Part shown: positions 1 to 64,000 of the stretch, piece after piece | Layout of the letters: each line of letters begins with the position of its first letter | Position numbering within the stretch: the stretch's first letter is position 1 | Assembly (NCBI GenBank): GCA_029237775.1 | Contig: JAQZBR010000002.1 | Location: 62,001 to 126,000, forward strand | DNA: 64,000 bases | Direction: 5' to 3' | Source of the DNA: Bacteroidota bacterium | GTDB taxonomy: Bacteria; Bacteroidota; Bacteroidia; 2-12-FULL-35-15 | Position numbers and translations under genes: made by a program | The notes under the pieces: generated by a model | Told to the model about the DNA's origin: nothing | The model's database searches: none | What the model saw: the letters and a program-made list of their open reading frames with translations, nothing else

Positions 1-1104
1 TCCAAGCGTCAGCGGGAAAGCAAGATCCTTAACCGTGTCTTCTGCAGAATTCAGATGCTTGAAATGCGTATAGAAATGGATCGTATAGTCCATTGCAATT
101 CCCAAAATTATAGAACCGGCACCAATAGCAATCCCGGAAATTGTTCCTTTGAGAAGATAGAGTAGGGCTAATGAAAATGCTGCTCCAAAAACAACCGGGA
201 TGAAAATGATAAAGAAAACTTCAATCCTTTTGAAAAAGAAAGTGATGAAAAGAAACAGACCGAGGATGGTTATCGTTAAGGTAAGCTTAACATCCTTTTT
301 TATCTGAACAGCATTACCTGCAGCTACAGCAGCGCTTCCGAAATATTCCGCATAGATCCTGTTGCCGCTTAACGCAATGGTTTTATTTACTGCTGAATCA
401 AGTCCGGCCAGAAGCTGAGAATTTTTTTCGGTCTCAGAAGACTTCACCTTTGGTACGATGAAAAACAGGAGATGTTTTTTATCCTTCGTAAAAATGTAGC
501 CGTTGTCAAGCTCGAAATTATCATCGAATTGCAGGCTCTGCATTCGCTTCAAAGCATAAGGGGTAATACCGATAGGGTCGCGCAGAATGTTTTTTTTGAG
601 AATAACACTAGCCGGTGATAATAATGTTTTGTAGTTCTTTTCAAGAGTCGTGTCGAGTCGCTCGGAGGTGATCAGATGATCGAGTGTAGTGTAATCTTTT
701 TCTTCAAGGAAGACAGGAAGGTTGTCGATGAATGTATTATAGACATCATACATCACATCGTCATTGACTTTGTATGTAATGTCTTTAATGAGATTTGTAT
801 CGATCTGCTTTATTCCTTCAACCAGACTGTCGGTGTACTCCATTAAAAGCTGCGGGTCAGCAGCAGCTGAGGAGTCAGGCAAAGAAACCGTTACAACGAG
901 CTTATCAAGAAATTTAGAATTTTTGAAAATTGCGTTCAGTCGTTCAACTTTAGCATCCGAAGGCATCATCTTAGTTATGTCTTCTTCCAATCGGATCTGA
1001 GAAGCGAAGAATCCAGCAAATGCCAATGCGCCTATGAAAAGAAGAAAGAAAAGAACCCTTCTTTTTTTTAGTAAGCGATAGATATTTACGAAAACTGTCC
1101 CCAT
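1..1104 (-). CDS. MMPL/RND-family exporter, N-terminal part (runs off the left edge)
   Basis: An open frame of 368 codons reads from an ATG at 1104 to base 1 without a stop, so only the N-terminal part is present. It opens with a basic stretch and one hydrophobic helix (about residues 12-33), then a periplasmic domain starting with the DITKMMPSD segment seen in MMPL proteins. Near residue 270 membrane helices resume, and GIAIDYTIHFYTHF has the Gly-x-x-x-Asp-Tyr motif whose Asp relays protons in RND/MMPL pumps. It is the last gene visible in the flexirubin-type cluster, 68 bases downstream of the glycosyltransferase. MMPL exporters are regular members of aryl polyene clusters and are thought to move the lipid-linked pigment across the inner membrane. 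The family is clear; the substrate is inferred from context. Confidence 0.88.
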   Translation of the reverse strand, partial: MGTVFVNIYRLLKKRRVLFFLLFIGALAFAGFFASQIRLEEDITKMMPSDAKVERLNAIFKNSKFLDKLVVTVSLPDSSAAADPQLLMEYTDSLVEGIKQIDTNLIKDITYKVNDDVMYDVYNTFIDNLPVFLEEKDYTTLDHLITSERLDTTLEKNYKTLLSPASVILKKNILRDPIGITPYALKRMQSLQFDDNFELDNGYIFTKDKKHLLFFIVPKVKSSETEKNSQLLAGLDSAVNKTIALSGNRIYAEYFGSAAVAAGNAVQIKKDVKLTLTITILGLFLFITFFFKRIEVFFIIFIPVVFGAAFSLALLYLLKGTISGIAIGAGSIILGIAMDYTIHFYTHFKHLNSAEDTVKDLAFPLTLG

Positions 1105-1172
1105 ATTTTGGTTGATCGGTTATTGGTCAGTGGTCATTTGGCTAGCCGAAATTAACTGAATAAGCCGTTTAA

Positions 1173-2402
1173 CTATTTTGCGATTTCCTCCTTGTAAATT
1201 TTTTTCTCTGTTAATTTTAAAACAATAAAAGTTACCAAGCCGAAGAATATTGCCATAACTATTGCTAATACTACACTTCCCAACAAATATTCAAACAGGT
1301 GAAGTTTCATATGCTGCCAAATTTCAGGAACTGTATTAATACCTTCATCAAAAATGCTTTCACGAACATCCCTGTTCAAAACGAATTGCCCCGTTTTTAA
1401 ACTTCCGTAAATAATAAAAGGAATCATAGGCGGCACGCTGATCTGGGCTGCCAATCCAACAATTGCTTTATTCAACTTTAGAAAATGGGCTAGTACAAGC
1501 GCACTTACAAATTGGTAACCCCAGATAGGTATAATGCCCATGAAGACCCCAAAAGCAACCCCGGTCGATTTACGAATTACACTTTCATTTGAGTCCAGAA
1601 AATGTTTTTTCATGAATCCTTTGAAATTACTCCAGCTCATGTTCCTTATCAACCTTACGGGTTTGTGCCATAAAACAGTAAGGATGGTGAGGTAAACATT
1701 CAGTATGCTGATCCTCGTAAAATCTTTCGCGGGTCTGAAATGAGTCACACGCTTATTACCTTCGGCATAAAAAACTTTAATAGGAACCGGGATGACATTT
1801 ACACCACGCCAGGCGGCTTTCACCATTACCTCAATTTCAAATTCATATTTCGTACAGAAGTAGTTGGTCTTTCTGATCTTCTTAAGAGGATATAGACGGT
1901 AACCCGACTGAGTATCGGGTAAGTTAATGCCTGTCTGAAAACGAAACCAGAAGTTTGAGAATTTATTTCCGAACGTATTTTTCTTCGGCATGTTTTCCTG
2001 ATTCAGATTGCGGGCACCTACGATCAATGAATCGGGCTCTTCCTCAATCTTATCAAGAAAAACCGGCATATCGTCAGCGAAATGCTGTCCGTCACTATCG
2101 ATTGTGATGGCGTATCGAAAACCTTTTTCAAATGCGTGCTTCAAGCCGGTGCGAAGGGCAATACCTTTTCCTCTGTTTGGAGAATAGCTTAGAACGTCAA
2201 CCTTGCCTTCAAAATTTTTAAGAATTTCGGCCGTAGTGTCAGTAGCCCCGTCATTCACAACAATAACATTCAAAGAATATTGAAGGACATCTGAAATGAC
2301 CTGTGCTATCGTTTTGTCATTGTTATAGGTAGGTATGATCACGCAGCAATTAAGCGCTAGCATTTTTTTTCTATACAATTCAGTTCTGTCTGACAAGGTC
2401 AT
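1173..2402 (-). CDS. Glycosyltransferase family 2 fused to DUF2062
   Basis: The N-terminal half is a GT-A fold family 2 glycosyltransferase: CCVIIPTYNN opens the nucleotide-binding fold, VVNDGATD follows, and the DSDGQH segment carries the metal-binding DxD. The C-terminal part (about the last 130 residues) is a DUF2062 membrane domain with the typical GVFMGIIPIWGYQ and SVPPMIPFIIYGS segments and a final hydrophobic helix. GT2-DUF2062 fusions are a standard component of aryl polyene clusters and probably glycosylate the lipid anchor. I chose the ATG at 2402. A GTG at 2417 and an ATG at 2363 are also in frame, and the latter begins almost at the GT fold. A promoter-like element and a structured leader lie just upstream. 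The donor and acceptor sugars cannot be told from the sequence. Confidence 0.88.
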   Translation of the reverse strand: MTLSDRTELYRKKMLALNCCVIIPTYNNDKTIAQVISDVLQYSLNVIVVNDGATDTTAEILKNFEGKVDVLSYSPNRGKGIALRTGLKHAFEKGFRYAITIDSDGQHFADDMPVFLDKIEEEPDSLIVGARNLNQENMPKKNTFGNKFSNFWFRFQTGINLPDTQSGYRLYPLKKIRKTNYFCTKYEFEIEVMVKAAWRGVNVIPVPIKVFYAEGNKRVTHFRPAKDFTRISILNVYLTILTVLWHKPVRLIRNMSWSNFKGFMKKHFLDSNESVIRKSTGVAFGVFMGIIPIWGYQFVSALVLAHFLKLNKAIVGLAAQISVPPMIPFIIYGSLKTGQFVLNRDVRESIFDEGINTVPEIWQHMKLHLFEYLLGSVVLAIVMAIFFGLVTFIVLKLTEKKIYKEEIAK

Positions 2403-2457
2403 TTTGTGTAAAAGCACCCGGTAAGAGCAATGCCTGATAGGGCAAAATCCGGGTATG

Positions 2458-2494
2458 CAAAAATAGCAAGATTTTTGAGCTTTTTGACAACAAA
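2458..2494 (-). promoter_or_regulatory. Candidate Bacteroidota promoter for the glycosyltransferase/exporter genes
   Basis: On the minus strand TATTTTTG (2465-2458) fits the Bacteroidota -7 consensus TAnnTTTG, and a TTG-containing -33 segment lies 22 bases upstream (2490-2488). The predicted start of transcription is near 2454, where an inverted repeat (ACCCGG at 2416-2421, CCGGGT at 2449-2454) begins, so the transcript would open with a hairpin. Consensus match only. Confidence 0.45.
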
Positions 2495-2531
2495 ATCAGG
2501 GATTTTGAAGGGGTTTTGAGAAGGCGGAAAA

Positions 2532-2897
2532 TTAAATTTCCCTGTAGCTCGCTTTAATGGAAAAGAAGTTTGTGGGACCTGAGGTCACATTGCTGTCTGC
2601 CTGAAGGTTTCCATCTTCTTTTGTTTTGATGGCAAGTGTCATTACCACATTCGGAGTGACTTCAGGATTAAGAATGGCCATGAATTTAAGGTTGTCACCC
2701 GTAACCATGGTCAAATTTTTCTTCGTGATGTGCTCAACTGTTTCCTTCACCATTTGAGTTAAGCAAACACCCGGAGCAATCGGATTGCCCGGGAAATGGC
2801 CTTTGTAAACTTCGTGATGAGGATTTAACTCAATACTCACAGTATATTTTTCGCCTTGTTGGATATCGGTGATCTTGAAGAAAGAATTAAGCAACAT
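2532..2897 (-). CDS. FabZ-like hotdog 3-hydroxyacyl-ACP dehydratase
   Basis: This 121-residue single-hotdog protein carries the FabZ active-site segment GHFPGNPIAPGV, with the catalytic His in GHFPG, followed by the central helix ending near TQMVKE. It is somewhat short for FabZ (about 140-150 residues). In aryl polyene clusters one of two dehydratases is of this kind and removes water from the 3-hydroxyacyl-ACP after each ketoreduction, giving the conjugated double bonds. A second, more divergent dehydratase lies at 12331-12786, and the two may form a heteromeric enzyme. A short period-7 repeat lies just upstream of the start codon. Confidence 0.87.
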   Translation of the reverse strand: MLLNSFFKITDIQQGEKYTVSIELNPHHEVYKGHFPGNPIAPGVCLTQMVKETVEHITKKNLTMVTGDNLKFMAILNPEVTPNVVMTLAIKTKEDGNLQADSNVTSGPTNFFSIKASYREI

Positions 2898-2965
2898 TAT
2901 TTAATTGATTAATGGTTATTAGTTAATAGTTAGTTGAATCCGTTATCTGAAACATTTCGGCCATG

Positions 2966-2986
2966 TTTAACATTTAACCTTTAACA
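2966..2986. repeat. Three heptamer units, TTTAACN
   Basis: TTTAACA, TTTAACC and TTTAACA follow each other without a gap in the gap between the lipoprotein and dehydratase genes. This is one member of the period-7/8 intergenic arrays found throughout the window. Confidence 0.8.
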
Positions 2987-2989
2987 GTT

Positions 2990-3622
2990 TTATTTTTTGA
3001 GTAGATTCAGTTCGATCTTCAATTTAATGTTGTAATGTTTGATCATTACATTATTCGGAAAATTGTTCTGATAATTACTGAGCGCAAAGATAACCTTTTT
3101 TAACTGTTTTTTGGAATGTTCGATCTTTACAAGCTGTTTGGTGGCGGTTTCAATGAAATAATAGTCAGAAAAGCTGCCTTCCTCTTTGCGATAGATTGTG
3201 TATGATCCTTTAGGGTCGGCCAGTTTCTGAAAGCTTTTACCTTTAAGGTCATTCATCAGTAAAATCCGGATATCTTCCTGGATGGTTTTCAAAAGCTTGG
3301 GTTTGTTGAATTGCGGAACGCAATAGTGGAGAGTGAAAGATGTATCCTTGAATTCAAAATCGAATAATTTCATTCCAAGTTCCGTGGTGAAGATCACCCG
3401 GTAATCCTCTGGCGACATTTGTTTTGTGACAAGCAGGCCGCTAAAATCTTTTCCGTAAACTGTTATATTGGTCTTAAATAGAAATGAGTTAAAGTTATCT
3501 CCAAAAATGGAGGCTGGTGACGAAGGAAGATCATTGTCCGTTTTTTTTAATCTCCCGTAATGCCCGAGAGTACATGAGGTTAAGAAGATCGCAATAAAAC
3601 TACTTAACAGTAAATTTCTCAT
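2990..3622 (-). CDS. Lipoprotein of the aryl polyene cluster, function unknown
   Basis: The protein starts with a short basic n-region and a hydrophobic segment ending in the lipobox FLTSC, so it is expected to be lipidated on Cys17. The rest (about 190 residues) is a hydrophilic beta-rich domain without a motif I can name. Its start overlaps the end of the LolA-like gene by 23 bases, a sign of translational coupling. Aryl polyene clusters commonly encode one small lipoprotein next to a LolA-like carrier. By analogy with LolA-LolB it may accept a lipidic cargo at the outer membrane, but this is inference from gene order. Confidence 0.75.
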   Translation of the reverse strand: MRNLLLSSFIAIFLTSCTLGHYGRLKKTDNDLPSSPASIFGDNFNSFLFKTNITVYGKDFSGLLVTKQMSPEDYRVIFTTELGMKLFDFEFKDTSFTLHYCVPQFNKPKLLKTIQEDIRILLMNDLKGKSFQKLADPKGSYTIYRKEEGSFSDYYFIETATKQLVKIEHSKKQLKKVIFALSNYQNNFPNNVMIKHYNIKLKIELNLLKK

Positions 3623-4235
3623 CTGCTATCGGCTGATTTGTTTTGCGGTTACTGAAGTCAATGCTTGTATAATCATCGCTGGGCTCTGTCATTTTTACTT
3701 TTTCGACAGCGTAATCATTCTTGTTGATGTACAATAAAATGTTTTTAAGAAAGTCTTTGGTAGCTTTTTGAACCGGAGTAAGCTCGATGAGGTAGAACTT
3801 ATCACTTTCATAGAACTTAGGCTTATAATCCTTGCTGTTCAATAAATTTCCCTGCACGGTAGCGACCATCATTTCATTGATGCTCTTGAACATTTTATTT
3901 GAATTAATGTCGTATTTGTTCACCTTGCCATTATCCTTAATGAACATTTTATCCTTATTGATCACGATCATGTAGGTGTAGGGAGTCAGGTATTCCCAGC
4001 GTAGCATATTGGTTTTCTTGAAACAGAAATGCCCTTTGCTGATAATGTTCTCTGACATAACACTCAGATATTTTTCCTGAGTGAAATCACTTTCCATTGT
4101 AGTGGTAAGTTTCGACTGAGCTTCCATTTTGCTTTTAAAGGCAGTGGTGTCTTTCATTGCGGTGAAGCCTTTCGGGGCTTGGGCGAATGAATTGCCGATT
4201 ATAAGCGTGAATAAGAATAGGAATATGTTTTTCAT
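3600..4235 (-). CDS. LolA-like periplasmic lipid/lipoprotein carrier
   Basis: A signal peptide (MKNIFLFLFTLIIGNSFAQ, predicted cleavage after Ala-Gln) leads into a LolA-type fold of about 190 residues. Features of the family are the early ESDFTQEKYL segment, GHFCFKKTNMLRWEY in the position of the usual 'G-x-hydrophobic...RW-Y-P' strand, and a closing segment ending in DEKFTVK. Cluster-borne LolA homologues are regular in aryl polyene loci and are believed to ferry the pigment-lipid conjugate through the periplasm instead of lipoproteins. The gene overlaps the lipoprotein gene downstream, supporting a shared task. Confidence 0.83.
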   Translation of the reverse strand: MKNIFLFLFTLIIGNSFAQAPKGFTAMKDTTAFKSKMEAQSKLTTTMESDFTQEKYLSVMSENIISKGHFCFKKTNMLRWEYLTPYTYMIVINKDKMFIKDNGKVNKYDINSNKMFKSINEMMVATVQGNLLNSKDYKPKFYESDKFYLIELTPVQKATKDFLKNILLYINKNDYAVEKVKMTEPSDDYTSIDFSNRKTNQPIADEKFTVK

Positions 4236-4270
4236 TAGATGATTTTTAATTTCAATTCAAGTGTGCTGAT

Positions 4271-4328
4271 GTCATTCTGAATTCATTTCAGAATCTGCGC
4301 GCTGATCCTGAAACAAGTTCAGGATGAC
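4271..4328. repeat. Large imperfect inverted repeat (GTCATYCTGAA family)
   Basis: Two 25-base arms, 4271-4295 and 4304-4328, are reverse complements at 20 of 25 positions. All five differences are transitions that leave G-U pairs in one of the two RNA strands. The spacer is 8 bases. It lies between the LolA-like and deacetylase genes. A related element with a different core lies at 42800-42834. Confidence 0.85.
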
Positions 4329-4345
4329 CGAACGTCCATCATCAT

Positions 4346-5119
4346 TTATATTTCGTATGCCTTCAAACCTAAAAGCCGCTCGGTGCTTACAATTTTGAAG
4401 CCATTTTCTTTCGCAAAATTAAGTGTTTGTTTCAGAACATTGACTGTCTTTTCAGAAGTATCATGAAACAATATGATCGAGCCCGGTTTCATTTGTTCTT
4501 TGATGCGGTTTGTAATGATTTCTTCTGAATCTCCGGTTGTATCCATTGATCTGATGTTCCAGCCAATGACCTCATAATCCAAGTCCTTTGAAGCGTTGGC
4601 CAGGTGCGGAGTTGTTACTCCGTATGGCGGACGAAAAAACTTCATTTGTCGCCCCGTCAGTTTATACACTGCCGCCATTGTGCTTGTCAGTTCCTCTCTG
4701 AAAGCCTTTCTACCTTTAAAGTCAATAAAAAAAGAGTGGGAGAACGTGTGATTACCCAAGATATGGCCTTCAGAATCTATTTGTTTTATGATCGCTTCAT
4801 TGCCCCGGATGTTTTTTCCAATTACAAAGAAGGTCGCTTTAACATCAAAATGATTTAATACCTGAATAATTTTAAGAGTAAATCCAGGATCAGGACCATC
4901 GTCAAAAGTAATTGCAACGACCTTTTCTTTTGTAGCGCCTTTACAATGTGCTTCAATATAGAAATTGCTTTGAATCACTGAAGAGCCATAGATGATCGCT
5001 GCTTTATATAGAATAATTGGAAGAAAAACCCACCAGAGTGTGAAACCGAAATAATAATGACCCAAGCCGCAAAGTATTATCGCGAAAAGAAAAACAAGGC
5101 TTGTGTTTCTGAATGTCAT
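4346..5119 (-). CDS. Polysaccharide deacetylase (NodB-type) membrane protein
   Basis: After one or two N-terminal hydrophobic helices comes a NodB homology domain: ITFDDGPDPGFT holds the catalytic base and metal-binding Asp, HTFSHS gives the two metal-binding His residues, and RPPYG follows. The C-terminal ILFHDTS segment completes the fold. The enzyme should remove an N- or O-acetyl group from a carbohydrate. In this cluster the target is presumably the lipid-linked sugar that anchors the pigment. I start it at the ATG at 5119, giving 257 residues and a one-base gap from the stop codon of the upstream ketosynthase-like gene; a longer frame to 5170 would overlap that gene. Such genes are found in some flexirubin loci. 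Confidence 0.86.
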   Translation of the reverse strand: MTFRNTSLVFLFAIILCGLGHYYFGFTLWWVFLPIILYKAAIIYGSSVIQSNFYIEAHCKGATKEKVVAITFDDGPDPGFTLKIIQVLNHFDVKATFFVIGKNIRGNEAIIKQIDSEGHILGNHTFSHSFFIDFKGRKAFREELTSTMAAVYKLTGRQMKFFRPPYGVTTPHLANASKDLDYEVIGWNIRSMDTTGDSEEIITNRIKEQMKPGSIILFHDTSEKTVNVLKQTLNFAKENGFKIVSTERLLGLKAYEI

Positions 5120-5120
5120 A

Positions 5121-6185
5121 TCAGCACTGGGACAGAAGAAAGGCTGCGTGATCAGTCCCCATAAAACCATTATAGATCAATACATTCTTTATTTGAGAAT
5201 GTTTTTTGTCACCGATCAATATCGATGGGGGAACAGATTGTGTTTTTAAAATGTTTGCTGCCACCCACATGGCAAAGCTTCCGGAGGTTTGATATTCTCC
5301 GCACAAGTGTTTGAAATAGGCAGAAGTAGAATTGCTGAAGAACGAATCTCTAAGCTGATCATATACTCCGTCATAACGTGTATCGCCATTATTGCCGTAA
5401 ACAACCACATCAATGTCAGCCGGCTTTAATCCTTTTTCAGCAAGCATTTCATTTAGACGTGTTTCAATCTCTTTTTGACTTTCGGGTTTGTAAATGAATT
5501 TAATCGAACGAAGTTTTGCATAATCCTTCTCACTTTTGTCAGCACTTAACATAAAAAATGCTGCGCCCTCACCTGCAATGCTGCCTTCTGTTTTACTTTT
5601 GATCAACTCCATTGTAGGAGTAGTTTCTTTTTTCCAGTAGTTCACACGATCACACACACGGTAATACTTATCAGTCATTTCATCATGACCGCCAACCAAA
5701 ATGTTTTTGCCATTACCTTCAGCAATAGTCATGAGCCCATCCAGTACTGAACTCTCGAAGGAGAATCCTTTATGAACGTAAGTGAAATTATAATTCATGC
5801 ATTTTAATTGCAATGCAATTTGTGCACTTACTGTATTATGTGTTGATTGGACAAACGAAGTAGGAGTAAGGAACTGTTCATCATTCTCAATGATCGCAAG
5901 AAGGAACTTTTCGGTGTCTTCCAGACAACCTAAAGCAGTTCCCGTCATGATCGCATCAGGCATTGCAATCCCTGAATCCTTAAAGCAAACGCTGGAGGCA
6001 GCAATACCCATCTTTATGATCCTTCCCATCCTTCTCGCAAGAGTAGGGTTGAGATAGTCTCTGTAAGAAGGCTCGATACAACGAAGGGAATTGGTGTCGT
6101 ACTCAACAACATCGGATAAAAAATCCTTTGTGTCGAATGTTTTTTGTGGTGAAATGATCCCTATCCCTTTAATGTATGCTTCCAT
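5121..6185 (-). CDS. Degenerate ketosynthase, probable chain-length-factor-like subunit
   Basis: The protein has the ketosynthase fold (family like Ketoacyl-synt_2) but lacks the catalytic residues. Where active ketosynthases have Thr-Ala-Cys it reads HKGFSFESS, with no Cys. The first catalytic His segment is replaced by YGNNGDT, and the second region reads KHLCGEYQTSG with Glu at the His position. At 354 residues it is about 50 shorter than FabF. Aryl polyene systems use a catalytically dead ketosynthase (ApeC type) as partner of an active one, similar to the chain length factor of type II polyketide synthases. The active ketosynthase at 6259, immediately upstream in the transcript, is the natural partner. 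Loss of the residues is read directly; the role is inferred. Confidence 0.82.
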   Translation of the reverse strand: MEAYIKGIGIISPQKTFDTKDFLSDVVEYDTNSLRCIEPSYRDYLNPTLARRMGRIIKMGIAASSVCFKDSGIAMPDAIMTGTALGCLEDTEKFLLAIIENDEQFLTPTSFVQSTHNTVSAQIALQLKCMNYNFTYVHKGFSFESSVLDGLMTIAEGNGKNILVGGHDEMTDKYYRVCDRVNYWKKETTPTMELIKSKTEGSIAGEGAAFFMLSADKSEKDYAKLRSIKFIYKPESQKEIETRLNEMLAEKGLKPADIDVVVYGNNGDTRYDGVYDQLRDSFFSNSTSAYFKHLCGEYQTSGSFAMWVAANILKTQSVPPSILIGDKKHSQIKNVLIYNGFMGTDHAAFLLSQC

Positions 6186-6230
6186 CTTTATAATTACTGA
6201 GTTGGAAAATTGTTGAATTTAGAATTGCAA

Positions 6231-6270
6231 TTCCCTAATTCTCCATTTCTCTATTTCTCTAATTCTTTTT
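6231..6270. repeat. Period-8 array, TTCTCTAA units
   Basis: Four consecutive octamers (TTCCCTAA, TTCTCCAT, TTCTCTAT, TTCTCTAA) and a weaker fifth run across the stop codon of the ketosynthase gene at 6259. The same unit recurs at 54653-54684, 48 kb away. Confidence 0.85.
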
Positions 6271-7464
6271 TGAGAAGATCAAAGCCGATGTATTGCCTCC
6301 AAAACCAAATGAATTGGAAAGAACATGATCTATCTTCTGATCTTTTCTTAATTCTTTTTCCGGTGTAAAGCTTAATTCAGGCATTTGATGCACATGATTC
6401 AGGCTTGGAAAAACCATATTGTTTTTAATCGCTAACGCAGAAAAAACGGCTTCAATTCCGCCACAAGCACCAAGCGTATGTCCTGTAAATGCTTTGGTAG
6501 AGCTGATCATTGGCACTTTCTTTTCAAACATTCTGTCGAGAGCTGTGCCCTCAGAAAGATCATTGATCTCTGTTCCTGTCCCATGAGCATTGATATAACT
6601 GATGTCTGATGGTTTAAGTCCGCTTACGCTGAAAGCTTTTTCCATTGCCAGGTAGGCACCGGCTCCATCCGGAGAGGAAGCGGTTTGGTGATAAGCATCA
6701 TTTGAGTTACCGTATCCGCTTAGTTCACAATAGATCTTTTTTCCTTTGGCAGCTTCTTCAGATTCTAAAACGATAAAACCCGCACCTTCGCCAAGGTTTA
6801 ATCCTTTACGCTGCGCATCAAATGGTTTACAGTTTTCTTTATCAAGGATCATCAAGGTGCTGAAACCATTGATCGTGAATTTCGAGAGTGAGTCTGTTCC
6901 CCCTGCAATTACGCGGTCAATCAGGCCAAGTTTGATCATCCTCGCACCAAGCATTATTGAGTTTGCAGAAGAGGAGCAGGCTGTGCTTATTGTAGAAAGA
7001 TAATCTTTCACACCGATCGAATCAGCAATGGCTTCAGTGCTGTCGCCACATTCATGGCTCTCAATGTATCTCAGCCAGTCACCGCTTTTTTCCGTGTTCA
7101 GATAATCCATCCATAGATTTTCAGTCATTCCCATGCCACCAACACTTGTCGCGGAAATAATTCCTGTACGTAACTCGCGGATGTCTGTAATTCCGGCATC
7201 TTTCACAGCTTCTTTCGCAGCGATGATCCCCAAAAGGGCTGTCCTTGTATTCTTATATTCTTTTGGAAAACCCGCCATGGCTGTCAGTTCCTCATTGCTT
7301 GCTTTTACTTCAGCAACAGGGATCTCAGTTTGATGGCGTGAGGCAATATGTTCCAGCTTTCCGATACCTGAACGAATGGAATTGAATGAGTCAAGCGTTT
7401 CAGCGACATTGTTGCCAATCGCAGAAATGATACCTAATCCGGTCACATATACTTTTTTACCCAT
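6259..7464 (-). CDS. 3-ketoacyl-ACP synthase II (FabF-like), polyene chain elongation
   Basis: A full-length FabF-type ketosynthase of 401 residues. From the ATG at 7464 the nucleophile is Cys163 in TACSSSANS, the decarboxylating His pair is His294 in NAHGTGTE and His329 in TGHTLGACGG, and Lys324 precedes the second His. A TTG four codons upstream is possible but unneeded. The enzyme condenses malonyl-ACP with the growing aryl polyene on its carrier. It lies 73 bases upstream of the degenerate ketosynthase and 47 bases downstream of an ACP gene, so it probably works as the active half of a heterodimer. Confidence 0.92.
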   Translation of the reverse strand: MGKKVYVTGLGIISAIGNNVAETLDSFNSIRSGIGKLEHIASRHQTEIPVAEVKASNEELTAMAGFPKEYKNTRTALLGIIAAKEAVKDAGITDIRELRTGIISATSVGGMGMTENLWMDYLNTEKSGDWLRYIESHECGDSTEAIADSIGVKDYLSTISTACSSSANSIMLGARMIKLGLIDRVIAGGTDSLSKFTINGFSTLMILDKENCKPFDAQRKGLNLGEGAGFIVLESEEAAKGKKIYCELSGYGNSNDAYHQTASSPDGAGAYLAMEKAFSVSGLKPSDISYINAHGTGTEINDLSEGTALDRMFEKKVPMISSTKAFTGHTLGACGGIEAVFSALAIKNNMVFPSLNHVHQMPELSFTPEKELRKDQKIDHVLSNSFGFGGNTSALIFSKKN

Positions 7465-7511
7465 GATCTTTTTCAATTTTTCTTTCGTCCTTTCGACTCT
7501 GAAAACTGATA

Positions 7512-7766
7512 TTATTTTTTGTTATCCTGGATGTATTGAGCCATTGTACGGATCGACTGGAAAATCTTCTTCCCGTCAGCAGGGTTCGCCACTTTAATTC
7601 CGTAATTCTTTTCCAGAAGAACGATCAGCTCTAAAGCATCGATTGAATCCAGTCCTAAACCTTCACCAAAAAGGGGAGCATCATTATCAATATCCTCTTT
7701 TTTTACGTCTTCCAGGTTTAACTGTTCAATGATCTCACCTTTTAGTTTGTTGATTAATTCTTCCAT
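7512..7766 (-). CDS. Acyl carrier protein (aryl polyene)
   Basis: An 84-residue acidic helical protein with the phosphopantetheine attachment site in GLGLDSIDALEL, the Ser of DSID carrying the arm. The remainder shows the normal four-helix ACP pattern. It is one of two ACPs in the cluster (the other is at 24085-24342). Aryl polyene clusters usually have two dedicated carriers, one of which may hold the aryl starter and the other the extender or growing chain. The gene is six bases from the half-ketosynthase gene upstream. Confidence 0.93.
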   Translation of the reverse strand: MEELINKLKGEIIEQLNLEDVKKEDIDNDAPLFGEGLGLDSIDALELIVLLEKNYGIKVANPADGKKIFQSIRTMAQYIQDNKK

Positions 7767-7771
7767 AGTTT

Positions 7772-8401
7772 TTATTTGTAAAGATTATTTAATTGTTCTG
7801 TTGTGTGTTCGATCCCAAGCACTCCCGGTGTTTTTTCAACCGTGTAAAGAAAACCATCGTAACTTCCTTCATAATAATCAACCCAGCCGGCAATGCAGCT
7901 TTCTGCTTTACCACTGTTCAATAAAGAATTTACATAGTCTGCTGTGAACTGTGCATCAAATTTATCAAAAATAAAGAAAGTATTCTCTCCCTTGATCAGA
8001 TTTCTGATAGCGATCTCACCGATCAAAATGTTAGGTAGTGTATAAACGAAATTGGCAGGACTTGGAAAATAATTTTCTTTGTCTGAAATAGTTTTCTGGT
8101 GCTCTGTATCAATTTCAAGAGAAGAGTTGCTATTGGAAACAACAATCGCGATATCTTCTTTGCTATACTTTTCCGTGATTTTGTTATCCTTCAATAATAA
8201 TTCAGAAGTTACAAAAGCAAGCTGACATAGCTTATCCATTTTGTAAAACTTCGGATAATTGATCTGGTAATGTTTGTAAACGGATTTAATGAATGCCGCA
8301 GATGATTCTTCATTTTCATCAGCAAACATAATGGAATGGTTCACATTCACTTTACCCGAACTGATCCTGCAAAAAGCTGATATGTAGTTTGTCGCGCTCA
8401 T
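7772..8401 (-). CDS. Half-size ketosynthase-like protein
   Basis: The 209 residues resemble only the N-terminal half of a ketosynthase. The segment YFPSPANFVYTLPNI corresponds to the conserved Pro-x-x-Phe-x-Tyr-x-Leu-x-Asn strand before the active site, but at the nucleophile position it has FIFDKFDAQ, so there is no Cys, and the C-terminal half with the two His residues is absent. Its start codon overlaps the stop of the upstream ketosynthase by one base (TAATG), which argues for coupled translation. I recall similar short ketosynthase-like proteins in flexirubin-type clusters. The function is unknown; a structural or chain-length role in a ketosynthase complex is a guess. Confidence 0.72.
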   Translation of the reverse strand: MSATNYISAFCRISSGKVNVNHSIMFADENEESSAAFIKSVYKHYQINYPKFYKMDKLCQLAFVTSELLLKDNKITEKYSKEDIAIVVSNSNSSLEIDTEHQKTISDKENYFPSPANFVYTLPNILIGEIAIRNLIKGENTFFIFDKFDAQFTADYVNSLLNSGKAESCIAGWVDYYEGSYDGFLYTVEKTPGVLGIEHTTEQLNNLYK

Positions 8402-9558
8402 TAGTTTTTTGAAAATAAAATTGCAGCATTACAACCGCCAAAGCCGGCAGCTGTTTTGAGACAGTTGTTCAGTTTTTGCGTTTTGGTTTCTTTAATAATA
8501 TTAATTGGTTTGGTTACACCGAGTTCTTTGAAGTTGTATGTTCCAATCAGTGTATTGTTTTTTATAGAATGAATTCCTGCAATTGATTCAATGATTCCTG
8601 CAGCGCCAAGAGTATGTCCGAAATAACTTTTCAGGCTGTTCATCGGGACGTTCTGCAATTCAGAAGCGGTTAAAGCTTGTGACTCCATTTCATCATTGTA
8701 TGGTGTTGCAGTACCGTGGCCGGAAATAAAATCGATCTCGGAAGGCTTTAAATTGGCTTCGTGCAAGGTTTTTTCAATGGCAAGTGATAGCCCGTCACCG
8801 GTTCTTGATGGACCTGAAATATGATTTGCATCGTTTGAGCTCGCGCCTCCTTTTATCAGAATAGAGTCAGGAGAACGGAGAGCGGAGTTATTGGTCAGAA
8901 TGACTGTTCCGCAAGCTTCGCCAAGTGAGATCCCATCGCGGGAAGCATCGTAAGGCTTGCAAACTTCATTGCTAACAGCTTTAAACGATTGAAATCCGGA
9001 TACAACAAAATGAGTAAGGATGTCTCCGCCTGAAACAATTATATTTTCATATACTCCCTGCTCAAGTAAACGTTTACCGATGATCATCGCAAGTACCCCG
9101 GAAATACATGCGTTAGAAACGATCAATGCTTTATTTGGATTACCAAAATGTTTGGTAATTACATTTCCTGTTTCCCAAAGCGTTAATCTTTTTTTATCAA
9201 ACCCATTGTTATTCGCGGAACCTAAAAGATCAATGTTTCCTTTTGTGCTGGAAAGAATTATAAGTGTTTTTGAACTGTTGGCCTTCACCGCGGGCGCCTG
9301 CTTTAAAGTGTCAGCGATAGACAGGATGAAAAGTTTTTCGAGTCTTGTATATTGATCTTTGATATTCAGCTTATCAAATTCTGAAGTGATTTTGTCGTCA
9401 TTGATCACTGCAGCACATACCGGTTCAGCAGAAAGTGATCTTCCTGAAACTGATTTAATACCTGTCTCCATCTTTTTTAAATGCTGAAAATTTTCTTCAC
9501 TTGTAAATCCAAGTGGAGAGATGATGTTATCAGCGATGATGAAAATTTCAGATTTCAA
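8401..9558 (-). CDS. 3-ketoacyl-ACP synthase (FabF/B-like)
   Basis: A 385-residue ketosynthase with an intact triad: Cys151 in SNACISGV, His281 in SGHGTATP, Lys310 and His315 in FGHTLGAAG. It starts with TTG at 9558; no ATG lies near the beginning of the fold. It is the second of three intact condensing enzymes in the cluster, followed with one-base overlap by the half-size ketosynthase and then by the ACP. Aryl polyene systems use separate ketosynthases for starter loading and elongation; which step this one does cannot be told from sequence. Confidence 0.9.
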   Translation of the reverse strand: MKSEIFIIADNIISPLGFTSEENFQHLKKMETGIKSVSGRSLSAEPVCAAVINDDKITSEFDKLNIKDQYTRLEKLFILSIADTLKQAPAVKANSSKTLIILSSTKGNIDLLGSANNNGFDKKRLTLWETGNVITKHFGNPNKALIVSNACISGVLAMIIGKRLLEQGVYENIIVSGGDILTHFVVSGFQSFKAVSNEVCKPYDASRDGISLGEACGTVILTNNSALRSPDSILIKGGASSNDANHISGPSRTGDGLSLAIEKTLHEANLKPSEIDFISGHGTATPYNDEMESQALTASELQNVPMNSLKSYFGHTLGAAGIIESIAGIHSIKNNTLIGTYNFKELGVTKPINIIKETKTQKLNNCLKTAAGFGGCNAAILFSKN

Positions 9559-9583
9559 ATTGTCTATTCTGTGTGTTAAATAA

Positions 9584-10036
9584 TTAAATCAAGTTATTCT
9601 GCTTTTTCCATTCTTCAAAAAACGGAGGGATGGTTATAAAAAGTTCGTGATCAAGAGTAATAAAGACCTGTGTCGATTCGCCTTTAGCTACAAGCTCCTT
9701 ATCCGATGCTCTGTAAATCTTGTAACTGAACATAATCTTTGCTGCAGCTGAATTATTGTATGTTGTTTCAATGATCACGCTGTCACCGTACTTCACTGTC
9801 TTTTTGTAATCCACGTTTATATTCACCAATGGCGTAGCGAATTTCTCTTTGTAAATATCCAGATATCCTAATTTGTATTGCTTACCGAATGCTTCGCGTC
9901 CGTCTTCAAAAAATTTCAAGTAATGTCCATGCCATACAATTCCAAGCGCATCCACTTCACTGAAACGCACAGGAACTTCTGTCCGGTTAGTGAGCGTTTT
10001 GATGTTTGTTTTTGCCTTGGCAGTCAATGTTTCCAT
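9584..10036 (-). CDS. Acyl-ACP/CoA thioesterase (4-hydroxybenzoyl-CoA thioesterase type)
   Basis: A single-hotdog protein of 150 residues. The segment RFSEVDALGIVWHGHYLKFFEDGRE is the signature of the 4HBT/YbgC family, with the catalytic Asp in VDALG and the conserved His-x-x-Tyr-hydrophobic-x-x-Phe-Glu helix. In aryl polyene clusters a thioesterase of this family (ApeK type) is thought to release the finished polyene from the ACP or to clear stalled intermediates. It lies 25 bases from the downstream ketosynthase, consistent with one operon. Confidence 0.88.
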   Translation of the reverse strand: METLTAKAKTNIKTLTNRTEVPVRFSEVDALGIVWHGHYLKFFEDGREAFGKQYKLGYLDIYKEKFATPLVNINVDYKKTVKYGDSVIIETTYNNSAAAKIMFSYKIYRASDKELVAKGESTQVFITLDHELFITIPPFFEEWKKQNNLI

Positions 10037-10125
10037 GAATAATTTACAGAACGCTAAAGTATTAAAAAATAGCCGATTTTCCCTGTATAAACAAGAGAAA
10101 AATCAGATTGTTGGTAAGAATATTT

Positions 10126-11403
10126 TTATTTTTTTGATCTGTTGAAGACCCATGCTATTCCTATTGTTGCAAGGAAGAAAAGAATAAGTTTTCCGGCATA
10201 CGGTAAGACATCGAGGAGCTTTCCCCCCCCGATAAAGATCTTATGAAATGCGCTCAGCGACCAATAGAGCGGTGAGATCTCCGAAAGCATCCGGATGCTA
10301 TCAGGCATAACGTACACAGGCACCCAGATCCCACCCAATGCCGCAAGGATCACTATAGACACTGCTCCAAATGTTGAAGATTGCTGATGAGTGGTGAATA
10401 GTGTCCCTACCAGTATTCCATAACCGGTGGCAGCAAGTCCGCAGGAAAATGCAACGACAGCAATAGCTATGACGGAATTGCCAATGACAAGCGAAGGTAA
10501 GCCGAGCAGAGGAAGGAGGTAAATTCCAACCATTAGCATCAATACACACTGGATCATGCAGATAAAAAGATACGCTGTGATCTTTCCAAGCATAACAGTA
10601 GCGTAGGAGCCCGGCATAGTGAGCACCCGCGTATAGCTTCCGTCATCACGTTCCTTGATCAGGCTTCCCGCCATAGAGATCACAATAAAGAACATCCCGA
10701 AGATGGTCCATGCCGGAACATTATGCTGTACGGAATTTAAAAGCAGCGTCTCCTCCGGACTTTCAACAGTATTGACCTCTTTGAAATTCACCAGATCATC
10801 AATTTTGTTTTCAGTTTTCGGTTGCTCAAGTCCATCTTGGTTAAGTTCTTTCGTGAAATAATCCAGAAGGGTTTGCGTTTCGATCTTTGAAGTGAATTGT
10901 TTAAGTGTACTTAGAATAGAAACCTTGAATGATTTTTTCGTGTCGGGAGCAAAAAAGATAATCAGATCAAGATCTTCGGATGGTGCAGCAACCAGACTGT
11001 TAGCAGAATCACCAAGTCCTGCAGCACTAAGCTTTTCAGTAACAAAATGACCCACTTTTTCATTCATGAGTGCAGTTGCATTTTCTGGAATAATGATCCC
11101 AATTTCATAATCACCTCCTTTAACACTCTGCTTAAGCTCATGATCTGTCTTGTCGGTCTTTGTGATCTCGAAAATTTTGGAAGTCTTTAATCCCTCTTCG
11201 ATCGTGCGGCCGAGCGTGGATGTGTCTTTGTTGGAAAGCAGCAGTGGGATCTTTAACTCCTGATAATCACGGAATGGTGCATCCTGGATAAGCGCCATGA
11301 TGGTGATCATTGCCATCGGCATAAGAAAAAGAATAGCAAGCCCACCTCTGTCGCGGAAGAGGATGAGGAGTTCTTTTCGTATGGTAGATGTTAGTCGAAG
11401 CAA
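10126..11403 (-). CDS. ABC-2 type transporter permease
   Basis: 425 residues with an N-terminal anchor helix (FRDRGGLAILFLMPMAMITI), a large extracytoplasmic domain, then five C-terminal hydrophobic helices around SLIKERDDGSYTRVL, the usual architecture of ABC-2 permeases of the YhhJ/NatB group. It starts with TTG at 11403; no ATG lies nearby. The ATPase gene ends 178 bases upstream, and the gap holds a palindromic repeat. Such pairs accompany aryl polyene and flexirubin loci and may export the pigment or its lipid precursor, but the substrate is not evident. Confidence 0.86.
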   Translation of the reverse strand: MLRLTSTIRKELLILFRDRGGLAILFLMPMAMITIMALIQDAPFRDYQELKIPLLLSNKDTSTLGRTIEEGLKTSKIFEITKTDKTDHELKQSVKGGDYEIGIIIPENATALMNEKVGHFVTEKLSAAGLGDSANSLVAAPSEDLDLIIFFAPDTKKSFKVSILSTLKQFTSKIETQTLLDYFTKELNQDGLEQPKTENKIDDLVNFKEVNTVESPEETLLLNSVQHNVPAWTIFGMFFIVISMAGSLIKERDDGSYTRVLTMPGSYATVMLGKITAYLFICMIQCVLMLMVGIYLLPLLGLPSLVIGNSVIAIAVVAFSCGLAATGYGILVGTLFTTHQQSSTFGAVSIVILAALGGIWVPVYVMPDSIRMLSEISPLYWSLSAFHKIFIGGGKLLDVLPYAGKLILFFLATIGIAWVFNRSKK

Positions 11404-11507
11404 AGATTTGTGGTTATTTATTTGTGGTTAGTCGTTGTTGTTTCACGCAAAGAAGCAAAGTGAGTTTGTCTTTTATTTTATTATTGTCTATTGTCTACTC
11501 TCTTAGA

Positions 11508-11540
11508 AATTGCTTCGGGCGAAAAGCCCTCGCAATGACG
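11508..11540. repeat. Interspersed palindromic repeat (GTCATTGCGAG family)
   Basis: The minus strand reads CGTCATTGCGAG, then GGC/GCC stem bases, then CGAAGCAAT. ATTGC pairs with GCAAT and GGGC with GCCC around a GAAAA loop. A second copy with a different core lies at 26538-26569. Elements that start GTCATTGCGAGG and end GAAGCAATC are found between genes in many bacterial genomes. Confidence 0.8.
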
Positions 11541-11581
11541 TTTAATATTGACTAGTCTCCGAACTACAAACTACAAACCTC

Positions 11582-12331
11582 TCAATCTCTCAACCGTTTC
11601 CCTGTCAATTTCAAAAACATTTGTTCCAGATTTGCACTTCCATTTTCTTTGATCAATACTTTCGGCATTCCTTTAGCGATGATCTTTCCATTATCTATGA
11701 TGGCTATCTCGGTGCAAAGGTTTTCAGCTTCTTCCATTAAATGCGAAGTGTAGATGATCGTCATTCCGCCTTTATTTAAAACCTGTAAATGCTCGGTAAT
11801 CACATTCCGGGATTGAACATCTACGCCAACGGTAGGCTCATCAAGAAATAAAATTTCAGGCTGATGCAAAATCCCTGCAATAAGATTCACCCTGCGTTTC
11901 ATACCGCCCGAAAAAGAACCCACTTGCTTTTTTGCATGTTGGCTTAAGCCGAAATGATCGAGATGTTTGTTTATATTTTCTTTAAGAGAATCACCTTTCA
12001 GGCCATACATGTTTCCGATGTATCTGAGATTCTCAAAAGCCGTAAGAGTCGGGTAGAGGGCGATGTCCTGAGGGACGACACCAATGATCTTTTTAATTTC
12101 TGATGATTGAGTTTCTGCTGAAAGTCCGGCAATCGTTACTTTTCCGGTGCTTGCACTAAGCAATCCGCAGAGAACAGAAATGGTTGTTGTTTTACCAGCA
12201 CCGTTAGGGCCGAGTAAACCGAAAATACTTGAATTTGGAATAGTAAACGAGATATCGTCAACTGCTGGAGTACCGGAACCTTTGTAAATTTTAGTTAAGT
12301 GATCTACTTCAATTGCGGCACTCAGACTCAT
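11582..12331 (-). CDS. ABC transporter ATP-binding protein
   Basis: A 249-residue ABC ATPase with Walker A GPNGAGKTT, Q-loop around VVPQDIALYP, signature motif SFSGGMKRR, Walker B ILFLDEP and a switch His in YTSHLMEEAE. The closest general type is the drug/polysaccharide exporter group (CcmA/NodI-like). It drives the ABC-2 permease encoded downstream. Its ATG overlaps the stop codon of the upstream dehydratase gene by one base, so it is co-translated with biosynthetic genes, which supports a role in export of the cluster's product. Confidence 0.93.
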   Translation of the reverse strand: MSLSAAIEVDHLTKIYKGSGTPAVDDISFTIPNSSIFGLLGPNGAGKTTTISVLCGLLSASTGKVTIAGLSAETQSSEIKKIIGVVPQDIALYPTLTAFENLRYIGNMYGLKGDSLKENINKHLDHFGLSQHAKKQVGSFSGGMKRRVNLIAGILHQPEILFLDEPTVGVDVQSRNVITEHLQVLNKGGMTIIYTSHLMEEAENLCTEIAIIDNGKIIAKGMPKVLIKENGSANLEQMFLKLTGKRLRD

Positions 12332-12786
12332 TATCTCTTAAGGAATATTTTCATTTCACATTCCGCGACAGGCTCGCCATCAACTGTTGATCTTCCGCTG
12401 ATAAGTGTAACGTCAAATACAACCTGCTGAACAGTGATCTCAGTTTTTAATTCAGCACCTGCTTTTGGTAGCTGGTGAATGACAAGCTTTTTGATAGCAC
12501 CGATATATCCAACCGGAGGGGTTCCGGGAATACCGTCCTTCATCAGTAATGAAGCCATGTAACCCGCACGGATAGCAGCCGTCTGAGCAATGTTTTCAAT
12601 GATGCCCGGCTCATTGAAATATCCGTCCTTGCAGAAAATATTATCTTCCTTAACTGTGAAGCCGGAAACAGTGGTTCTTTCATCATTAAACCACAATTTA
12701 TCAACCATTTCTATAGGTGATTTCTGGGGAATTAGTGCAGAAATTGCTGCACCTTCAATCATTGGTTGAGTCAAAACTTCAGTCAT
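12331..12786 (-). CDS. Divergent hotdog dehydratase (FabA/FabZ superfamily)
   Basis: 151 residues of hotdog type. PQKSPIEMVDKLWF is the family's N-terminal segment (compare the Pro-hydrophobic-Arg-Phe-x-x-hydrophobic-Asp of FabZ), and the central helix carries EPGIIENIAQTAAI, where the Glu-x-x-Ala-Gln pattern contains an active-site acid. It lacks the usual His-Phe-Pro-Gly-x-Pro box; the region reads GYFNEPG. It is joined by one-base overlaps to the ABC ATPase and to darB. Aryl polyene clusters have two dehydratases, one canonical and one divergent, and this is the divergent one. Confidence 0.78.
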   Translation of the reverse strand: MTEVLTQPMIEGAAISALIPQKSPIEMVDKLWFNDERTTVSGFTVKEDNIFCKDGYFNEPGIIENIAQTAAIRAGYMASLLMKDGIPGTPPVGYIGAIKKLVIHQLPKAGAELKTEITVQQVVFDVTLISGRSTVDGEPVAECEMKIFLKR

Positions 12787-13925
12787 TATACAACAGTTAA
12801 AATAGCATTAGCATAAGAGAAACGTGCACTTTCGGGCACGGTAAGCGCAATCTTCTGGCCTTTTTTTAATTTGCCGGAATTCATTAATTCTTCAAGAGCG
12901 ATAAAAATAGAAGCGGATCCGATGTTTCCTACTTCAGCAAGATTCACGAACCATTTTTCCTGTGGAAGCTGAACACCGTATTTTACCATTTCCTCATCTA
13001 CTTTCTTTCTGAAAAATTCAGAGGAGATGTGTGGTAAGAACCAGTCGATGCTCTGAGGATCAACATTGTGTTTTTTAAAAAGCTCCACATATTTTTTTGT
13101 ACCAAGCTGCGCGATGTATTTATCGAGCATGCGGGTATCCTGTTTCATTGCAAAAATGGATTTCTCAAGCCATTCTTTAGGGCTGAATTCGCTCCAGCCG
13201 CGTAAGTTTCCGTCAGGGTCCTTATCTGATCCGACATACATACAGGCGTCCACTTCATTGGCAAAGGATACGATTTCGATCCACTCAATTTTAAGGGAGA
13301 TTCCATCAGGATTTGGCTTATCACTTAACAAAGCGGCAGCAGCACCATCAGAAAGCATCCAGCGTAAAAAATCTTTTTCGAAGGCCAGCATCGGATCATT
13401 CTCCAGCTCTTTCATCTTTTGAGCTTCTTCCTGATAAGAAGAAGAAGAAAGCCAGCTTGAAAGCTTTTCTGAACCTGTAGTAACAGCGTTATGTGTGTTC
13501 CCCGTAAGAATTGACATGTATGCATATTTCAATGCATTCATTCCGGAACAACATGAACCTGAAAATGAAATTGCTTCGATCGGTTTTGCTTTAAGCAAGC
13601 CATGAACCATTACACCGTGAGCCGGAAGTATCTGATCAGGTGATGTAGTACCGCAAGTGAGAAGCTCAATATCCTCCAGTTTAAATCCATCAGTGCAAAG
13701 TGCTTTGATCGCTTCTGCGGTGAGCTCAGCATTGTTATGTGTGCTTTTACCTTCTTTATCCCTTGAATAATAACGCTTTGTGATCTTATTGTTCCGAAGC
13801 ACAATAGACTTCGACCTGGATTTTTTTCCGTCAACAAATCCAAGATAGTCTTCCATCTCATCATTGCTTACCGGTTCTCCAGGTAAAAACTTTGCAATTC
13901 GGTTAATATAAACAGCTTTATCCAT
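12786..13925 (-). CDS. darB: DarB, ketosynthase III-like enzyme of dialkylresorcinol synthesis
   Basis: A FabH/KAS III-type enzyme of 379 residues from the ATG at 13925 (an in-frame codon at 13964 adds 13 implausible residues). The nucleophile is in SGSCCSGMN (Cys125/126), with His299 in LPHISSE and Asn334 in EVGNIGSAS completing the Cys-His-Asn triad. DarB joins two beta-keto acyl chains to a 1,3-cyclohexanedione, which DarA then aromatises to a 2,5-dialkylresorcinol, the alcohol half of flexirubins. The assignment rests on the KAS III family plus darA immediately upstream. It begins the run of one-base-overlapping genes darB-dehydratase-ABC ATPase. Confidence 0.85.
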   Translation of the reverse strand: MDKAVYINRIAKFLPGEPVSNDEMEDYLGFVDGKKSRSKSIVLRNNKITKRYYSRDKEGKSTHNNAELTAEAIKALCTDGFKLEDIELLTCGTTSPDQILPAHGVMVHGLLKAKPIEAISFSGSCCSGMNALKYAYMSILTGNTHNAVTTGSEKLSSWLSSSSYQEEAQKMKELENDPMLAFEKDFLRWMLSDGAAAALLSDKPNPDGISLKIEWIEIVSFANEVDACMYVGSDKDPDGNLRGWSEFSPKEWLEKSIFAMKQDTRMLDKYIAQLGTKKYVELFKKHNVDPQSIDWFLPHISSEFFRKKVDEEMVKYGVQLPQEKWFVNLAEVGNIGSASIFIALEELMNSGKLKKGQKIALTVPESARFSYANAILTVV

Positions 13926-14002
13926 AAACTTCCTTAAACGTTGACTTGTGCATATCACAAACAAAGGATACTCTTATATTGTTCTGATTTTTGCGCGAAA
14001 TA

Positions 14003-14010
14003 CAAAAGTA
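14003..14010 (-). promoter_or_regulatory. Candidate -7 element upstream of darB
   Basis: TACTTTTG on the minus strand fits TAnnTTTG and lies 78 bases before the darB ATG. No good -33 TTG is found at the usual spacing, so this is a weak call. Confidence 0.3.
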
Positions 14011-14082
14011 CGATTTTAAATTTATTTAAGGAGCTGTAAAGGCGGGTTTTTTGCAAAAACTTACTGATTTTTAGAGGGATGC

Positions 14083-15003
14083 TTATCGAAGGCTGTTCTG
14101 AGAGTAGTAGGCGATCTCCTTTTTCATTTTTCCTGATGCTATCAAGGGGGCCAGCCTCGAAACGATTGTTATTATTGGTGAGAGAATCAATATCCCGATC
14201 GGTAAAACTATTCCAAAAATTCTTACACGAGTTCTTCTTTCTTTACTTCCGGATTTTCCTTTTTTCGAAATATAATTTGCGTACAAGGGGAAAAGCACCC
14301 GGCCTCTCCCTTCAAGCAAAAGTAAATTAGGTTTGACGATGACGGCTCCCTCATCTACAAGTTCTGATTGCAAATAAAGAAAATTGTCGGTGATCAGGCT
14401 GTTATGAATCTTTACACCATATGCAGGTGCGGCTTGTAAGTCCTTTTCTGTAACACCATATTTCGGAAAAATACCGAGAAATTTATCTTTAACCCCTCCA
14501 AGCACAAATGCAAGAACAGTTATCAGGCTTATGAGGTTTGCCGACCTGTCAACGAAAGTCACATTACCAACAAGATCGGCTTTCAGTTCAAGCAAGCGCT
14601 TTTTCATTTTTTCCTGAGCGCCAAGCCACATATTTCTGCAGGCAATAACGGTCACAACAGGTTTGCCCGCTAAAAGCTTCGCTGCCTGCGGACTTTGGAG
14701 AAATGAATTTACAGGAATGCAGATAGAAAGAAACCAGGGCTGATATGCAATCACAACAAGATCAAATTTTTTATCGGGATCAAAGCTGAAAGGCTCCAGC
14801 TCACAGGGAATACCATGAACTGTTTCCGGAAAAACATCGAAGAACTCCATATAGCTCCATGGATACGGGAAGGGCTTAACTGGTTTTAATTGCTCGTACT
14901 GAATATTCACGGACGGGTCATTTTCAAGCGGGAGGAGTGTTGCTTTTACAGCGCTGCTGAGCTGACCGGTTTGTGTGTAATAAATAACGAGTACATTTTT
15001 CAT
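14083..15003 (-). CDS. darA: DarA, dialkylresorcinol-forming aromatase
   Basis: 306 residues opening with a flavodoxin-like nucleotide-binding loop (VIYYTQTGQLSS), followed by FPYPWSYMEFFDVFPE and YQPWFLSICIPV, which I recognise from the DarA family of flexirubin/dialkylresorcinol clusters. The C-terminal part has two hydrophobic segments and a basic stretch near residue 265. DarA acts after DarB, oxidising and aromatising the cyclohexanedione to the resorcinol. It lies 157 bases upstream of darB with no gene between, so both may be in one transcript. Generic searches may call it a flavodoxin or NAD(P)H-dependent reductase. Confidence 0.85.
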   Translation of the reverse strand: MKNVLVIYYTQTGQLSSAVKATLLPLENDPSVNIQYEQLKPVKPFPYPWSYMEFFDVFPETVHGIPCELEPFSFDPDKKFDLVVIAYQPWFLSICIPVNSFLQSPQAAKLLAGKPVVTVIACRNMWLGAQEKMKKRLLELKADLVGNVTFVDRSANLISLITVLAFVLGGVKDKFLGIFPKYGVTEKDLQAAPAYGVKIHNSLITDNFLYLQSELVDEGAVIVKPNLLLLEGRGRVLFPLYANYISKKGKSGSKERRTRVRIFGIVLPIGILILSPIITIVSRLAPLIASGKMKKEIAYYSQNSLR

Positions 15004-15079
15004 ATATATACAGAAGGCAATTTGATCGTGTAGTAAAGATCTACAATCCGGTTAAGCAACTAGTGATAAGTATTACACC

Positions 15080-15105
15080 GATTCGTAAATTCGGATTAAT
15101 TCGTA
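15080..15105. repeat. ATTCG/CGAAT-type short-period repeat
   Basis: ATTCG occurs at 15081, 15089 and 15099 in the gap between darA and the secreted-protein gene. It is one of five sites of the same family in the window. Confidence 0.6.
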
Positions 15106-15111
15106 CCTGTA

Positions 15112-15921
15112 CTACTTGTTTTTTAATTTTGTAGTTTCCTCGTCAAAAATAACATTCACTGTTAAGGGAAGCATTTTGTCCGGGGTGATCTCTTTGAAGC
15201 CATCCTTCCACATAATTGTTATTTCATCCTTTTGCATATCACCTGAAGTGGAAGGGATATCTTTCCAGGCCAGTGGAACATTCTTTTCCTCTCCTTTAGC
15301 AAAGATCATAGGCTTTTTATTAGAATGATAATTTAAGTACTCTTTTCCGTCAGTCATTTTCATAGAAACTTTATTTGGTTCAAAGACACCAATTTTATCT
15401 CCGACATATTTTACTGTGAACGAGGCGTCAGTTCGTGCTGTCACTTTTTTATTTTTCTCAAGTTTAACATCGAAGCCTCCGGCTTTAAAATCATTTTTTG
15501 ATGCAGGAAGCTTAAAGTCTGCAGCCGTCACCCCTTTTACCTCAGTTGAGAATTTATACATCCCCTCCATAATAAAATTGAAATTCTCCGGGAACATGTA
15601 GTTTTGGCCTTTGAGATCAATAACCTGGCTGTCGTCATCATTAGGGCGAATGATCAGCCATTTTTCATTTGGGTTATAACCCTTACCGCCAATTTTGAAA
15701 ATACTTTCGGAAGGTTTATAAATGATATAATCGTTGGTCTTGTTAAAGATCCTGACCTTGAATTTTACCCCAGCTGCCGTGGACACCGCATCGATGATCA
15801 TGATCTTCACGTCATTATTTTCGATTACCTGGTCGCGGTAAAAAATTCTTTTGTAATTCTGCGCGGAAACAAAATTTACTAGTAAAAGCGCACTCAATAA
15901 AAGAGAAGCAATTTTCTTCAT
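15112..15921 (-). CDS. Secreted protein of unknown function, copy 1 of a tandem pair
   Basis: A 21-residue signal peptide ending VSAQ is followed by about 250 residues predicted to form two beta-sandwich-like halves. It is a clear paralogue of the next gene (16029-16862): both share the order ...DAVSTxAxxKFK..., PNEKWLII/PLEKWLIISPND, GVxxxDFKLPASKNDFK and MxDGKEY. I do not recognise the family. The Ig-like pattern of alternating short hydrophobic strands suggests a periplasmic or surface beta-sandwich protein. Its link to the pigment cluster is positional only. Confidence 0.75.
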   Translation of the reverse strand: MKKIASLLLSALLLVNFVSAQNYKRIFYRDQVIENNDVKIMIIDAVSTAAGVKFKVRIFNKTNDYIIYKPSESIFKIGGKGYNPNEKWLIIRPNDDDSQVIDLKGQNYMFPENFNFIMEGMYKFSTEVKGVTAADFKLPASKNDFKAGGFDVKLEKNKKVTARTDASFTVKYVGDKIGVFEPNKVSMKMTDGKEYLNYHSNKKPMIFAKGEEKNVPLAWKDIPSTSGDMQKDEITIMWKDGFKEITPDKMLPLTVNVIFDEETTKLKNK

Positions 15922-15978
15922 ATCCTTTTTTACATTATTTTCATCGTAAAAATAAGCTATTATTCCCTGTATAGTAAT

Positions 15979-16007
15979 AAAAAAAGCTCCGGATCAATAT
16001 CCGGAGC
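15979..16007 (-). terminator. Rho-independent terminator after the second secreted-protein gene
   Basis: A perfect 9-bp stem (GCTCCGGAT at 15986-15994 with ATCCGGAGC at 15999-16007) with a 4-base loop is followed, in minus-strand direction, by seven T residues. It lies 22 bases beyond the stop of the gene at 16029 and separates the two tandem copies. Confidence 0.85.
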
Positions 16008-16028
16008 CTTCAAATTTATTTTTTAGTT

Positions 16029-16862
16029 CTACTTTCCTTTTTCGTTACTCATTGCTTCATCAAATTCGAAATTCAATGTTTCCGGTTTAGACTTTTGCGG
16101 AGTTGATTCTGAGAACATATCATTGAATTTCACCATCATGTCAACCTTCTGCATATCCATCGCTTTCCCACCTTCCATGCGGTCCCACTTTAAAGTAACC
16201 GATTCCGTTTCTCCTTTTTTCATTAACACAGGACCTGATTTAGCAAGCATACCTGTCGATTTCACTGCAGCATATTCTTTACCGTCAGGCATGACAACGC
16301 CTGCTTTTTCAGGATTTACAACTCCCATTTGATCACCGTTGTATGTTACGTCCAGGCTCAGCTTAGTCGCATCGCTTTCCTTATAAAGTTTATTCAGCTT
16401 AACAGAAAAATTTCCGGTTTTAAAATCATTTTTGCTTGCCGGTAACTTAAAATCAGGTGTAGGAATTCCTTTTTCTTCCGCTGATACTTTATAAATTCCG
16501 TCAATGATAAAGCTGTAACTCTTTACGCTGTTATATCCCGGCCCTTTGATATTAATGACGCGGAAATCAGAATCATTCGGAGAAATGATCAGCCATTTTT
16601 CTAAAGGCTTGATCTCTTTGCCGTTAGCGACAAATTTGCACTCTTCCGGTTTGAAAATTAGGAACTGATTTGTTTTATTGGTGATCTTTAATTTGAATTT
16701 TGTTTCTGCATCTGTGGAAACAGCATTGTCGACTGTTATAGTCACATCGCTGTTCTCAACTTTAAGATCCTTGTAAAATAGCTTTGCATATTTTGTTTCT
16801 TTTTGAGCAATTGCTGAATTCATTGCTGTTACTGCCAATAAGGCTAAAACTAATTTTTTCAT
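16029..16862 (-). CDS. Secreted protein of unknown function, copy 2 of a tandem pair
   Basis: 277 residues with a signal peptide (MKKLVLALLAVTAMNSAIAQ). It is homologous over its full length to the product of 15112-15921, including the KLPASKNDF and GKEY segments, but the sequences have diverged well beyond recent duplication. It has its own terminator downstream and a promoter-like TAGTTTTG upstream, so it is probably a separate transcription unit. No known domain is recognised. Confidence 0.78.
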   Translation of the reverse strand: MKKLVLALLAVTAMNSAIAQKETKYAKLFYKDLKVENSDVTITVDNAVSTDAETKFKLKITNKTNQFLIFKPEECKFVANGKEIKPLEKWLIISPNDSDFRVINIKGPGYNSVKSYSFIIDGIYKVSAEEKGIPTPDFKLPASKNDFKTGNFSVKLNKLYKESDATKLSLDVTYNGDQMGVVNPEKAGVVMPDGKEYAAVKSTGMLAKSGPVLMKKGETESVTLKWDRMEGGKAMDMQKVDMMVKFNDMFSESTPQKSKPETLNFEFDEAMSNEKGK

Positions 16863-16901
16863 ATTTTTTGTTTTTAATTCTGGTTATAAAAAATGCTTAA
16901 A

Positions 16902-16909
16902 CAAAACTA
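16902..16909 (-). promoter_or_regulatory. Candidate -7 element for the secreted-protein gene
   Basis: TAGTTTTG on the minus strand fits TAnnTTTG and lies about 40 bases before the ATG at 16862. A -33 element is not obvious. Confidence 0.38.
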
Positions 16910-17041
16910 GCACCATTTTTTTTATTCGGTTATTGAAATGTATTTTAATAATTCAATGAAGTATTTTAAAACGAAATATTGCTTCTGAATTTATAGCAAA
17001 ATCAGGTGCTACAGAAATAATCTTATGAATTCATAAAATAG

Positions 17042-18064
17042 CTAATAATCAAGCTTAAGCTTTTTCAGTTTTAAAAAAGCATTCTTTTCCAGGTCGGCAA
17101 TTTCAGTCAGCAGATCAGCACAGATGAGAAAATCCTTCTGATCGTTGTTTGTCCGTCCTTTATAAATGCGGCCCATCTGCACTGCGCTGGACCGCCATAA
17201 GTCACCGACTTTTGTGAAGTCCTGGGAAATATTCAAGAGCTCATCGTTTTTTAAATAGGCGTGAGCTTCTTCGAGAAATGCTGCGTAAAGGAAACGAAAT
17301 CCTCCGCCTCCGGTACCGATCTCCTCCTGCATCCTTACTATCTGACCAAGGTACAAGCCGGCTTTGCGCGGTCCGAACTTATCCCGCCATTTTCTAATAT
17401 GGTTTGCTGTATATTTTATTCCTGAAACACCTGCAATATTCCCTGGAATATGAAGCATATCACGAGAGCTTCTTTTGATCCCTTTGATAATGCCTTTTTT
17501 AATCATCTCAGTTGTTACAGGCTTAACATTTTCGGGGTAATAAACATGTCCTTTTGGAGCGAGAGGCCCTTTGGCAAAACGAACCTTGATCATGTCTTCC
17601 TCAGAGAGTTTTGTTACAGTTTCCATTACCGGATCACTGATCAGGTAATCTTGTCCTTCTTTACCCCAGACAATTAAATTATGCGCGTTGAAGTGAAAAC
17701 GATACTCGGGAGGAAAGTAAGGAAGATTAAAAACCCCAACCTGGCAGCCAACCGGAACACCTTCTTTTATTTTTTGATCGAGATATGCTTTAGCGGCAGC
17801 TTCATTGTTTCCGAATTTTTTGCGAACTACCTTTACTCCAAGCGATTTACATGTTCTGCTGAAGATCCAGCCGGGCATACTTCTGTAAGAAATAGCCGGT
17901 CCGTTATTGACCTGAAGAAAGGGGATGTGTATGTAAAAAATACCTGATCCAAGGCCGAAAGCCAGAGGCTCCGTCATGAAGTCCATTCCATGATACCTTA
18001 GAAGACTTGTTGTTGCACCGTTTTCACAATGCGCTGTTTGTATATGTTTGAATTGTTTATCCAC
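17042..18064 (-). CDS. BtrH-like Cys-His-Asp acyltransferase (DUF4872 type)
   Basis: 340 residues starting with GTG at 18064. The N-terminal half matches the BtrH N-terminal domain. AHCENGATTS supplies a Cys at residue 13, FHFNAHNLIVWG a His at about residue 128 and LISDP an Asp at about residue 144, the order of a papain-like triad. The C-terminal half, helical with a GGGFRFLYAAF loop, matches the DUF4872 region. BtrH itself moves an acyl group from an acyl carrier protein to an aminoglycoside. In this cluster the obvious use is transfer of the aryl polyene acyl group from its ACP to an acceptor such as the dialkylresorcinol hydroxyl. The triad is read from sequence; the substrate is inferred. 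Confidence 0.72.
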   Translation of the reverse strand: MDKQFKHIQTAHCENGATTSLLRYHGMDFMTEPLAFGLGSGIFYIHIPFLQVNNGPAISYRSMPGWIFSRTCKSLGVKVVRKKFGNNEAAAKAYLDQKIKEGVPVGCQVGVFNLPYFPPEYRFHFNAHNLIVWGKEGQDYLISDPVMETVTKLSEEDMIKVRFAKGPLAPKGHVYYPENVKPVTTEMIKKGIIKGIKRSSRDMLHIPGNIAGVSGIKYTANHIRKWRDKFGPRKAGLYLGQIVRMQEEIGTGGGGFRFLYAAFLEEAHAYLKNDELLNISQDFTKVGDLWRSSAVQMGRIYKGRTNNDQKDFLICADLLTEIADLEKNAFLKLKKLKLDY

Positions 18065-18078
18065 TTTTTGTATTTTAC

Positions 18079-18110
18079 CACTAAGGCACTAAGGGCGCTA
18101 AGTTAATTGG
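18079..18110. repeat. Period-8 array, CACTAAGG units
   Basis: CACTAAGG, CACTAAGG and GCGCTAAG follow each other in phase just upstream of the BtrH-like gene. The same unit appears near 59218, 59433 (inverted) and 63592. Confidence 0.85.
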
Positions 18111-18156
18111 AAAGAATTTCGTTTTATTTCTTTTTTTAGAATTTGCAGATGTTTGA

Positions 18157-18555
18157 TTAACCTTTGAAGTTTTTTAATTCATCAACAGTAATGTCGAATG
18201 CCTTTGCATAGACACTTAATTTTTTTTCGCTGAGAGAAGCGAAAACAGAGGGTTTTAAATGACGTTTGATAGTAAATGTCCAGAAACCCGTATAACCGGA
18301 TAATACCGGAAAATCCATCAGTCGTAATTCCATGAAATAATAGATCGGACTTTTTTCCCCATTTTTTACTGCTAAACGTGCGGTTTCAATGCGTTCGCGG
18401 ATATCATCCCAGGCGTTGTCCAAAGCAGCTTTCTTCACTTCCCAGCCGGTACTCAATCCTGTTGTATATTTTCCTTCTTTGTCCTTCACATACAAAAGCT
18501 CACGCGTCATGGCTTTTAATGCGCTTTCATCCTGAGGTAATTCTTCTTTCTTCAT
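18157..18555 (-). CDS. Small cytosolic protein of the pigment cluster, unknown
   Basis: 132 residues, no signal peptide or membrane helix. The N-terminal part is charged and helical (AWDDIRERIETARLAV), the middle has an aromatic segment (YTGFWTFTIKRHL), and the C-terminal KLSVYAKAFDITVDELKNF resembles the last helices of an HTH-type module, though I would not call it a DNA-binding protein. It sits between the halogenase-like gene and the BtrH-like gene with short gaps, so it probably belongs to their operon. I do not recognise it; a chaperone or partner of one of those enzymes is only a guess. Confidence 0.65.
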   Translation of the reverse strand: MKKEELPQDESALKAMTRELLYVKDKEGKYTTGLSTGWEVKKAALDNAWDDIRERIETARLAVKNGEKSPIYYFMELRLMDFPVLSGYTGFWTFTIKRHLKPSVFASLSEKKLSVYAKAFDITVDELKNFKG

Positions 18556-18556
18556 G

Positions 18557-18591
18557 GTACGAATACGAATCTATACGAATTTACGAATCTG
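18557..18591. repeat. ACGAAT repeat directly upstream of a start codon
   Basis: ACGAAT occurs at 18559, 18565, 18575 and 18583 (spacing 6, 10, 8), ending one base before the start codon of the small protein gene. The copy at 26433-26467 has exactly the same spacing and nearly the same sequence. Confidence 0.85.
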
Positions 18592-18603
18592 GGTTTTGAA
18601 AAT

Positions 18604-18642
18604 GGTTAATGGTTATTTGTTATTAGTTTATTAGTTAATGGG
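18604..18642. repeat. Period-7 array, GGTTAAT units
   Basis: GGTTAAT, GGTTATT, TGTTATT, AGTTTATT and AGTTAAT run in near-perfect period 7 between the halogenase-like gene and the small protein gene. Confidence 0.75.
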
Positions 18643-18660
18643 CTATCGTCTTAATAACTA

Positions 18661-20349
18661 TTAACTGTTAACTAATGCCTTTCGGTAGAACCACATTTTT
18701 TCAACCTCTTTCTTGATCTCTTTGTTTACTGCTAATGCATCCGGACTTGTAGAATCAATGTCTCCGTTCAATGTCATCGTGTAAGGATTCACTTTCATGT
18801 CTTCAGGAGTGCCTTTTACTTCAGTGCTGACAAGGCGGAACATCTCTGAAGCAACTTGTTCTAAAACATTCATGTTCATTCTGAGCTTTTGCAGAAGCGC
18901 CACTGAATCATGCTGTGTTTCCAGTCCCTGCTGAAATGCTTTTAAATAATCGAGATCAAGAGGATCAATGTATTTGTCGCTAAAGATCTTGTGTTCATGC
19001 GGCTGCCATTCGATGAACATGTCCTGAACACGCTTGTTAAGGTCACCGAATTTTCTTCCGAGACTGTTTTCGGAAACAAATAATTCCTTAAGTAATTTGA
19101 GATCTGTAAAGCCCTTGTTTGTAAAAAGTAAACATGGAACCGACCAATAGATCGCCCAGTCCCAGAAGATCTTGAAGACCATGATCTGAGTGTTTCCCAT
19201 CAATTTATATTTATCCTGATAGATGGGAAGCCAGCTTTCGAACCAGCGTAAATGTGTACGCTCGTATATTTCTGCGCGAACCGTTATATCTTCACCTGCT
19301 TTGTCGCGAAGGATTAAATCAGAAAGCCATGTGTTATTTAAAGAAATAAAATCGCTTCCCGGAGAATAGAAGGGATCAAGGAAAGCGCCCGCTTCACCTG
19401 TTACTGCCCAACGATCAGAAGAATAGATCCTTCCGCTGTTATGGGCAAAGTGTTTGAGAATACGGAAATCAAGCAATTCTTCTTTAGGCGGACACACTTT
19501 TGTGTAAGCAAGGGGCTCGTTGATCTTGACCCATTCCATTGCTTTTTCATAAGTATTGATAGTATTAAAAGGATGAATGTCCTCATCTGCGACAATCCCG
19601 ATGCTTGTGTTTTTTGAGCCCAATGGAATCACCCACAGCCAATAGCCTTTGTCCATAAAATGAACTGTGCTCAAATAACGGAGTTTAGGTGCAAGAAAGT
19701 TCTTCCATTCTTTATTATCACTCCACTCGTCAATATCAACAACCCCTTTCACGCGGTACCAAACTGCATTCACGTTGTGCGGAGCTTCTTTTTCAAATTT
19801 CATTTTGCGCTTCAGCAAGCTGAAACGGCTTGTTGCATCCACAATCCAGCGGGCTTTCAATTTCTGTTCTTCACCATTGTGATTGAAGATCACTTCATGT
19901 CCTTCTTCTTTGGAAGCAGAAAAATTCACATCCTTCACACGCGCACCAAGCATAAATTCGGTGCCTAATGATTTGGTGTGCTTTTCAAGAAAATTCTCGA
20001 ATGTACCTCTGTCGAGCTGATGCGATGGAGTAGGGAGTTTCAATCTCGGACCTAGTTCCACACGATTAGAGATCTCAGCTTTGTTATCCGACTTAAAGAA
20101 GAAGCGCAAACCATGCTTTGGAAGTTCGAACTCTTCGAGATATTCTTTCAAATTTAAGACCTCCCGGAAGTAGTGTGTTGCAAGCTCAACAGTTGATTCG
20201 CCAACCTTGTGAGCAGCAGTAGGTGCAATGGTATCACGGTATTCCATAATAAGAATGGACAAGTCCGGATTTTGCATTTTTAACTGAATTGAAAGGGTAA
20301 GGCCCGCAAGCCCGCCTCCAGCTATAATCACATCATATTCTTTCTGCAT
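18661..20349 (-). CDS. FAD-dependent halogenase/monooxygenase-like enzyme
   Basis: 562 residues. An N-terminal Rossmann loop (IIAGGGLAGLTLS, residues 8-20) binds FAD. GESTVELA at about residue 50 is the GExT motif, WLWVIP at 237-242 matches the WxWxIP signature of flavin-dependent halogenases, and DPFYSPGSDF near residue 345 fits the family's flavin-binding segment. In LPKHGLRFFF, Lys78 is where these enzymes carry the catalytic lysine that forms the chloramine. Chlorinated flexirubins are known, so aryl-ring chlorination is plausible; ring hydroxylation is the main alternative, because relatives of this family also act as monooxygenases. A candidate promoter lies 45 bases upstream. Confidence 0.78.
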   Translation of the reverse strand: MQKEYDVIIAGGGLAGLTLSIQLKMQNPDLSILIMEYRDTIAPTAAHKVGESTVELATHYFREVLNLKEYLEEFELPKHGLRFFFKSDNKAEISNRVELGPRLKLPTPSHQLDRGTFENFLEKHTKSLGTEFMLGARVKDVNFSASKEEGHEVIFNHNGEEQKLKARWIVDATSRFSLLKRKMKFEKEAPHNVNAVWYRVKGVVDIDEWSDNKEWKNFLAPKLRYLSTVHFMDKGYWLWVIPLGSKNTSIGIVADEDIHPFNTINTYEKAMEWVKINEPLAYTKVCPPKEELLDFRILKHFAHNSGRIYSSDRWAVTGEAGAFLDPFYSPGSDFISLNNTWLSDLILRDKAGEDITVRAEIYERTHLRWFESWLPIYQDKYKLMGNTQIMVFKIFWDWAIYWSVPCLLFTNKGFTDLKLLKELFVSENSLGRKFGDLNKRVQDMFIEWQPHEHKIFSDKYIDPLDLDYLKAFQQGLETQHDSVALLQKLRMNMNVLEQVASEMFRLVSTEVKGTPEDMKVNPYTMTLNGDIDSTSPDALAVNKEIKKEVEKMWFYRKALVNS

Positions 20350-20393
20350 GTAAAGCTTGATTTTAAGGATATTAACTAACGCTAAGATCTAAT

Positions 20394-20401
20394 CAAAAAT
20401 A
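20394..20401 (-). promoter_or_regulatory. Candidate -7 element for the halogenase-like operon
   Basis: TATTTTTG on the minus strand fits TAnnTTTG, 45 bases before the ATG at 20349. No clear -33 TTG. Confidence 0.35.
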
Positions 20402-20478
20402 CTAAAATATCCTGATGGATATCATATTAAAGGCTTATATATATTGCGGATCAGAGTGCCTAATCTTAAACATTTTGG

Positions 20479-20486
20479 TAAATTTG
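20479..20486 (+). promoter_or_regulatory. Candidate -7 element for the cupredoxin gene
   Basis: TAAATTTG fits TAnnTTTG and lies 16 bases before the ATG at 20503, which would give a very short leader. No convincing -33 element. Confidence 0.35.
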
Positions 20487-20502
20487 AAAACAATTTCAAT
20501 TC

Positions 20503-20835
20503 ATGCAGGTCCGGATTTTATATTTCTTGATAATATTAGGTTGTTTAAGCTGCCGTAAAGAGCCCAAAGGCGATCCGGCTGCAGATGAGATCTGGCTGGA
20601 GTATAAAGCCTTTAATCCATCACAAAGAAGGGTAGCTGCCGGCACCACCATCAAGTTCATTAATAAGGATAATGCTAATCATTCCGCTACCGAAACGAAG
20701 AATTTGTTTGATAGTGGAAGAATCAAAAGTGGTGACACATATTCTTACACATTTACAACTCCGGGAACTTATTATTTTTTCTGTAATTACCATTCCTCTA
20801 ATTCCTCCGAGCAGGGAGCGATCCTGGTTCAATAA
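20503..20835 (+). CDS. Cupredoxin-like lipoprotein
   Basis: 110 residues. The signal segment ends in a lipobox (LGCLSC), so the mature protein is anchored through Cys17. The rest is a short plastocyanin/azurin-type Greek key: KFINKDNANHSAT supplies the first copper-ligand His, and TYYFFCNYHSSNSSEQG supplies the Cys and second His. The usual axial Met is not in its normal place (Gln nearby), so the copper site may be altered. It is divergent from the pigment genes and only five bases upstream of the next small gene. It could be an electron carrier at the membrane; no partner oxidase is visible. Confidence 0.8.
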   Translation: MQVRILYFLIILGCLSCRKEPKGDPAADEIWLEYKAFNPSQRRVAAGTTIKFINKDNANHSATETKNLFDSGRIKSGDTYSYTFTTPGTYYFFCNYHSSNSSEQGAILVQ

Positions 20836-20840
20836 TTTTT

Positions 20841-21224
20841 ATGCGCGGTATCGAATTCGAACATTCCACTATCAGCTTTGATTCTTCTGTCATTTTTATT
20901 GTGTTTAAAAAAGGGGCGAAGATGGATGTTGCTAGTGCCCGGGAAATGATCGTTTCCGCTGAAAAGCTGAGTGATAAGAAACCTTACCTGATGTTCTCCG
21001 ATATAAGAAATCATGTGGAGATAACTCCTGAAGCGAGAAAGGTGGCAGCAGATAAAAAGGAAGCTCCGCTCATTATTGCAAATGCGGTATTGACTGATAA
21101 TGTAGCTTTGAAGTTAACGGCTAATTTTTTTGTGAAAATTAATAGGCCACATTTTCCTGTAAAATTATTTACTGATAGAAGCAAGGCAATGCTTTGGCTG
21201 AAGCAATTCAATAGACAGGAATAG
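20841..21224 (+). CDS. Small cytosolic protein with STAS/SpoIIAA-like pattern
   Basis: 127 residues, no signal peptide. The alternating strands and helices (VIFIVFKKG, then ASAREMIVSAEKL, PYLMFSDIRN, later VKLFTDRSKAMLWLKQF) fit a SpoIIAA/STAS-like alpha/beta fold such as the DUF7793-type proteins of Bacteroidota. It follows the cupredoxin gene with a five-base gap. Function unknown. Confidence 0.6.
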   Translation: MRGIEFEHSTISFDSSVIFIVFKKGAKMDVASAREMIVSAEKLSDKKPYLMFSDIRNHVEITPEARKVAADKKEAPLIIANAVLTDNVALKLTANFFVKINRPHFPVKLFTDRSKAMLWLKQFNRQE

Positions 21225-21229
21225 AAGAA

Positions 21230-22939
21230 TTATTTGTTGACAATTAATTTCTGAGTGCCAGACAACCCATCATTGAGAATTTTCAAAAAGTAAATTCCGT
21301 TCGACAGACAGGAAGCGTCAATTTCAACATTATTATTTTCGATATTCCGAATAGTTGCAAACATTAATTTTCCGGCAAGATCTATAATTTCAATCTTAAC
21401 GTCTTTGTTTGTGGATCCATTCATTCTCAGCCTAAACAAACCAGCCGTGGGATTTGGATAAATACTGATTACACCTGAATTATTGAACTTTTCACTTGTT
21501 CCGGTTACAAGCTCCTCGTTATATTTAGTAACATAAACATCAAAAGCCCCGGCACAAGTTAGATTATATACACCCGATCCCAGATCAAAATCACTGGTAC
21601 CGGTCCCCAGGAGTGATCCGGTTGTATAAATGTTTCCTGACTTATCGATCGCTATTGATTCAATGAAATACGCTCCATCCGGGTATGGAATGGCCCACAC
21701 ATTTGAGCCTGCCGGATCAAGCTTATTTAAATAACAGGTAACACCCGTTCCTGATGAAATATGGTAAGTACCAGGGCCTGGATCAAAATCAGCAGTGTAG
21801 TAAAAACGTCCTACTGTATATACATTGCCGGATGAATCAAGGGCAATGTCATTTCCATTATCACCTGCCATTCCTCCAAAACTTTTTGCCCAAACAAAAG
21901 TGCCGGAAGAATCAAGTTTGCTAATAAAAATGTCTTCATCCCATGACATTGGACTAAGGGTGTAATTGCCCGTCCCCGGATCAAAATCTGTAGCAGCTCC
22001 AAAACTTCCCGTGCAGTAAACGTTTCCTGAGTTATCAGCAATGATAGAACCTAAAACGTCATCATTGTATGAGCCAAATGTTTTCGCCCAAACCAAATTA
22101 CCTGACGAGTCCAGTTTACTTATGAAAATATCGGATTGACCATGACTAATGGCATTAAAAACTGAAATTCCCGGATCCAGATCCATTGTATCCCTGAATG
22201 AGCCTATTATATAAAGATTGCTTCTTTGGTCGAGGGCTATTCTTCCTCCATAATCCCAGTCTTTACTTCCGAGGTGCTTTGCCCAGACAAAGTCACCGGC
22301 ATTAGTAAGCTTACTAATAAAAATATCACCGCTCCCATTTGAGGTGAAACTGTACACAGCCGGACCGGGATCAAAATCAGCTGAACCACTAAAAAAGCCA
22401 GAGGTATATATGTTGCCTGCGCTATCCAGTTGAACAGTATAGGGTGTTTGGCTATTGGGGCCGCCCATATTTTTAGCCCAGATAAGATTTCCTGAAGAGT
22501 CCAGCTTACAGATAAAAATGTCGTAGGCAGAAGCTGTCAGATAATACATTCCTGGTCCGGGATCGAAGTCTCCTGTTCCTGAAAAAACTCCGGCCGTATA
22601 AACGTTTCCTGTGTCATCCACGGTTATTGACTGGCCACCATCCCCGGCCAAACCACCCATTTTACGAGCCCATATGAGATTTCCTGAGGCATCAAACTTT
22701 GTAATAAATATGTCATGGTCACCACTCGATTTGAGATTGTAAACACCGGGTCCGGGATCAAAGTCAACAATACCTCTAAAACACCCGGTTGTGTATACAT
22801 TGCCAACGGCATCAATTGTTACATCAGCGCCTTCGTCTTCAGCTGTGTCTCCCATTCGTTTTGCCCATGAAAGGTTGGGTTGTGCATTAACGGAAAGCCA
22901 GCTTAGAATCAGCAGAAGTGGAATCAATCTCATTTTCAT
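21230..22939 (-). CDS. Secreted DFDPGPG-repeat (SBBP-like) protein with type IX secretion type A domain
   Basis: 569 residues with a signal peptide (ending VNAQ). The body has at least seven repeats of about 65 residues built on DSSGNVYTxGxF...DFDPGPGxYxL and SKLDSSGNxVWAK, an SBBP-type beta-propeller repeat. The last 80 residues (ISIYPNPTAGLFRL ... GIYFLKILNDG) are a type A T9SS C-terminal sorting domain. The protein should be exported to the cell surface or medium. It has no evident connection with pigment synthesis although it lies inside the cluster. Its repeats are closely related to those of the 737-residue protein at 45141-47312. Confidence 0.88.
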   Translation of the reverse strand: MKMRLIPLLLILSWLSVNAQPNLSWAKRMGDTAEDEGADVTIDAVGNVYTTGCFRGIVDFDPGPGVYNLKSSGDHDIFITKFDASGNLIWARKMGGLAGDGGQSITVDDTGNVYTAGVFSGTGDFDPGPGMYYLTASAYDIFICKLDSSGNLIWAKNMGGPNSQTPYTVQLDSAGNIYTSGFFSGSADFDPGPAVYSFTSNGSGDIFISKLTNAGDFVWAKHLGSKDWDYGGRIALDQRSNLYIIGSFRDTMDLDPGISVFNAISHGQSDIFISKLDSSGNLVWAKTFGSYNDDVLGSIIADNSGNVYCTGSFGAATDFDPGTGNYTLSPMSWDEDIFISKLDSSGTFVWAKSFGGMAGDNGNDIALDSSGNVYTVGRFYYTADFDPGPGTYHISSGTGVTCYLNKLDPAGSNVWAIPYPDGAYFIESIAIDKSGNIYTTGSLLGTGTSDFDLGSGVYNLTCAGAFDVYVTKYNEELVTGTSEKFNNSGVISIYPNPTAGLFRLRMNGSTNKDVKIEIIDLAGKLMFATIRNIENNNVEIDASCLSNGIYFLKILNDGLSGTQKLIVNK

Positions 22940-23088
22940 GATTTGATGGTTAAATCGTGAGATAAAAGTGATAAAGAAGATGTTAAAATTGTGCCAGAGG
23001 CTGCCCGAAGAACTGGGAATTATGCTCGAAATGAATAGGGGACAAAGGATTGCTGCCTTTGATGAAGACGACCAGTGTCTTAAGAGTA

Positions 23089-24000
23089 CTAACTGTTTTT
23101 ATCCTGCTCTTTCCAAAACTCATAATAGTTGAACCATTGTTCAGGATAGCGATGAACCATTTTCTCGAACTCGGTTATATATTCTTTCAATAAGCCTTGT
23201 GCGGCTTCGTCTGTCTGAGCCTCTGAACGAGTACGCTTGAGGAGAATAGGTTCTGTTGCGAAGAAATGGTAATGAGTCGATGATTCTTTCACCGCAAATA
23301 CAAATGTGACCGGAACCGCAAATTTTGCTGCCATGATAAAAGGACCGGCAGGAAAGCTCGCTTTTTTTCCAAGAAACATGGCTTCGTACGTTTTTGCTCC
23401 TTCCCGGAAACGGTCGCCATGCATTACGACAAGTTCATTTCTTGAAAAAGCATTATGAAGTTCAATGATGTGGCCCATCTCACCATCTTTGATCGCGATG
23501 ATCTTCACGTTCTTTTTTTTCTCCACTTCCTCCATGTACTTTTTAATGCTCTCATGCTCGTTCTCATACATAAGAATATTAAAAGTGGTATTAAGACGAT
23601 TAAGAAGCTGGCCTGCGATTTCCCAGTTACCGATGTGGGCACTGATCAATATTCCGCCTTTGCCTGTTTCTGCTATCTTGTCAAGGATCTCACCGCCTTC
23701 ATGATCAACAGTAAATTTGGTTTTTACTCCTGCCATCAATGCAACTTTGTCAAGAAGAGTTTGTCCGAAGATGTAATAATTTTTGTAGATCTTTAAGCGG
23801 GTGGTGGTCTTTTTGTATTTCAGGATATCGTGGTAGAAATAGAAGATGCTTTTGTTGGATCTTCTCGCGAAGAGGAAATAATAAAGGGCTACAAACCTTA
23901 GTACGATGTACGCCAGTTTTAGCCCTAAATGATTAAGAATAAATACGAATATTTTATGGCCTAGAACGGTCCCTTTTGATTTGCCTTCCCACTTTGCCAT
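23089..24000 (-). CDS. LpxL/HtrB-like lipid acyltransferase
   Basis: 303 residues with an N-terminal membrane-associated helix (LGLKLAYIVLRFVALYYFLF). The catalytic His-x4-Glu motif is in SAHIGNWEIA, and a later HGDRFREGAKTYEAMFLGK segment corresponds to the conserved substrate region of lipid A late acyltransferases. Members of this family occur in nearly all aryl polyene clusters, where they are believed to attach the polyene or a fatty acid to the lipid carrier. The start codon is followed upstream by a period-8 array (24003-24034), and the ACP gene lies 84 bases upstream. Confidence 0.88.
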   Translation of the reverse strand: MAKWEGKSKGTVLGHKIFVFILNHLGLKLAYIVLRFVALYYFLFARRSNKSIFYFYHDILKYKKTTTRLKIYKNYYIFGQTLLDKVALMAGVKTKFTVDHEGGEILDKIAETGKGGILISAHIGNWEIAGQLLNRLNTTFNILMYENEHESIKKYMEEVEKKKNVKIIAIKDGEMGHIIELHNAFSRNELVVMHGDRFREGAKTYEAMFLGKKASFPAGPFIMAAKFAVPVTFVFAVKESSTHYHFFATEPILLKRTRSEAQTDEAAQGLLKEYITEFEKMVHRYPEQWFNYYEFWKEQDKNS

Positions 24001-24002
24001 AA

Positions 24003-24034
24003 TTGGTTAATTAGTTGATTGGTTAATTGGTTAA
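24003..24034. repeat. Period-8 array, TTGGTTAA units
   Basis: Four octamers in perfect phase (TTGGTTAA, TTAGTTGA, TTGGTTAA, TTGGTTAA) begin two bases upstream of the acyltransferase start codon. Confidence 0.88.
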
Positions 24035-24084
24035 TTGGGCTTAGCCTGAATTCCTGTTTAACTATTTACTAATTAACTGAATAA

Positions 24085-24342
24085 TTACGCAGTTGCCTTT
24101 TCAGTTACTTTGCGGTTCACGTAATCGTAAAAATCCTGGAAAGTGTGGATGTTGATGAAATCTTCAGCGACTACTTTGAATCCGAAATTGCTTTCAATGA
24201 TCACTACAAGATCCACATAATCAAGACTGTCAAGTTCCAGTGTTTCACGAAGGTTAGCGGTAGGGACGATCTTTTCTGCATCAACCTCAAATTCTTCTAC
24301 TAAAAATTCGTTGATCTTTGCAATGATTTCTTGTTGTGTCAT
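24085..24342 (-). CDS. Acyl carrier protein (second of the cluster)
   Basis: 85 residues with the phosphopantetheine site in TLELDSLDYVDLV, the Ser of DSLD being the attachment point. It differs clearly from the ACP at 7512 and is placed between a ketosynthase and an acyltransferase. It may hold the starter acid or present the product to the acyltransferase. Confidence 0.93.
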   Translation of the reverse strand: MTQQEIIAKINEFLVEEFEVDAEKIVPTANLRETLELDSLDYVDLVVIIESNFGFKVVAEDFINIHTFQDFYDYVNRKVTEKATA

Positions 24343-24364
24343 TTTCTTTGTTGTTTATATTATG

Positions 24365-25588
24365 TTATTTGAATTTTTTTATGATCAGTGATGAATTTGT
24401 GCCACCGAATCCGAATGAATTCGATAAATACATATCAATGTTTTTTTCTGTTGTTTTAGAAACGATGTTTAGTTTTGCCGAAGCCTCATCAGGATTCTCA
24501 AAATTAATGTTCGGAGCAATGAAATTATTCTGCATCATCAATGTTGAATAAACGATCTCGCTTGCACCTGCCATCCAGCACTCATGTCCGGTCATTGATT
24601 TCGTAGAGCTTACCATAGGCTTGCTTTGTCCGAAAACAGCATCTATTGCCTGCGCTTCGGCAAAGTCACCTCCCGGTGTAGAAGTAGCATGTGCGTTGAT
24701 GTAATCAATCACAGAAGCATCCACTCCTGCATCTTTCAATGCCATATTCAATGAACGAATCTGCCCGTCAACGCTTGAGTTTGAGATATGTTCACCATTT
24801 GATGAAAACCCGTAACCAACTATTTCCGCAAGAATCGGAGCTCCGCGTTCCATTGCGCTTTCATAGCTTTCAATGATCACAGTTGCTGCTCCACCGCTAG
24901 GAATAAGGCCATCACGGTCTTTATCGAACGGACGGGATGCTTTGGTTGGTTCATTTTCACGGATCGAGAATGCACTCAATCCGTCAAAACTTCCGAAAGC
25001 AAAAGGATTTACTTCCTGGGCGCCACCGCAAATAATATGTTTTTGCAATCCCCATTTGATCATGAGGTAACCAAGCCCGATCGCGTGAGAGCCGCTTGCG
25101 CATGCCGCACTTATCGTAAAATTGATTCCTTTTAATTTGAAAATGGTAGAAAGGTTCATGGTTACGGTACAATTCATCGACTGAAAAATTGACCCCGAAC
25201 CAAGTAATGTAGTATCTTTTTTTATTCTGATCGTGTCGATCGCTTCGCTTACAGCTTTAGCTGAACTATCGTTTCCGTAAAGGATCCCGACCTCGTTCTT
25301 CTCCACCCAACTCATATCCATCTTTGCATTTTTCATGGCTTCAAGGGTTGCCATGTAAGCATATTCAGCTTCTTCAGAAAGGCCCACGCGGGCACGTCTG
25401 TCCAAAATTCCTTTTAGCTCGGGTTTTGCTACAATGCCCGTGAGGCTAGAACGGTATCCCCATTCCTTGCGCTCCATATCCATTCCGATCCCTGATTTTC
25501 CGGCACGCAATGAATCAGTAACCTCATCAAGGTTTTTTCCGAGACAGCTCCAAATTCCCAAGCCTGTTATGACTACTCTGTTATGCAT
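24365..25588 (-). CDS. 3-ketoacyl-ACP synthase (FabF-like)
   Basis: 407 residues with Cys163 in SAACASGSH, His300 in NAHATSTPG, Lys330 in STKSMTG and His335 in TGHECWMAG; all catalytic residues are present. The His-Glu-Cys-Trp in the second His segment is unusual, since most relatives have His-Thr-Leu-Gly. This and the ketoreductase and ACP beside it form the 5' half of the polyene elongation machinery. In aryl polyene pathways a stand-alone ketosynthase of this sort (ApeR-like) often sits next to the ketoreductase. Confidence 0.92.
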   Translation of the reverse strand: MHNRVVITGLGIWSCLGKNLDEVTDSLRAGKSGIGMDMERKEWGYRSSLTGIVAKPELKGILDRRARVGLSEEAEYAYMATLEAMKNAKMDMSWVEKNEVGILYGNDSSAKAVSEAIDTIRIKKDTTLLGSGSIFQSMNCTVTMNLSTIFKLKGINFTISAACASGSHAIGLGYLMIKWGLQKHIICGGAQEVNPFAFGSFDGLSAFSIRENEPTKASRPFDKDRDGLIPSGGAATVIIESYESAMERGAPILAEIVGYGFSSNGEHISNSSVDGQIRSLNMALKDAGVDASVIDYINAHATSTPGGDFAEAQAIDAVFGQSKPMVSSTKSMTGHECWMAGASEIVYSTLMMQNNFIAPNINFENPDEASAKLNIVSKTTEKNIDMYLSNSFGFGGTNSSLIIKKFK

Positions 25589-25660
25589 TAAAATTTCCGT
25601 GTAAAAAGTTGTTAAAAATACTCAAATTTTCCCATGTAGCGACATAGATTTTTTCAACAT

Positions 25661-26389
25661 TTAGCTGTAAAGCCCGCCATTAATGGACAGCACCTGACCA
25701 GTGATGTAAGTCGCTTTATCAGATGCAAGAAAGCTTACTGCGTCCGCAACTTCTTCAGCAGTACCAAAGCGTGCCATCGGGATCAATTGTTTGAAATCCT
25801 TTTCATTGATTCCTTCCGTCATGTCCGTTTTGATAAAGCCAGGAGCAACGCAGTTAACTGTAATGTTTCTTCTTCCCACTTCCTGTGAAAGTGCTTTTGT
25901 AGCCCCGATAACACCCGCTTTAGCAGCAGAGTAGTTGGTTTGTCCGGGTAAACCTTTTAAACCTGATAAGGAAACCACATTCACAATACGGCCATATTTT
26001 TTAACAAGCATTCCTTTAATGATGATGCGTGTCACATTGTAAAATCCGCCAAGGCCGATTCCCAGAACTGTGTTCCATTCTTCGTTGCTCATCCACATCA
26101 GGAGTTGATCCTTGCGGATACCTGCATTGTTAACCAGGATCTCAATTGTCTTATCCGGGTTTTTTTCGATCCAACCGTTAAGTACGGCATCAACTTCAGC
26201 CTGGTTAGAAACATCAAATTTCATGATCTCTCCGTCACCGCCTTTTTCGCGGACAAGGGCTAATGTTTTTTCAGCTTCGTCTTGTTTTGAAGTATAATTG
26301 ATCAGAATATAATGTCCGGCTTCTGCCAGTTGTGCGCAAATTGCGCGGCCGATACCTCTTGAACCTCCTGTTACTAATGCGTATTTCAT
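25661..26389 (-). CDS. 3-oxoacyl-ACP reductase (FabG-like)
   Basis: A 242-residue short-chain dehydrogenase from the ATG at 26389 (a TTG two codons upstream is in frame). TGGSRGIG binds NADPH, NNAGI is present, and the Ser-Tyr-Lys triad is in SLSGLKGLPGQTNYSAAKAG. The C-terminus reads SFLASDKATYITGQVLSING, typical of FabG. It reduces the 3-keto group in each elongation round. The gap to the ketosynthase is 72 bases. Confidence 0.93.
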   Translation of the reverse strand: MKYALVTGGSRGIGRAICAQLAEAGHYILINYTSKQDEAEKTLALVREKGGDGEIMKFDVSNQAEVDAVLNGWIEKNPDKTIEILVNNAGIRKDQLLMWMSNEEWNTVLGIGLGGFYNVTRIIIKGMLVKKYGRIVNVVSLSGLKGLPGQTNYSAAKAGVIGATKALSQEVGRRNITVNCVAPGFIKTDMTEGINEKDFKQLIPMARFGTAEEVADAVSFLASDKATYITGQVLSINGGLYS

Positions 26390-26432
26390 ATTCAATTGTT
26401 GAGTTGGTGAAATTGAGAAATGGAGAATTTAT

Positions 26433-26467
26433 CTACGAATACGAATTAATACGAATGTACGAATCTG
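26433..26467. repeat. ACGAAT repeat upstream of the ketoreductase gene
   Basis: ACGAAT at 26435, 26441, 26451 and 26459 (spacing 6, 10, 8), the same spacing as at 18557-18591. An octamer array ending in GA (26395-26426) adjoins it. Confidence 0.85.
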
Positions 26468-26537
26468 TGTTTGTTAAAAAATCTCCTGCTTTTTTTCTCA
26501 GAACTTTGTTTTTATATGTTGTATACTGTTTACTGTG

Positions 26538-26569
26538 AGATTGCTTCGTCATACTTCCTCGCAATGACG
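26538..26569. repeat. Interspersed palindromic repeat (GTCATTGCGAG family), second copy
   Basis: The minus strand reads CGTCATTGCGAGG, a short core, then GACGAAGCAATCTC. ATTGC and GCAAT form the outer stem. It lies directly after the ammonia-lyase stop codon. The first copy is at 11508-11540. Confidence 0.82.
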
Positions 26570-26577
26570 CTCCGAAA

Positions 26578-28128
26578 TTAATTCTCGATCAAATTTGGAT
26601 TATTGTTCTGCAAGTGAAACTTAATCTTTTCTAATTTTTTATATAAGATCGTATCATCTTCGAATCGTGGAACGATGCTTCTGATCTGGTCATACACACC
26701 TTTTGATGCAGAAGATAATTTCGAATCAAATTTTAATGCATCCACTGCCTGTGCATTGCTTAATAATTCAATTGCAAGCACCTGGTAAGCATTCTCGATC
26801 ACTTTAGCTGTGATCAATGCCGCGTTGGTTCCCATGCTCACAATGTCCTGATTGTCGTTATTGTTTGAAATGCTGTGAATGTACATTGGGTTCGAAAGCA
26901 TTTGATTCTCTGCAGTTGTAGATGTCGCAGTAAACTGCGCTGCCTGCATTCCGAGGTTCAAGCCAAGCTTACCAAGATTTACAAACGGAGGTAGTTTTCC
27001 GTTAAGCTTGTCATTCATTAAGAAATTAAGCTGTCTTTCCGCAAGCATTGTCATTTTGGTTAACGCGATCTTCAGCTTATCCATTTCCAGCGCGACATAA
27101 TCGCCATGGAAATTTCCACCATGGAAAATATTATTGTTCTCTTTATCAACGATCGGGTTATCGTTGACAGAATTTACTTCGTTCTCTAAAATAGTTTGTG
27201 TGAAAGTGATGGTATCCAGCACAGGGCCGAGGATCTGAGGAATACAACGAATGGAGTAGTACTCCTGAACCTTATCTTTAAATACCTCAACATTCGCATG
27301 CTGTGTTCCATCAAATAAATGCTCTTCACGCTTACGGATCAGTTTACTGTCGCCCATTGCCTTGTTCATTGCACGGGCAATTGTACGCTGTCCCACATGC
27401 GGCTTCACTTTATTGAGTTGTTCCGAAAAATGATCGCTGTATGATTCAACCATTTCAATGATCATGTTCGATGATAAAAGGCTCCAGTTCACCAATTGCT
27501 TGGCATGAAGCAGGTTCACCATCGCAATGCCGGTCATTACCGAAGTTCCGTTGATCAAACCCAATGCTTCACGAAGATGAATGTTAATAGGTTTAACTCC
27601 AATTTCTTTGTAAACATCTGCAGTTGGGCGAAGTTCACCTTTGAAAGTAACTTCACCTTCGCCAATTAAATTAAGAGCTAAATGGGCAAGCTGCACGAGA
27701 TCTCCCGATGCACCCACACCACCATGTTCAAAGATCTGCGGGTAAACATCCTTGTTGATCAGGTCCTTTAACAATACCACCACTTCAGGATGAATGCCTG
27801 AAAACCCCTGCATTAATGAGCTTAAACGACAGATCATTGCAGACTTCACATTGATATCAGAAAGACGGTTTCCCGCACCGGTACAATGGCTGCGGATGAG
27901 GTTATACTGCAGACTCAGCTGATCTTCTTCGCTGATCTTGTATTGAGCCATCGGCCCAAAGCCTGTATTGATGCCGTAAATAAGCTTATTTTTTGAAAAG
28001 GATTTTAAAAATTCATGGCTCTCGGTCACTTTAGTAAGTGCTGCATTATCCAGCTCGATCTTCTCACCTGTATAAAGAATCTTATAAAAATCGTTTGCCG
28101 TTAAGGCTTTTGTTCCAACGTTGATCAT
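26578..28128 (-). CDS. Aromatic amino acid ammonia-lyase, probably tyrosine ammonia-lyase
   Basis: 516 residues of the HAL/PAL/TAL family. Ala140-Ser141-Gly142 in GGVGASGDLVQ forms the MIO electrophile, Tyr51 in YGINTGFG is the catalytic base, and NNNDNQDIVSMG lies in the C-terminal active-site region. The selectivity loop reads NLIRSHCTG, with Ser-His rather than the Phe-Leu of PAL. As far as I recall the tyrosine ammonia-lyase of Flavobacterium johnsoniae has the same Arg-Ser-His and is similar throughout. In flexirubin clusters this enzyme makes 4-coumarate, the aryl starter. A promoter-like element lies 28 bases upstream, so it probably heads the large minus-strand cluster. Confidence 0.87.
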   Translation of the reverse strand: MINVGTKALTANDFYKILYTGEKIELDNAALTKVTESHEFLKSFSKNKLIYGINTGFGPMAQYKISEEDQLSLQYNLIRSHCTGAGNRLSDINVKSAMICRLSSLMQGFSGIHPEVVVLLKDLINKDVYPQIFEHGGVGASGDLVQLAHLALNLIGEGEVTFKGELRPTADVYKEIGVKPINIHLREALGLINGTSVMTGIAMVNLLHAKQLVNWSLLSSNMIIEMVESYSDHFSEQLNKVKPHVGQRTIARAMNKAMGDSKLIRKREEHLFDGTQHANVEVFKDKVQEYYSIRCIPQILGPVLDTITFTQTILENEVNSVNDNPIVDKENNNIFHGGNFHGDYVALEMDKLKIALTKMTMLAERQLNFLMNDKLNGKLPPFVNLGKLGLNLGMQAAQFTATSTTAENQMLSNPMYIHSISNNNDNQDIVSMGTNAALITAKVIENAYQVLAIELLSNAQAVDALKFDSKLSSASKGVYDQIRSIVPRFEDDTILYKKLEKIKFHLQNNNPNLIEN

Positions 28129-28155
28129 ATCAATAATAGCTTTTTAGCCTACGCT

Positions 28156-28163
28156 CAAAAGTA
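28156..28163 (-). promoter_or_regulatory. Candidate -7 element for the ammonia-lyase gene
   Basis: TACTTTTG on the minus strand fits TAnnTTTG, 28 bases before the ATG. No clear -33 TTG. The rest of the 242-base gap to the divergent CheB-like gene shows nothing recognisable. Confidence 0.4.
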
Positions 28164-28370
28164 GTTTGTTTAAGTCCCGGTAAAATAATTCAGTAAGTTT
28201 TCTGAAAAGACGCAAAAATAGACCTTTTAGCGGTATAATACAAGTTTTGTTGAGATTGTTTCTTGCATTATTTCAATTAAAATTCCTGCAATGCTGCTCC
28301 TGCCGAAATATGAATGTTTATAGGTAATCTGGAACAAATATTTACTTAGTTAAGGGAAACTGATAACGAT

Positions 28371-29375
28371 ATGAACAAGCCCCCGAAATTTATTGTAGTT
28401 ATTGGTGCGTCCGCTGGCGGATTGAACGCTTTGAAAGAAATGGTAGCCCATTTAGAAAAAGGTTTGGATGTGGCTTATTGCATCGTACTTCACCTGTCAC
28501 GAAAAGGAATAGGTGATTTCGTGGTGCATTCCTTAAAAAACGCCACCACAATGCCATGCAGCCTTGCTTCAGATGGAGGAAAAATCATAAAAGACCATAT
28601 TTATATTGCAAGGCCGAACCAGCATTTGCTTTTAAAAGATGGGAAATTTCTGATGGGTGCGGGACCGGAAGAGAACCGATTCCGCCCCTCAATTGATGTA
28701 CTTTTTCGCTCTGCAGCAGTTGAATATAGTTCCCATGCAGTCGGAATCATACTCAGTGGAATGCTGGATGACGGAACCAGTGGGATGTGGGCAATCAAGC
28801 GATCAGGCGGTACCTGTTTTGTTCAGGATCCGAATGAGGCGGAATATCCCGACATGCCCCTTTCGGTCATCAATAATATGGAGGTGGATGATGTGCTCCG
28901 TCTTGACGAATTCGGAAAAGAAATTTGTAAAGCGCTAAAACTAAAAAAAGGAAAAAAGAAACCGGTCCCAAAGGAAGTAGTGAACGAATCAATCATTGCG
29001 GAAAAAACAGCTGTTACTATTGACGCTATTGAAAAGATTGCAAATGTAAGTGAATTTGCCTGTCCTGACTGCGGAGGCAACCTCTGGGAAGTAAAAGGAG
29101 ATATAGTGAAGCGGTATCGCTGTCACATTGGCCACGGCTATACAGAAAGAGACCTTGTTGTCAAGCAGGCGGAAGCAGCCGGAAATACGCTGTGGGTTGC
29201 ATTAAGAATGATGGAGGAGCGTAAGCATTTGCTTAAAAAATTGCAGCTTGACAGCGCTAAGAAAGGGTATAAATCAACTTCGGACAGGCATACAGTGAAG
29301 CATGATGAAATGGAAAGACATATTGATAAATTAAAAAAGATATTATTTGACCTGCAGAATTATGAAACAGATTAA
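28371..29375 (+). CDS. CheB-type protein-glutamate methylesterase without receiver domain
   Basis: 334 residues. The CheB catalytic domain fills residues 5-190: nucleophile Ser in GASAGGLNA, His in VLHLSRKG and Asp in SGMLDDGTSG. There is no N-terminal receiver domain. The C-terminal part has a Cys-rich module, CPDCGGNLWE with RCHIGHGYTERDL, which could bind zinc and is often found in stand-alone CheB proteins. It is the first gene of a plus-strand signalling run and is followed by a receiver protein and a CheB-CheR-kinase fusion. No methyl-accepting protein lies in the window, so the substrate is unclear. Confidence 0.88.
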   Translation: MNKPPKFIVVIGASAGGLNALKEMVAHLEKGLDVAYCIVLHLSRKGIGDFVVHSLKNATTMPCSLASDGGKIIKDHIYIARPNQHLLLKDGKFLMGAGPEENRFRPSIDVLFRSAAVEYSSHAVGIILSGMLDDGTSGMWAIKRSGGTCFVQDPNEAEYPDMPLSVINNMEVDDVLRLDEFGKEICKALKLKKGKKKPVPKEVVNESIIAEKTAVTIDAIEKIANVSEFACPDCGGNLWEVKGDIVKRYRCHIGHGYTERDLVVKQAEAAGNTLWVALRMMEERKHLLKKLQLDSAKKGYKSTSDRHTVKHDEMERHIDKLKKILFDLQNYETD

Positions 29376-29473
29376 GCCCTTTTAATGGTGTTTATCGGTT
29401 TTATAGTAATACATTTGGACAACTCCTGCCTGCCGGCTCAAAATTATCTGTTAAGGATTTAAACAAGCAACAT

Positions 29474-29914
29474 ATGCAGAAGAAGTTACACTTTTTATTA
29501 GCGGATGATGATCCTGACGATCGCACTTTTTTTGAGATCACATTAAAATCATTATCACCCGGGGCAAAGCTTGAGACAGTTAAAGATGGTGCGGAGCTTT
29601 TGAAATTTCTGGAAAAGAATAAAAAACATTTGCCGGATGTTTTGTTCCTAGATATCAATATGCCAAAAAAGAATGGTGCGGAATGTCTTGCAGAAATAAA
29701 ACGCAATGATGATTTAAAGAAGTTACCTGTTATTATGTATTCCACTTCCCTGCATGAGGATGCTGCGGATCAGTTTTATGCTAAGGGTGCGCATTATTAT
29801 ATTCAAAAGGGTGATCTGAATGAGCTTGAAAAGCTTCTCAAAAAAGTGATCAAAATATTTTCGCGGGAAAATATCGCCCGCCCTTCAAGGGAAGAGTTTA
29901 TATTTAAATCATAG
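29474..29914 (+). CDS. Single-domain response regulator
   Basis: 146 residues, a receiver domain with no output domain. The acidic pair is in ADDDPDD, the phosphoryl-accepting Asp60 in LFLDINMP, Thr/Ser in YSTS and Lys in IQKGD. It lies 19 bases before the CheB-CheR-kinase gene and is its likely phosphotransfer partner. It resembles the receiver proteins at 33423 and 37018. Confidence 0.92.
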   Translation: MQKKLHFLLADDDPDDRTFFEITLKSLSPGAKLETVKDGAELLKFLEKNKKHLPDVLFLDINMPKKNGAECLAEIKRNDDLKKLPVIMYSTSLHEDAADQFYAKGAHYYIQKGDLNELEKLLKKVIKIFSRENIARPSREEFIFKS

Positions 29915-29933
29915 ATCAATCGAAACAAATCAT

Positions 29934-32900
29934 ATGGCTTCTTCAAAAGTGAGCAACAAACCTAAGCTGGTCAGAAAAAAAAGTGTTCCTGCGGGTGTGA
30001 AAAGAAGTAAGAGATTACCGGTGACACTTGTTGCGATAGGGGCTTCGGCGGGAGGCCTTGAAGCCGTGTGCGAGCTCCTGGAGAATTTGCCTCCTGATAC
30101 AGGCCTCGCTTACATTTACGTGCAGCATCTCAGCCCTGACCACGAAAGCTCGCTTCCGCTTTTACTATCGAGATCAACAAAAATGGAGGTTTTAGAGGTT
30201 TCTAATCTTTTACGGATCCTGCCGGATCACGTTTACGTTTGTACGCCAAACAAAGAGATCCGCGTGGAAAATGGCAAAATCAGATTAAGCCAGAGAAAAG
30301 AAACGCTTCCATACCTGCCTATTGATGATTTTTTTATTTCACTCGCAGGCGGGTATGATGGAACGTTAATCGGTATCATCCTCTCAGGTAATGCAACTGA
30401 TGGTTCTAAGGGCCTGAAAGCTATTCTGGGAGCGGGCGGAATTACGTTTGCTCAGGATAACTCTTCTAAATATAACAGTATGCCTAACTCGGCTATTGAT
30501 GAGGGGGGTGCAAGCTTCGTGCTGCCACCAAAAGAGATTGCTGCTGAATTAGTTCATTTTGCAAAAATGGGTGTTGTTGGATTGGTGAAGCGTATAGACA
30601 AAAATGATGCGATCGCGGATTCTGACCCTTCGCTCAATACTATTTTTACATTGCTTCATAAGAACAGCGGAGTTGATTTCAGCCATTATAAGATGTCAAC
30701 GATTAAAAGACGTATCCAAAGGCGGATACAAAAAAATAATCTTAAAAGCATCAAAGAATATGTAAAGCTTTTTAAAGCAAACGATAAAGAGGCAGAGCTG
30801 CTTTACAATGATTTGCTGATAAATGTCACAAGCTTTTTCAGGGACAAGGAGGTATTCAGACATCTGAAGACAAGATTCTTTCCTAAACTATTGAAAGAAA
30901 AAAAAGACAATAAAATATTACGGATCTGGGTTCCCGCCTGCTCATCGGGAGAGGAAGTGTATTCGATCGCCATGCAGATCGTGGAGATCCAGGAAAAGCT
31001 GAATATAAAGATCCCTGTTCGGATTTTTGCGTCAGATCTTAGCGAGCAAGTTCTGAACGAAGCGCGGCTTGGGGAATATAACGCGAATGATGTAGCGCCA
31101 ATACCGCAGCCATATCTTAACCGTTTTTTCACGAAGACAAACGGAAATTACAGAGTGGTGAAAGAGCTGAGGGAAATGTGCGTCTTTGTGATGCATAATG
31201 TGCTGCGTGATCCCCCTTTTTCCAGGATGGACTTTGTCAGTTGTCGTAATCTTCTTATATATTTTGATGTTGCCGCCCAGAAAAAAGTAATGGCAACACT
31301 GCATTTCGCATTGAATGATTCGGGTTATTTACTCCTTGGGAAATCGGAAACTATAGGTACTTCATCATTACTGTTCACGCAGCTGGATATCAGCAATAAT
31401 ATTTATTCAAGAAAGAAAAACTCTGACCAGGCCAATTTCAGGGATCTTGAACCGCGCTTCATCCGGAATGCCATTTCAGCATCACCTACCGTATTTCATA
31501 AGCAAACCACCTTTGATTTTGCCGGAAAAATTAAGGAAGAGGAGAACAACGATCTTGATACAGCCATCAATGCTTTGCTGTTGGCGAATTTTACACCGGC
31601 CTGCGCTGTGATCAATAAGAATATGGAGATCATCCAGTTCAGGGGAAATACTTCTTTATTTCTCAGCCATTCTACGGGTAAAGCAAGCCTGAATATATTA
31701 AAAATGGTGCGGCCGGAATTCTCCTTTGAGCTACGGGACGCGATCAGAAGGGTACTTAAAACTAAACAGCAGGTAACTAAGGAAGGGATTGAGGTTAACA
31801 TAGGTTCGAAAATCTTTTTGGTAAAACTGATCGTTGAGCTCGTGAATGTAAAATGGGATGAGACCCTTATGCTGGTGGTTTTCAAGCCGGAAGAACATAG
31901 GGAAATCGGTAAGACTTTAAAAGGCCAGAAAGGGAACGAGGCGCAAAAAGACAGGAGGATAAAAAAGCTGACAGAAGAGCTGAATACTGCCTCAGCAGAA
32001 ATGCACGAATTTATTCTTTCACAGGAGCAGGCTTACGAAGAGCTACAGGCTGCCAATGAAGAGATCGTTTCAACCAACGAGGAGTTTCAGACACTGAACG
32101 AGGAACTGGAAAGTACCAAGGAAGAGATCGAGGCGACTAATGAAGAGCTGACCTCTACCAATCAGGAGCTGCAGATGCGTAATGAATTACTGATGGAGTC
32201 AGACAGTTATTCTGAAGCGATCATTTCCACACTGCATGAACCAATGCTTGTGCTGAATAAAAAATTTGAAGTTAAATCGGCAAGCAAATCATTTTGTAAA
32301 AAATTCAATCTTGAGAGAGAAGAGATTGAAGGAAAACCATTCTTCCAATTCGGCAACAGGCAATGGAATATTCCGGAGTTAAAGGAGCGCCTCGAAGAGA
32401 TCATTGCCAAAAACGTGAAGTTTGAAAATTTCGAAGTGACTCACTCCTTTCCTGATAAGGGGGAGATGACCATGATGCTGAATGCAAGCAGGATCGTTCA
32501 GAAGATCCACGGAGAGCAGCTTATTCTTCTCGCGATAGAGGATATCACTGATATTAAGCGGAAACAGTCGGAGGACAAGGAAGCTTTTCAACAAAACATC
32601 CGAAATCATAAGGAAGAGAAACTGCTCCTCGAAAAAGCAGTAAAGAGAAGAACAAAGCAGCTTGAACATAAAAATGAGGAATTGCAGTCTGTAAACAAGG
32701 ATCTGGAGGCCTTCAATTATGTTTCCAGTCATGACCTTCAGGAGCCTTTGCGGAAGATCCAGAATTTTACTTCACTGATACTTAGAGATAAAGAACTTCA
32801 GATCTCCAAGGAGGGAAGCGCTTACCTGAAAAAGCTTCAGGAAACGTCCAAAAGAATGCGGAGCCTCATTGAGGATCTGTTGTTATACTCACGTACCAAA

Positions 32901-33416
32901 AGCGCTGAAAGGAATTTTGAAAAAGAAAAGATTTACAATATCATACTGGATGCAAAGAATGAACAGCGTGAGATGATCACAAAAAAGAAAGCACAGATCG
33001 TTATCAAAGCAGACTGTGAAGTGAACATCATTAAATTTCAGTTCATGCAGCTGTTCAGTAATCTGATCAGTAATTCGCTTAAGTTTTCAAGCCCGAAAAG
33101 AAAGCCGAGGATCACGATCGAGTGTAAGGTTTCAAAAGGAAGTGTGTTAAAATTTAAAAAGCTCTCTCCGGATATAAAATATTGTCACATCGTGTTTACT
33201 GATAACGGAATAGGTTTCGATGCTAAGTACAGAGAGCGGATCTTCGAAGTATTCCAGCGGTTACACACACTTGTGGAATATGAAGGGACGGGAATCGGCT
33301 TATCTATCTGCAAGCGCATTGTAGAAAATCATGAAGGATTTATGATCGCTTCGGGTGAGCCGGACCGGGGAGCGAGATTTGATATTTACATTCCTGCCAA
33401 ACTTGGCGAAGAATAA
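29934..33416 (+). CDS. CheB-CheR-PAS-histidine kinase fusion
   Basis: 1160 residues. CheB domain about 28-200 (GASAGGLEA, VQHLSPDH, SGNATDGSKG). CheR methyltransferase about 235-495 (FSHYKMSTIKRRIQRRI, SAM-binding WVPACSSGEEVYSIAM, FASDLSEQ). Then a diverged PAS-like stretch, a long coiled coil (about 670-765) of repeated Glu-Glu-x-Asn-Glu-Glu type, a PAS domain (about 770-880), a HisKA helix with the phosphorylated His in SSHDLQEPLRKI, and an HATPase_c domain with TDNGIGFD and GTGIGLSIC. This is a known hybrid type in Bacteroidota and Proteobacteria. It could methylate and demethylate a partner and signal through the neighbouring receivers. No membrane segment is seen. Confidence 0.93.
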   Translation: MASSKVSNKPKLVRKKSVPAGVKRSKRLPVTLVAIGASAGGLEAVCELLENLPPDTGLAYIYVQHLSPDHESSLPLLLSRSTKMEVLEVSNLLRILPDHVYVCTPNKEIRVENGKIRLSQRKETLPYLPIDDFFISLAGGYDGTLIGIILSGNATDGSKGLKAILGAGGITFAQDNSSKYNSMPNSAIDEGGASFVLPPKEIAAELVHFAKMGVVGLVKRIDKNDAIADSDPSLNTIFTLLHKNSGVDFSHYKMSTIKRRIQRRIQKNNLKSIKEYVKLFKANDKEAELLYNDLLINVTSFFRDKEVFRHLKTRFFPKLLKEKKDNKILRIWVPACSSGEEVYSIAMQIVEIQEKLNIKIPVRIFASDLSEQVLNEARLGEYNANDVAPIPQPYLNRFFTKTNGNYRVVKELREMCVFVMHNVLRDPPFSRMDFVSCRNLLIYFDVAAQKKVMATLHFALNDSGYLLLGKSETIGTSSLLFTQLDISNNIYSRKKNSDQANFRDLEPRFIRNAISASPTVFHKQTTFDFAGKIKEEENNDLDTAINALLLANFTPACAVINKNMEIIQFRGNTSLFLSHSTGKASLNILKMVRPEFSFELRDAIRRVLKTKQQVTKEGIEVNIGSKIFLVKLIVELVNVKWDETLMLVVFKPEEHREIGKTLKGQKGNEAQKDRRIKKLTEELNTASAEMHEFILSQEQAYEELQAANEEIVSTNEEFQTLNEELESTKEEIEATNEELTSTNQELQMRNELLMESDSYSEAIISTLHEPMLVLNKKFEVKSASKSFCKKFNLEREEIEGKPFFQFGNRQWNIPELKERLEEIIAKNVKFENFEVTHSFPDKGEMTMMLNASRIVQKIHGEQLILLAIEDITDIKRKQSEDKEAFQQNIRNHKEEKLLLEKAVKRRTKQLEHKNEELQSVNKDLEAFNYVSSHDLQEPLRKIQNFTSLILRDKELQISKEGSAYLKKLQETSKRMRSLIEDLLLYSRTKSAERNFEKEKIYNIILDAKNEQREMITKKKAQIVIKADCEVNIIKFQFMQLFSNLISNSLKFSSPKRKPRITIECKVSKGSVLKFKKLSPDIKYCHIVFTDNGIGFDAKYRERIFEVFQRLHTLVEYEGTGIGLSICKRIVENHEGFMIASGEPDRGARFDIYIPAKLGEE

Positions 33417-33422
33417 AATCAT

Positions 33423-33872
33423 TTATGCAAAAGCATTAAATGTAAGTACGAAATCATTCTTTGCCGGGCGCTCCAGTTTTTTTTTCCTTACAAGAGGGAG
33501 CACAAAGCCAAGTAGCTGATGAAGCTCTTCAGTACCTGTTTTTTTGCAAAAATAGTGCGCTCCGATACGGAATAATTTTTCAGTGATCCTGGCTTCAGAG
33601 GCTGTTGAGTGTATGATCACGGGCAGTTCTTTTAACTTTTTATCTTTTTTTATTTCCGTGAGACATTCCTCTCCATGCATTTTCGGCATGTTAAGATCAA
33701 GAAATAATATATCGGGAAGTTTTTTCTGATTGTGAAGATAAGCCATCAGCTTTTCCCCGTCTTCAACCATCGTAAGTTTAGATTTTTGTGCAAAGACGCT
33801 TAATTCCATTTCGAAAAAGAAACGATCATCTTCATCATCATCAGCAAGTAGTACATGTAGTGGTGCAGTCAT
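33423..33872 (-). CDS. Single-domain response regulator
   Basis: 149 residues, a receiver domain only: ADDDEDDRFFF, phosphoryl-accepting Asp59 in LFLDLNMP, HSTAS and a Lys in CKKTG. It converges on the kinase fusion with only six bases between the stop codons. It is most like the receiver at 29474, so the two may be alternative targets of the same kinase. Confidence 0.92.
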   Translation of the reverse strand: MTAPLHVLLADDDEDDRFFFEMELSVFAQKSKLTMVEDGEKLMAYLHNQKKLPDILFLDLNMPKMHGEECLTEIKKDKKLKELPVIIHSTASEARITEKLFRIGAHYFCKKTGTEELHQLLGFVLPLVRKKKLERPAKNDFVLTFNAFA

Positions 33873-34126
33873 AAAAACGTTTTATTGAACAACGAATTGC
33901 GTCATCCTGATCAGAGTAAATTATGTAATACTTATGAAAGGTATTGTATTTATTTTATTCCACTAATATTAACACAATTGTAAACTCTTATATTCCGGCA
34001 AAGTTGAGATTATGATCCGGAAACCTGTTATATAATTTTAACAGTCAGTTATATAAATCACATGTTTTTCATGATGTATATTTAGTTTCCTCTTTAAAAC
34101 GCTTAATAAATATGCCCGCTAATGCG

Positions 34127-34159
34127 TTTGCCCACTTGCAAATGTTTTTAGTATTTTTG
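34127..34159 (+). promoter_or_regulatory. Promoter of the CrtI-family desaturase gene
   Basis: TTTG (34127-34130), 21 bases, then TATTTTTG (34152-34159) fits both boxes of the Bacteroidota consensus. It lies inside the longer open frame that begins at 34112, so translation must start downstream at 34166 or 34175, with almost no leader. Confidence 0.55.
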
Positions 34160-34165
34160 ACACAT

Positions 34166-35641
34166 ATGACAACGATGAATAAAAGGTCCTGCGGCATTGT
34201 TGGTGCGGGAGTTTCCGGTTTGGCGGCAGCAATCCGAATGCAGACTAAAGGATTTAAGGTTACTGTTTTCGAAGCCAATAATTTCGCAGGCGGGAAATTA
34301 TCTTCCGAAAGTGTGAAAGGTTACCGGTTTGATATGGGGCCCTCCGTTTTCACGATGCCCTGGTATATTGATGAACTGTTTGCGCTTTCGGGAAAAAATC
34401 CCAGGGATCATTTTAATTATATTCACCTTGATCCCGTTTACAGATATTTTTTTGAAGATGGAACTGTTCTGGATTCGTATCACGGGAAGAAAGACTACGC
34501 AAGGGAAATGGCTAAAAAGCTGAATGAAAAGGAAGAAGACATTTTAAAATACCTGAACAACACAGAAGAAGTATATCATTTAACGGCTGATGTTTTTCTT
34601 TTTAATTCATTGCATAAACTAAAGAATTTCTTTAGAAGACCTGTTTTGAAAGGCCTGTTGAACTTTGGAAAGATCGGTGCTTTTCAAACAATGAATGAAG
34701 CAAATGAAAAAGCATTCAATGATAAAAGGATGGTTCAGATCTTCAATCGCTATTCAACTTATAACGGCTCCAGTCCATACTTAGCACCCGCCACCTTGAA
34801 CGTGATCCCGCATTTAGAGATCATTGAAGGAGCCTATTATCCGGAAGGCGGGATGGTTGCCATAACAGACGCCTTGGTAAAGCTTGCAAAGGATATCGGA
34901 GTGGAGTTTAAGTTTTCCTCTCCGGTTAAAGAGATCATTATTGAAAACAAAAAAGTAAGAGGCCTGCGGACAGACTCGGGTATTCAGAACTTTGATGTTG
35001 TGATCAGCAACATGGATGTGTACAACAGCTATCAGAAATTATTGCCGGATGTAAAGAAGCCTGAGCGTACGCTGCGACAGGATAAGTCGAGCTCAGCCGT
35101 GATCTTTTACTGGGGGATCAAAAAAGAATTTAAGGAACTGGGATTGCATAACATTCTTTTTTCAGAGAATTACAGAGAAGAGTTTGATACGATCTTTTCA
35201 AAGAAGTCAATATATAATGATCCAACGATCTATATAAACATTACCTCAAAGCACACGCCCGGTGATGCTCCTGCGGGTTGTGAGAACTGGTTTACTATGA
35301 TCAATGTTCCCAATAACTCGGGTCAGAACTGGGATGCCCTGGTAGCCGAAGCGAGGGTCAATATGATCAGAAAGATCAACAGGCTTTTAAAAACAAATAT
35401 TGAAGAATACATCGAAGCTGAAATGATCCTTGATCCAAGAGTGGTTGAAAGTCGTACATCGAGTGCATTTGGAGCCATTTATGGGAATGCATCAAATAAT
35501 AAGTTTGCTGCATTTTTGCGCCATGCTAATTTTTCAAGGGAAATAAAAAACCTGTATTTCTGCGGTGGCAGCGTACACCCGGGGCCGAGCATTCCGTTGT
35601 GCTTGTTGAGCGCTAAAATCACTACAGATCTAGTGCATTAA
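34166..35641 (+). CDS. CrtI-family carotenoid desaturase, possibly CrtD (C-3',4' desaturase)
   Basis: About 491 residues from the ATG at 34166 (MNKRSCG at 34175 is equally possible; the frame extends to 34112 but a good promoter overlaps that part). The FAD-binding loop is GIVGAGVSGLAAAI and the C-terminal FAD segment is NLYFCGGSVHPGPSIPLCL, both typical of phytoene desaturase relatives. The cluster has a second member at 42874, which I take as the true phytoene desaturase. Because the carotenoid operon also has a CruF-type hydratase, this copy may be the 3',4'-desaturase that acts with CruF on the open end of gamma-carotene. Alternatives are a second phytoene desaturase or a CrtO-like oxygenase. 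Confidence 0.8.
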   Translation: MTTMNKRSCGIVGAGVSGLAAAIRMQTKGFKVTVFEANNFAGGKLSSESVKGYRFDMGPSVFTMPWYIDELFALSGKNPRDHFNYIHLDPVYRYFFEDGTVLDSYHGKKDYAREMAKKLNEKEEDILKYLNNTEEVYHLTADVFLFNSLHKLKNFFRRPVLKGLLNFGKIGAFQTMNEANEKAFNDKRMVQIFNRYSTYNGSSPYLAPATLNVIPHLEIIEGAYYPEGGMVAITDALVKLAKDIGVEFKFSSPVKEIIIENKKVRGLRTDSGIQNFDVVISNMDVYNSYQKLLPDVKKPERTLRQDKSSSAVIFYWGIKKEFKELGLHNILFSENYREEFDTIFSKKSIYNDPTIYINITSKHTPGDAPAGCENWFTMINVPNNSGQNWDALVAEARVNMIRKINRLLKTNIEEYIEAEMILDPRVVESRTSSAFGAIYGNASNNKFAAFLRHANFSREIKNLYFCGGSVHPGPSIPLCLLSAKITTDLVH

Positions 35642-35748
35642 ATTACAAGGTTCTTCTCAATTTAAGTCTGTCAACCAGATGTCAATGCGATCTTGTTTTT
35701 GATTAATTCGGCACGCTTTTCTTTTTATTAAATCGTGGAGGTATTTCT

Positions 35749-35764
35749 ACACAAAAATTTGTGT
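35749..35764. promoter_or_regulatory. Perfect inverted repeat upstream of a kinase gene, possible operator
   Basis: ACACAAA and TTTGTGT are separated by two bases and lie eight bases before a -7 box (TATCTTTG, 35772-35779), in the spacer of the promoter. A repressor or activator could bind here. Confidence 0.4.
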
Positions 35765-35771
35765 GCAGAAG

Positions 35772-35779
35772 TATCTTTG
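35772..35779 (+). promoter_or_regulatory. -7 element of the PAS kinase operon
   Basis: TATCTTTG fits TAnnTTTG and ends four bases before the ATG at 35784, so the transcript would be nearly leaderless. No -33 TTG is found at the normal distance. Confidence 0.45.
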
Positions 35780-35783
35780 CCGC

Positions 35784-37010
35784 ATGGAAATTGATTATCA
35801 GGCGCTTTTTGAAAAGTCTCCGGGATTGTTTTTAGTTCTCGATCCTGAACTGAAAATTGTCACTGTTACGGACGCGTATCTTGCTGCAACGATGACTAGC
35901 CGTGAATCAATTGTCAGCAAGAATATCTTTGATGTCTTTCCTGACAATCCGAATGATGCAGATGCCGATGGCGTGAATAAACTTAAGATCTCCCTGCAAA
36001 ACGTTATCTCCCTTAAAGTACCGGATAACATGCCAATTCAAAAGTATGACATCAAAAAATCAGAACATGAATTCGAGGAGCGTTACTGGAGTCCTTACAA
36101 TTTACCTATCCTCGACAAAGCAGGCAATGTAACTTTAATCATTCATAGTGTTGAGGATGTGACTTCCATTATTCAATCGCGCAGGCTGGAAACTCTTCAA
36201 AAGGATGAGAATATCTCGCTGAACAATCAGAACAAACTCAAGAGCCAGGAGATCTATGAACATATAAGACAAAAAGACGAGGTTAATCTGGAACTTAAAA
36301 GAACAAATGCGGTGCTGGAAGAAAAAACCAGGCTGCTTGAATTATCGAATGAAGATCTTGCTCTATTTGCAGAAACTGCCGCACATGATATAAAAGCGCC
36401 ATTTCGAAGCATTGGAGGGCATCTTGAAATAATTTTCAAGAAAGTAAAGAACCTGAATGATGAAAGTATAAATCAAAGCATTGAAAGCATCCGTAAAGGA
36501 AGGGAACGCATAAGCCTTTTGTTGGATGATCTGCTCACTTTTGCAAGGGTTAGCAGATCTGCAGAAGGCGCGGTGAAGATCGACCTGAATAAGCTGTTGC
36601 AGGAAGTGACCGCTAATCTTGAATACAGCATCACCGAGAAAAAAGCACAGATCAGGTACCCGCATAATATGCCTGTAATTACGGGGACCTATTTCCAGGT
36701 ATTGCAATTGTTTCAGAACCTCATTGGTAATGCACTGAAATTTTGTGAAGATGTTCCCGTCATCGAAGTTTCATTTGCAGATACAGGTACTCAAATAGAA
36801 TTTGCAATTAAGGATAACGGAATAGGCATTGAGAAGGATTATTTTGAAAAGATATTTGATCCCTTTCAACGACTTCATGGAGTAGATGCTTATGCAGGAA
36901 CCGGCCTGGGACTTGCTATCTGTAAGAGAATTGTCGATCAGCATGGCGGATCCATCAGAGTTTCCTCAGATAAGAATGGCACTACTTTTTATTTTTCATT
37001 ACCACTTTAA
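35784..37010 (+). CDS. PAS-domain histidine kinase
   Basis: 408 residues from the ATG at 35784 (a GTG seven codons upstream lies within the promoter region). PAS domain about 5-130 (FEKSPGLFLVLDPELKIV, EDVTSI), coiled coil about 135-190, HisKA with the phosphorylated His in ETAAHDIKAPFRSI, and HATPase_c with IKDNGIGIE and GTGLGLAIC. There is no membrane helix, so it senses something inside the cell through the PAS domain. The downstream receiver gene starts eight bases after its stop, and the two should form a two-component pair. Confidence 0.92.
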   Translation: MEIDYQALFEKSPGLFLVLDPELKIVTVTDAYLAATMTSRESIVSKNIFDVFPDNPNDADADGVNKLKISLQNVISLKVPDNMPIQKYDIKKSEHEFEERYWSPYNLPILDKAGNVTLIIHSVEDVTSIIQSRRLETLQKDENISLNNQNKLKSQEIYEHIRQKDEVNLELKRTNAVLEEKTRLLELSNEDLALFAETAAHDIKAPFRSIGGHLEIIFKKVKNLNDESINQSIESIRKGRERISLLLDDLLTFARVSRSAEGAVKIDLNKLLQEVTANLEYSITEKKAQIRYPHNMPVITGTYFQVLQLFQNLIGNALKFCEDVPVIEVSFADTGTQIEFAIKDNGIGIEKDYFEKIFDPFQRLHGVDAYAGTGLGLAICKRIVDQHGGSIRVSSDKNGTTFYFSLPL

Positions 37011-37017
37011 TAACAGC

Positions 37018-37482
37018 ATGGATTTAAAAGATAAGCATATAATGGTCATTGATGATGATGATGACGACAGACAGCTTTTTTGCAGGGCATTAGGACAGGT
37101 TTCAACAAAGATTGGCTGCTTAAGAGTTTCAAGCGGGAAGGCTGCATGGGAATACCTTAGTAACTCTGAGAACACGGTTCCTGATGTGATTTTTCTCGAT
37201 ATAAATATGCCTGTAATGACCGGTTGGGAATTTCTCACTAAGATAAAAAGGAACGAAAAAGTTAAGAGTATACCTGTGATAATGTTCTCTACGTCCTCGA
37301 ATAAGCGGGATATAGATATCGCATTTGATCTTGGAGCAGAGAGCTATTGCGTGAAGCCGGACGAGCCGGAGGATCTTCAAAATATTCTGTATTTAATTGC
37401 CCAGAACATAGGAAATAACTTTAAATCATTTTTAAAGTCGGGCTTCGCTTCTAAATATTTCCATATACCAACAACTATTTAA
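37018..37482 (+). CDS. Single-domain response regulator
   Basis: 154 residues from the ATG at 37018. The open frame extends back into the kinase gene, but this start gives a standard receiver: VIDDDDDDRQL, phosphoryl-accepting Asp61 in IFLDINMP, FSTS and a Lys in CVKPD. It is the third stand-alone receiver in the island, eight bases after the kinase and 11 bases before the RsbQ-like gene. Confidence 0.92.
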   Translation: MDLKDKHIMVIDDDDDDRQLFCRALGQVSTKIGCLRVSSGKAAWEYLSNSENTVPDVIFLDINMPVMTGWEFLTKIKRNEKVKSIPVIMFSTSSNKRDIDIAFDLGAESYCVKPDEPEDLQNILYLIAQNIGNNFKSFLKSGFASKYFHIPTTI

Positions 37483-37493
37483 AACAATCAAAC

Positions 37494-38303
37494 ATGAAGA
37501 CAGATGTACTTAAACGTAACAATGTTAAAATTACCGGTAAAGGAAATCAGCCAATGGTTTTCGCTCACGGATTCGGATGTGATCAGAATATGTGGCGATA
37601 TATCACTCCTGCTTTTGAAGATAATTATAAGATAGTTCTTTTTGATTATGTAGGTGCCGGTAACTCAGATCTTAAATCTTACGATAAGGATCGTTACAGC
37701 GATCTTGCCGGTTATGCTGAAGATATTTTAGAGATCTGTGAGGAACTGGATCTTAAAAAAGTAATCTTCGTGGGCCATTCAGTAAGCAGCATGATAGGTA
37801 TGCTTGCAGCCATCAAGAGCCCTGAACGTTTCGCGGATGTGATCATGGTGGGACCCTCTGCCCGTTACATCAATGATGAGGGTTATCTGGGTGGCTTTGC
37901 TAAAAAAGATATAATTGACTTGCTGGACACGATGGAGAAAAACTACATAGGATGGGCAAATTTCCTTGCACCGGCAATTATGAAGAATCCTAAAAGCCCG
38001 GAACTAGGAGCTGAGTTAACTCAAAGTTTCTGTTCAACCGATCCGATAATTGCCCGCCAGTTTGCCGAAGTGACATTCTTATCAGACAATCGCGGAGACC
38101 TAAAAAAAATGAAAACACCGTCACTCATTATGCAGTGCTCTGATGATATGATCGCGCCACTCGAAGTCGGGGATTACCTTCATAAGAATATTCCGAACAG
38201 TTCTCTTAAAGTGTTAGCGGCAACGGGTCATTGTCCTCACATGAGCGCACCGGAAGAAACTGTTGCGGTGATAAAGGAATATTTAGCAATGAAATCAAAT
38301 TAA
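37494..38303 (+). CDS. RsbQ-like alpha/beta hydrolase
   Basis: 269 residues of alpha/beta hydrolase fold. The catalytic triad is Ser96 in VGHSVSSM, Asp218 in CSDDMIAP and His246 in ATGHCPHMSAP, with the oxyanion region in AHGFGCDQNMW. These segments and positions agree with RsbQ of Bacillus subtilis, which works with the PAS phosphatase RsbP in energy-stress signalling and is thought to supply a small ligand or cofactor for its PAS domain. Here the stop codon is two bases before the TTG that best starts a PAS histidine kinase. The pairing with a PAS protein is thus kept while the output is different. Confidence 0.85.
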   Translation: MKTDVLKRNNVKITGKGNQPMVFAHGFGCDQNMWRYITPAFEDNYKIVLFDYVGAGNSDLKSYDKDRYSDLAGYAEDILEICEELDLKKVIFVGHSVSSMIGMLAAIKSPERFADVIMVGPSARYINDEGYLGGFAKKDIIDLLDTMEKNYIGWANFLAPAIMKNPKSPELGAELTQSFCSTDPIIARQFAEVTFLSDNRGDLKKMKTPSLIMQCSDDMIAPLEVGDYLHKNIPNSSLKVLAATGHCPHMSAPEETVAVIKEYLAMKSN

Positions 38304-38305
38304 TT

Positions 38306-39523
38306 TTGGATCAAAAGCTTGATAAGGCGCCAAATGGGTATATCGCCTTTAATGATAAGGGAATTATCATTGAGGTGAATAGCACTATTTGTGAAATGCT
38401 GGGATATAGTAAACAGGAACTGGAGCAAACCAAGTTCGAGCTGCTTCTTGACATTGCCGGAAGAATGTTCTTCCAGACTCATTTTTTTCCAATGCTGAAA
38501 ATGCAGCAAAAAGTGGATGAGATCTTTCTTAACATGAAGGCGAAGGATTCGACTGTGGTCCCCGTTATAACCAGTAGTGTGAGAGAAGAGAATCCTGATG
38601 GAGCAGAGTGTGTGTGCGTATTCTTACCAGTACATAACAGAAGGAAGTATGAAGATGAAATTCTTGCTGCAAAAAAGCAGGCACAGGAGGCTCTTAAGGA
38701 AAATAAAGAGCTGATTGAAGCAAGAGAAGAGGTCAGCAGGCACAGTAAAGAACTGGATAAAAGGATAGTTGAAATTGACAGGGTGAATAACGAGATCCTG
38801 CAGTTCAATAATATTATAAATCATGAGATGCAGGAATGTATCAGGAAGATCCTTCTTTTTTCAAGACTTGGAAAAAAAGAGAACCAACTTAATTATTTTG
38901 ATAATATTATAGAAACTGCAAACAAACTTAAAACGATCAACGCGTCTTTAAATTTATTTATCGACCTAGATAAGGATAAGAATGTATTTGGATCTGTTGA
39001 CCTGAATAAATGCCTGGATGAAGCCACCGCTCAGGTTCTGGAAGAAACAGGTTTTTCCGGTGTAGAGATAATTAAAGATGAGTTGCCGGAAATTGAAGGT
39101 TCTTTTGAAGATCTGAAAGTACTTTTTTATCATTTGATTATGAATGCTGTTAAATTCAGAAATGGTAATGAAGTGACCATTTGTATCTCATCCGTTATCT
39201 TTAAAGAAAATATTTATAAGATGATTAGTCGTAAGTATGAATATCAGGATGTGGTGCGGATCACTATAAGCGACAATGGGCAGGGGTTTGATAATAAGCA
39301 TAAAGAACACGTTTTCGCCATTCTGAAAAAGCTGAATCACGAAAAAGGAGGAAGCGGTATAGGATTAGCCATGTGTAAAAAGATCCTGAATAACCACCAT
39401 GGAAGTATCTCTATTGATTCAAAAGAGAATGTAGGTACTACCGTGAAACTTGTTTTACCTGTTGAACATCAAAAAGATGCTGAACCTGATAAGTTAAAAC
39501 CTGATCACAGCGTTAAAACCTAG
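38306..39523 (+). CDS. PAS-domain histidine kinase paired with the RsbQ-like hydrolase
   Basis: About 405 residues if started at the TTG at 38306. An ATG at 38231 is in frame but would overlap the hydrolase by 73 bases and add a segment unlike a PAS start. PAS domain about 1-115 (PNGYIAFNDKGIIIEV, CEMLGYSKQEL), a coiled coil, a diverged HisKA helix with His in IINHEMQECI, and HATPase_c with ISDNGQGFD and GGSGIGLAMC. The phosphorylation helix lacks the usual Pro, so its kinase activity should be tested. Its last 30 bases overlap the convergent gene at 39494. Confidence 0.83.
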   Translation: MDQKLDKAPNGYIAFNDKGIIIEVNSTICEMLGYSKQELEQTKFELLLDIAGRMFFQTHFFPMLKMQQKVDEIFLNMKAKDSTVVPVITSSVREENPDGAECVCVFLPVHNRRKYEDEILAAKKQAQEALKENKELIEAREEVSRHSKELDKRIVEIDRVNNEILQFNNIINHEMQECIRKILLFSRLGKKENQLNYFDNIIETANKLKTINASLNLFIDLDKDKNVFGSVDLNKCLDEATAQVLEETGFSGVEIIKDELPEIEGSFEDLKVLFYHLIMNAVKFRNGNEVTICISSVIFKENIYKMISRKYEYQDVVRITISDNGQGFDNKHKEHVFAILKKLNHEKGGSGIGLAMCKKILNNHHGSISIDSKENVGTTVKLVLPVEHQKDAEPDKLKPDHSVKT

Positions 39524-40090
39524 GCCAGAGGTTCCGATATTAATCTTATCCATCATCTTGTAAAGTTTCTTCCCATTCTTTTTATGGATCACATACATGC
39601 TTGTGTCAAAAAGAAACAAAAAACCTCCCTGAAGGATCAGAGAGTTTCCCCAGCCTTTGAATTTATCGTGTTGCTTAATATCATTTTTAGCTCTTTCTGT
39701 TAAATAGAGGCCAACTGAAGAATATACAAGGTCAAGTGCAGCATTAGCTATATATGTCGACTCAGTGTTGCTTTGCCATTGGAGTGTTTTATTCAGGTCA
39801 AGCTCATTTTTCTCTTTCGGGAGCAGGCTTGCAGCAACAATGATCACATTCACACCGTTGAATATCATATTCATTTCATGAAAATGTCTGTCAGTTCCTT
39901 TTGATCCGGAGTAAAGCGCAGCGCTTACTCCGATATTAGCAAGAGCCCAACCACCAAGCACTTTTAAACCCACAGATGTCTTTTTGTTACGTGACTTGTT
40001 GAAATCATAAAGCTCTGAAGTAGTCGGCCCCTGAGCATAAATAATATTAGCAGATAAAAAAAGGAAGGAAACAAGTATGAGTCTTTTCAT
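39494..40090 (-). CDS. Small membrane protein at the end of the carotenoid operon (DUF6992-like)
   Basis: 198 residues with a signal-like N-terminus (ending IIYAQ) and several hydrophobic segments (VLGGWALANIGVSAALYSG, FNGVNVIIVAASLL, NSLILQGGFLFLFDTSMYVI). I believe it belongs to the DUF6992 type of Bacteroidota membrane proteins. Its start overlaps the stop of the lycopene cyclase gene by four bases, which suggests it is made with the carotenoid enzymes. Function unknown. Confidence 0.68.
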   Translation of the reverse strand: MKRLILVSFLFLSANIIYAQGPTTSELYDFNKSRNKKTSVGLKVLGGWALANIGVSAALYSGSKGTDRHFHEMNMIFNGVNVIIVAASLLPKEKNELDLNKTLQWQSNTESTYIANAALDLVYSSVGLYLTERAKNDIKQHDKFKGWGNSLILQGGFLFLFDTSMYVIHKKNGKKLYKMMDKINIGTSGLGFNAVIRF

Positions 40091-40764
40091 GATCTTCTGT
40101 TTTTAAAAAATTCGTATATCGTAATTACTAATAGAAATTGAAGCATTCCATAGAATACATCTTCTATCGGTATAGTGTATATACGGGAATTTAAATTTTC
40201 CAGATTGTTATAGATAAGAACGGGCATTGCAGTAAGCACTCCGTTCACGAGCAGGAATGGAATGATGCAGACCGCCCAGGCTATGTAATACCTGCCCAGG
40301 TAAGCTGTTTGAAATACAAAATGATGTAACAGTAAGAATCCTGCAAGAGAAAGAAAAGTCACCGCAGTGTAAAACTTGTCCAGGTTGAAAGCAGATACCA
40401 ACAATAACCCCGTAACCATTCCGAGGGTAATGGTTTTGATGAGTGTTGGAGAAAGATCCTCCTTCATAAAGTAATTCATTACTTCATAAATAAAGACGCA
40501 AGAAAAGGGAATGATAAAGAAAAAAAGCCATTCTTCAATTGGCAGGTTTAGAAGATATATTCCAAGTAGATACTCATTGTTAAAACTCCAGATCCCGATC
40601 TTGGTGAACCAGATATCCCACGCGATGAAGATAAGGGCACTGATTAGTATGGCCGGAAATAAAGATTTCCACTTCTTATGATAAGCTATCTTATCCTCAA
40701 AGCTTTTATAAAGCGGGTAGGAGAGAGTGAATAACAGTACAAAAACATAAGTGAGATGTCTCAT
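40087..40764 (-). CDS. Lycopene cyclase, fused CrtYc-CrtYd type
   Basis: 225 residues with about seven hydrophobic helices in two homologous halves. Each half has the Pro-hydrophobic-Glu-Glu/Asp motif of this cyclase family: NLPIEEWLFFF in the first and TIPIEDVFYGM in the second. The two halves correspond to the separate CrtYc and CrtYd subunits of actinobacteria and to archaeal/fungal fused cyclases. It forms beta-rings on lycopene. It is 12 bases downstream of cruF. Confidence 0.88.
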   Translation of the reverse strand: MRHLTYVFVLLFTLSYPLYKSFEDKIAYHKKWKSLFPAILISALIFIAWDIWFTKIGIWSFNNEYLLGIYLLNLPIEEWLFFFIIPFSCVFIYEVMNYFMKEDLSPTLIKTITLGMVTGLLLVSAFNLDKFYTAVTFLSLAGFLLLHHFVFQTAYLGRYYIAWAVCIIPFLLVNGVLTAMPVLIYNNLENLNSRIYTIPIEDVFYGMLQFLLVITIYEFFKNRRS

Positions 40765-40776
40765 TCAATTTATTAT

Positions 40777-41415
40777 CTAATTCCAGAAATACAATAAAGC
40801 AAAAAACACAAGCTGTGTCAGATATAATACCGGAGCGAGTTTGTTTTGTTTATTGAAGTTCATTCTGTGAAATAATAAGAGAAAAATAAAAGAAATAATG
40901 AACCATGCGATGTAATTTCGAAGAGGGATGATGCCGTCAAGCCAGGACCAGAAGTGATATTTGGGAGCAGATTGTTCTATCAGCATATCGAGGATGACCA
41001 GTAGCAAAGCCCCAATCCCGCATTTTATAAAAATATTAACCGGAACTTTATTGCTGATAATGCCTGCCGAATAAACAAGTATGAACCAGTTAAGTGAAAT
41101 GATCGCAGGCACATACAGGATGGTCCAGCCAAGAGTTTCTTCATACCAATAGTGCCCGAATATCCAGCCTGTTCTGACTCCAACGACTTCGATAAGATAT
41201 CCGCAATAACTGACTATTAAAATGAAAATTATAAAGGACCGGTTGAAACCCTTGTGATTTATAAGAAGCAGAAGAGTACTTAAAATTAAATTAAAAGGAG
41301 TCAGGGATAAAAAGAGATCATGATACTTTGAATGGAGTGCGATCAAACCTGCTAAATGGACAATTACCAATACCACCGCAGAAATCAAGAAGGTCTTATT
41401 TTTTTGTTCCTGCAT
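40777..41415 (-). CDS. cruF: CruF-type carotenoid 1',2'-hydratase
   Basis: 212 residues, largely membrane-embedded. VVGVRTGWIFGHYWYEETLG and VPAIISLNWF are diagnostic of the CruF/DUF422 family, and DMLIEQSAPKYHFWSW holds further conserved acidic and aromatic residues. CruF adds water to the psi-end of gamma-carotene or lycopene, giving a 1'-hydroxy group as in saproxanthin, myxol or bacterioruberin-type pigments. Its presence with one cyclase predicts a carotenoid with one ring and one hydroxylated open end. It overlaps the upstream small gene by 20 bases. Confidence 0.83.
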   Translation of the reverse strand: MQEQKNKTFLISAVVLVIVHLAGLIALHSKYHDLFLSLTPFNLILSTLLLLINHKGFNRSFIIFILIVSYCGYLIEVVGVRTGWIFGHYWYEETLGWTILYVPAIISLNWFILVYSAGIISNKVPVNIFIKCGIGALLLVILDMLIEQSAPKYHFWSWLDGIIPLRNYIAWFIISFIFLLLFHRMNFNKQNKLAPVLYLTQLVFFALLYFWN

Positions 41416-41905
41416 TGATTATTAATTTTTCTTTCTCAGTTAACAATTTTGAACCGACAAGATATTCCGCCATTTTACTTTTTAAAGAAGCCGGTTTAAC
41501 TGTATCGAAATTTGAGACGATAAATTTTTTATCTGAAGAGATCTGTTTGTTATATCCCAATGCTTTCGGGCAATTGGTCTGGATCGTAAACCGGAGAAAC
41601 CTCAGCTCAACATCAGAACTGTCGGTATTTACAGATTGTTCTATCAGTTTTTTACCTGAATTAAAGAGTTTTAGTTTTTCTGCTTTCGAAGTTACATGGT
41701 TGGCCATAGCCGCGGTGATCGCGCCTTTATAACCCATAAACAAATTGTCGCTTACTCCGGCCAGGCTTACTTTTTTGTAAAGGCTTGCGCATGCGGAACT
41801 GTCAGTATTAAGCCGGTAGTAGTCTTTACGGAGAGTTTCCAGGCTTACCTGTGATTGTAAGAAGGAAGCGGTAAAAACAAGTATAAAAAAAAGGAGCTTT
41901 TTCAT
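41396..41905 (-). CDS. Small secreted protein inside the carotenoid operon
   Basis: 169 residues with a signal peptide (MKKLLFFILVFTASFLQSQ). The mature part is helical and contains two Cys (SACASLYKK and TNCPKALGY). It overlaps cruF by 20 bases at one end and crtB by one base at the other, so it is translated together with carotenoid enzymes. I do not recognise the family. A periplasmic role in carotenoid handling is possible but nothing in the sequence shows it. Confidence 0.7.
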   Translation of the reverse strand: MKKLLFFILVFTASFLQSQVSLETLRKDYYRLNTDSSACASLYKKVSLAGVSDNLFMGYKGAITAAMANHVTSKAEKLKLFNSGKKLIEQSVNTDSSDVELRFLRFTIQTNCPKALGYNKQISSDKKFIVSNFDTVKPASLKSKMAEYLVGSKLLTEKEKLIINAGTKK

Positions 41906-42738
41906 CAGATCATGTTAAAGCTATGTTTGAGATATGATCCGAAGAATAATAAGTATTTTTTGGAATCCGGGATCCGGATGCGGGTCTGAATGACCTTTTC
42001 CGCAGGAGTTCGCTGGATCTTTTTAAAAAGAGAGATGTAATAAATGTATGCAAGATAAACCCCGAGCCTTGCTTTGCGTGGAAGCATCTTTATACCTCTC
42101 AGCCCGGCATCAAAATCCTTTTGGATATCAGCTTCAATTTCTTTTTTAGTTTGAGCATTAAAGTTAGTTGCGTCAAACCCGGGAAAATAGGAACGGCCAA
42201 GAGTATGAACATCAGCATTAAGATCACGTAAAAAATTGATCTTTTGAAAAGCTGAGCCAAGCTTCATTGCATCCGGTTTCAGCTTAAGGTATTCTTTTTC
42301 GTTGCCTTCAACAAAGATCTTCAGGCACATAAGACCGACCACCTCAGCGGATCCCAGGATGTACTCTTCGTAACCCTCACGGTTATAATTTGTTTTATCA
42401 AGATCCATTTCCATGCTTCTCAGAAATGTGTCGATCAGCTCAATATCAATGTGGTATTTATTTACCGTGTTCTGGAACGAATGAAGAATAGGGTTTAGGC
42501 TGATCTTTTCATTGATAGCATCGTGTGTGTCTTTTTTAAATCGGTTTAACAAATTGCGTTTATCCGTTCCGTGGAATGTGTCAACGATCTCATCCGCAAA
42601 CCTTACAAAACCGTAGATCGCGTGAATAGGCATAATAAAATCCTTGTGTAACAAACTTACACCCAACGAAAATGAAGTACTGTAGCTGGTTGTGACCAGC
42701 TTGCTGCATTTGTATGTTACTTCGTTATATAATTCCAT
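41905..42738 (-). CDS. crtB: Phytoene synthase
   Basis: 277 residues of the squalene/phytoene synthase family. FVRFADEIVD is the first aspartate-rich motif, and INFLRDLNADVHTLGRSYFP the second, both binding prenyl diphosphate through magnesium. YEEYILGSAEVVGLMCLKIF lies between them. It condenses two geranylgeranyl diphosphates to phytoene. No crtE is in the window, so the substrate is supplied elsewhere. A 135-base gap containing repeats separates it from crtI. Confidence 0.93.
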   Translation of the reverse strand: MELYNEVTYKCSKLVTTSYSTSFSLGVSLLHKDFIMPIHAIYGFVRFADEIVDTFHGTDKRNLLNRFKKDTHDAINEKISLNPILHSFQNTVNKYHIDIELIDTFLRSMEMDLDKTNYNREGYEEYILGSAEVVGLMCLKIFVEGNEKEYLKLKPDAMKLGSAFQKINFLRDLNADVHTLGRSYFPGFDATNFNAQTKKEIEADIQKDFDAGLRGIKMLPRKARLGVYLAYIYYISLFKKIQRTPAEKVIQTRIRIPDSKKYLLFFGSYLKHSFNMI

Positions 42739-42741
42739 TGG

Positions 42742-42776
42742 TGCGAATACGAATTCATTACTAATTTACGAATCTG
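42742..42776. repeat. ACGAAT repeat upstream of crtB
   Basis: GCGAAT, ACGAAT, ACTAAT and ACGAAT at spacing 6, 11, 8 begin four bases upstream of the crtB start codon. It is related to the copies at 18557 and 26433. Confidence 0.8.
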
Positions 42777-42799
42777 TCGTGCAATCCTAGCTTCCCACA

Positions 42800-42834
42800 G
42801 ATCCTGATCCCGATAGCTATCGGGACAGGATGAC
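42800..42834. repeat. Palindromic element with GATCCTG ends
   Basis: A perfect 16-base palindrome, CCCGATAGCTATCGGG (42809-42824), is flanked by ATCCTG and CAGGAT. The outer parts match the family of the element at 4271-4328. It lies between crtI and crtB. Confidence 0.85.
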
Positions 42835-42873
42835 CTCCACACAGAACAATCAGAAGCCACAAACCACAAACTT

Positions 42874-44361
42874 TTAATCTTTAACCTTAAATTTCTTTAC
42901 AACTTCCCTTGCAGCTACCAATCCCGAAATAATACTCGGTGGAACTCCAGGTCCCGGAACAGTAAGCTGTCCGGCATAATACAGGTTGCTTACTTTTTTA
43001 TTCTTCATGCTCGGCTTTAAAATAGCCGTCTGCATCAATGTGTTTGCCAGTCCGTAAGCGTTACCGCCAAATGAATTGTAATCTTTTTTAAAATCACTGA
43101 TGGCGTAGCTTTTCTTTACTATGACATGTTGTTTGATCGATTGTCCGGTTAAATGTTCCAGCCTATCCATCATAATATTAAAATATTTTTCCCTGATCTC
43201 TTCCGTATCTTCAATATCAACAGCAATAGGAATTAAAAGTACTAAATTTTCTTTTCCTTCGGGAGCAACGCTCTTATCGGTCTTTGAAGCACAGGTAGAG
43301 TAGAAGAGAGGGTTTTCAGGCCATTGTGGACGATCATAGATCTCCTCAGCATGCTTATCAAATGGGGCGTCAAAAAATAAATTGTGATGCTCGAGGCCCT
43401 CGATCTTCTTATCAATACCAATATAGTACATCAGGCAGGAAGGCGCCATCTTCCTGGATTTCCAGTAATCAGTACTGTAATTACGATACTGCTCACCGAG
43501 TAGCTTTTGTTCAACATGGTTATAATCTGCAGCAGCGATGATCACATCTGCAGTATGTGTAATTCCATTGGAAACAATACTTACTGCTTTGTTATCTTTA
43601 ACATTGATGCGTTCCACACTTTCATTGCAGAGAACCTGCACACCTTCTTTTTTAGCCACGTTCACCATTGCATCAACGATCACCGACATTCCACCCATCG
43701 GATACCAGGTTCCCAGAACGATATCCGCATAATTCATCATACTGTATAACGCAGGTGTTTCCGAAGGTTTTGCACCTAGGAACAAAACAGGGAATTCGAG
43801 GAGCTGGATTAATTTTTCATCCTTGAAATGTTTGCGGATGTATTTGCTAATGGATTTAAAAAGATCCATTCGCAGCGCTGCATTCAGAATTCTGAAGTCC
43901 ATAAATTCCAGGATCGATAAGCTTGGTTTCTGTACAAAATCCGACATGCTGATCCTGTATTTATATTCGGCTTCTGCTAGAAAGCTTTTTAGCTGAGCAC
44001 TGCTGCCGGGTTCCTGTTTTTCAAACAGCTGATAGAATTCATTAAGATTTGCGGGAATCCTGAAAACATCATCCTTTCCGAAAAAAACTGCATAGGAAGG
44101 ATCAAGTCTGATAAGCTGGTATTGCTCCGCCACCGTAGTGCCGAATTCTTTGAAATAATCTTCGAAAACATCCGGCATCCAGTACCAGCTGGGACCCATA
44201 TCGAAAGTGAATCCATTGATCTCAAGCTTTCTTGCGCGGCCACCCGGTTCGGCATTCTTTTCAAAAAGCGTAACCTCAAATCCTTCCTTAGCAAGCTTGG
44301 TCGCTGCAGAGAGTCCTGCAAAGCCGCTTCCTATTACAATCGCTTTTGGTTTTATTCTCAC
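42874..44361 (-). CDS. crtI: Phytoene desaturase
   Basis: 495 residues starting with GTG at 44361. The FAD loop is VIGSGFAGLSAAT, EKNAEPGGRAR follows, and the C-terminal FAD contact is NLYYAGQLTVPGPGVPPSI, both standard for CrtI. FDMGPSWYWMPDVFEDYF is the typical substrate-channel segment. It turns phytoene into lycopene. It lies 20 bases downstream of rpe and is followed by crtB, so it probably starts the carotenoid part of the operon. Confidence 0.92.
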   Translation of the reverse strand: MRIKPKAIVIGSGFAGLSAATKLAKEGFEVTLFEKNAEPGGRARKLEINGFTFDMGPSWYWMPDVFEDYFKEFGTTVAEQYQLIRLDPSYAVFFGKDDVFRIPANLNEFYQLFEKQEPGSSAQLKSFLAEAEYKYRISMSDFVQKPSLSILEFMDFRILNAALRMDLFKSISKYIRKHFKDEKLIQLLEFPVLFLGAKPSETPALYSMMNYADIVLGTWYPMGGMSVIVDAMVNVAKKEGVQVLCNESVERINVKDNKAVSIVSNGITHTADVIIAAADYNHVEQKLLGEQYRNYSTDYWKSRKMAPSCLMYYIGIDKKIEGLEHHNLFFDAPFDKHAEEIYDRPQWPENPLFYSTCASKTDKSVAPEGKENLVLLIPIAVDIEDTEEIREKYFNIMMDRLEHLTGQSIKQHVIVKKSYAISDFKKDYNSFGGNAYGLANTLMQTAILKPSMKNKKVSNLYYAGQLTVPGPGVPPSIISGLVAAREVVKKFKVKD

Positions 44362-44381
44362 TTCAGGTTTTGCTGTACGAT

Positions 44382-45029
44382 TTATTTTTTGAGATCAGCT
44401 ATTGTCTTTAAAGGATCGGGAGATGAGAAGACGGTATTGCCGGCTACCAATACACTCGCACCGGCATCAATAAGTTTTTTGTAATTATTCATATCCACTC
44501 CGCCATCAATCTCAATCATTGTTTCCGATTTAATTGTACTGATCATTTCTTTTAAAGCAGCAACCTTGCGGTATGTATTCTCAATGAACTTTTGTCCTCC
44601 AAAACCCGGGTTAACACTCATCACGCAGATCAGGTCAGCATCCTCAACGATATCAGCCAGCAGCTGAACTGACGTATGAGGGTTGATAGCCACACCGGCT
44701 TTCATTCCAAGAGCCTTGATAGCCTGAAGCGTGCGGTGCAAATGAGTGCAGGCTTCTAAATGAACAGTTAAAATATCGGCTCCCGCATCTTTAAATGCCT
44801 GTAAATAACGATCAGGATCATTGATCATTAAATGCACATCCAAAGGTTTGGTCGCGTGCTTCTTTATAGCTTTTACAACCGGGAACCCGAAGGAAATATT
44901 CGGAACAAACATCCCATCCATTATATCAACATGAAACCAGTCAGCTTCACTTTTATTGATCATTTCAACGTCACGCTGGATGTTTGCAAAATCGGCTGAT
45001 AAAATAGAAGGGGCAATTATATGGCTCAT
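44382..45029 (-). CDS. rpe: Ribulose-phosphate 3-epimerase
   Basis: 215 residues with a TIM-barrel pattern: APSILSADFANI at the start, WFHVDIMDGMFVPNISFG with metal-binding His and Asp, DVHLMINDP, MSVNPGFGGQKFI, and EIDGGVD with the second catalytic Asp. It interconverts ribulose 5-phosphate and xylulose 5-phosphate. The closeness to crtI may give it a shared transcript with the carotenoid genes. Confidence 0.95.
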   Translation of the reverse strand: MSHIIAPSILSADFANIQRDVEMINKSEADWFHVDIMDGMFVPNISFGFPVVKAIKKHATKPLDVHLMINDPDRYLQAFKDAGADILTVHLEACTHLHRTLQAIKALGMKAGVAINPHTSVQLLADIVEDADLICVMSVNPGFGGQKFIENTYRKVAALKEMISTIKSETMIEIDGGVDMNNYKKLIDAGASVLVAGNTVFSSPDPLKTIADLKK

Positions 45030-45036
45030 CTTTAAA

Positions 45037-45068
45037 TTGGAGAATTAGAGATTTGAATTGTTGAATTA
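45037..45068. repeat. Period-8 array, TTGAATTA-like units
   Basis: Four octamers in phase (TTGGAGAA, TTAGAGAT, TTGAATTG, TTGAATTA) begin eight bases upstream of the rpe start codon. Confidence 0.8.
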
Positions 45069-45140
45069 GGAAGGCGAAGGTAAGAAAAAAGGAGGGAGAT
45101 TCTTAATGTGGGGCTTATGATTCGATGCCTGAGTTCAGAA

Positions 45141-47312
45141 TTATCTGATAAGTGTTACGAAGCCCGATTTCTGATTCTCTCTTTCCGTTCTGGTTGAATA
45201 GTCAACAGTCCAGAAATAAGTGCCATCAGGACAATCCAAACTTCCGGTTTGTCCGTTCCAACCTCTTTGTAAGTTATTTGTCTCGTAAACTTTTTGCCCC
45301 CATCTGTTGTAAATAACGAGATGTGCAGAAGGAATATAGCTATATTCCATGGGAGAAAAATAATCATTAGAACCATCATTGTTTGGAGTAAAAGTGTTCG
45401 GCATCTGAAGGCCGGAAATACAATCAGAATAATCAATCACGATTGTATCTGACGACTGGCATTGCCCGGCCGTAACTACTATCCAGTATGTACCTGCCTC
45501 CCGGACCAGATACTGAGATGATGTAGAATTGTCCTGCCAGAGTGAAGAAGCACTCTCATTATGTGTATTCAGTAATAGCTCATCTTTATTGCACATGGTT
45601 GTATCATTACCAAGATCGACCTCTGTATCATTAATTGTGACGTTAACTGTATCACGAATACAGTTGTTAGGACTAACCTCTACCCAATATGTGCCGCTCT
45701 GTTGAACCTGCAAAATTGAAGCGGTGGAACTGTCATGCCAGAGATAATTGGCCCCGGCAACAGTAACATCGAGTGTTAGCAGCTGACCTCCGCAAAGGAT
45801 CGTATCGGAAGGAAATGAAATGATACTAGTGGATGAATACTTTGCAAAAAATGTGTTTTGTCCTGCTCCCGATGAAGTGAGTGTATGTGAATCAGGCCCC
45901 GGATCAAAATCGCCTGTTTGTTTAAAACCTCCCGCAAGAAATTGATTTCCTTGTGATACATCAAGAACGGCCTGAGTCACGTTACTTGCATATCCATTAT
46001 TTCCTATTTTCGAAGCCCAAGAGTAATTTCCATTCATATCATATTTAGCAAGGAAATTCATAAATGCAGAAGGAGCATTAGAAGCCAAATAATTAGTCGC
46101 AGGGCCAGGGTTAAAATCAGCACTGGAAAAAAATCCTGCTATGAAAATGGACATTTCACAATCAAGCTTTATTCCGGTTACTGCGCAAAATCCGCCAGTT
46201 ATTCCTTTGACCCAGACGAAATTTCCATTACCATCATATTTGCCAATGAAGGTGGATGGATTTGTCGCGGTTAAATTGTTCGTTCCCGTACCTGGATCAA
46301 AATCGACTGTTCCCGAAAAATCTCCTGTAAGAATTATATTTTCAGAATTATCTATAGCGGGTTTTATATTTCTCCAGGTTGTAAAGCCTCCATGATCATT
46401 CACATTTATCTTTTTAGCCCAAACAAAATCCCCCTGCGCGTTATAACGGGCAAGGAAGCGGTCTGCGGTAGTTGTGGCATTGATATAATAAATACCCGGT
46501 CCAGGATCAAAATCCACCTGGTTGCCAAAGAAGCCTGTAATGAATATGTTACCGTTATCCGAAGTCTCTATAGCAGAACTTCCGCCCAAGTATCCCACAC
46601 TTGGAATCCCCTTCGCCCATTGCATGTTGCCATTTGCATCATATTTCGCGAAGAAGATACCTAAATTATAAAAACTTGTAAGGACCACGGGATTGGTTCC
46701 TGGAATCACCAGGGTATCATAAAATTGGCTCGTGATAAAAATTTCATTGTCATCATTTATCGAAATATCTTGATCTGTGACTCCGATGGACTCCCCCGAG
46801 CCTGTAGACCATATGTAATTTCCTGATGAATTATATTTCGCGATAAAAAATATCTGTTTACCCGGATGATCCACATTTAAAAAAGCCGTAGCTGGTCCGG
46901 GATCGAAATCACTTGTGTCTGAGCAATACCCAGTAATTACAATGTCGCCTGCATTATCAATGCAGATATCTTTAACAATGGGACCAATCAGATTTTTAAT
47001 CCATACAAAATTCCCATTCTGATCATATTTGGCGAAGAACATCGCATAATTATGATTTGCATAATGATAGAATATAGAAGGACCCGGATCAAAGTCGACA
47101 GTATCATAATACATGCCTGTGATGTAGGTATTTCCGTATATATCCACGGCTATGGCCGAACATGTTGACTCGCCAGGAGTAAGGAAAGTAATTGAGCTTG
47201 TTCCTTTTCCTGCCAAACTCTTGGCCCAATTGTAGTTTTGTGCTTTCAGGTTTCGTGCACCGAAATTCAATGTTGTACACACAAGAAGAAACAGGTGTAA
47301 AAAATGTTTCAA
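45141..47312 (-). CDS. Secreted DFDPGPG-repeat protein with gliding-motility (type B) C-terminal domain
   Basis: About 723 residues. There is no suitable ATG. The TTG at 47312 gives a proper signal peptide (KHFLHLFLLVCTTLNF, cleavage after LKAQ), whereas the open frame to 47354 would add 14 residues next to the rpoD terminator. Six or seven repeats built on VDFDPGPGxYxI and FFAKYDxNGNFVWxK follow, like those of the protein at 21230. Then come two copies of a Cys-containing segment (SGTYWVEVSPNNC, AGTYWIVVTAGQC). The last 85 residues (PNTFTPNNDGSNDYF, IYNRWGQKVYE, GTYFWTVDY) are a CHU_C/T9SS type B sorting domain. Confidence 0.85.
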   Translation of the reverse strand: MKHFLHLFLLVCTTLNFGARNLKAQNYNWAKSLAGKGTSSITFLTPGESTCSAIAVDIYGNTYITGMYYDTVDFDPGPSIFYHYANHNYAMFFAKYDQNGNFVWIKNLIGPIVKDICIDNAGDIVITGYCSDTSDFDPGPATAFLNVDHPGKQIFFIAKYNSSGNYIWSTGSGESIGVTDQDISINDDNEIFITSQFYDTLVIPGTNPVVLTSFYNLGIFFAKYDANGNMQWAKGIPSVGYLGGSSAIETSDNGNIFITGFFGNQVDFDPGPGIYYINATTTADRFLARYNAQGDFVWAKKINVNDHGGFTTWRNIKPAIDNSENIILTGDFSGTVDFDPGTGTNNLTATNPSTFIGKYDGNGNFVWVKGITGGFCAVTGIKLDCEMSIFIAGFFSSADFNPGPATNYLASNAPSAFMNFLAKYDMNGNYSWASKIGNNGYASNVTQAVLDVSQGNQFLAGGFKQTGDFDPGPDSHTLTSSGAGQNTFFAKYSSTSIISFPSDTILCGGQLLTLDVTVAGANYLWHDSSTASILQVQQSGTYWVEVSPNNCIRDTVNVTINDTEVDLGNDTTMCNKDELLLNTHNESASSLWQDNSTSSQYLVREAGTYWIVVTAGQCQSSDTIVIDYSDCISGLQMPNTFTPNNDGSNDYFSPMEYSYIPSAHLVIYNRWGQKVYETNNLQRGWNGQTGSLDCPDGTYFWTVDYSTRTERENQKSGFVTLIR

Positions 47313-47355
47313 AGGCCTTAGATTTTTGTTTTGAAGGCTAAAAAAGCATACCAAT

Positions 47356-47390
47356 AAAAAAACAAAAGGAAGCGTTTCCGCTTCCTTTTG
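47356..47390 (-). terminator. Rho-independent terminator of rpoD
   Basis: A perfect 12-bp stem (47363-47374 with 47379-47390) and a 4-base loop are followed on the minus strand by a run of seven T. It lies 42 bases after the rpoD stop. Confidence 0.9.
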
Positions 47391-47431
47391 TAAAATTTAC
47401 ACCGGTGTTCGACCGGATCACAACCAAAAAA

Positions 47432-48301
47432 TTATCCTAAATATGTTTTCAAGATCTTGCTTCTTGAAGTATGTTTTAATCTGCGGATCGCTTTTTCCTT
47501 GATCTGACGGACCCGTTCACGGGTAAGGTCAAACTTCTCACCGATCTCTTCCAATGTCATCGCGTGTTCACCGCTTAAGCCGAAGTATAAGCGAACAACA
47601 TCTGCTTCACGAGAAGTAAGTGTATGTAAAGCTCTTTCAATTTCTCTTCTTAATGATTCGTGTAATAATCCATTCTCAGGATTTGGAGCATCGTCTGATT
47701 CCATTACATCATACATGCTGCCTGCGTTATCGTCACCGGTTGTCAGAGGTGCATCCATGGATACATGTCGACCGGTGTTCTTCATCGATTCCTTAACATC
47801 TGTTTCGGAGATCTCCAGAATGAAAGCGATTTCGGCAGGGCTAGGCTCGCGCTCGAATTCCTGCTCAAGTTTGGAAAATGTTTTATTGATCTTATTGATC
47901 GAACCGATCTTATTCAGAGGTAAACGCACAATACGTGATTGCTCAGCTAAAGCCTGAAGTATTGACTGGCGGATCCACCATACTGCGTAAGAGATGAATT
48001 TAAAACCGCGTGTTTCATCGAAACGCTGGGCAGCTTTGATCAATCCTAGATTTCCTTCGTTGATAAGGTCGGGAAGGCTAAGTCCCTGATTCTGGTACTG
48101 TTTTGATACAGAGACAACGAAACGCAAGTTCGCTTTTGTCAGTTTCTCAAGAGCTCCCTGGTCTCCGGCACGGATCTTACGGGCTAATTCAACTTCTTCA
48201 TCTGCAGTGATCAGGTCCACTTTTCCGATTTCCTGTAAATACTTGTCCAGTGACGCAGTTTCGCGGTTAGTAACCTGCTTCGATATCTTGAGCTGTCTCA
48301 T
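47432..48301 (-). CDS. rpoD: Primary sigma factor, RpoD/SigA
   Basis: 289 residues from the ATG at 48301, matching the short primary sigma factors of Bacteroidota that begin MRQLKI and lack region 1.1 and the large non-conserved region. [10 protein letters not shown] is region 1.2, [30 protein letters not shown] and [13 protein letters not shown] are region 2, and [26 protein letters not shown] is region 4.2. It directs transcription from the TAnnTTTG-type promoters noted in this window. Confidence 0.96.
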
Positions 48302-48494
48302 AAAAAAATACGGTGGTTTATTTGAAAACGATAATCCTATACGAACCGTTTCCATTAAATGTTACACTAAAGTACATTTTTTTTACGATTAATGAAGAAT
48401 TTTACCCGACAGATGGTTTTTTTCTTGAAATGCAGAATGGTGGCGGTTTCCCGACATTCGAAGTCTCAAACAAAAAGATATTCGATAAATTCCT

Positions 48495-48869
48495 TTAATT
48501 GCCCGTTGGAATAATGGAATCTGTTTCAACCATAAGCATAACAGTCTTTTTGGGCGCTCTGGGCCTGTGCATTACACCTTTGGTAATCGTAACCCCCTGA
48601 TTAGGATTGAGTTCAATTGTTCTGTCTTCAAGATCTATCAGCAGCTGGCCTTCAACAACAAAGAAAAATTCATCATCGTTGTCATGCTTGTGCCAGTGAT
48701 ATTCCCCCTCTACGATTCCAAGGCGAACTACACTGTCGTTAACTTTCGTAAGAGTCTGATTGAACCATTTATCCTGGCATGCTTTCACCTCTTCATTGAG
48801 ATCCATTCTTTCGAGATGATCAAATTTGATGTCGAGGCGGGTGTTGTATTTTGCGAAGTCGTTTTCCAT
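48495..48869 (-). CDS. Cupin-domain protein
   Basis: 124 residues with one conserved cupin barrel. HWHKHDNDDEFFFVVEG gives the first metal-binding motif (two His and a Glu), and ITKGVMHRPRA the second His. N-terminal DIKFDHLERMDLNEEV is not informative. Small single-cupin proteins of this kind can be isomerases, dioxygenases or binding proteins; the reaction cannot be told. Confidence 0.83.
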   Translation of the reverse strand: MENDFAKYNTRLDIKFDHLERMDLNEEVKACQDKWFNQTLTKVNDSVVRLGIVEGEYHWHKHDNDDEFFFVVEGQLLIDLEDRTIELNPNQGVTITKGVMHRPRAPKKTVMLMVETDSIIPTGN

Positions 48870-48889
48870 GTTTTAAATGTAAGGAAAAA

Positions 48890-48917
48890 GGTTATTGGTT
48901 AAAGGTTAAATGTTAAT
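48890..48917. repeat. Period-7 array, GGTTAAA units
   Basis: GGTTATT, GGTTAAA, GGTTAAA and TGTTAAT are exactly in phase, 21 bases upstream of the cupin start codon. Confidence 0.82.
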
Positions 48918-49147
48918 AGTGCTTGAGCCGTAGAAAATTATAATAATATCGATTTGGAACCTCTGGCCCTCTGGAGAGCGGAATAGATTTCGTTACATTA
49001 TAATTCAGATTCGGCAAAAGCCTTTAAACAATCAAATCATAATTTCATCAGAATGATCGAAGATTATCATAGTTTGCCACATAAAAATCTTAACAAATCT
49101 GCGTTCCATTTATGCACAGCGAATCTTTTCTTAGCGTCTTTAGTGAT

Positions 49148-49186
49148 AAAAAAAACTCCCACCTTTCGATGAGAGTTTCTTTTTTC
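49148..49186 (-). terminator. Rho-independent terminator of pnp
   Basis: AAACTC and GAGTTT form the outer stem with two further pairs inside and an eight-base loop, and a run of T follows on the minus strand. It is 19 bases after the pnp stop. Confidence 0.8.
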
Positions 49187-49204
49187 AATTTACTTATTTG
49201 AATA

Positions 49205-51361
49205 TTAATTCTGCGCAGCTTGCTCTTTTTGCTCTGGCTTTGGCAATAATGCTTTGCGTGACAATTTGAACTTACCTGTTTTTGGATCTGTACCGATCAA
49301 TTTCACCTGGATCTTGTCTCCTTCTTTCAGGATACCTTCCATAGATTCTAATCTGCGGTGTTCAACTTCAGAGATGTGTAATAAACCATCTTTACCAGGC
49401 ATGAATTCAACGAAAGCTCCGAACGCCATGATGGATTTTACTTTTCCTTCGTATACTTCACCAACTTCCGGTTGTGCAACAATACCTTTGATCTTAGAAA
49501 GCACTGCGTTGATAGCATCCGCATTCGTAGCAACGATATCGATATGCCCCTGGTTGTTGATCTCTTCGATAACAATGGTAGCGCCTGTTTCACGCTGCAT
49601 TTCCTGGATGATCTTTCCTCCGGGCCCGATGATCGCTCCGATGAATTCTTTAGGAATAACCATCTTCACGATGCGTGGTGCATGTGGTTTGTAATCAGGA
49701 CGTGTTTCGTTGATCGTTTTGGTCATCTCATTAAGGATGTGTAAACGTCCTCTTTTAGCTTGTTCCAAAGCTTCTGCCATTACTTCGTATGGTAAACCGT
49801 CAACTTTCAAGTCCATCTGACAAGCAGTGATACCGTCTTTTGTACCTGTAACTTTAAAGTCCATATCACCTAAATGATCTTCATCACCAAGGATATCAGA
49901 AAGAATAGCGTATTTACCTTTATCGTCAGTGATCAATCCCATTGCAATACCTGATACCGGCTTCGTGATCTTTACTCCGGCATCCATCAATGCAAGTGTA
50001 CCTGCACAAACTGTAGCCATTGAAGAAGAACCGTTAGATTCAAGGATATCAGAAACAACACGAACAGTATATGGATTCTCAGGAGAAAGCACTTGTTTAA
50101 GAGCACGTTCAGCTAAGTTGCCGTGACCAACTTCACGTCTTCCAGGACCACGGTTAGGTTTTACTTCACCTGTAGAGAAAGAAGGGAAATTGTAATGTAA
50201 CATGAAATTATTTTGTCCCTGGAATAAAGCTCTGTCGATAGACTGAAGATCTAATTTTGTTCCAAGAGTCACAGAAGTCAGTGACTGAGTTTCTCCACGT
50301 GTGAAGATCGCAGAACCGTGTGCAGATGGCAAATAACCGATCTCGCTCCAGATAGGGCGGATCTGATCAGTTTTACGGCCATCCAAGCGAGCTCTTTCAT
50401 CAAGAACAAATCTGCGTACAGCATCATACTCAACTTCGTGATAATATTTTTTTACCAATGAAGGGTTGATCGTTGCTTTTTCCTCTTCTGAGAATGAATC
50501 CATGAATTCAGTAACTACAGCTTTGAAAGCAGCTCCACGCTCTTTCTTGTTTGGATTTTGTGTTTTAGCAACAGCATAAGCTTTATCGTAAAGCGCTTTG
50601 TGAACGCGTTCACGTAATGCTTCATCGTTAGTTTCGTGATTGTATTCACGCTTAACGATCTTGCCTTTAGAAGCTTCAACTTTCTTTACAAGTTCGTTGA
50701 TCGCATTGATCTGGATCTTGATTGCTTCGTGAGCAAATTTGATAGCCTCAAGCATTTCTGCTTCAGAAACTTCTTTCATTTCACCTTCAACCATCATAAT
50801 ATCCTTTGCATTCGCAGCAACGATAATATCAAGTGTTGATTTTGTCTGTTCTTCAACAGAAGGGTTAACCATAAGCTTACCATCTACTTTAGAAACGCGT
50901 ACTTCAGAAACCGGTCCTGCGAAAGGAATATCGGAAACGGAGATAGCGGCAGATGCAGCCAGACAAGCCAAAGCATCCGGTGATGCGTTTTTATCCCCGG
51001 ATATAAGGGAGATCATCACCTGTGTGTCAGAGTGATAATCCTCAGGGAATAGAGGACGTAATGCACGGTCAACCAAACGGCTGATCAATATTTCGTAATC
51101 GGATAAACGAGCTTCGCGTTTGAAGAATCCGCCAGGGAAACGTCCTGCGGAAGCAAATTTTTCCTGATAATCAACTGATAATGGAAGGAAGTCAGTTCCT
51201 TCTTTAGCGTCTTTGTTAGATACAACTGTTGCAAGCAACATGGTATCACCCATTTTAACAACCACCGAACCATCGGCTTGTTTCGCTAATTTTCCTGTTT
51301 CTAATGTAATTGAGCGACCATCGCCTAATTCAAATGTGTGTGAAATTCCAATTTGTGACAT
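49205..51361 (-). CDS. pnp: Polynucleotide phosphorylase
   Basis: 718 residues with the full PNPase order: first RNase PH domain ([18 protein letters not shown]), helical domain, second RNase PH domain ([31 protein letters not shown] with the catalytic Asp pair), KH domain ([15 protein letters not shown]) and S1 domain ([20 protein letters not shown]). It degrades RNA 3' to 5' with phosphate. It lies downstream of rpsO, the common bacterial order. Confidence 0.97.
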
Positions 51362-51427
51362 GTTTTTCTTTTTTAATTTATTGTTTTCTTGACCTCTTTA
51401 ATTATTTCAATCGTATTTATAAAATGC

Positions 51428-51456
51428 AAAAAAGCATCCCGGGTGTCCGGAATGCC
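51428..51456 (-). terminator. Terminator or attenuator between rpsO and pnp
   Basis: GCAT and ATGC with CGG and CCG form an imperfect hairpin followed on the minus strand by six T. It lies about 30 bases after the rpsO stop and may allow partial read-through into pnp, as in the classic rpsO-pnp operon. Confidence 0.7.
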
Positions 51457-51485
51457 TTCGAATAATATCTATTGGATCATTAAGA

Positions 51486-51755
51486 TTACTTTCTTAGATC
51501 TAATTTTTTAACTACTGCGCGGTATCTTTCGATATCAGTTTGTTTTAAGTAGTCAAGTAAGCTACGTCTTTTACCAACCAGGTTCAAAAGAGCACGCTGA
51601 GTTCCGAAATCTTTTTTGTTAGATTGCAGGTGGCCTGTTAAATGCAGAATTCTATGAGAAAACAAAGCGATCTGACCTTCTGCAGAACCAGTGTCCTTTT
51701 CTGATTTACCGTGTTTTTTGAAAATGTCTTTCTTAATTTCTGATGTTAAATACAT
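51486..51755 (-). CDS. rpsO: 30S ribosomal protein S15
   Basis: 89 residues from the ATG at 51755, the usual length of S15; the open frame to 51800 enters the promoter. SEKDTGSAEGQIALFSHRI and LNLVGKRRSLLDYLKQTD are the conserved 16S rRNA-binding and C-terminal helices. It binds 16S rRNA early in 30S assembly. Confidence 0.97.
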   Translation of the reverse strand: MYLTSEIKKDIFKKHGKSEKDTGSAEGQIALFSHRILHLTGHLQSNKKDFGTQRALLNLVGKRRSLLDYLKQTDIERYRAVVKKLDLRK

Positions 51756-51789
51756 TGTATTTCGTCTTTTAATTTTTAAATTCGGACTG

Positions 51790-51819
51790 CAAAGATACAA
51801 ATTCTCTTATAATCTCCAA
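51790..51819 (-). promoter_or_regulatory. rpsO promoter
   Basis: On the minus strand TTG (51819-51817), 19 bases, then TATCTTTG (51797-51790) matches the Bacteroidota -33/-7 pair. It lies 35 bases before the rpsO ATG. TATCTTTGCAGTCC is a common form in front of ribosomal genes in this phylum. Confidence 0.65.
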
Positions 51820-51885
51820 GTATTTCTGGAATTTATTTTCGATTTTGGGTATGCTGCAATAAGACGAGTGGAGGTAATTTAATTA

Positions 51886-52638
51886 TTATTTGGTTTTTGG
51901 AGTTTTCCTGTGCCACTTTGCGAAATCAAATACCAGCCCTATGCTCCCAAACTGGGAGGGTGCTTTGATCTCCTGATTTCCAAGTTTTACCAAAAATCCA
52001 TATTGAGCCTGAAATTTCACGTATTTATAACCCGTCCTTAAAGTAAGAGCGGGCTCTAAAAAGGTAAAATAACCGCGTGTGAGCTTTCCGTTATCAAGGT
52101 ATTCTGTCATTAAATCATACTCAGTGAAGCCGATAGAAGTAAAGCGTGTATATTGCAAATAAGTAAATCTGGGGGTCAGAGCTACATCAAAATACTTGTT
52201 GCTATAGCCGATGGAAGGCTGAATAAAATAACGGTATCCGGTAGCATGAAAGTTATTGCTGAATTCCTGGTTTTTCTCCCAATTCATGTATGTTACAGTC
52301 TTGTCGACAACCCCTCTTCCGGCCCCACCATAAGCTTCAAAAATAATATTCTTGTTTTTCAGCGGAGTGAAATATCCAACCCCGATCTCCGCCATACGGC
52401 CATAATGCTTGAAGTACTCTTTCCCCTCATAGTTTTTTGAAAAACCGTTTACCATTACACCAATGTGTTTTGTTATCCCCACCGCCACTTGGGCATCCGT
52501 TTCGGTAATATTAACTTTCACTTCGCCTTGCTCTCTTAACAGAGGCACATTAACCGTGTTTGGTACGTACATGTTTGTACTGCATGATGACAACAAGCCT
52601 GCTAGAGCCAATGTAATGATCATGTATCTGGTTTTCAT
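51886..52638 (-). CDS. Outer-surface or periplasmic lipoprotein, copy 1 of a tandem pair
   Basis: 250 residues with lipobox LLSSC. The mature part has alternating beta strands ending in aromatic residues, and the C-terminus GLVFDFAKWH resembles a small outer-membrane barrel or barrel-like porin family. It is a paralogue of 52834-53592: both contain NMYVxNTVNVPLLxExGEVKxNIxxTDAQxAVG. An inverted repeat covers its start codon. Function unknown. Confidence 0.78.
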   Translation of the reverse strand: MKTRYMIITLALAGLLSSCSTNMYVPNTVNVPLLREQGEVKVNITETDAQVAVGITKHIGVMVNGFSKNYEGKEYFKHYGRMAEIGVGYFTPLKNKNIIFEAYGGAGRGVVDKTVTYMNWEKNQEFSNNFHATGYRYFIQPSIGYSNKYFDVALTPRFTYLQYTRFTSIGFTEYDLMTEYLDNGKLTRGYFTFLEPALTLRTGYKYVKFQAQYGFLVKLGNQEIKAPSQFGSIGLVFDFAKWHRKTPKTK

Positions 52639-52668
52639 AATAGTTAGTTTTTTGAGTACAACTATTAT
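52637..52668 (-). promoter_or_regulatory. Hairpin overlapping the start codon of lipoprotein copy 1
   Basis: ATAATAGTT (52637-52645) and AACTATTAT (52660-52668) form a 9-bp stem with a 14-base loop; the start codon at 52636-52638 is at the base of the stem. It could restrict ribosome access. Confidence 0.5.
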
Positions 52669-52833
52669 AAAGCGAACGGTATGCCACGACTGTGGCTATA
52701 AAGCCAGAAATACATTTTAGGAAAACGAAGAATTATTTTTTACTGCTGAACGTACGTCATTGAAAGCCGGGCGGCACAAAGTTTAATATGGAATGGTGAG
52801 GAAATATGGGGAAAGAGGCTAAAACTCTCCCCA

Positions 52834-53592
52834 TTATTTGGTTCCCGGTTCTTGTTTCAGGGTATTATACCATTTAGCGATATCAATAACAAGGCCTACG
52901 CTTGCAAAGCTGCTGCTATGGTTGATGGGATTTGGACTAAGATTCATTGTCAGCCCGTATTGCCCCTGAACCTTTATGAATTTATAGCCGGCCCTTACAG
53001 TAAATGCAGGCTCTCCAAACATATAGATTCCTTTGGTTAAGCGTTTATTATCAAGATTCTCTGCGGCTAACTGTTCATCCGTATATCCGTAGGAGTGAAA
53101 ATGAGTGTATTTGACGAAGGACATTCTTGGTGTAAAAGCAAGGTCGAAGAATTTTGAGCAATAGCCAATGCTTGGTTGGATAAAGGCCCTTGTTCCCTGA
53201 GCACTGAATGAGGTCCAGTAAAGGTTATTCTCATTGTTTGAAAATGTTTCTTTTTTATCTACTGTGCCGATCCCAAATCCTGTGTATGCCTCCAAAGCAA
53301 GGTTATTTCTGTAGGATTTGAAATATCCGAATCCTGCTTCGCCAATGGTGCCTTCGTTCACATAGTTGTCATTCTTTTCGAATTTCTTATAGAACGCGTT
53401 AGCCATTACCCCCCAATGTTTGCCAACACCGACCGCAAGCTGAGCATCCGTCTGGTCAATATTTATTTTAACTTCTCCTCTTTCTTTTAATAAGGGAACA
53501 TTCACCGTATTTGTTACATACATGTTGCTCCGGCAGGAAGTGAGTAAGATTAAGGAAGCTAAGGCTAGTAGAAGGTAAAATTTCGTTTTCAT
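52834..53592 (-). CDS. Outer-surface or periplasmic lipoprotein, copy 2 of a tandem pair
   Basis: 252 residues from the ATG at 53592; a TTG at 53601 is within an inverted repeat. The lipobox is LLTSC. It is homologous over its length to the product of 51886-52638, with clear divergence, and also ends in a Val-Ile-Asp-Ile-Ala-Lys-Trp strand. The upstream DNA of both copies shares ATGCCACKAC about 43 bases before the start. Function unknown. Confidence 0.78.
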   Translation of the reverse strand: MKTKFYLLLALASLILLTSCRSNMYVTNTVNVPLLKERGEVKINIDQTDAQLAVGVGKHWGVMANAFYKKFEKNDNYVNEGTIGEAGFGYFKSYRNNLALEAYTGFGIGTVDKKETFSNNENNLYWTSFSAQGTRAFIQPSIGYCSKFFDLAFTPRMSFVKYTHFHSYGYTDEQLAAENLDNKRLTKGIYMFGEPAFTVRAGYKFIKVQGQYGLTMNLSPNPINHSSSFASVGLVIDIAKWYNTLKQEPGTK

Positions 53593-53597
53593 GCTGA

Positions 53598-53620
53598 TCA
53601 ATTATTGTTTTGATAATTGA
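53598..53620 (-). promoter_or_regulatory. Hairpin just upstream of lipoprotein copy 2
   Basis: TCAATTAT (53598-53605) and ATAATTGA (53613-53620) form a perfect 8-bp stem with a 7-base loop, ending six bases before the ATG. Confidence 0.45.
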
Positions 53621-53639
53621 CTACAAGATTATGCCACTA

Positions 53640-53751
53640 CGAATAGGGAATGTTCCGAATAACGAATCTGTGTGGAGTATCAGACCTAAAAAACAAATTG
53701 CGAACCCAGATAATTGATCAAGATTCGCAATTCGGAATATTCGTTATTCGC
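53640..53751. repeat. Inverted pair of CGAAT-type repeats downstream of accD
   Basis: Arms 53640-53668 and 53723-53751 (29 bases each) are reverse complements with five mismatches, separated by 54 bases. Each arm is itself built of CGAAT or ATTCG at spacing 7 to 9. It could form a stem in transcripts running out of accD, whose stop is at 53755. Confidence 0.8.
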
Positions 53752-53754
53752 TGG

Positions 53755-54606
53755 TTAGTTTTTAAACATCCGCAAAAGCTGCGCAAGCTTTGCTTTTAGG
53801 TCTTTTCGGTTAATGATCTTGTCGAGGAAGCCGTGTTCGAGGACAAACTCAGAGGTCTGAAATCCTTTTGGAAGATCTTTTCCAATAGTTTCCTTGACAA
53901 CACGCGGGCCAGCAAATCCGATCAGAGCTCCCGGCTCAGCGATGTTAAGGTCGCCCAGCATCGCGTAAGAAGCGGTTACACCTCCGGTTGTCGGATCAGT
54001 AAGGAATGAAATGTAAGGTATTTTAGCTTCAGCCATCAGGGATAATTTAGCGGATGTCTTAGCCATTTGCATCAATGAAAATGCAGCCTCCATCATACGC
54101 GCTCCACCGGATTTAGAGATGATCATAAGAGGGATCTTCTTTTCAAGGGAATAGTCGATGGCACGTGAGATCTTTTCTCCAACAACAGAACCCATAGAGC
54201 CCCCGATAAAGCTAAAATCCATACAAGCAACTACAAGATCTTCTCCTTCAACTTTTCCATGTGCGGTGCGGATGGCATCCTTCAGATTGGTCTTCTTGAT
54301 CGTATCAACCAATCTGTCTGTGTATTTTTTTGTGTCAGTGAAATCTAAAGGGTCTCCGGCAACAAGGTTCGCGTTGATCTCGGTAAATGAATTATCATCG
54401 AAGATCACTTCAAAATATTCTTCTGAACCGATCCTTTCATGATACTGGCATTCCTCGTTCGTGCAAACATACTTATTGGCAGCATGCTCGTTTGACGGAG
54501 AGATCTTCTTACACTTCGGGCATTTATACCAAAGTCCTTCAGGAGTCTCTTTCTTATCTTTAGTCGAAGTGGTGATCCCTTCTTTAATCCTCTTAAACCA
54601 GCTCAT
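53755..54606 (-). CDS. accD: Acetyl-CoA carboxylase carboxyltransferase subunit beta
   Basis: 283 residues. An N-terminal zinc ribbon (CPKCKK ... CTNEECQYH) is followed by the crotonase-like carboxyltransferase domain: [45 protein letters not shown] and [14 protein letters not shown]. It forms malonyl-CoA with AccA and biotin carboxyl carrier. Malonyl-CoA feeds fatty acids and the polyene cluster, though the gene is remote from it. Confidence 0.96.
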
Positions 54607-54620
54607 CTTACCTAATTATT

Positions 54621-54684
54621 GATTTGGTGATTTGGTGATTTGGAGAATTAACTCTCCAATTCTCCATTTCTCTAATTCTCTATG
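54621..54684. repeat. Eight octamers in phase, arranged as an inverted pair
   Basis: GATTTGGT, GATTTGGT, GATTTGGA, GAATTAAC, TCTCCAAT, TCTCCATT, TCTCTAAT and TCTCTATG fill the whole gap between aldolase and accD. TTGGAGA (54640-54646) and TCTCCAA (54653-54659) are perfect reverse complements. Confidence 0.9.
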
Positions 54685-55743
54685 TTATGCAATTGTGATC
54701 GCCTTATCCAGATAAACATCCTGAATAGTGTTCAGTAGCTCCACACCCTCTTTCATAGGTTTCTGGAATGCTTTACGGCCCGAGATCAAACCTTGTCCAC
54801 CTGCACGCTTATTAACGATAGCAGTAGTTACAGCCTCAGCCATATCGGATGCTCCTTTAGATTCCCCTCCCGAATTGATCAGACCGAACCGTCCCATGTA
54901 GCAATTTGCAACCTGGTAACGGCAAAGATCGATCGGATGATCTGTGCTTAATTCAGAATATACTTTAGCGTGTGTTTTCCCGAAATTGATGGCAGTGTAT
55001 CCGCCATTCTTATCAGATAATTTTTGCTTGATAATATCTGCCTGGATCGTAACTCCAAGGTGATTAGCCTGAGAAGAAAGATCGGCAGCGGTATGATAAT
55101 CAACACCGTCTTTTTTGAAACCGTTGTTACGTGTATAGCACCAAAGAATGGTTGCCATTCCAAGTTCGTGTGCGCGTTCAAAAGCGGCAGCCACTTCAAC
55201 GATCTGGCGTGAAGATTCCGGAGAACCGAAATAGATAGTTGCTCCAACGGCAACTGCACCCATATTCCATGCTTCTTCCACAGAACCAAACATGATCTGG
55301 TCAAACTTGTTAGGGTAGGTAAGGAATTCGTTATGATTGATCTTTACAATGAAAGGGATCTTGTGAGCATATTTACGGGAAACAGAAGCAAGAACTCCGT
55401 ATGTTGAAGCCACCGCATTACACCCGCCTTCGATCGCAAGCTTAACAATGTTCTCTGAATCGAAATACATGGGGTTTGGAGCAAATGATGCACCTGCGCT
55501 ATGCTCAATCCCCTGATCCACAGGGAGGATACTCATGTAACCTGTGTTTGCAAGTCGGCCGGTGCCATATAACTGTTGAAGACTTCTCAACACCTGTGGG
55601 CTGCGGTTTGAGCCCGCGAATGAACGGTCAACGAAATCAGCTCCCGGTAAATGAATATGTTCTTTGGTGATGGTTTTACAAGTGTGTTCTAACAAATTGG
55701 AAGCATTAGCTCCCAGTAACTCTTCGATTTTCTTATTTGCCAT
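54685..55743 (-). CDS. fbaB: Class I fructose-bisphosphate aldolase (DhnA/FbaB type)
   Basis: 352 residues. The fold starts with [21 protein letters not shown], typical of the archaeal/DhnA class I aldolases, and the Schiff-base lysine is expected in the [12 protein letters not shown] or [13 protein letters not shown] strands; [20 protein letters not shown] binds phosphate. It cleaves fructose 1,6-bisphosphate or makes it for gluconeogenesis. A TAGCTTTG element (55837-55830) upstream may be the -7 box. Confidence 0.93.
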
Positions 55744-55752
55744 TTTTTTTAA

Positions 55753-55820
55753 GTTAAATGTTAAAAGTTAAATGTTATAAGGTTTAGTACCAATAACGGT
55801 TAACCCTTAACCTTTAACTT
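55753..55820. repeat. Period-7 arrays in inverted orientation upstream of the aldolase gene
   Basis: GTTAAAT, GTTAAAA, GTTAAAT and GTTATAA (55753-55780) are in perfect phase; TTAACCC, TTAACCT and TTAACTT (55800-55820) run in the opposite sense. Together they can pair into a hairpin. Confidence 0.85.
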
Positions 55821-55829
55821 TCCGGGAGG

Positions 55830-55837
55830 CAAAGCTA
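55830..55837 (-). promoter_or_regulatory. Candidate -7 element for the aldolase gene
   Basis: TAGCTTTG on the minus strand fits TAnnTTTG, 87 bases before the ATG; the repeat arrays lie in the predicted leader. No -33 TTG at the usual spacing. Confidence 0.35.
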
Positions 55838-55899
55838 ATAAAAAATCCAAGATTCCGCCTATCAATTTTTTTTGCTCAGTTTAGGCGGCAACAAAGCCA

Positions 55900-58374
55900 T
55901 CAGAAAGGATAATTGATCCCGATATTGAACACCAGGAAGTTGTATTTGCGGTTGTTGTGCGTGTCGCGATAATTCATTTTCCAGACCGGGTTAAAGAGGT
56001 TACCGATGATCCATCTCTTTTGTTCAGAAAACTGAGGATCGCGGACCTTTACACCCATGTCCAGCCTTAATACGAAAAAGCTGAAATCGGCCCGCAATCC
56101 GAATCCGGATCCGACAGCTATTTCTTTATAAAAACGGTTGAACTCAAACTCTGCGCCCGGCTTACTCGCATTCTTCTCTCTGAGCCATACATTTCCTCCG
56201 TCAACGAAAAACGCTCCATTCAGCATCCTGAAAAGCTTGAACCTATACTCAATATTTCCTTCCAGCTGTCCGTCACCAAACTGGTCGAAACTGAAAGTAC
56301 CATCATCGGCATAGGAACCGGGACCCAGAGTTCTGGCCTGCCATGCACGGATCCCGTTTGCACCTCCACTGAAAAAGCTGCGCTCGAAAGGAAGGGAGGT
56401 AAAGTTCTTAAGGGGCACTCCGATACCGGCCGCTATTCTGAAAACGACTTTATTGATCTCATTTGCATTGAAATAATACCGGTAGTCGCCATCGATCCTC
56501 AGGTATTGTGAATAAACAATATCCATCAGCTTATATCTTCCTTGGTCGTCCATTTTAAAAGTGCCCGGCTGAAAATAATTCACTGAGTTATAAAGGCCTC
56601 TCAGGATATTACCTGAAGACTCCGCATTCATTTTGAAGAATGAGAAATTCACATCCTTATTCAGATCCTGCTCATTGTAAGTGAATGTGTATACCGTGCT
56701 GGTAGCCAAGTGGTTGCTGAAGCTATTCAAAGTGTATCTGTCATGAATATTTTCCTCCAGATAATTCAGGAATGTAGGGCTAAGGTCCACTTTCACAAAG
56801 TTAATCACGAGGGGATTTATGGTATGGCGTTTCTTGGCGGATTCTCTCCAGTTATATCCGAAAGCAAGATTTGTGATGTAACGCGTATAATCCGGCCTCC
56901 GCTGATAAACCATGGAGCTTGTGAAGATCGTTTTAGGGTTTGCCTTTTTTGAGATGCGGACACGGAAAGGAAGTAAGAAGCGGGGAATGGTAACATTTAG
57001 TTCAGGTCCAAATTCTATTGTATTGAACTGGTTCGCTGCTTCTTCAATATTATCGGTAGCACCTGAGGTCCCGAAAACCTGTTGGGCCGCAATACCTCCT
57101 TTAAGACGAAGTTCAAGTACTTCAGCACCTCTTAGCAGATTCCGGTTCTGGAATACGATACTGCTTGAAATTCCAAGATTTCCTGAAGTGTTGGTTCCAA
57201 CTGTTTCAACGGTAAATGACTGTTTATAGATCGGACTCAGCTGAATGTGGCAATCGAGGTAATCGCCTTTCGCCTGTTCGAAGGAGATGTTAATGGTTTT
57301 AAAAGCTTTAAGCTCGGAAAGCCGCTTATAAGAATCTTCCACATTCTGGAACTGGTAAAGCTCTCCCTTACGGATAAAGATGGCGCCTAGTAAAACTTTG
57401 GTCTTGTAACGAAGTTTCTTACTGTGGATGATGGTATAATCATCAACCTTAAGTGTGTCCTTTGTTACATTATCAAACTTTTTTGCAACAAAGTCGGGCT
57501 CGATGTAAATGTTATTGACGTAGTACCTTCTATGAGGGGTTTCAATGATGGAATCAGAGGTTTCTGCATATTTTTTAGCAAAGTTCTTAATACCAAGTGT
57601 GATGTTCACCTGCCGGCTTCCGATTGTGGTGTCCACTTCGTAATACACATAATCTTTCGTGAAAAAGAAGTAACCGTTATTATTAAGTTCGCTTGTGATC
57701 CTTTCTCTTTCCGATTGGAAAACATCCACATCGTAATTATTACCTTTACGAAGGCGCCTGTTAGCGGTGTCCGAAAGAACGTAGTACGCCAATTGTTCAT
57801 CAGGAATTTTGTATTCAATATTATTGATGGTATATGGCTCGGAGGCTCGAACGGTATAATAAACATCAGCTTTCTTTCTTTTATAATGGACTGAATCACT
57901 CACCGAACTGATGAAATAGCCTTTGTTGTTCAGGAATGATTTTATCTGTCGGGCAGATTTGGCTGCCAGCATCGAGTCATAAGCTATCGGAGCCTCACCG
58001 ATATTCAGCAGCCATTCTCCAAAAAGCTGTCGATCGTACTTTTTTGGTTTTTTCCCTTTAGCTATTCTGCGTTCGTTTTTGCGCTGTTTTTTCTTGTCAT
58101 AAAGAATGCGTTTTCGTTTGATACGATCTTCATTCGCCTGATTGTATAGCCAAAGATGGAAGCGGAAAATAAGGAAGATCTTACGATTTGGTTTCTGACG
58201 GATATAGCTTTCTATGTCGTTATTATCCAGCTTGGTATCCTTATTAATGATATGGTTTTTATGGAGAAGGCGTTCGCCCGGCCCGAGTTTTTTGGTTGGG
58301 TTACAAGCGGCAAAAACGAAAGGCAAGATGGCCAGCAGCGATAAGTATCTTATGTTGTGATTCAGTTTGCTCAA
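55900..58374 (-). CDS. tamL: TamL, lipidated BamA/TamA-family outer membrane protein
   Basis: 824 residues starting with TTG at 58374; no ATG is near. The signal ends in a lipobox (FVFAAC), followed by GPGERLLHKNHI, the typical start of the Bacteroidota lipidated TamA homologue. POTRA-like domains fill about residues 40-390, with a basic linker (KKKQRKNERRIAKGKKPKK) near residue 90. The C-terminal part is an outer-membrane barrel with SFFSGGANGIRAWQARTLGPG, the VRGF/Y-like loop motif region, and a final aromatic (YPF). TamL works with TamB in outer-membrane assembly. A tamB gene, often beside tamL, is not seen here. Confidence 0.9.
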   Translation of the reverse strand: MSKLNHNIRYLSLLAILPFVFAACNPTKKLGPGERLLHKNHIINKDTKLDNNDIESYIRQKPNRKIFLIFRFHLWLYNQANEDRIKRKRILYDKKKQRKNERRIAKGKKPKKYDRQLFGEWLLNIGEAPIAYDSMLAAKSARQIKSFLNNKGYFISSVSDSVHYKRKKADVYYTVRASEPYTINNIEYKIPDEQLAYYVLSDTANRRLRKGNNYDVDVFQSERERITSELNNNGYFFFTKDYVYYEVDTTIGSRQVNITLGIKNFAKKYAETSDSIIETPHRRYYVNNIYIEPDFVAKKFDNVTKDTLKVDDYTIIHSKKLRYKTKVLLGAIFIRKGELYQFQNVEDSYKRLSELKAFKTINISFEQAKGDYLDCHIQLSPIYKQSFTVETVGTNTSGNLGISSSIVFQNRNLLRGAEVLELRLKGGIAAQQVFGTSGATDNIEEAANQFNTIEFGPELNVTIPRFLLPFRVRISKKANPKTIFTSSMVYQRRPDYTRYITNLAFGYNWRESAKKRHTINPLVINFVKVDLSPTFLNYLEENIHDRYTLNSFSNHLATSTVYTFTYNEQDLNKDVNFSFFKMNAESSGNILRGLYNSVNYFQPGTFKMDDQGRYKLMDIVYSQYLRIDGDYRYYFNANEINKVVFRIAAGIGVPLKNFTSLPFERSFFSGGANGIRAWQARTLGPGSYADDGTFSFDQFGDGQLEGNIEYRFKLFRMLNGAFFVDGGNVWLREKNASKPGAEFEFNRFYKEIAVGSGFGLRADFSFFVLRLDMGVKVRDPQFSEQKRWIIGNLFNPVWKMNYRDTHNNRKYNFLVFNIGINYPF

Positions 58375-58409
58375 TTTGCTGACGGCTGTATTAAAGGCGA
58401 CTAAATTAG

Positions 58410-58417
58410 TACATTTG
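58410..58417 (+). promoter_or_regulatory. Candidate -7 element for the RNA methyltransferase gene
   Basis: TACATTTG fits TAnnTTTG and lies 21 bases before the ATG at 58439, within the 64-base gap to the divergent tamL. No -33 TTG at the usual distance. Confidence 0.4.
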
Positions 58418-58438
58418 CCCGAATAAAATCAATATAAG

Positions 58439-59209
58439 ATGCTCTCCAAAAACCAGATCAAGTTTATAAATTCCCTTAAACAAAAGAAATATCGTGAAGA
58501 GCATAACTTATTTATTGCCGAGGGAGCCAAAATTGTGCCCGAACTTTTAGCATCGGGTATCAGGGTGAAGCAGGTGTTCGCAACATCGGAATTTTTGAGG
58601 AAGCACAAGATCGCGAATGAGATTGAACGATTCGAGATCAAAGAGGCAGAGCTGGAGCGCATCTCTTCGCTGATGACTGCCAATGAAGTGATCGCTTTGT
58701 GTGAGATTCCTTCATACGAGATAGATCCGAACTCTTTTAAGGAGAAGCTTGCTTTGGTGCTTGATGATATTAAAGACCCGGGGAATATGGGAACAATCAT
58801 ACGTATAGCAGACTGGTTTGGAATAGGCAATGTGGTGTGCAGCAATAATTCTGTGGATGTGTTTAATCCTAAGGTTGTGCAGGCGACCATGGGGTCAATA
58901 GCCAGAATAAAGATCCATTACACTGATCTCAGGTCTTTTATTTCGGAACAAAGTGAGTTAAATCAACTTCCTGTATTTGGAGCTTTACTGGAAGGGGAGA
59001 ATCTATATTCTAAAAAATTGCCTTCTGCCGGACTGATCGTAATTGGAAACGAATCAAAAGGCATTTCAGAAGAGATTCAACAATTACTTACTGATAAGAT
59101 AAGTATTCCTTCTTTCTCGCATTTTTCTCAGAGCGGAGGTGAAGCGGAGTCTCTGAATGCTGCAATTGCTACCGCTATTATTTGTTCGGAGTTCCGCAGA
59201 GGAAACTAG
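58439..59209 (+). CDS. SpoU/TrmH-family RNA 2'-O-methyltransferase
   Basis: 256 residues. The N-terminal substrate-binding domain (FIAEGAKIVPELLASG) precedes the SPOUT catalytic domain: VLDDIKDPGNMGTIIRIADWFG (motif 1), GLIVIGNESKGIS (motif 2) and ISIPSFSHFSQSGGEAESLNAAIA (motif 3, knotted SAM site). It methylates a ribose in rRNA or tRNA; which site cannot be told. Its divergent position to tamL is, as I recall, common in the phylum. Confidence 0.92.
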   Translation: MLSKNQIKFINSLKQKKYREEHNLFIAEGAKIVPELLASGIRVKQVFATSEFLRKHKIANEIERFEIKEAELERISSLMTANEVIALCEIPSYEIDPNSFKEKLALVLDDIKDPGNMGTIIRIADWFGIGNVVCSNNSVDVFNPKVVQATMGSIARIKIHYTDLRSFISEQSELNQLPVFGALLEGENLYSKKLPSAGLIVIGNESKGISEEIQQLLTDKISIPSFSHFSQSGGEAESLNAAIATAIICSEFRRGN

Positions 59210-59217
59210 TTTTTTAC

Positions 59218-59278
59218 CACTAAGGTACTCAGGCCACTAAGAACAATTTTTTACCGCGAAGGCGCAAAGACACGAAGA
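59218..59278. repeat. Period-8 arrays, CACTAAGG and CGCGAAGG units
   Basis: CACTAAGG, TACTCAGG, then CCACTAAG, and after a short gap CGCGAAGG, CGCAAAGA and CACGAAGA in phase. They are downstream of the methyltransferase gene. Confidence 0.82.
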
Positions 59279-59432
59279 AAGGTTGAGAAGAGTGCAGAAT
59301 AAGAAGCTTTGCTCACTTAAAATTGTAATTTATCCAAACGTGGAGTTTCATTATACTGTTTCAATCGAATAAAATGACAGGTTAAAGGTGAACAGTTTTA
59401 ATGCGAATGAATTCTGCTAAATAACCATCCAA

Positions 59433-59460
59433 CACTTTGTGCCTTAGCGTCTTTGTGGTA
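59433..59460. repeat. Inverted counterpart of the CACTAAGG/CGCAAAGA arrays
   Basis: CACTTTGT, GCCTTAGC and GTCTTTGT are in phase and read as the reverse complement of the units at 59218-59278, so the 257-base gap is bounded by inverted arrays. Confidence 0.78.
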
Positions 59461-59466
59461 AAAAAC

Positions 59467-60270
59467 CTAAAACGTCTCGAAATTCTGCACTTCTAAATTC
59501 CTTGCATCCTCTTTATTCCATTTCAGTGCAAAGAACAGGTAGGTAAGTGAGATTGCAGCACAGAGCAAACCAAGTCCCGGAAAGTCAAGATCAAAATATC
59601 CCAGTAATTTATCGATCACAAAAGCAGGCGTAAAAGCCAGAATTGCAAGTCTGTAGATGGTTTGAAAGCTGAATTTGGTTTCAAGAATAGCCTGAAAGAT
59701 CAATCCGATAAGTGAGTATATCAACGCGAGAAATGCGCGATACAGGAACATACACGGAATGATTATCAGGTACATCAGGATGGAAACGTACTTAGCGTAA
59801 GAAGCCCAATGAAGCATCTTTTCACGCGTCAGGCTGAAATCTTTGATCTGCGCAAGAGAGTATTCTTCCGTTCGGTTGCCACTCTTTCTTATTAGAACTT
59901 TTGACTCCGTCACCAGAAGCTGAGCTGTGGTGTTTTCAAGTGATGTGTATTCTCCCGAATCATCAAAGATCGCTTCGACCTCACCGGTCTTTTCATCTTT
60001 CATAATATAAGGCGATGGTTTATCAAAAGACGCAACTCCATCGTGAATCTCAACTACAGGAAATTTTTCAATTGCAGGAGGTAATTCATAAGCCACAAAA
60101 TTCGCTATACCGAAATGGATCTTAATGATCATAGGGATCCAGAAGAGACAAAGAAGCATCAGTAGGTATTTGAAACCGATCTTATGCTGTTCCATTTTCG
60201 CAGAATAGATATAAACATTCTTGTTGTAAAACGAATGGATGATCTTTTTGTAAAATGGAAATTTAGTCAT
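59467..60270 (-). CDS. DUF1189-family membrane protein
   Basis: 267 residues. The N-terminal MTKFPFYKKIIHSFYNKNVYIY and the split membrane topology (one helix near residue 40, a soluble domain with an apparent Asp-Asp-Ser-Gly segment, then five helices from residue 165) fit DUF1189. Its start overlaps the end of rsmE by eight bases, so the two are co-translated. Function unknown. Confidence 0.8.
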   Translation of the reverse strand: MTKFPFYKKIIHSFYNKNVYIYSAKMEQHKIGFKYLLMLLCLFWIPMIIKIHFGIANFVAYELPPAIEKFPVVEIHDGVASFDKPSPYIMKDEKTGEVEAIFDDSGEYTSLENTTAQLLVTESKVLIRKSGNRTEEYSLAQIKDFSLTREKMLHWASYAKYVSILMYLIIIPCMFLYRAFLALIYSLIGLIFQAILETKFSFQTIYRLAILAFTPAFVIDKLLGYFDLDFPGLGLLCAAISLTYLFFALKWNKEDARNLEVQNFETF

Positions 60271-60976
60271 TGTTAAGTATGTTTATAGTGGTACAAGCGT
60301 ATAAAGCGGCTGTCTCAGTGCGTAAGCGACTGGTTCCAAGGCTGATTTCCTGAAATCCCTTCTGATTTGCCAGTTTTACTTCTTCTTCAGAGAAATCACC
60401 TTCAGGACCAATAAGGATAATTACATTTTGTTGAGATGTATATAAGTTCTTCAGATGGGGTAGCGACTCCCTTGCATGACAATGCGCAATAAATTTCAGC
60501 GCTTTTAAACTTTCCGATGAATCTATAAATTTTTTAAATGGGACGATCTCGTGTATTTCAGGGAGATATGCTTTCAGGCTTTGTTTTACTGCAGAGATTG
60601 CAACTTTCTGAAGGCGTTCTGTTTTTACCACCGTTCTTTCGCTGTTATCACAATCCAGCAAGCTAACTTCATCGATACCTATTTCAGTAGCTTTTTCAAG
60701 AAACCACTCGGTGCGGTCGTTGTTTTTAGTTGGCGCAATGGCAATATGGATATGAGAAGATCTTTTTTCAAAGTCCTTTTTTGTGTCGGTGATCTTCACC
60801 GTGCAACGTTTCTGATGATCATCGATGATCTCGGCAGTATAAAATCCGCCTTTTCCATCTATCAATTGTATGGTATCGCCTGTTTGTAAACGAAGGACAC
60901 GAACAGCGTGTTTGCTTTCTTCTTCGCTGAGGGTATAAGTCTCACTTGAAATATCAGGCGTGTAGAATAAATGCAT
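60263..60976 (-). CDS. rsmE: 16S rRNA (uracil-1498-N3)-methyltransferase
   Basis: 237 residues. The N-terminal PUA-like domain (HAVRVLRLQTGDTIQLIDGKG) is followed by the SPOUT domain with AIAPTKNNDRTEWFLEKATEIG, LIGPEGDFSEEEV and SLGTSRLRTETAA, all characteristic of RsmE. It methylates U1498 of 16S rRNA. Confidence 0.95.
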   Translation of the reverse strand: MHLFYTPDISSETYTLSEEESKHAVRVLRLQTGDTIQLIDGKGGFYTAEIIDDHQKRCTVKITDTKKDFEKRSSHIHIAIAPTKNNDRTEWFLEKATEIGIDEVSLLDCDNSERTVVKTERLQKVAISAVKQSLKAYLPEIHEIVPFKKFIDSSESLKALKFIAHCHARESLPHLKNLYTSQQNVIILIGPEGDFSEEEVKLANQKGFQEISLGTSRLRTETAALYACTTINILNND

Positions 60977-61064
60977 GGGGTAAAAGTAGAGTTTTAACTA
61001 ATCGTCCTGAACAAAAATCTGCAATTTTCATCTGCGGCAATTATTCAATCCTTTACTTATATGC

Positions 61065-61222
61065 GTTTTCTTTTCTCTTATCAGAAAAGAAACAAAAGGA
61101 CAAGACCTGACGATCCCCTCGCTCCTCTCAGTATTTTCCCGAAAATCTAAAGAAAGAGAACTAAAGCTCTTTCTAAGATTTTCTCGTAAAATACTGTTCA
61201 CGCAACACGGCATCGCGTCAGG
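61065..61222. repeat. Composite palindromic element
   Basis: Outer arms CCTGACG (61106-61112) and CGTCAGG (61216-61222). Inside, CAGTATTTT/AAAATACTG (61129-61137, 61188-61196), GAAAATCT/AGATTTTC (61141-61148, 61176-61183) and AGAAAGAG/CTCTTTCT (61151-61158, 61167-61174) stack into one stem with an 8-base loop. To its left, AGAAAAGAAAC (61083-61093) pairs with 61065-61076. Confidence 0.82.
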
Positions 61223-61261
61223 CCAAACCTCGCGCGCGCCTTCGATAGCAAGATATTAGCA

Positions 61262-61298
61262 AAATAAGAAAGCCCTCCGTTTCCGGAAGGCTTTCTTA
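61262..61298 (-). terminator. Rho-independent terminator of pckA
   Basis: GAAAGCC and GGCTTTC with an inner TCCG/CGGA stem and a TTTC loop form a strong hairpin, followed on the minus strand by a T-rich stretch, about 27 bases after the pckA stop. Confidence 0.82.
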
Positions 61299-61324
61299 TA
61301 AATAATATAACAACCAACTAAACT

Positions 61325-62938
61325 TTAAGCATTAACTGTAGTTTTAGGAGCGGCAGCAAGTATTTCTTCATTTGCAGCATTTGCATACTGTTCGAAATTC
61401 TTGGTGAATGATGCAGCAAGCTTGTTTGCAGTAGCATCGTAAGCATCCTTATCTTTCCAGGTAGCACGTGGGTTCAAGATCTCAGCAGGAACGCCAGGGC
61501 ATTCTGTTGGCATCTGTAATCCGAATACCGGAAGCGTATCATATTTTACTTTTTCAAGCTGGCCGGTAAGCGCAGCTGTGATCATTGCACGTGTGTAAGA
61601 AAGCTTCATGCGGCTTCCAACACCAAATGATCCGCCTGACCATCCTGTATTCACAAGCCAAACATTTACCTTGTTCTCTTTTAGTTTCTTGCCCATTAAC
61701 TCAGCATATTTTGTCGGGTGTAATGGAAGGAACACTTTTCCGAAGCAAGCAGAGAAAGTTAAAGTAGGCTCAGTAATCCCCATTTCCGTACCTGCAACCT
61801 TAGCGGTATATCCGGAAATGAAATGGTACATTGCCTGTCCCGGAGTAAGTTTAGAGATCGGAGGTAAAACACCATAAGCATCGCAGGTCAGGAAGAAGAT
61901 GTTATGAGGAACATTTCCTACCGATGGTTCAACTGCATTGTGAATGTAGTTGATAGGGTAGCTTACACGGGTATTTTCAGTCTTAGAGATATTAGAGAAA
62001 TCCACCGTTGAGGTGTTCTCATAGTATTCAATATTTTCAAGTAATGAACCGAATTTAACGGCACCGAAAATTTCAGGCTCTTTTTCTTTTGTCAGATCAA
62101 CGCATTTAGCATAGCATCCACCTTCGAAATTAAATACACCTTTATCGCTCCAGCCATGTTCATCATCACCTATCAGGCCGCGGTTCGGATCTGCAGATAA
62201 AGTTGTTTTACCTGTTCCGGATAATCCGAAGAACACAGCAGTGTCACCATCTTTTCCGATGTTAGCAGAGCAGTGCATTGATAAAACACCTTTTTCGTGA
62301 GGAAGAATATAATTCAATAAAGAGAAAATTCCTTTTTTGATCTCACCTGTGTAAGCTGAACCACCAATAAGGATAACCTTTTTAGTCATGTTTAGGATAG
62401 TGAAATTGTGCTGACGTGTACCATCAATTTCCGGAGTTGCTTTAAAGCCCGGAGCACAAATGATCGTCCATTCAGGGTCAAAGTTCATGATCTCCTCCTG
62501 TGTAGGACGAAGAAAAAGATTATTTGCAAAAAGGTTTGACCAAGGGTATTCGGTAACTACACGGATATTTAAACGGAATGACGGATCAGCGCAAGCGTAT
62601 GAATCGCGAACGTATATTTCCTTACCAGAAAGGTAAGCAGTAACGCGATTATAAAGAGTGTCAAATTTATCAGGATCAAACTTAAAGTTAACATCACTCC
62701 ACCAGATAGTATCTTTGGTTTTTTCGTCAAGTACAATAAATTTATCTTTTGGTGAGCGGCCGGTAAATTCACCGGTATCAACTGCTAATGCTCCGGTGTC
62801 GGTAAGCATTCCTTCACCACGTACAATCGTTTCTTCAACAAGCTCGGCAGGATTAAGATTCCAATACGCTGCTGATACATTTCCTAAACCTAAACTTGCA
62901 ATGCTTGCATTCTTGGCTTTTATTCCAAATTCGTTCAT
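61325..62938 (-). CDS. pckA: Phosphoenolpyruvate carboxykinase (ATP)
   Basis: 537 residues. FTGRSPKDKFIV binds oxaloacetate, FFGLSGTGKTTLSAD is the kinase-1a P-loop, DDEHGWSDKGVFNFEGGCYAK follows, and RMKLSYTRAMI is in the adenine region; the length is typical of the ATP form. It makes phosphoenolpyruvate from oxaloacetate for gluconeogenesis. A possible -7 box (TAAATTTG at 62985-62978) lies 40 bases upstream. Confidence 0.97.
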   Translation of the reverse strand: MNEFGIKAKNASIASLGLGNVSAAYWNLNPAELVEETIVRGEGMLTDTGALAVDTGEFTGRSPKDKFIVLDEKTKDTIWWSDVNFKFDPDKFDTLYNRVTAYLSGKEIYVRDSYACADPSFRLNIRVVTEYPWSNLFANNLFLRPTQEEIMNFDPEWTIICAPGFKATPEIDGTRQHNFTILNMTKKVILIGGSAYTGEIKKGIFSLLNYILPHEKGVLSMHCSANIGKDGDTAVFFGLSGTGKTTLSADPNRGLIGDDEHGWSDKGVFNFEGGCYAKCVDLTKEKEPEIFGAVKFGSLLENIEYYENTSTVDFSNISKTENTRVSYPINYIHNAVEPSVGNVPHNIFFLTCDAYGVLPPISKLTPGQAMYHFISGYTAKVAGTEMGITEPTLTFSACFGKVFLPLHPTKYAELMGKKLKENKVNVWLVNTGWSGGSFGVGSRMKLSYTRAMITAALTGQLEKVKYDTLPVFGLQMPTECPGVPAEILNPRATWKDKDAYDATANKLAASFTKNFEQYANAANEEILAAAPKTTVNA

Positions 62939-62977
62939 TTCTTTTGTTTTTGGTTACTTTTTAAGTTTTTAAGGACA

Positions 62978-62985
62978 CAAATTTA
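62978..62985 (-). promoter_or_regulatory. Candidate -7 element for pckA
   Basis: TAAATTTG on the minus strand fits TAnnTTTG; no -33 TTG at the right spacing. Confidence 0.33.
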
Positions 62986-63146
62986 AAAAATATTGGGCAA
63001 TTTCAGTCGATTTATATTTCTAAATCAATTATACACAGCGCACAATAAAATATTTTTTAATAGTAAATACCTGATATTAAATTATTTGTTCGGGTTATGT
63101 GATGTGTTAGTTTAGCCTCTGTGTTGATAATTAACGGCCCGAAACC

Positions 63147-63560
63147 TTAATTTTGCTTGTTTTTCGTAATTACAGAGAGGGCGATAAAGATCCATCCTGT
63201 AATTAGAAAAACTCCTCCAATTGGTGTGATAGGTCCCAGCCAGCGAATGTTTTGAAGGCCGGTAAGATTGTGAGTCGATAGAATATACAATGAACCTGAA
63301 AAAAGAATTGTCCCCGCCATAAAGCAACTACCGGCACGTGCGACCATCTTCGGATTTAACTTATCAATGAGGAGGCCGATGCATAACAGAGCTAAACTAT
63401 GATAGATCTGGTATTTGGATGCGGTCTCGAAAGCATTGAGCTCGTTCTGGCTTAAAATACCTCTTTCCATTAAAGACTTTAAATAATGGGCAGCCATGGC
63501 GCCCAGAGTGACAGCAATCGCACCGGAAAATCCGGCAAATTTTATGAATCGGTTTTGCAT
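63147..63560 (-). CDS. DUF423-family inner membrane protein
   Basis: 137 residues with four hydrophobic helices. The Gly-Ala-rich first helix (FSGAIAVTLGAMAAHYL), FETASKYQIYHSLALL, and the C-terminal LGPITPIGGVFLITGW are diagnostic of DUF423. The function of the family is not settled. Confidence 0.9.
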   Translation of the reverse strand: MQNRFIKFAGFSGAIAVTLGAMAAHYLKSLMERGILSQNELNAFETASKYQIYHSLALLCIGLLIDKLNPKMVARAGSCFMAGTILFSGSLYILSTHNLTGLQNIRWLGPITPIGGVFLITGWIFIALSVITKNKQN

Positions 63561-63591
63561 GGGGTAAAGATATGCAAAAGAGGTAGTTTAC

Positions 63592-63615
63592 CACTAAGGT
63601 ACTAAGAACACTAAG
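63592..63615. repeat. Period-8 array, CACTAAGG units
   Basis: CACTAAGG, TACTAAGA and ACACTAAG lie between the DUF423 gene and the gene at 63681. The same unit is present at 18079 and 59218. Confidence 0.8.
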
Positions 63616-63680
63616 TGTTTGTAAATGATATTTAACAATAAAGGTTTGAATTTACATTTATAACTAAATTTACTTCTGAA

Positions 63681-64000
63681 ATGAACAAGTACGTTTACGA
63701 AAGTTATTCCAAACTCAGAGAAACTGAAAAGGCCGAATTTATCGGCAGGTTTAAAAACTCACCCACGGTAATCAAATTCATCCAATTTCTCGATAAGAAT
63801 AAAGCTCCGGATTTTAAGACCCGGTCCGCTATTGAAATTATTTATGCTACTGAAAAAGAGAGAGTGGCATATCCGACTCTGGAGAATCGATTCTTTAAGC
63901 TCAGAAAAAAGCTGATTGATGAATTGGCCGGTTCGGGAAATACTGACAATGTTCCTGTTTACCCTGAAGAGGAACTGCAATTCAGCAAGGCAAAGCAATT
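63681..64000 (+). CDS. Hypothetical protein, truncated by the window edge
   Basis: An open frame from the ATG at 63681 continues without a stop to base 64000 (106 complete codons). The visible part is charged and helical (YESYSKLRETEKAEFIGRF, FKTRSAIEIIYATEKER, FFKLRKKLIDELA), without signal peptide or membrane helix. I do not recognise it. The frame has steady coding character and is not overlapped by a better one. Confidence 0.7.
   Translation, partial: MNKYVYESYSKLRETEKAEFIGRFKNSPTVIKFIQFLDKNKAPDFKTRSAIEIIYATEKERVAYPTLENRFFKLRKKLIDELAGSGNTDNVPVYPEEELQFSKAKQ

Follow-up and report, generated by a model that had tools for sequence, protein, structure and literature searches.

The closest described systems are the bipartite modules of Nadezhdin, Brody and Price (2011; PMC3183031), in which an RsbQ hydrolase is paired with a PAS protein whose output is a PPM phosphatase, a diguanylate cyclase or a histidine kinase. 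The paper reports 45 RsbQ-PAS pairs and states the histidine kinase as the Gram-negative output, a statement repeated in 2025 (PMC12143880). The PAS signature given in PMC3183031 consists of C10, L13, L48, a basic residue at position 53, F55, a hydrophobic residue at 56, H or Y at 59, E72 and P86. In B. subtilis, RsbQ binds the PAS domain of RsbP, and as of that paper a target was known only for the B. subtilis phosphatase branch. Two models are offered there: either the hydrolase makes a ligand for the PAS domain, or the hydrolase itself is the receptor (Model 2).

We analysed a window of 64,000 nucleotides from a Bacteroidota genome, which contains a run of four genes behind a promoter-like block:

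35706..35780, + strand: promoter-like block, TCGTGGAGGTATTTC ... TATCTTTG (TATCTTTG at 35772-35779), alignable with the sequence that precedes the receiver gene of G009, a genome of the same genus
35784..37010, + strand: HK1, the upstream PAS histidine kinase with HisKA and HATPase_c domains (Pfam HATPase_c 1.6e-26, HisKA 6.3e-8)
37018..37482, + strand: stand-alone receiver, a single-domain response regulator (Pfam Response_reg 2.6e-21)
37494..38303, + strand: RsbQ-type alpha/beta hydrolase, 269 aa (phmmer, Pfam Abhydrolase_1, triad S96/D218/H246)
38306..39523, + strand: HK2, an RsbP-type PAS domain, a long helical linker and a histidine kinase, 405 aa (Pfam PAS_9 and HATPase_c, PAS signature, motifs, AlphaFold2)

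Judged from its sequence, the locus is a Bacteroidota member of the already known and widespread RsbQ-PAS module with histidine-kinase output. It resembles the kinase-type modules of PMC3183031 in having the hydrolase directly upstream, an N-terminal RsbP-type PAS domain, a helical linker and a kinase output, together with the triad and most of the PAS signature residues. It differs from them in its PAS position 10, which is Asn and not Cys, in having a separate neighbouring receiver where the paper describes fused receivers (three cases), in the extra PAS kinase of the operon, and in its Bacteroidota host (the word 'Bacteroidetes' is absent from the main text of the paper). With B. subtilis RsbQ-RsbP the locus shares an orthologous hydrolase and the type of PAS domain, but it has a histidine kinase (HATPase_c) in place of the PPM phosphatase. 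The output at this locus is thus not of the PPM type, and we found no evidence here of the sigma-B energy-stress pathway of RsbQ-RsbP. The first-pass annotation of this DNA had drawn the same contrast with the Bacillus PAS-PP2C pair, correctly, though it was already published (PMC3183031). Its further suggestion of a distinct hydrolase-dependent sensing system is mostly superseded, since that paper described such pairs in 2011. Hydrolase-dependent sensing by a PAS kinase is the best reading of the pair. The finding overturns nothing established; to the known pairing the locus adds two things, a receiver gene whose place next to the pair is conserved and, in the same apparent operon, a further kinase.

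Among solved structures, the best phmmer match of the hydrolase was B. subtilis RsbQ (1wom, E 2.3e-104). The next relatives were Olei00960 (3qvm) and then the plant receptors KAI2/D14 (E about 1e-61 to 1e-50). The plant receptors are homologous and have an identical triad, but they are less similar to the hydrolase than RsbQ is, and their partners are different proteins. The triad Ser96, Asp218 and His246, named already in the first-pass annotation, did not vary across 105 aligned homologues. The protein encoded at 37494 is, as far as its sequence tells, an RsbQ orthologue with an intact active site. The module is patchy, since a close hydrolase was present in 22 of 395 genomes sampled from the phylum and in 2 of 25 searched genomes of the host genus, the host genome counted. 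In the hydrolase tree the output labels group together, yet several changes are needed, and many deep forks are open.

The hydrolase stop codon TAA occupies positions 38301-38303, and HK2 starts 2 nt beyond it with TTG (38306-38308), as had been proposed for this DNA. This start is supported because it places P9-x10-G11 of HK2 in register with C10 of the published hPhG motif of RsbP, and because in G009 (locus L030) a TTG at the equivalent place, 5 nt past the hydrolase stop, also opens the kinase. The PAS domain covers residues 1-118 according to Pfam and the AlphaFold2 model. Aligned with the published signature, it has L48, R53, F55, F56, H59, P62, E72 and P86; besides the Asn at position 10, the departure is Ile for L13. 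H59 is the counterpart of Y59 in B. subtilis RsbP and fits the published H/Y class. HK2 retains the F-alpha motif QTHxxP, and the invariant residues in an alignment of 22 related kinases include Q57-T58-H59, E72 and H173. The PAS domain of HK2 apparently passes the RsbP-type signature test, except for the change of C10 to Asn. The DIT motif at the PAS end is absent from HK2, whose PAS ends CVFLPVHNRRKYEDE, in contrast to the PAS of HK1, which ends HSVEDVT. A sequence search of the PDB with the PAS domain alone found no relatives. The AlphaFold2 model of HK2 (pLDDT 82.5, pTM 0.60) consists of a PAS fold, a single unbroken helix at residues 112-188, a DHp hairpin and a CA domain. The predicted helix and HATPase_c fit the coiled-coil-like linker of at least 21 residues, leading to a PPM, histidine kinase or GGDEF output, that characterises the RsbQ-PAS module. 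The full-length solved matches of the model include the LOV-coiled-coil-kinase 4gcz, with low whole-length TM scores, probably because the domains are placed flexibly. The predicted overall architecture of HK2 is like that of the LOV-coiled-coil-histidine kinases, which differ in their LOV photochemistry and have no hydrolase partner.

We consider it highly probable that the locus encodes the known RsbQ-PAS bipartite sensor with a kinase output, in which a small-molecule signal passes to the PAS domain, to His173 and to the receiver. A small cytoplasmic molecule would be bound, and probably hydrolysed, by the RsbQ-type hydrolase. By analogy with B. subtilis, the hydrolase would dock onto dimeric HK2 at the F-alpha face of its PAS domain, signalling would depend on the hydrolase active site, and the change would travel along the coiled-coil linker helix to the phosphorylation helix. 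Autophosphorylation of His173 would be altered, and with it phosphotransfer to the adjacent stand-alone receiver. Within this explanation there is a variant to which we give somewhat less than an even chance: the hydrolase, like KAI2/D14, would be the primary sensor, the occupancy of its pocket would alter the contact with PAS, and catalysis would merely reset the switch, so that nothing is delivered into PAS. The similarity of the hydrolase to KAI2/D14, at the E values given above, favours this variant. The title of a 2024 study by Melville et al. points the same way, in that B. subtilis reportedly perceives butenolides via RsbQ. The variant corresponds to the published Model 2 (PMC3183031). 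The invariance of the triad in all 105 homologues is predicted by both models, and sequence cannot separate ligand delivery from reception by the hydrolase.

The genes HK1, receiver, RsbQ and HK2 are separated by 7, 11 and 2 nt. In G009 a receiver with 69% identity to the receiver at 37018..37482 directly precedes RsbQ, and the counterpart of HK2 has 66% identity. Among the genes of the window, only the receiver and HK2 recur as close neighbours of the G009 hydrolase, and the receiver-RsbQ-kinase block is retained there although the surroundings differ. By this comparison the conserved unit in the two genomes is receiver-RsbQ-PAS kinase. HK1 was rejected as a conserved part of the module: no orthologue was found in G009, where the best match (39%) covers the kinase core only. 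The earlier placing of the upstream PAS kinase and the receiver in one run with the pair thus agrees with the spacing, but HK1 lies outside the conserved unit. The block in front of HK1, about 75 bases long, aligned with the region upstream of the G009 receiver with a local alignment score of 62, while the maximum in 1000 shuffles was 32. The core of the block, TCGTGGAGGYATTTC, has a single mismatch-free occurrence in each of the two genomes. We infer that the block is a promoter. HK1 stands between it and the receiver here and not in G009. Since the block that precedes the receiver in G009 precedes HK1 here, HK1 is probably in the same transcription unit and co-transcribed with receiver-RsbQ-HK2. 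An alignment for a scar of HK1 in the G009 leader scored 11, below the shuffle 95th percentile of 17, and therefore neither gain nor loss of HK1 can be called. TATCTTTG ends 4 nt ahead of the HK1 ATG (35784); if it served as a -7 box of the Bacteroidota type, the transcript would begin at this ATG or just past it, an unexplained position for a start. The control block of the host also contains the inverted repeat ACACAAA-AA-TTTGTGT, which G009 does not have.

The receiver is the probable phosphoacceptor partner of HK2. At 18 of about 40 other Bacteroidota kinase loci of the non-hybrid kind, the pair has a stand-alone receiver as its direct neighbour, encoded either on the same strand (before or after the pair) or on the opposite one; at other loci, in Bacteroidota and beyond, the kinase itself carries a receiver at its C-terminus as a fusion. 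A domain search counted about 45 stand-alone receivers in the genome, at which density about 2.5% of random two-gene units would adjoin one, a rate that serves as a guide and not as a probability because the surveyed loci are related. The receivers next to the pair in other genera have about 30-40% identity to the one at 37018..37482, at which level an association that arose repeatedly and descent from one ancestor are equally likely, and these receivers are at most candidate orthologues. A four-gene phosphorelay, in which RsbQ-gated HK2 and a differently sensing HK1 from one transcription unit would feed one receiver and integrate a metabolite signal sensed by the hydrolase with a second signal, the diverged H-box tuning HK2 towards phosphatase action, seems to us unlikely.

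The HATPase_c domain of HK2 scored 67 bits against a Pfam cut-off of 26.4 (E 2.4e-18), and Pfam HisKA gave no match in HK2 at E 0.001. The region corresponding to HisKA aligns with relatives bearing the usual H-box. In the H-box of HK2, NHEMQECIRK, Cys stands at H+5 where Pro is usual. This Cys occurred in 5 of 74 aligned rows, which are repeat copies of two distinct proteins, HK2 and its G009 counterpart, while the phospho-accepting His was present in 73 of the 74. His173 was conserved without exception in the 22-kinase alignment, and HK2 has the H (H173), N (HLIMNAVKFR), G1 (DNGQGF) and G2 (GGSGIGL) motifs. The phosphorylation helix had been described as diverged. This holds for the unscored HisKA domain and the Cys at H+5, but His173 is present and invariant; since it is kept, the divergence around it does not demonstrate an inactive kinase. 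These motifs are read most simply as those of an active kinase, and HK2 may possibly be biased between kinase and phosphatase action. It is rather improbable that HK2 is a pseudokinase acting as a scaffold or phosphatase while HK1 phosphorylates the receiver. Such a division is suggested by the failure of Pfam HisKA, by the Cys at H+5 in both same-genus proteins, by the presence of HK1 with an intact HisKA in the same apparent operon, and by a relative with a degraded ATP-binding domain at locus L031. However, HK2 retains His173 and the ATP-binding motifs, and the receiver-RsbQ-kinase unit exists in G009 without an HK1 orthologue. The relative itself (L031:2456-3712) is a PAS kinase linked to RsbQ, in which the ATP-binding motifs are degraded (DNAN-Y, KYINFGL) while the PAS signature and the His are intact; it is possibly a pseudokinase member of the RsbQ-PAS module.

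The survey of RsbQ loci consisted of one scan of named genomes and of the 395-genome phylum sample, with duplicates of this locus and of G009 removed. Together they gave 102 distinct loci whose downstream ORF could be read; as the scan was limited to its best 80 loci, the output counts are not population frequencies. A PAS protein was directly downstream of RsbQ in 87 of these 102 loci, so the co-occurrence in other genomes on which the earlier proposal depended does exist. Among these loci the outputs were PAS-kinase at 68 loci, PAS-GGDEF at 8 and PAS-PPM at 8; 3 loci had a PAS domain without a called output, and 15 were other or unreadable by the ORF rule. The RsbQ-PAS adjacency is far from chance, and the pair is conserved across phyla with three output types, those also described in PMC3183031. 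That the hydrolase and the kinase are merely co-transcribed and form no joint sensor is very improbable, given this adjacency in many phyla and the binding of RsbQ to the RsbP PAS domain in B. subtilis (PMC3183031). The survey supplies kinase-type loci in which a candidate receiver lies next to the pair, so that phosphotransfer to such a receiver could be a biochemical assay in the search for the ligand and in deciding between the two published models. In cyanobacterial loci, including L073, L075, L078 and L087, the outputs of closely related RsbQ genes alternate between GGDEF and hybrid kinase, which makes these loci a good place for studying output-domain exchange. The host genome (4.1 Mb) contains 46 SpoIIE/PPM phosphatase (PF07228) matches, many of them in ORFs of 650-1100 aa, which is a large expansion; none of them adjoins the single close RsbQ of the genome.

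The four-gene run is flanked by a CrtI-type gene at 34112 and by lycopene cyclase and phytoene synthase at 40087-42738. Strigolactones, the ligands of the related D14, derive from carotenoids. With this location and these ligands in mind, sensing of a carotenoid-derived molecule could be proposed, but it is hardly credible: the carotenoid proteins of the window had no match at E 1e-8 at the other surveyed RsbQ loci, and in G009 the CrtI, lycopene cyclase, carotenoid-synthesis and phytoene synthase genes stand in the same order on a contig other than that of RsbQ, where the position of the four-gene run is taken by an unrelated gene for about 366 aa. A carotenoid linkage of the module was rejected, as it is conserved neither in G009 nor at the surveyed loci, and as far as can be seen the link is coincidental. 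The product of this gene (L133:6653-7753, minus strand) looks from its sequence like a lipoprotein that contains TolB-like repeats, and the interval between the conserved carotenoid genes is a variable site. At 29934-33416 the window also encodes a CheB-CheR-PAS-kinase-like fusion; it is 1160 aa long, has receivers at 29474 and 33423 as neighbours, and is conserved next to the carotenoid locus of G009 with 78% identity.
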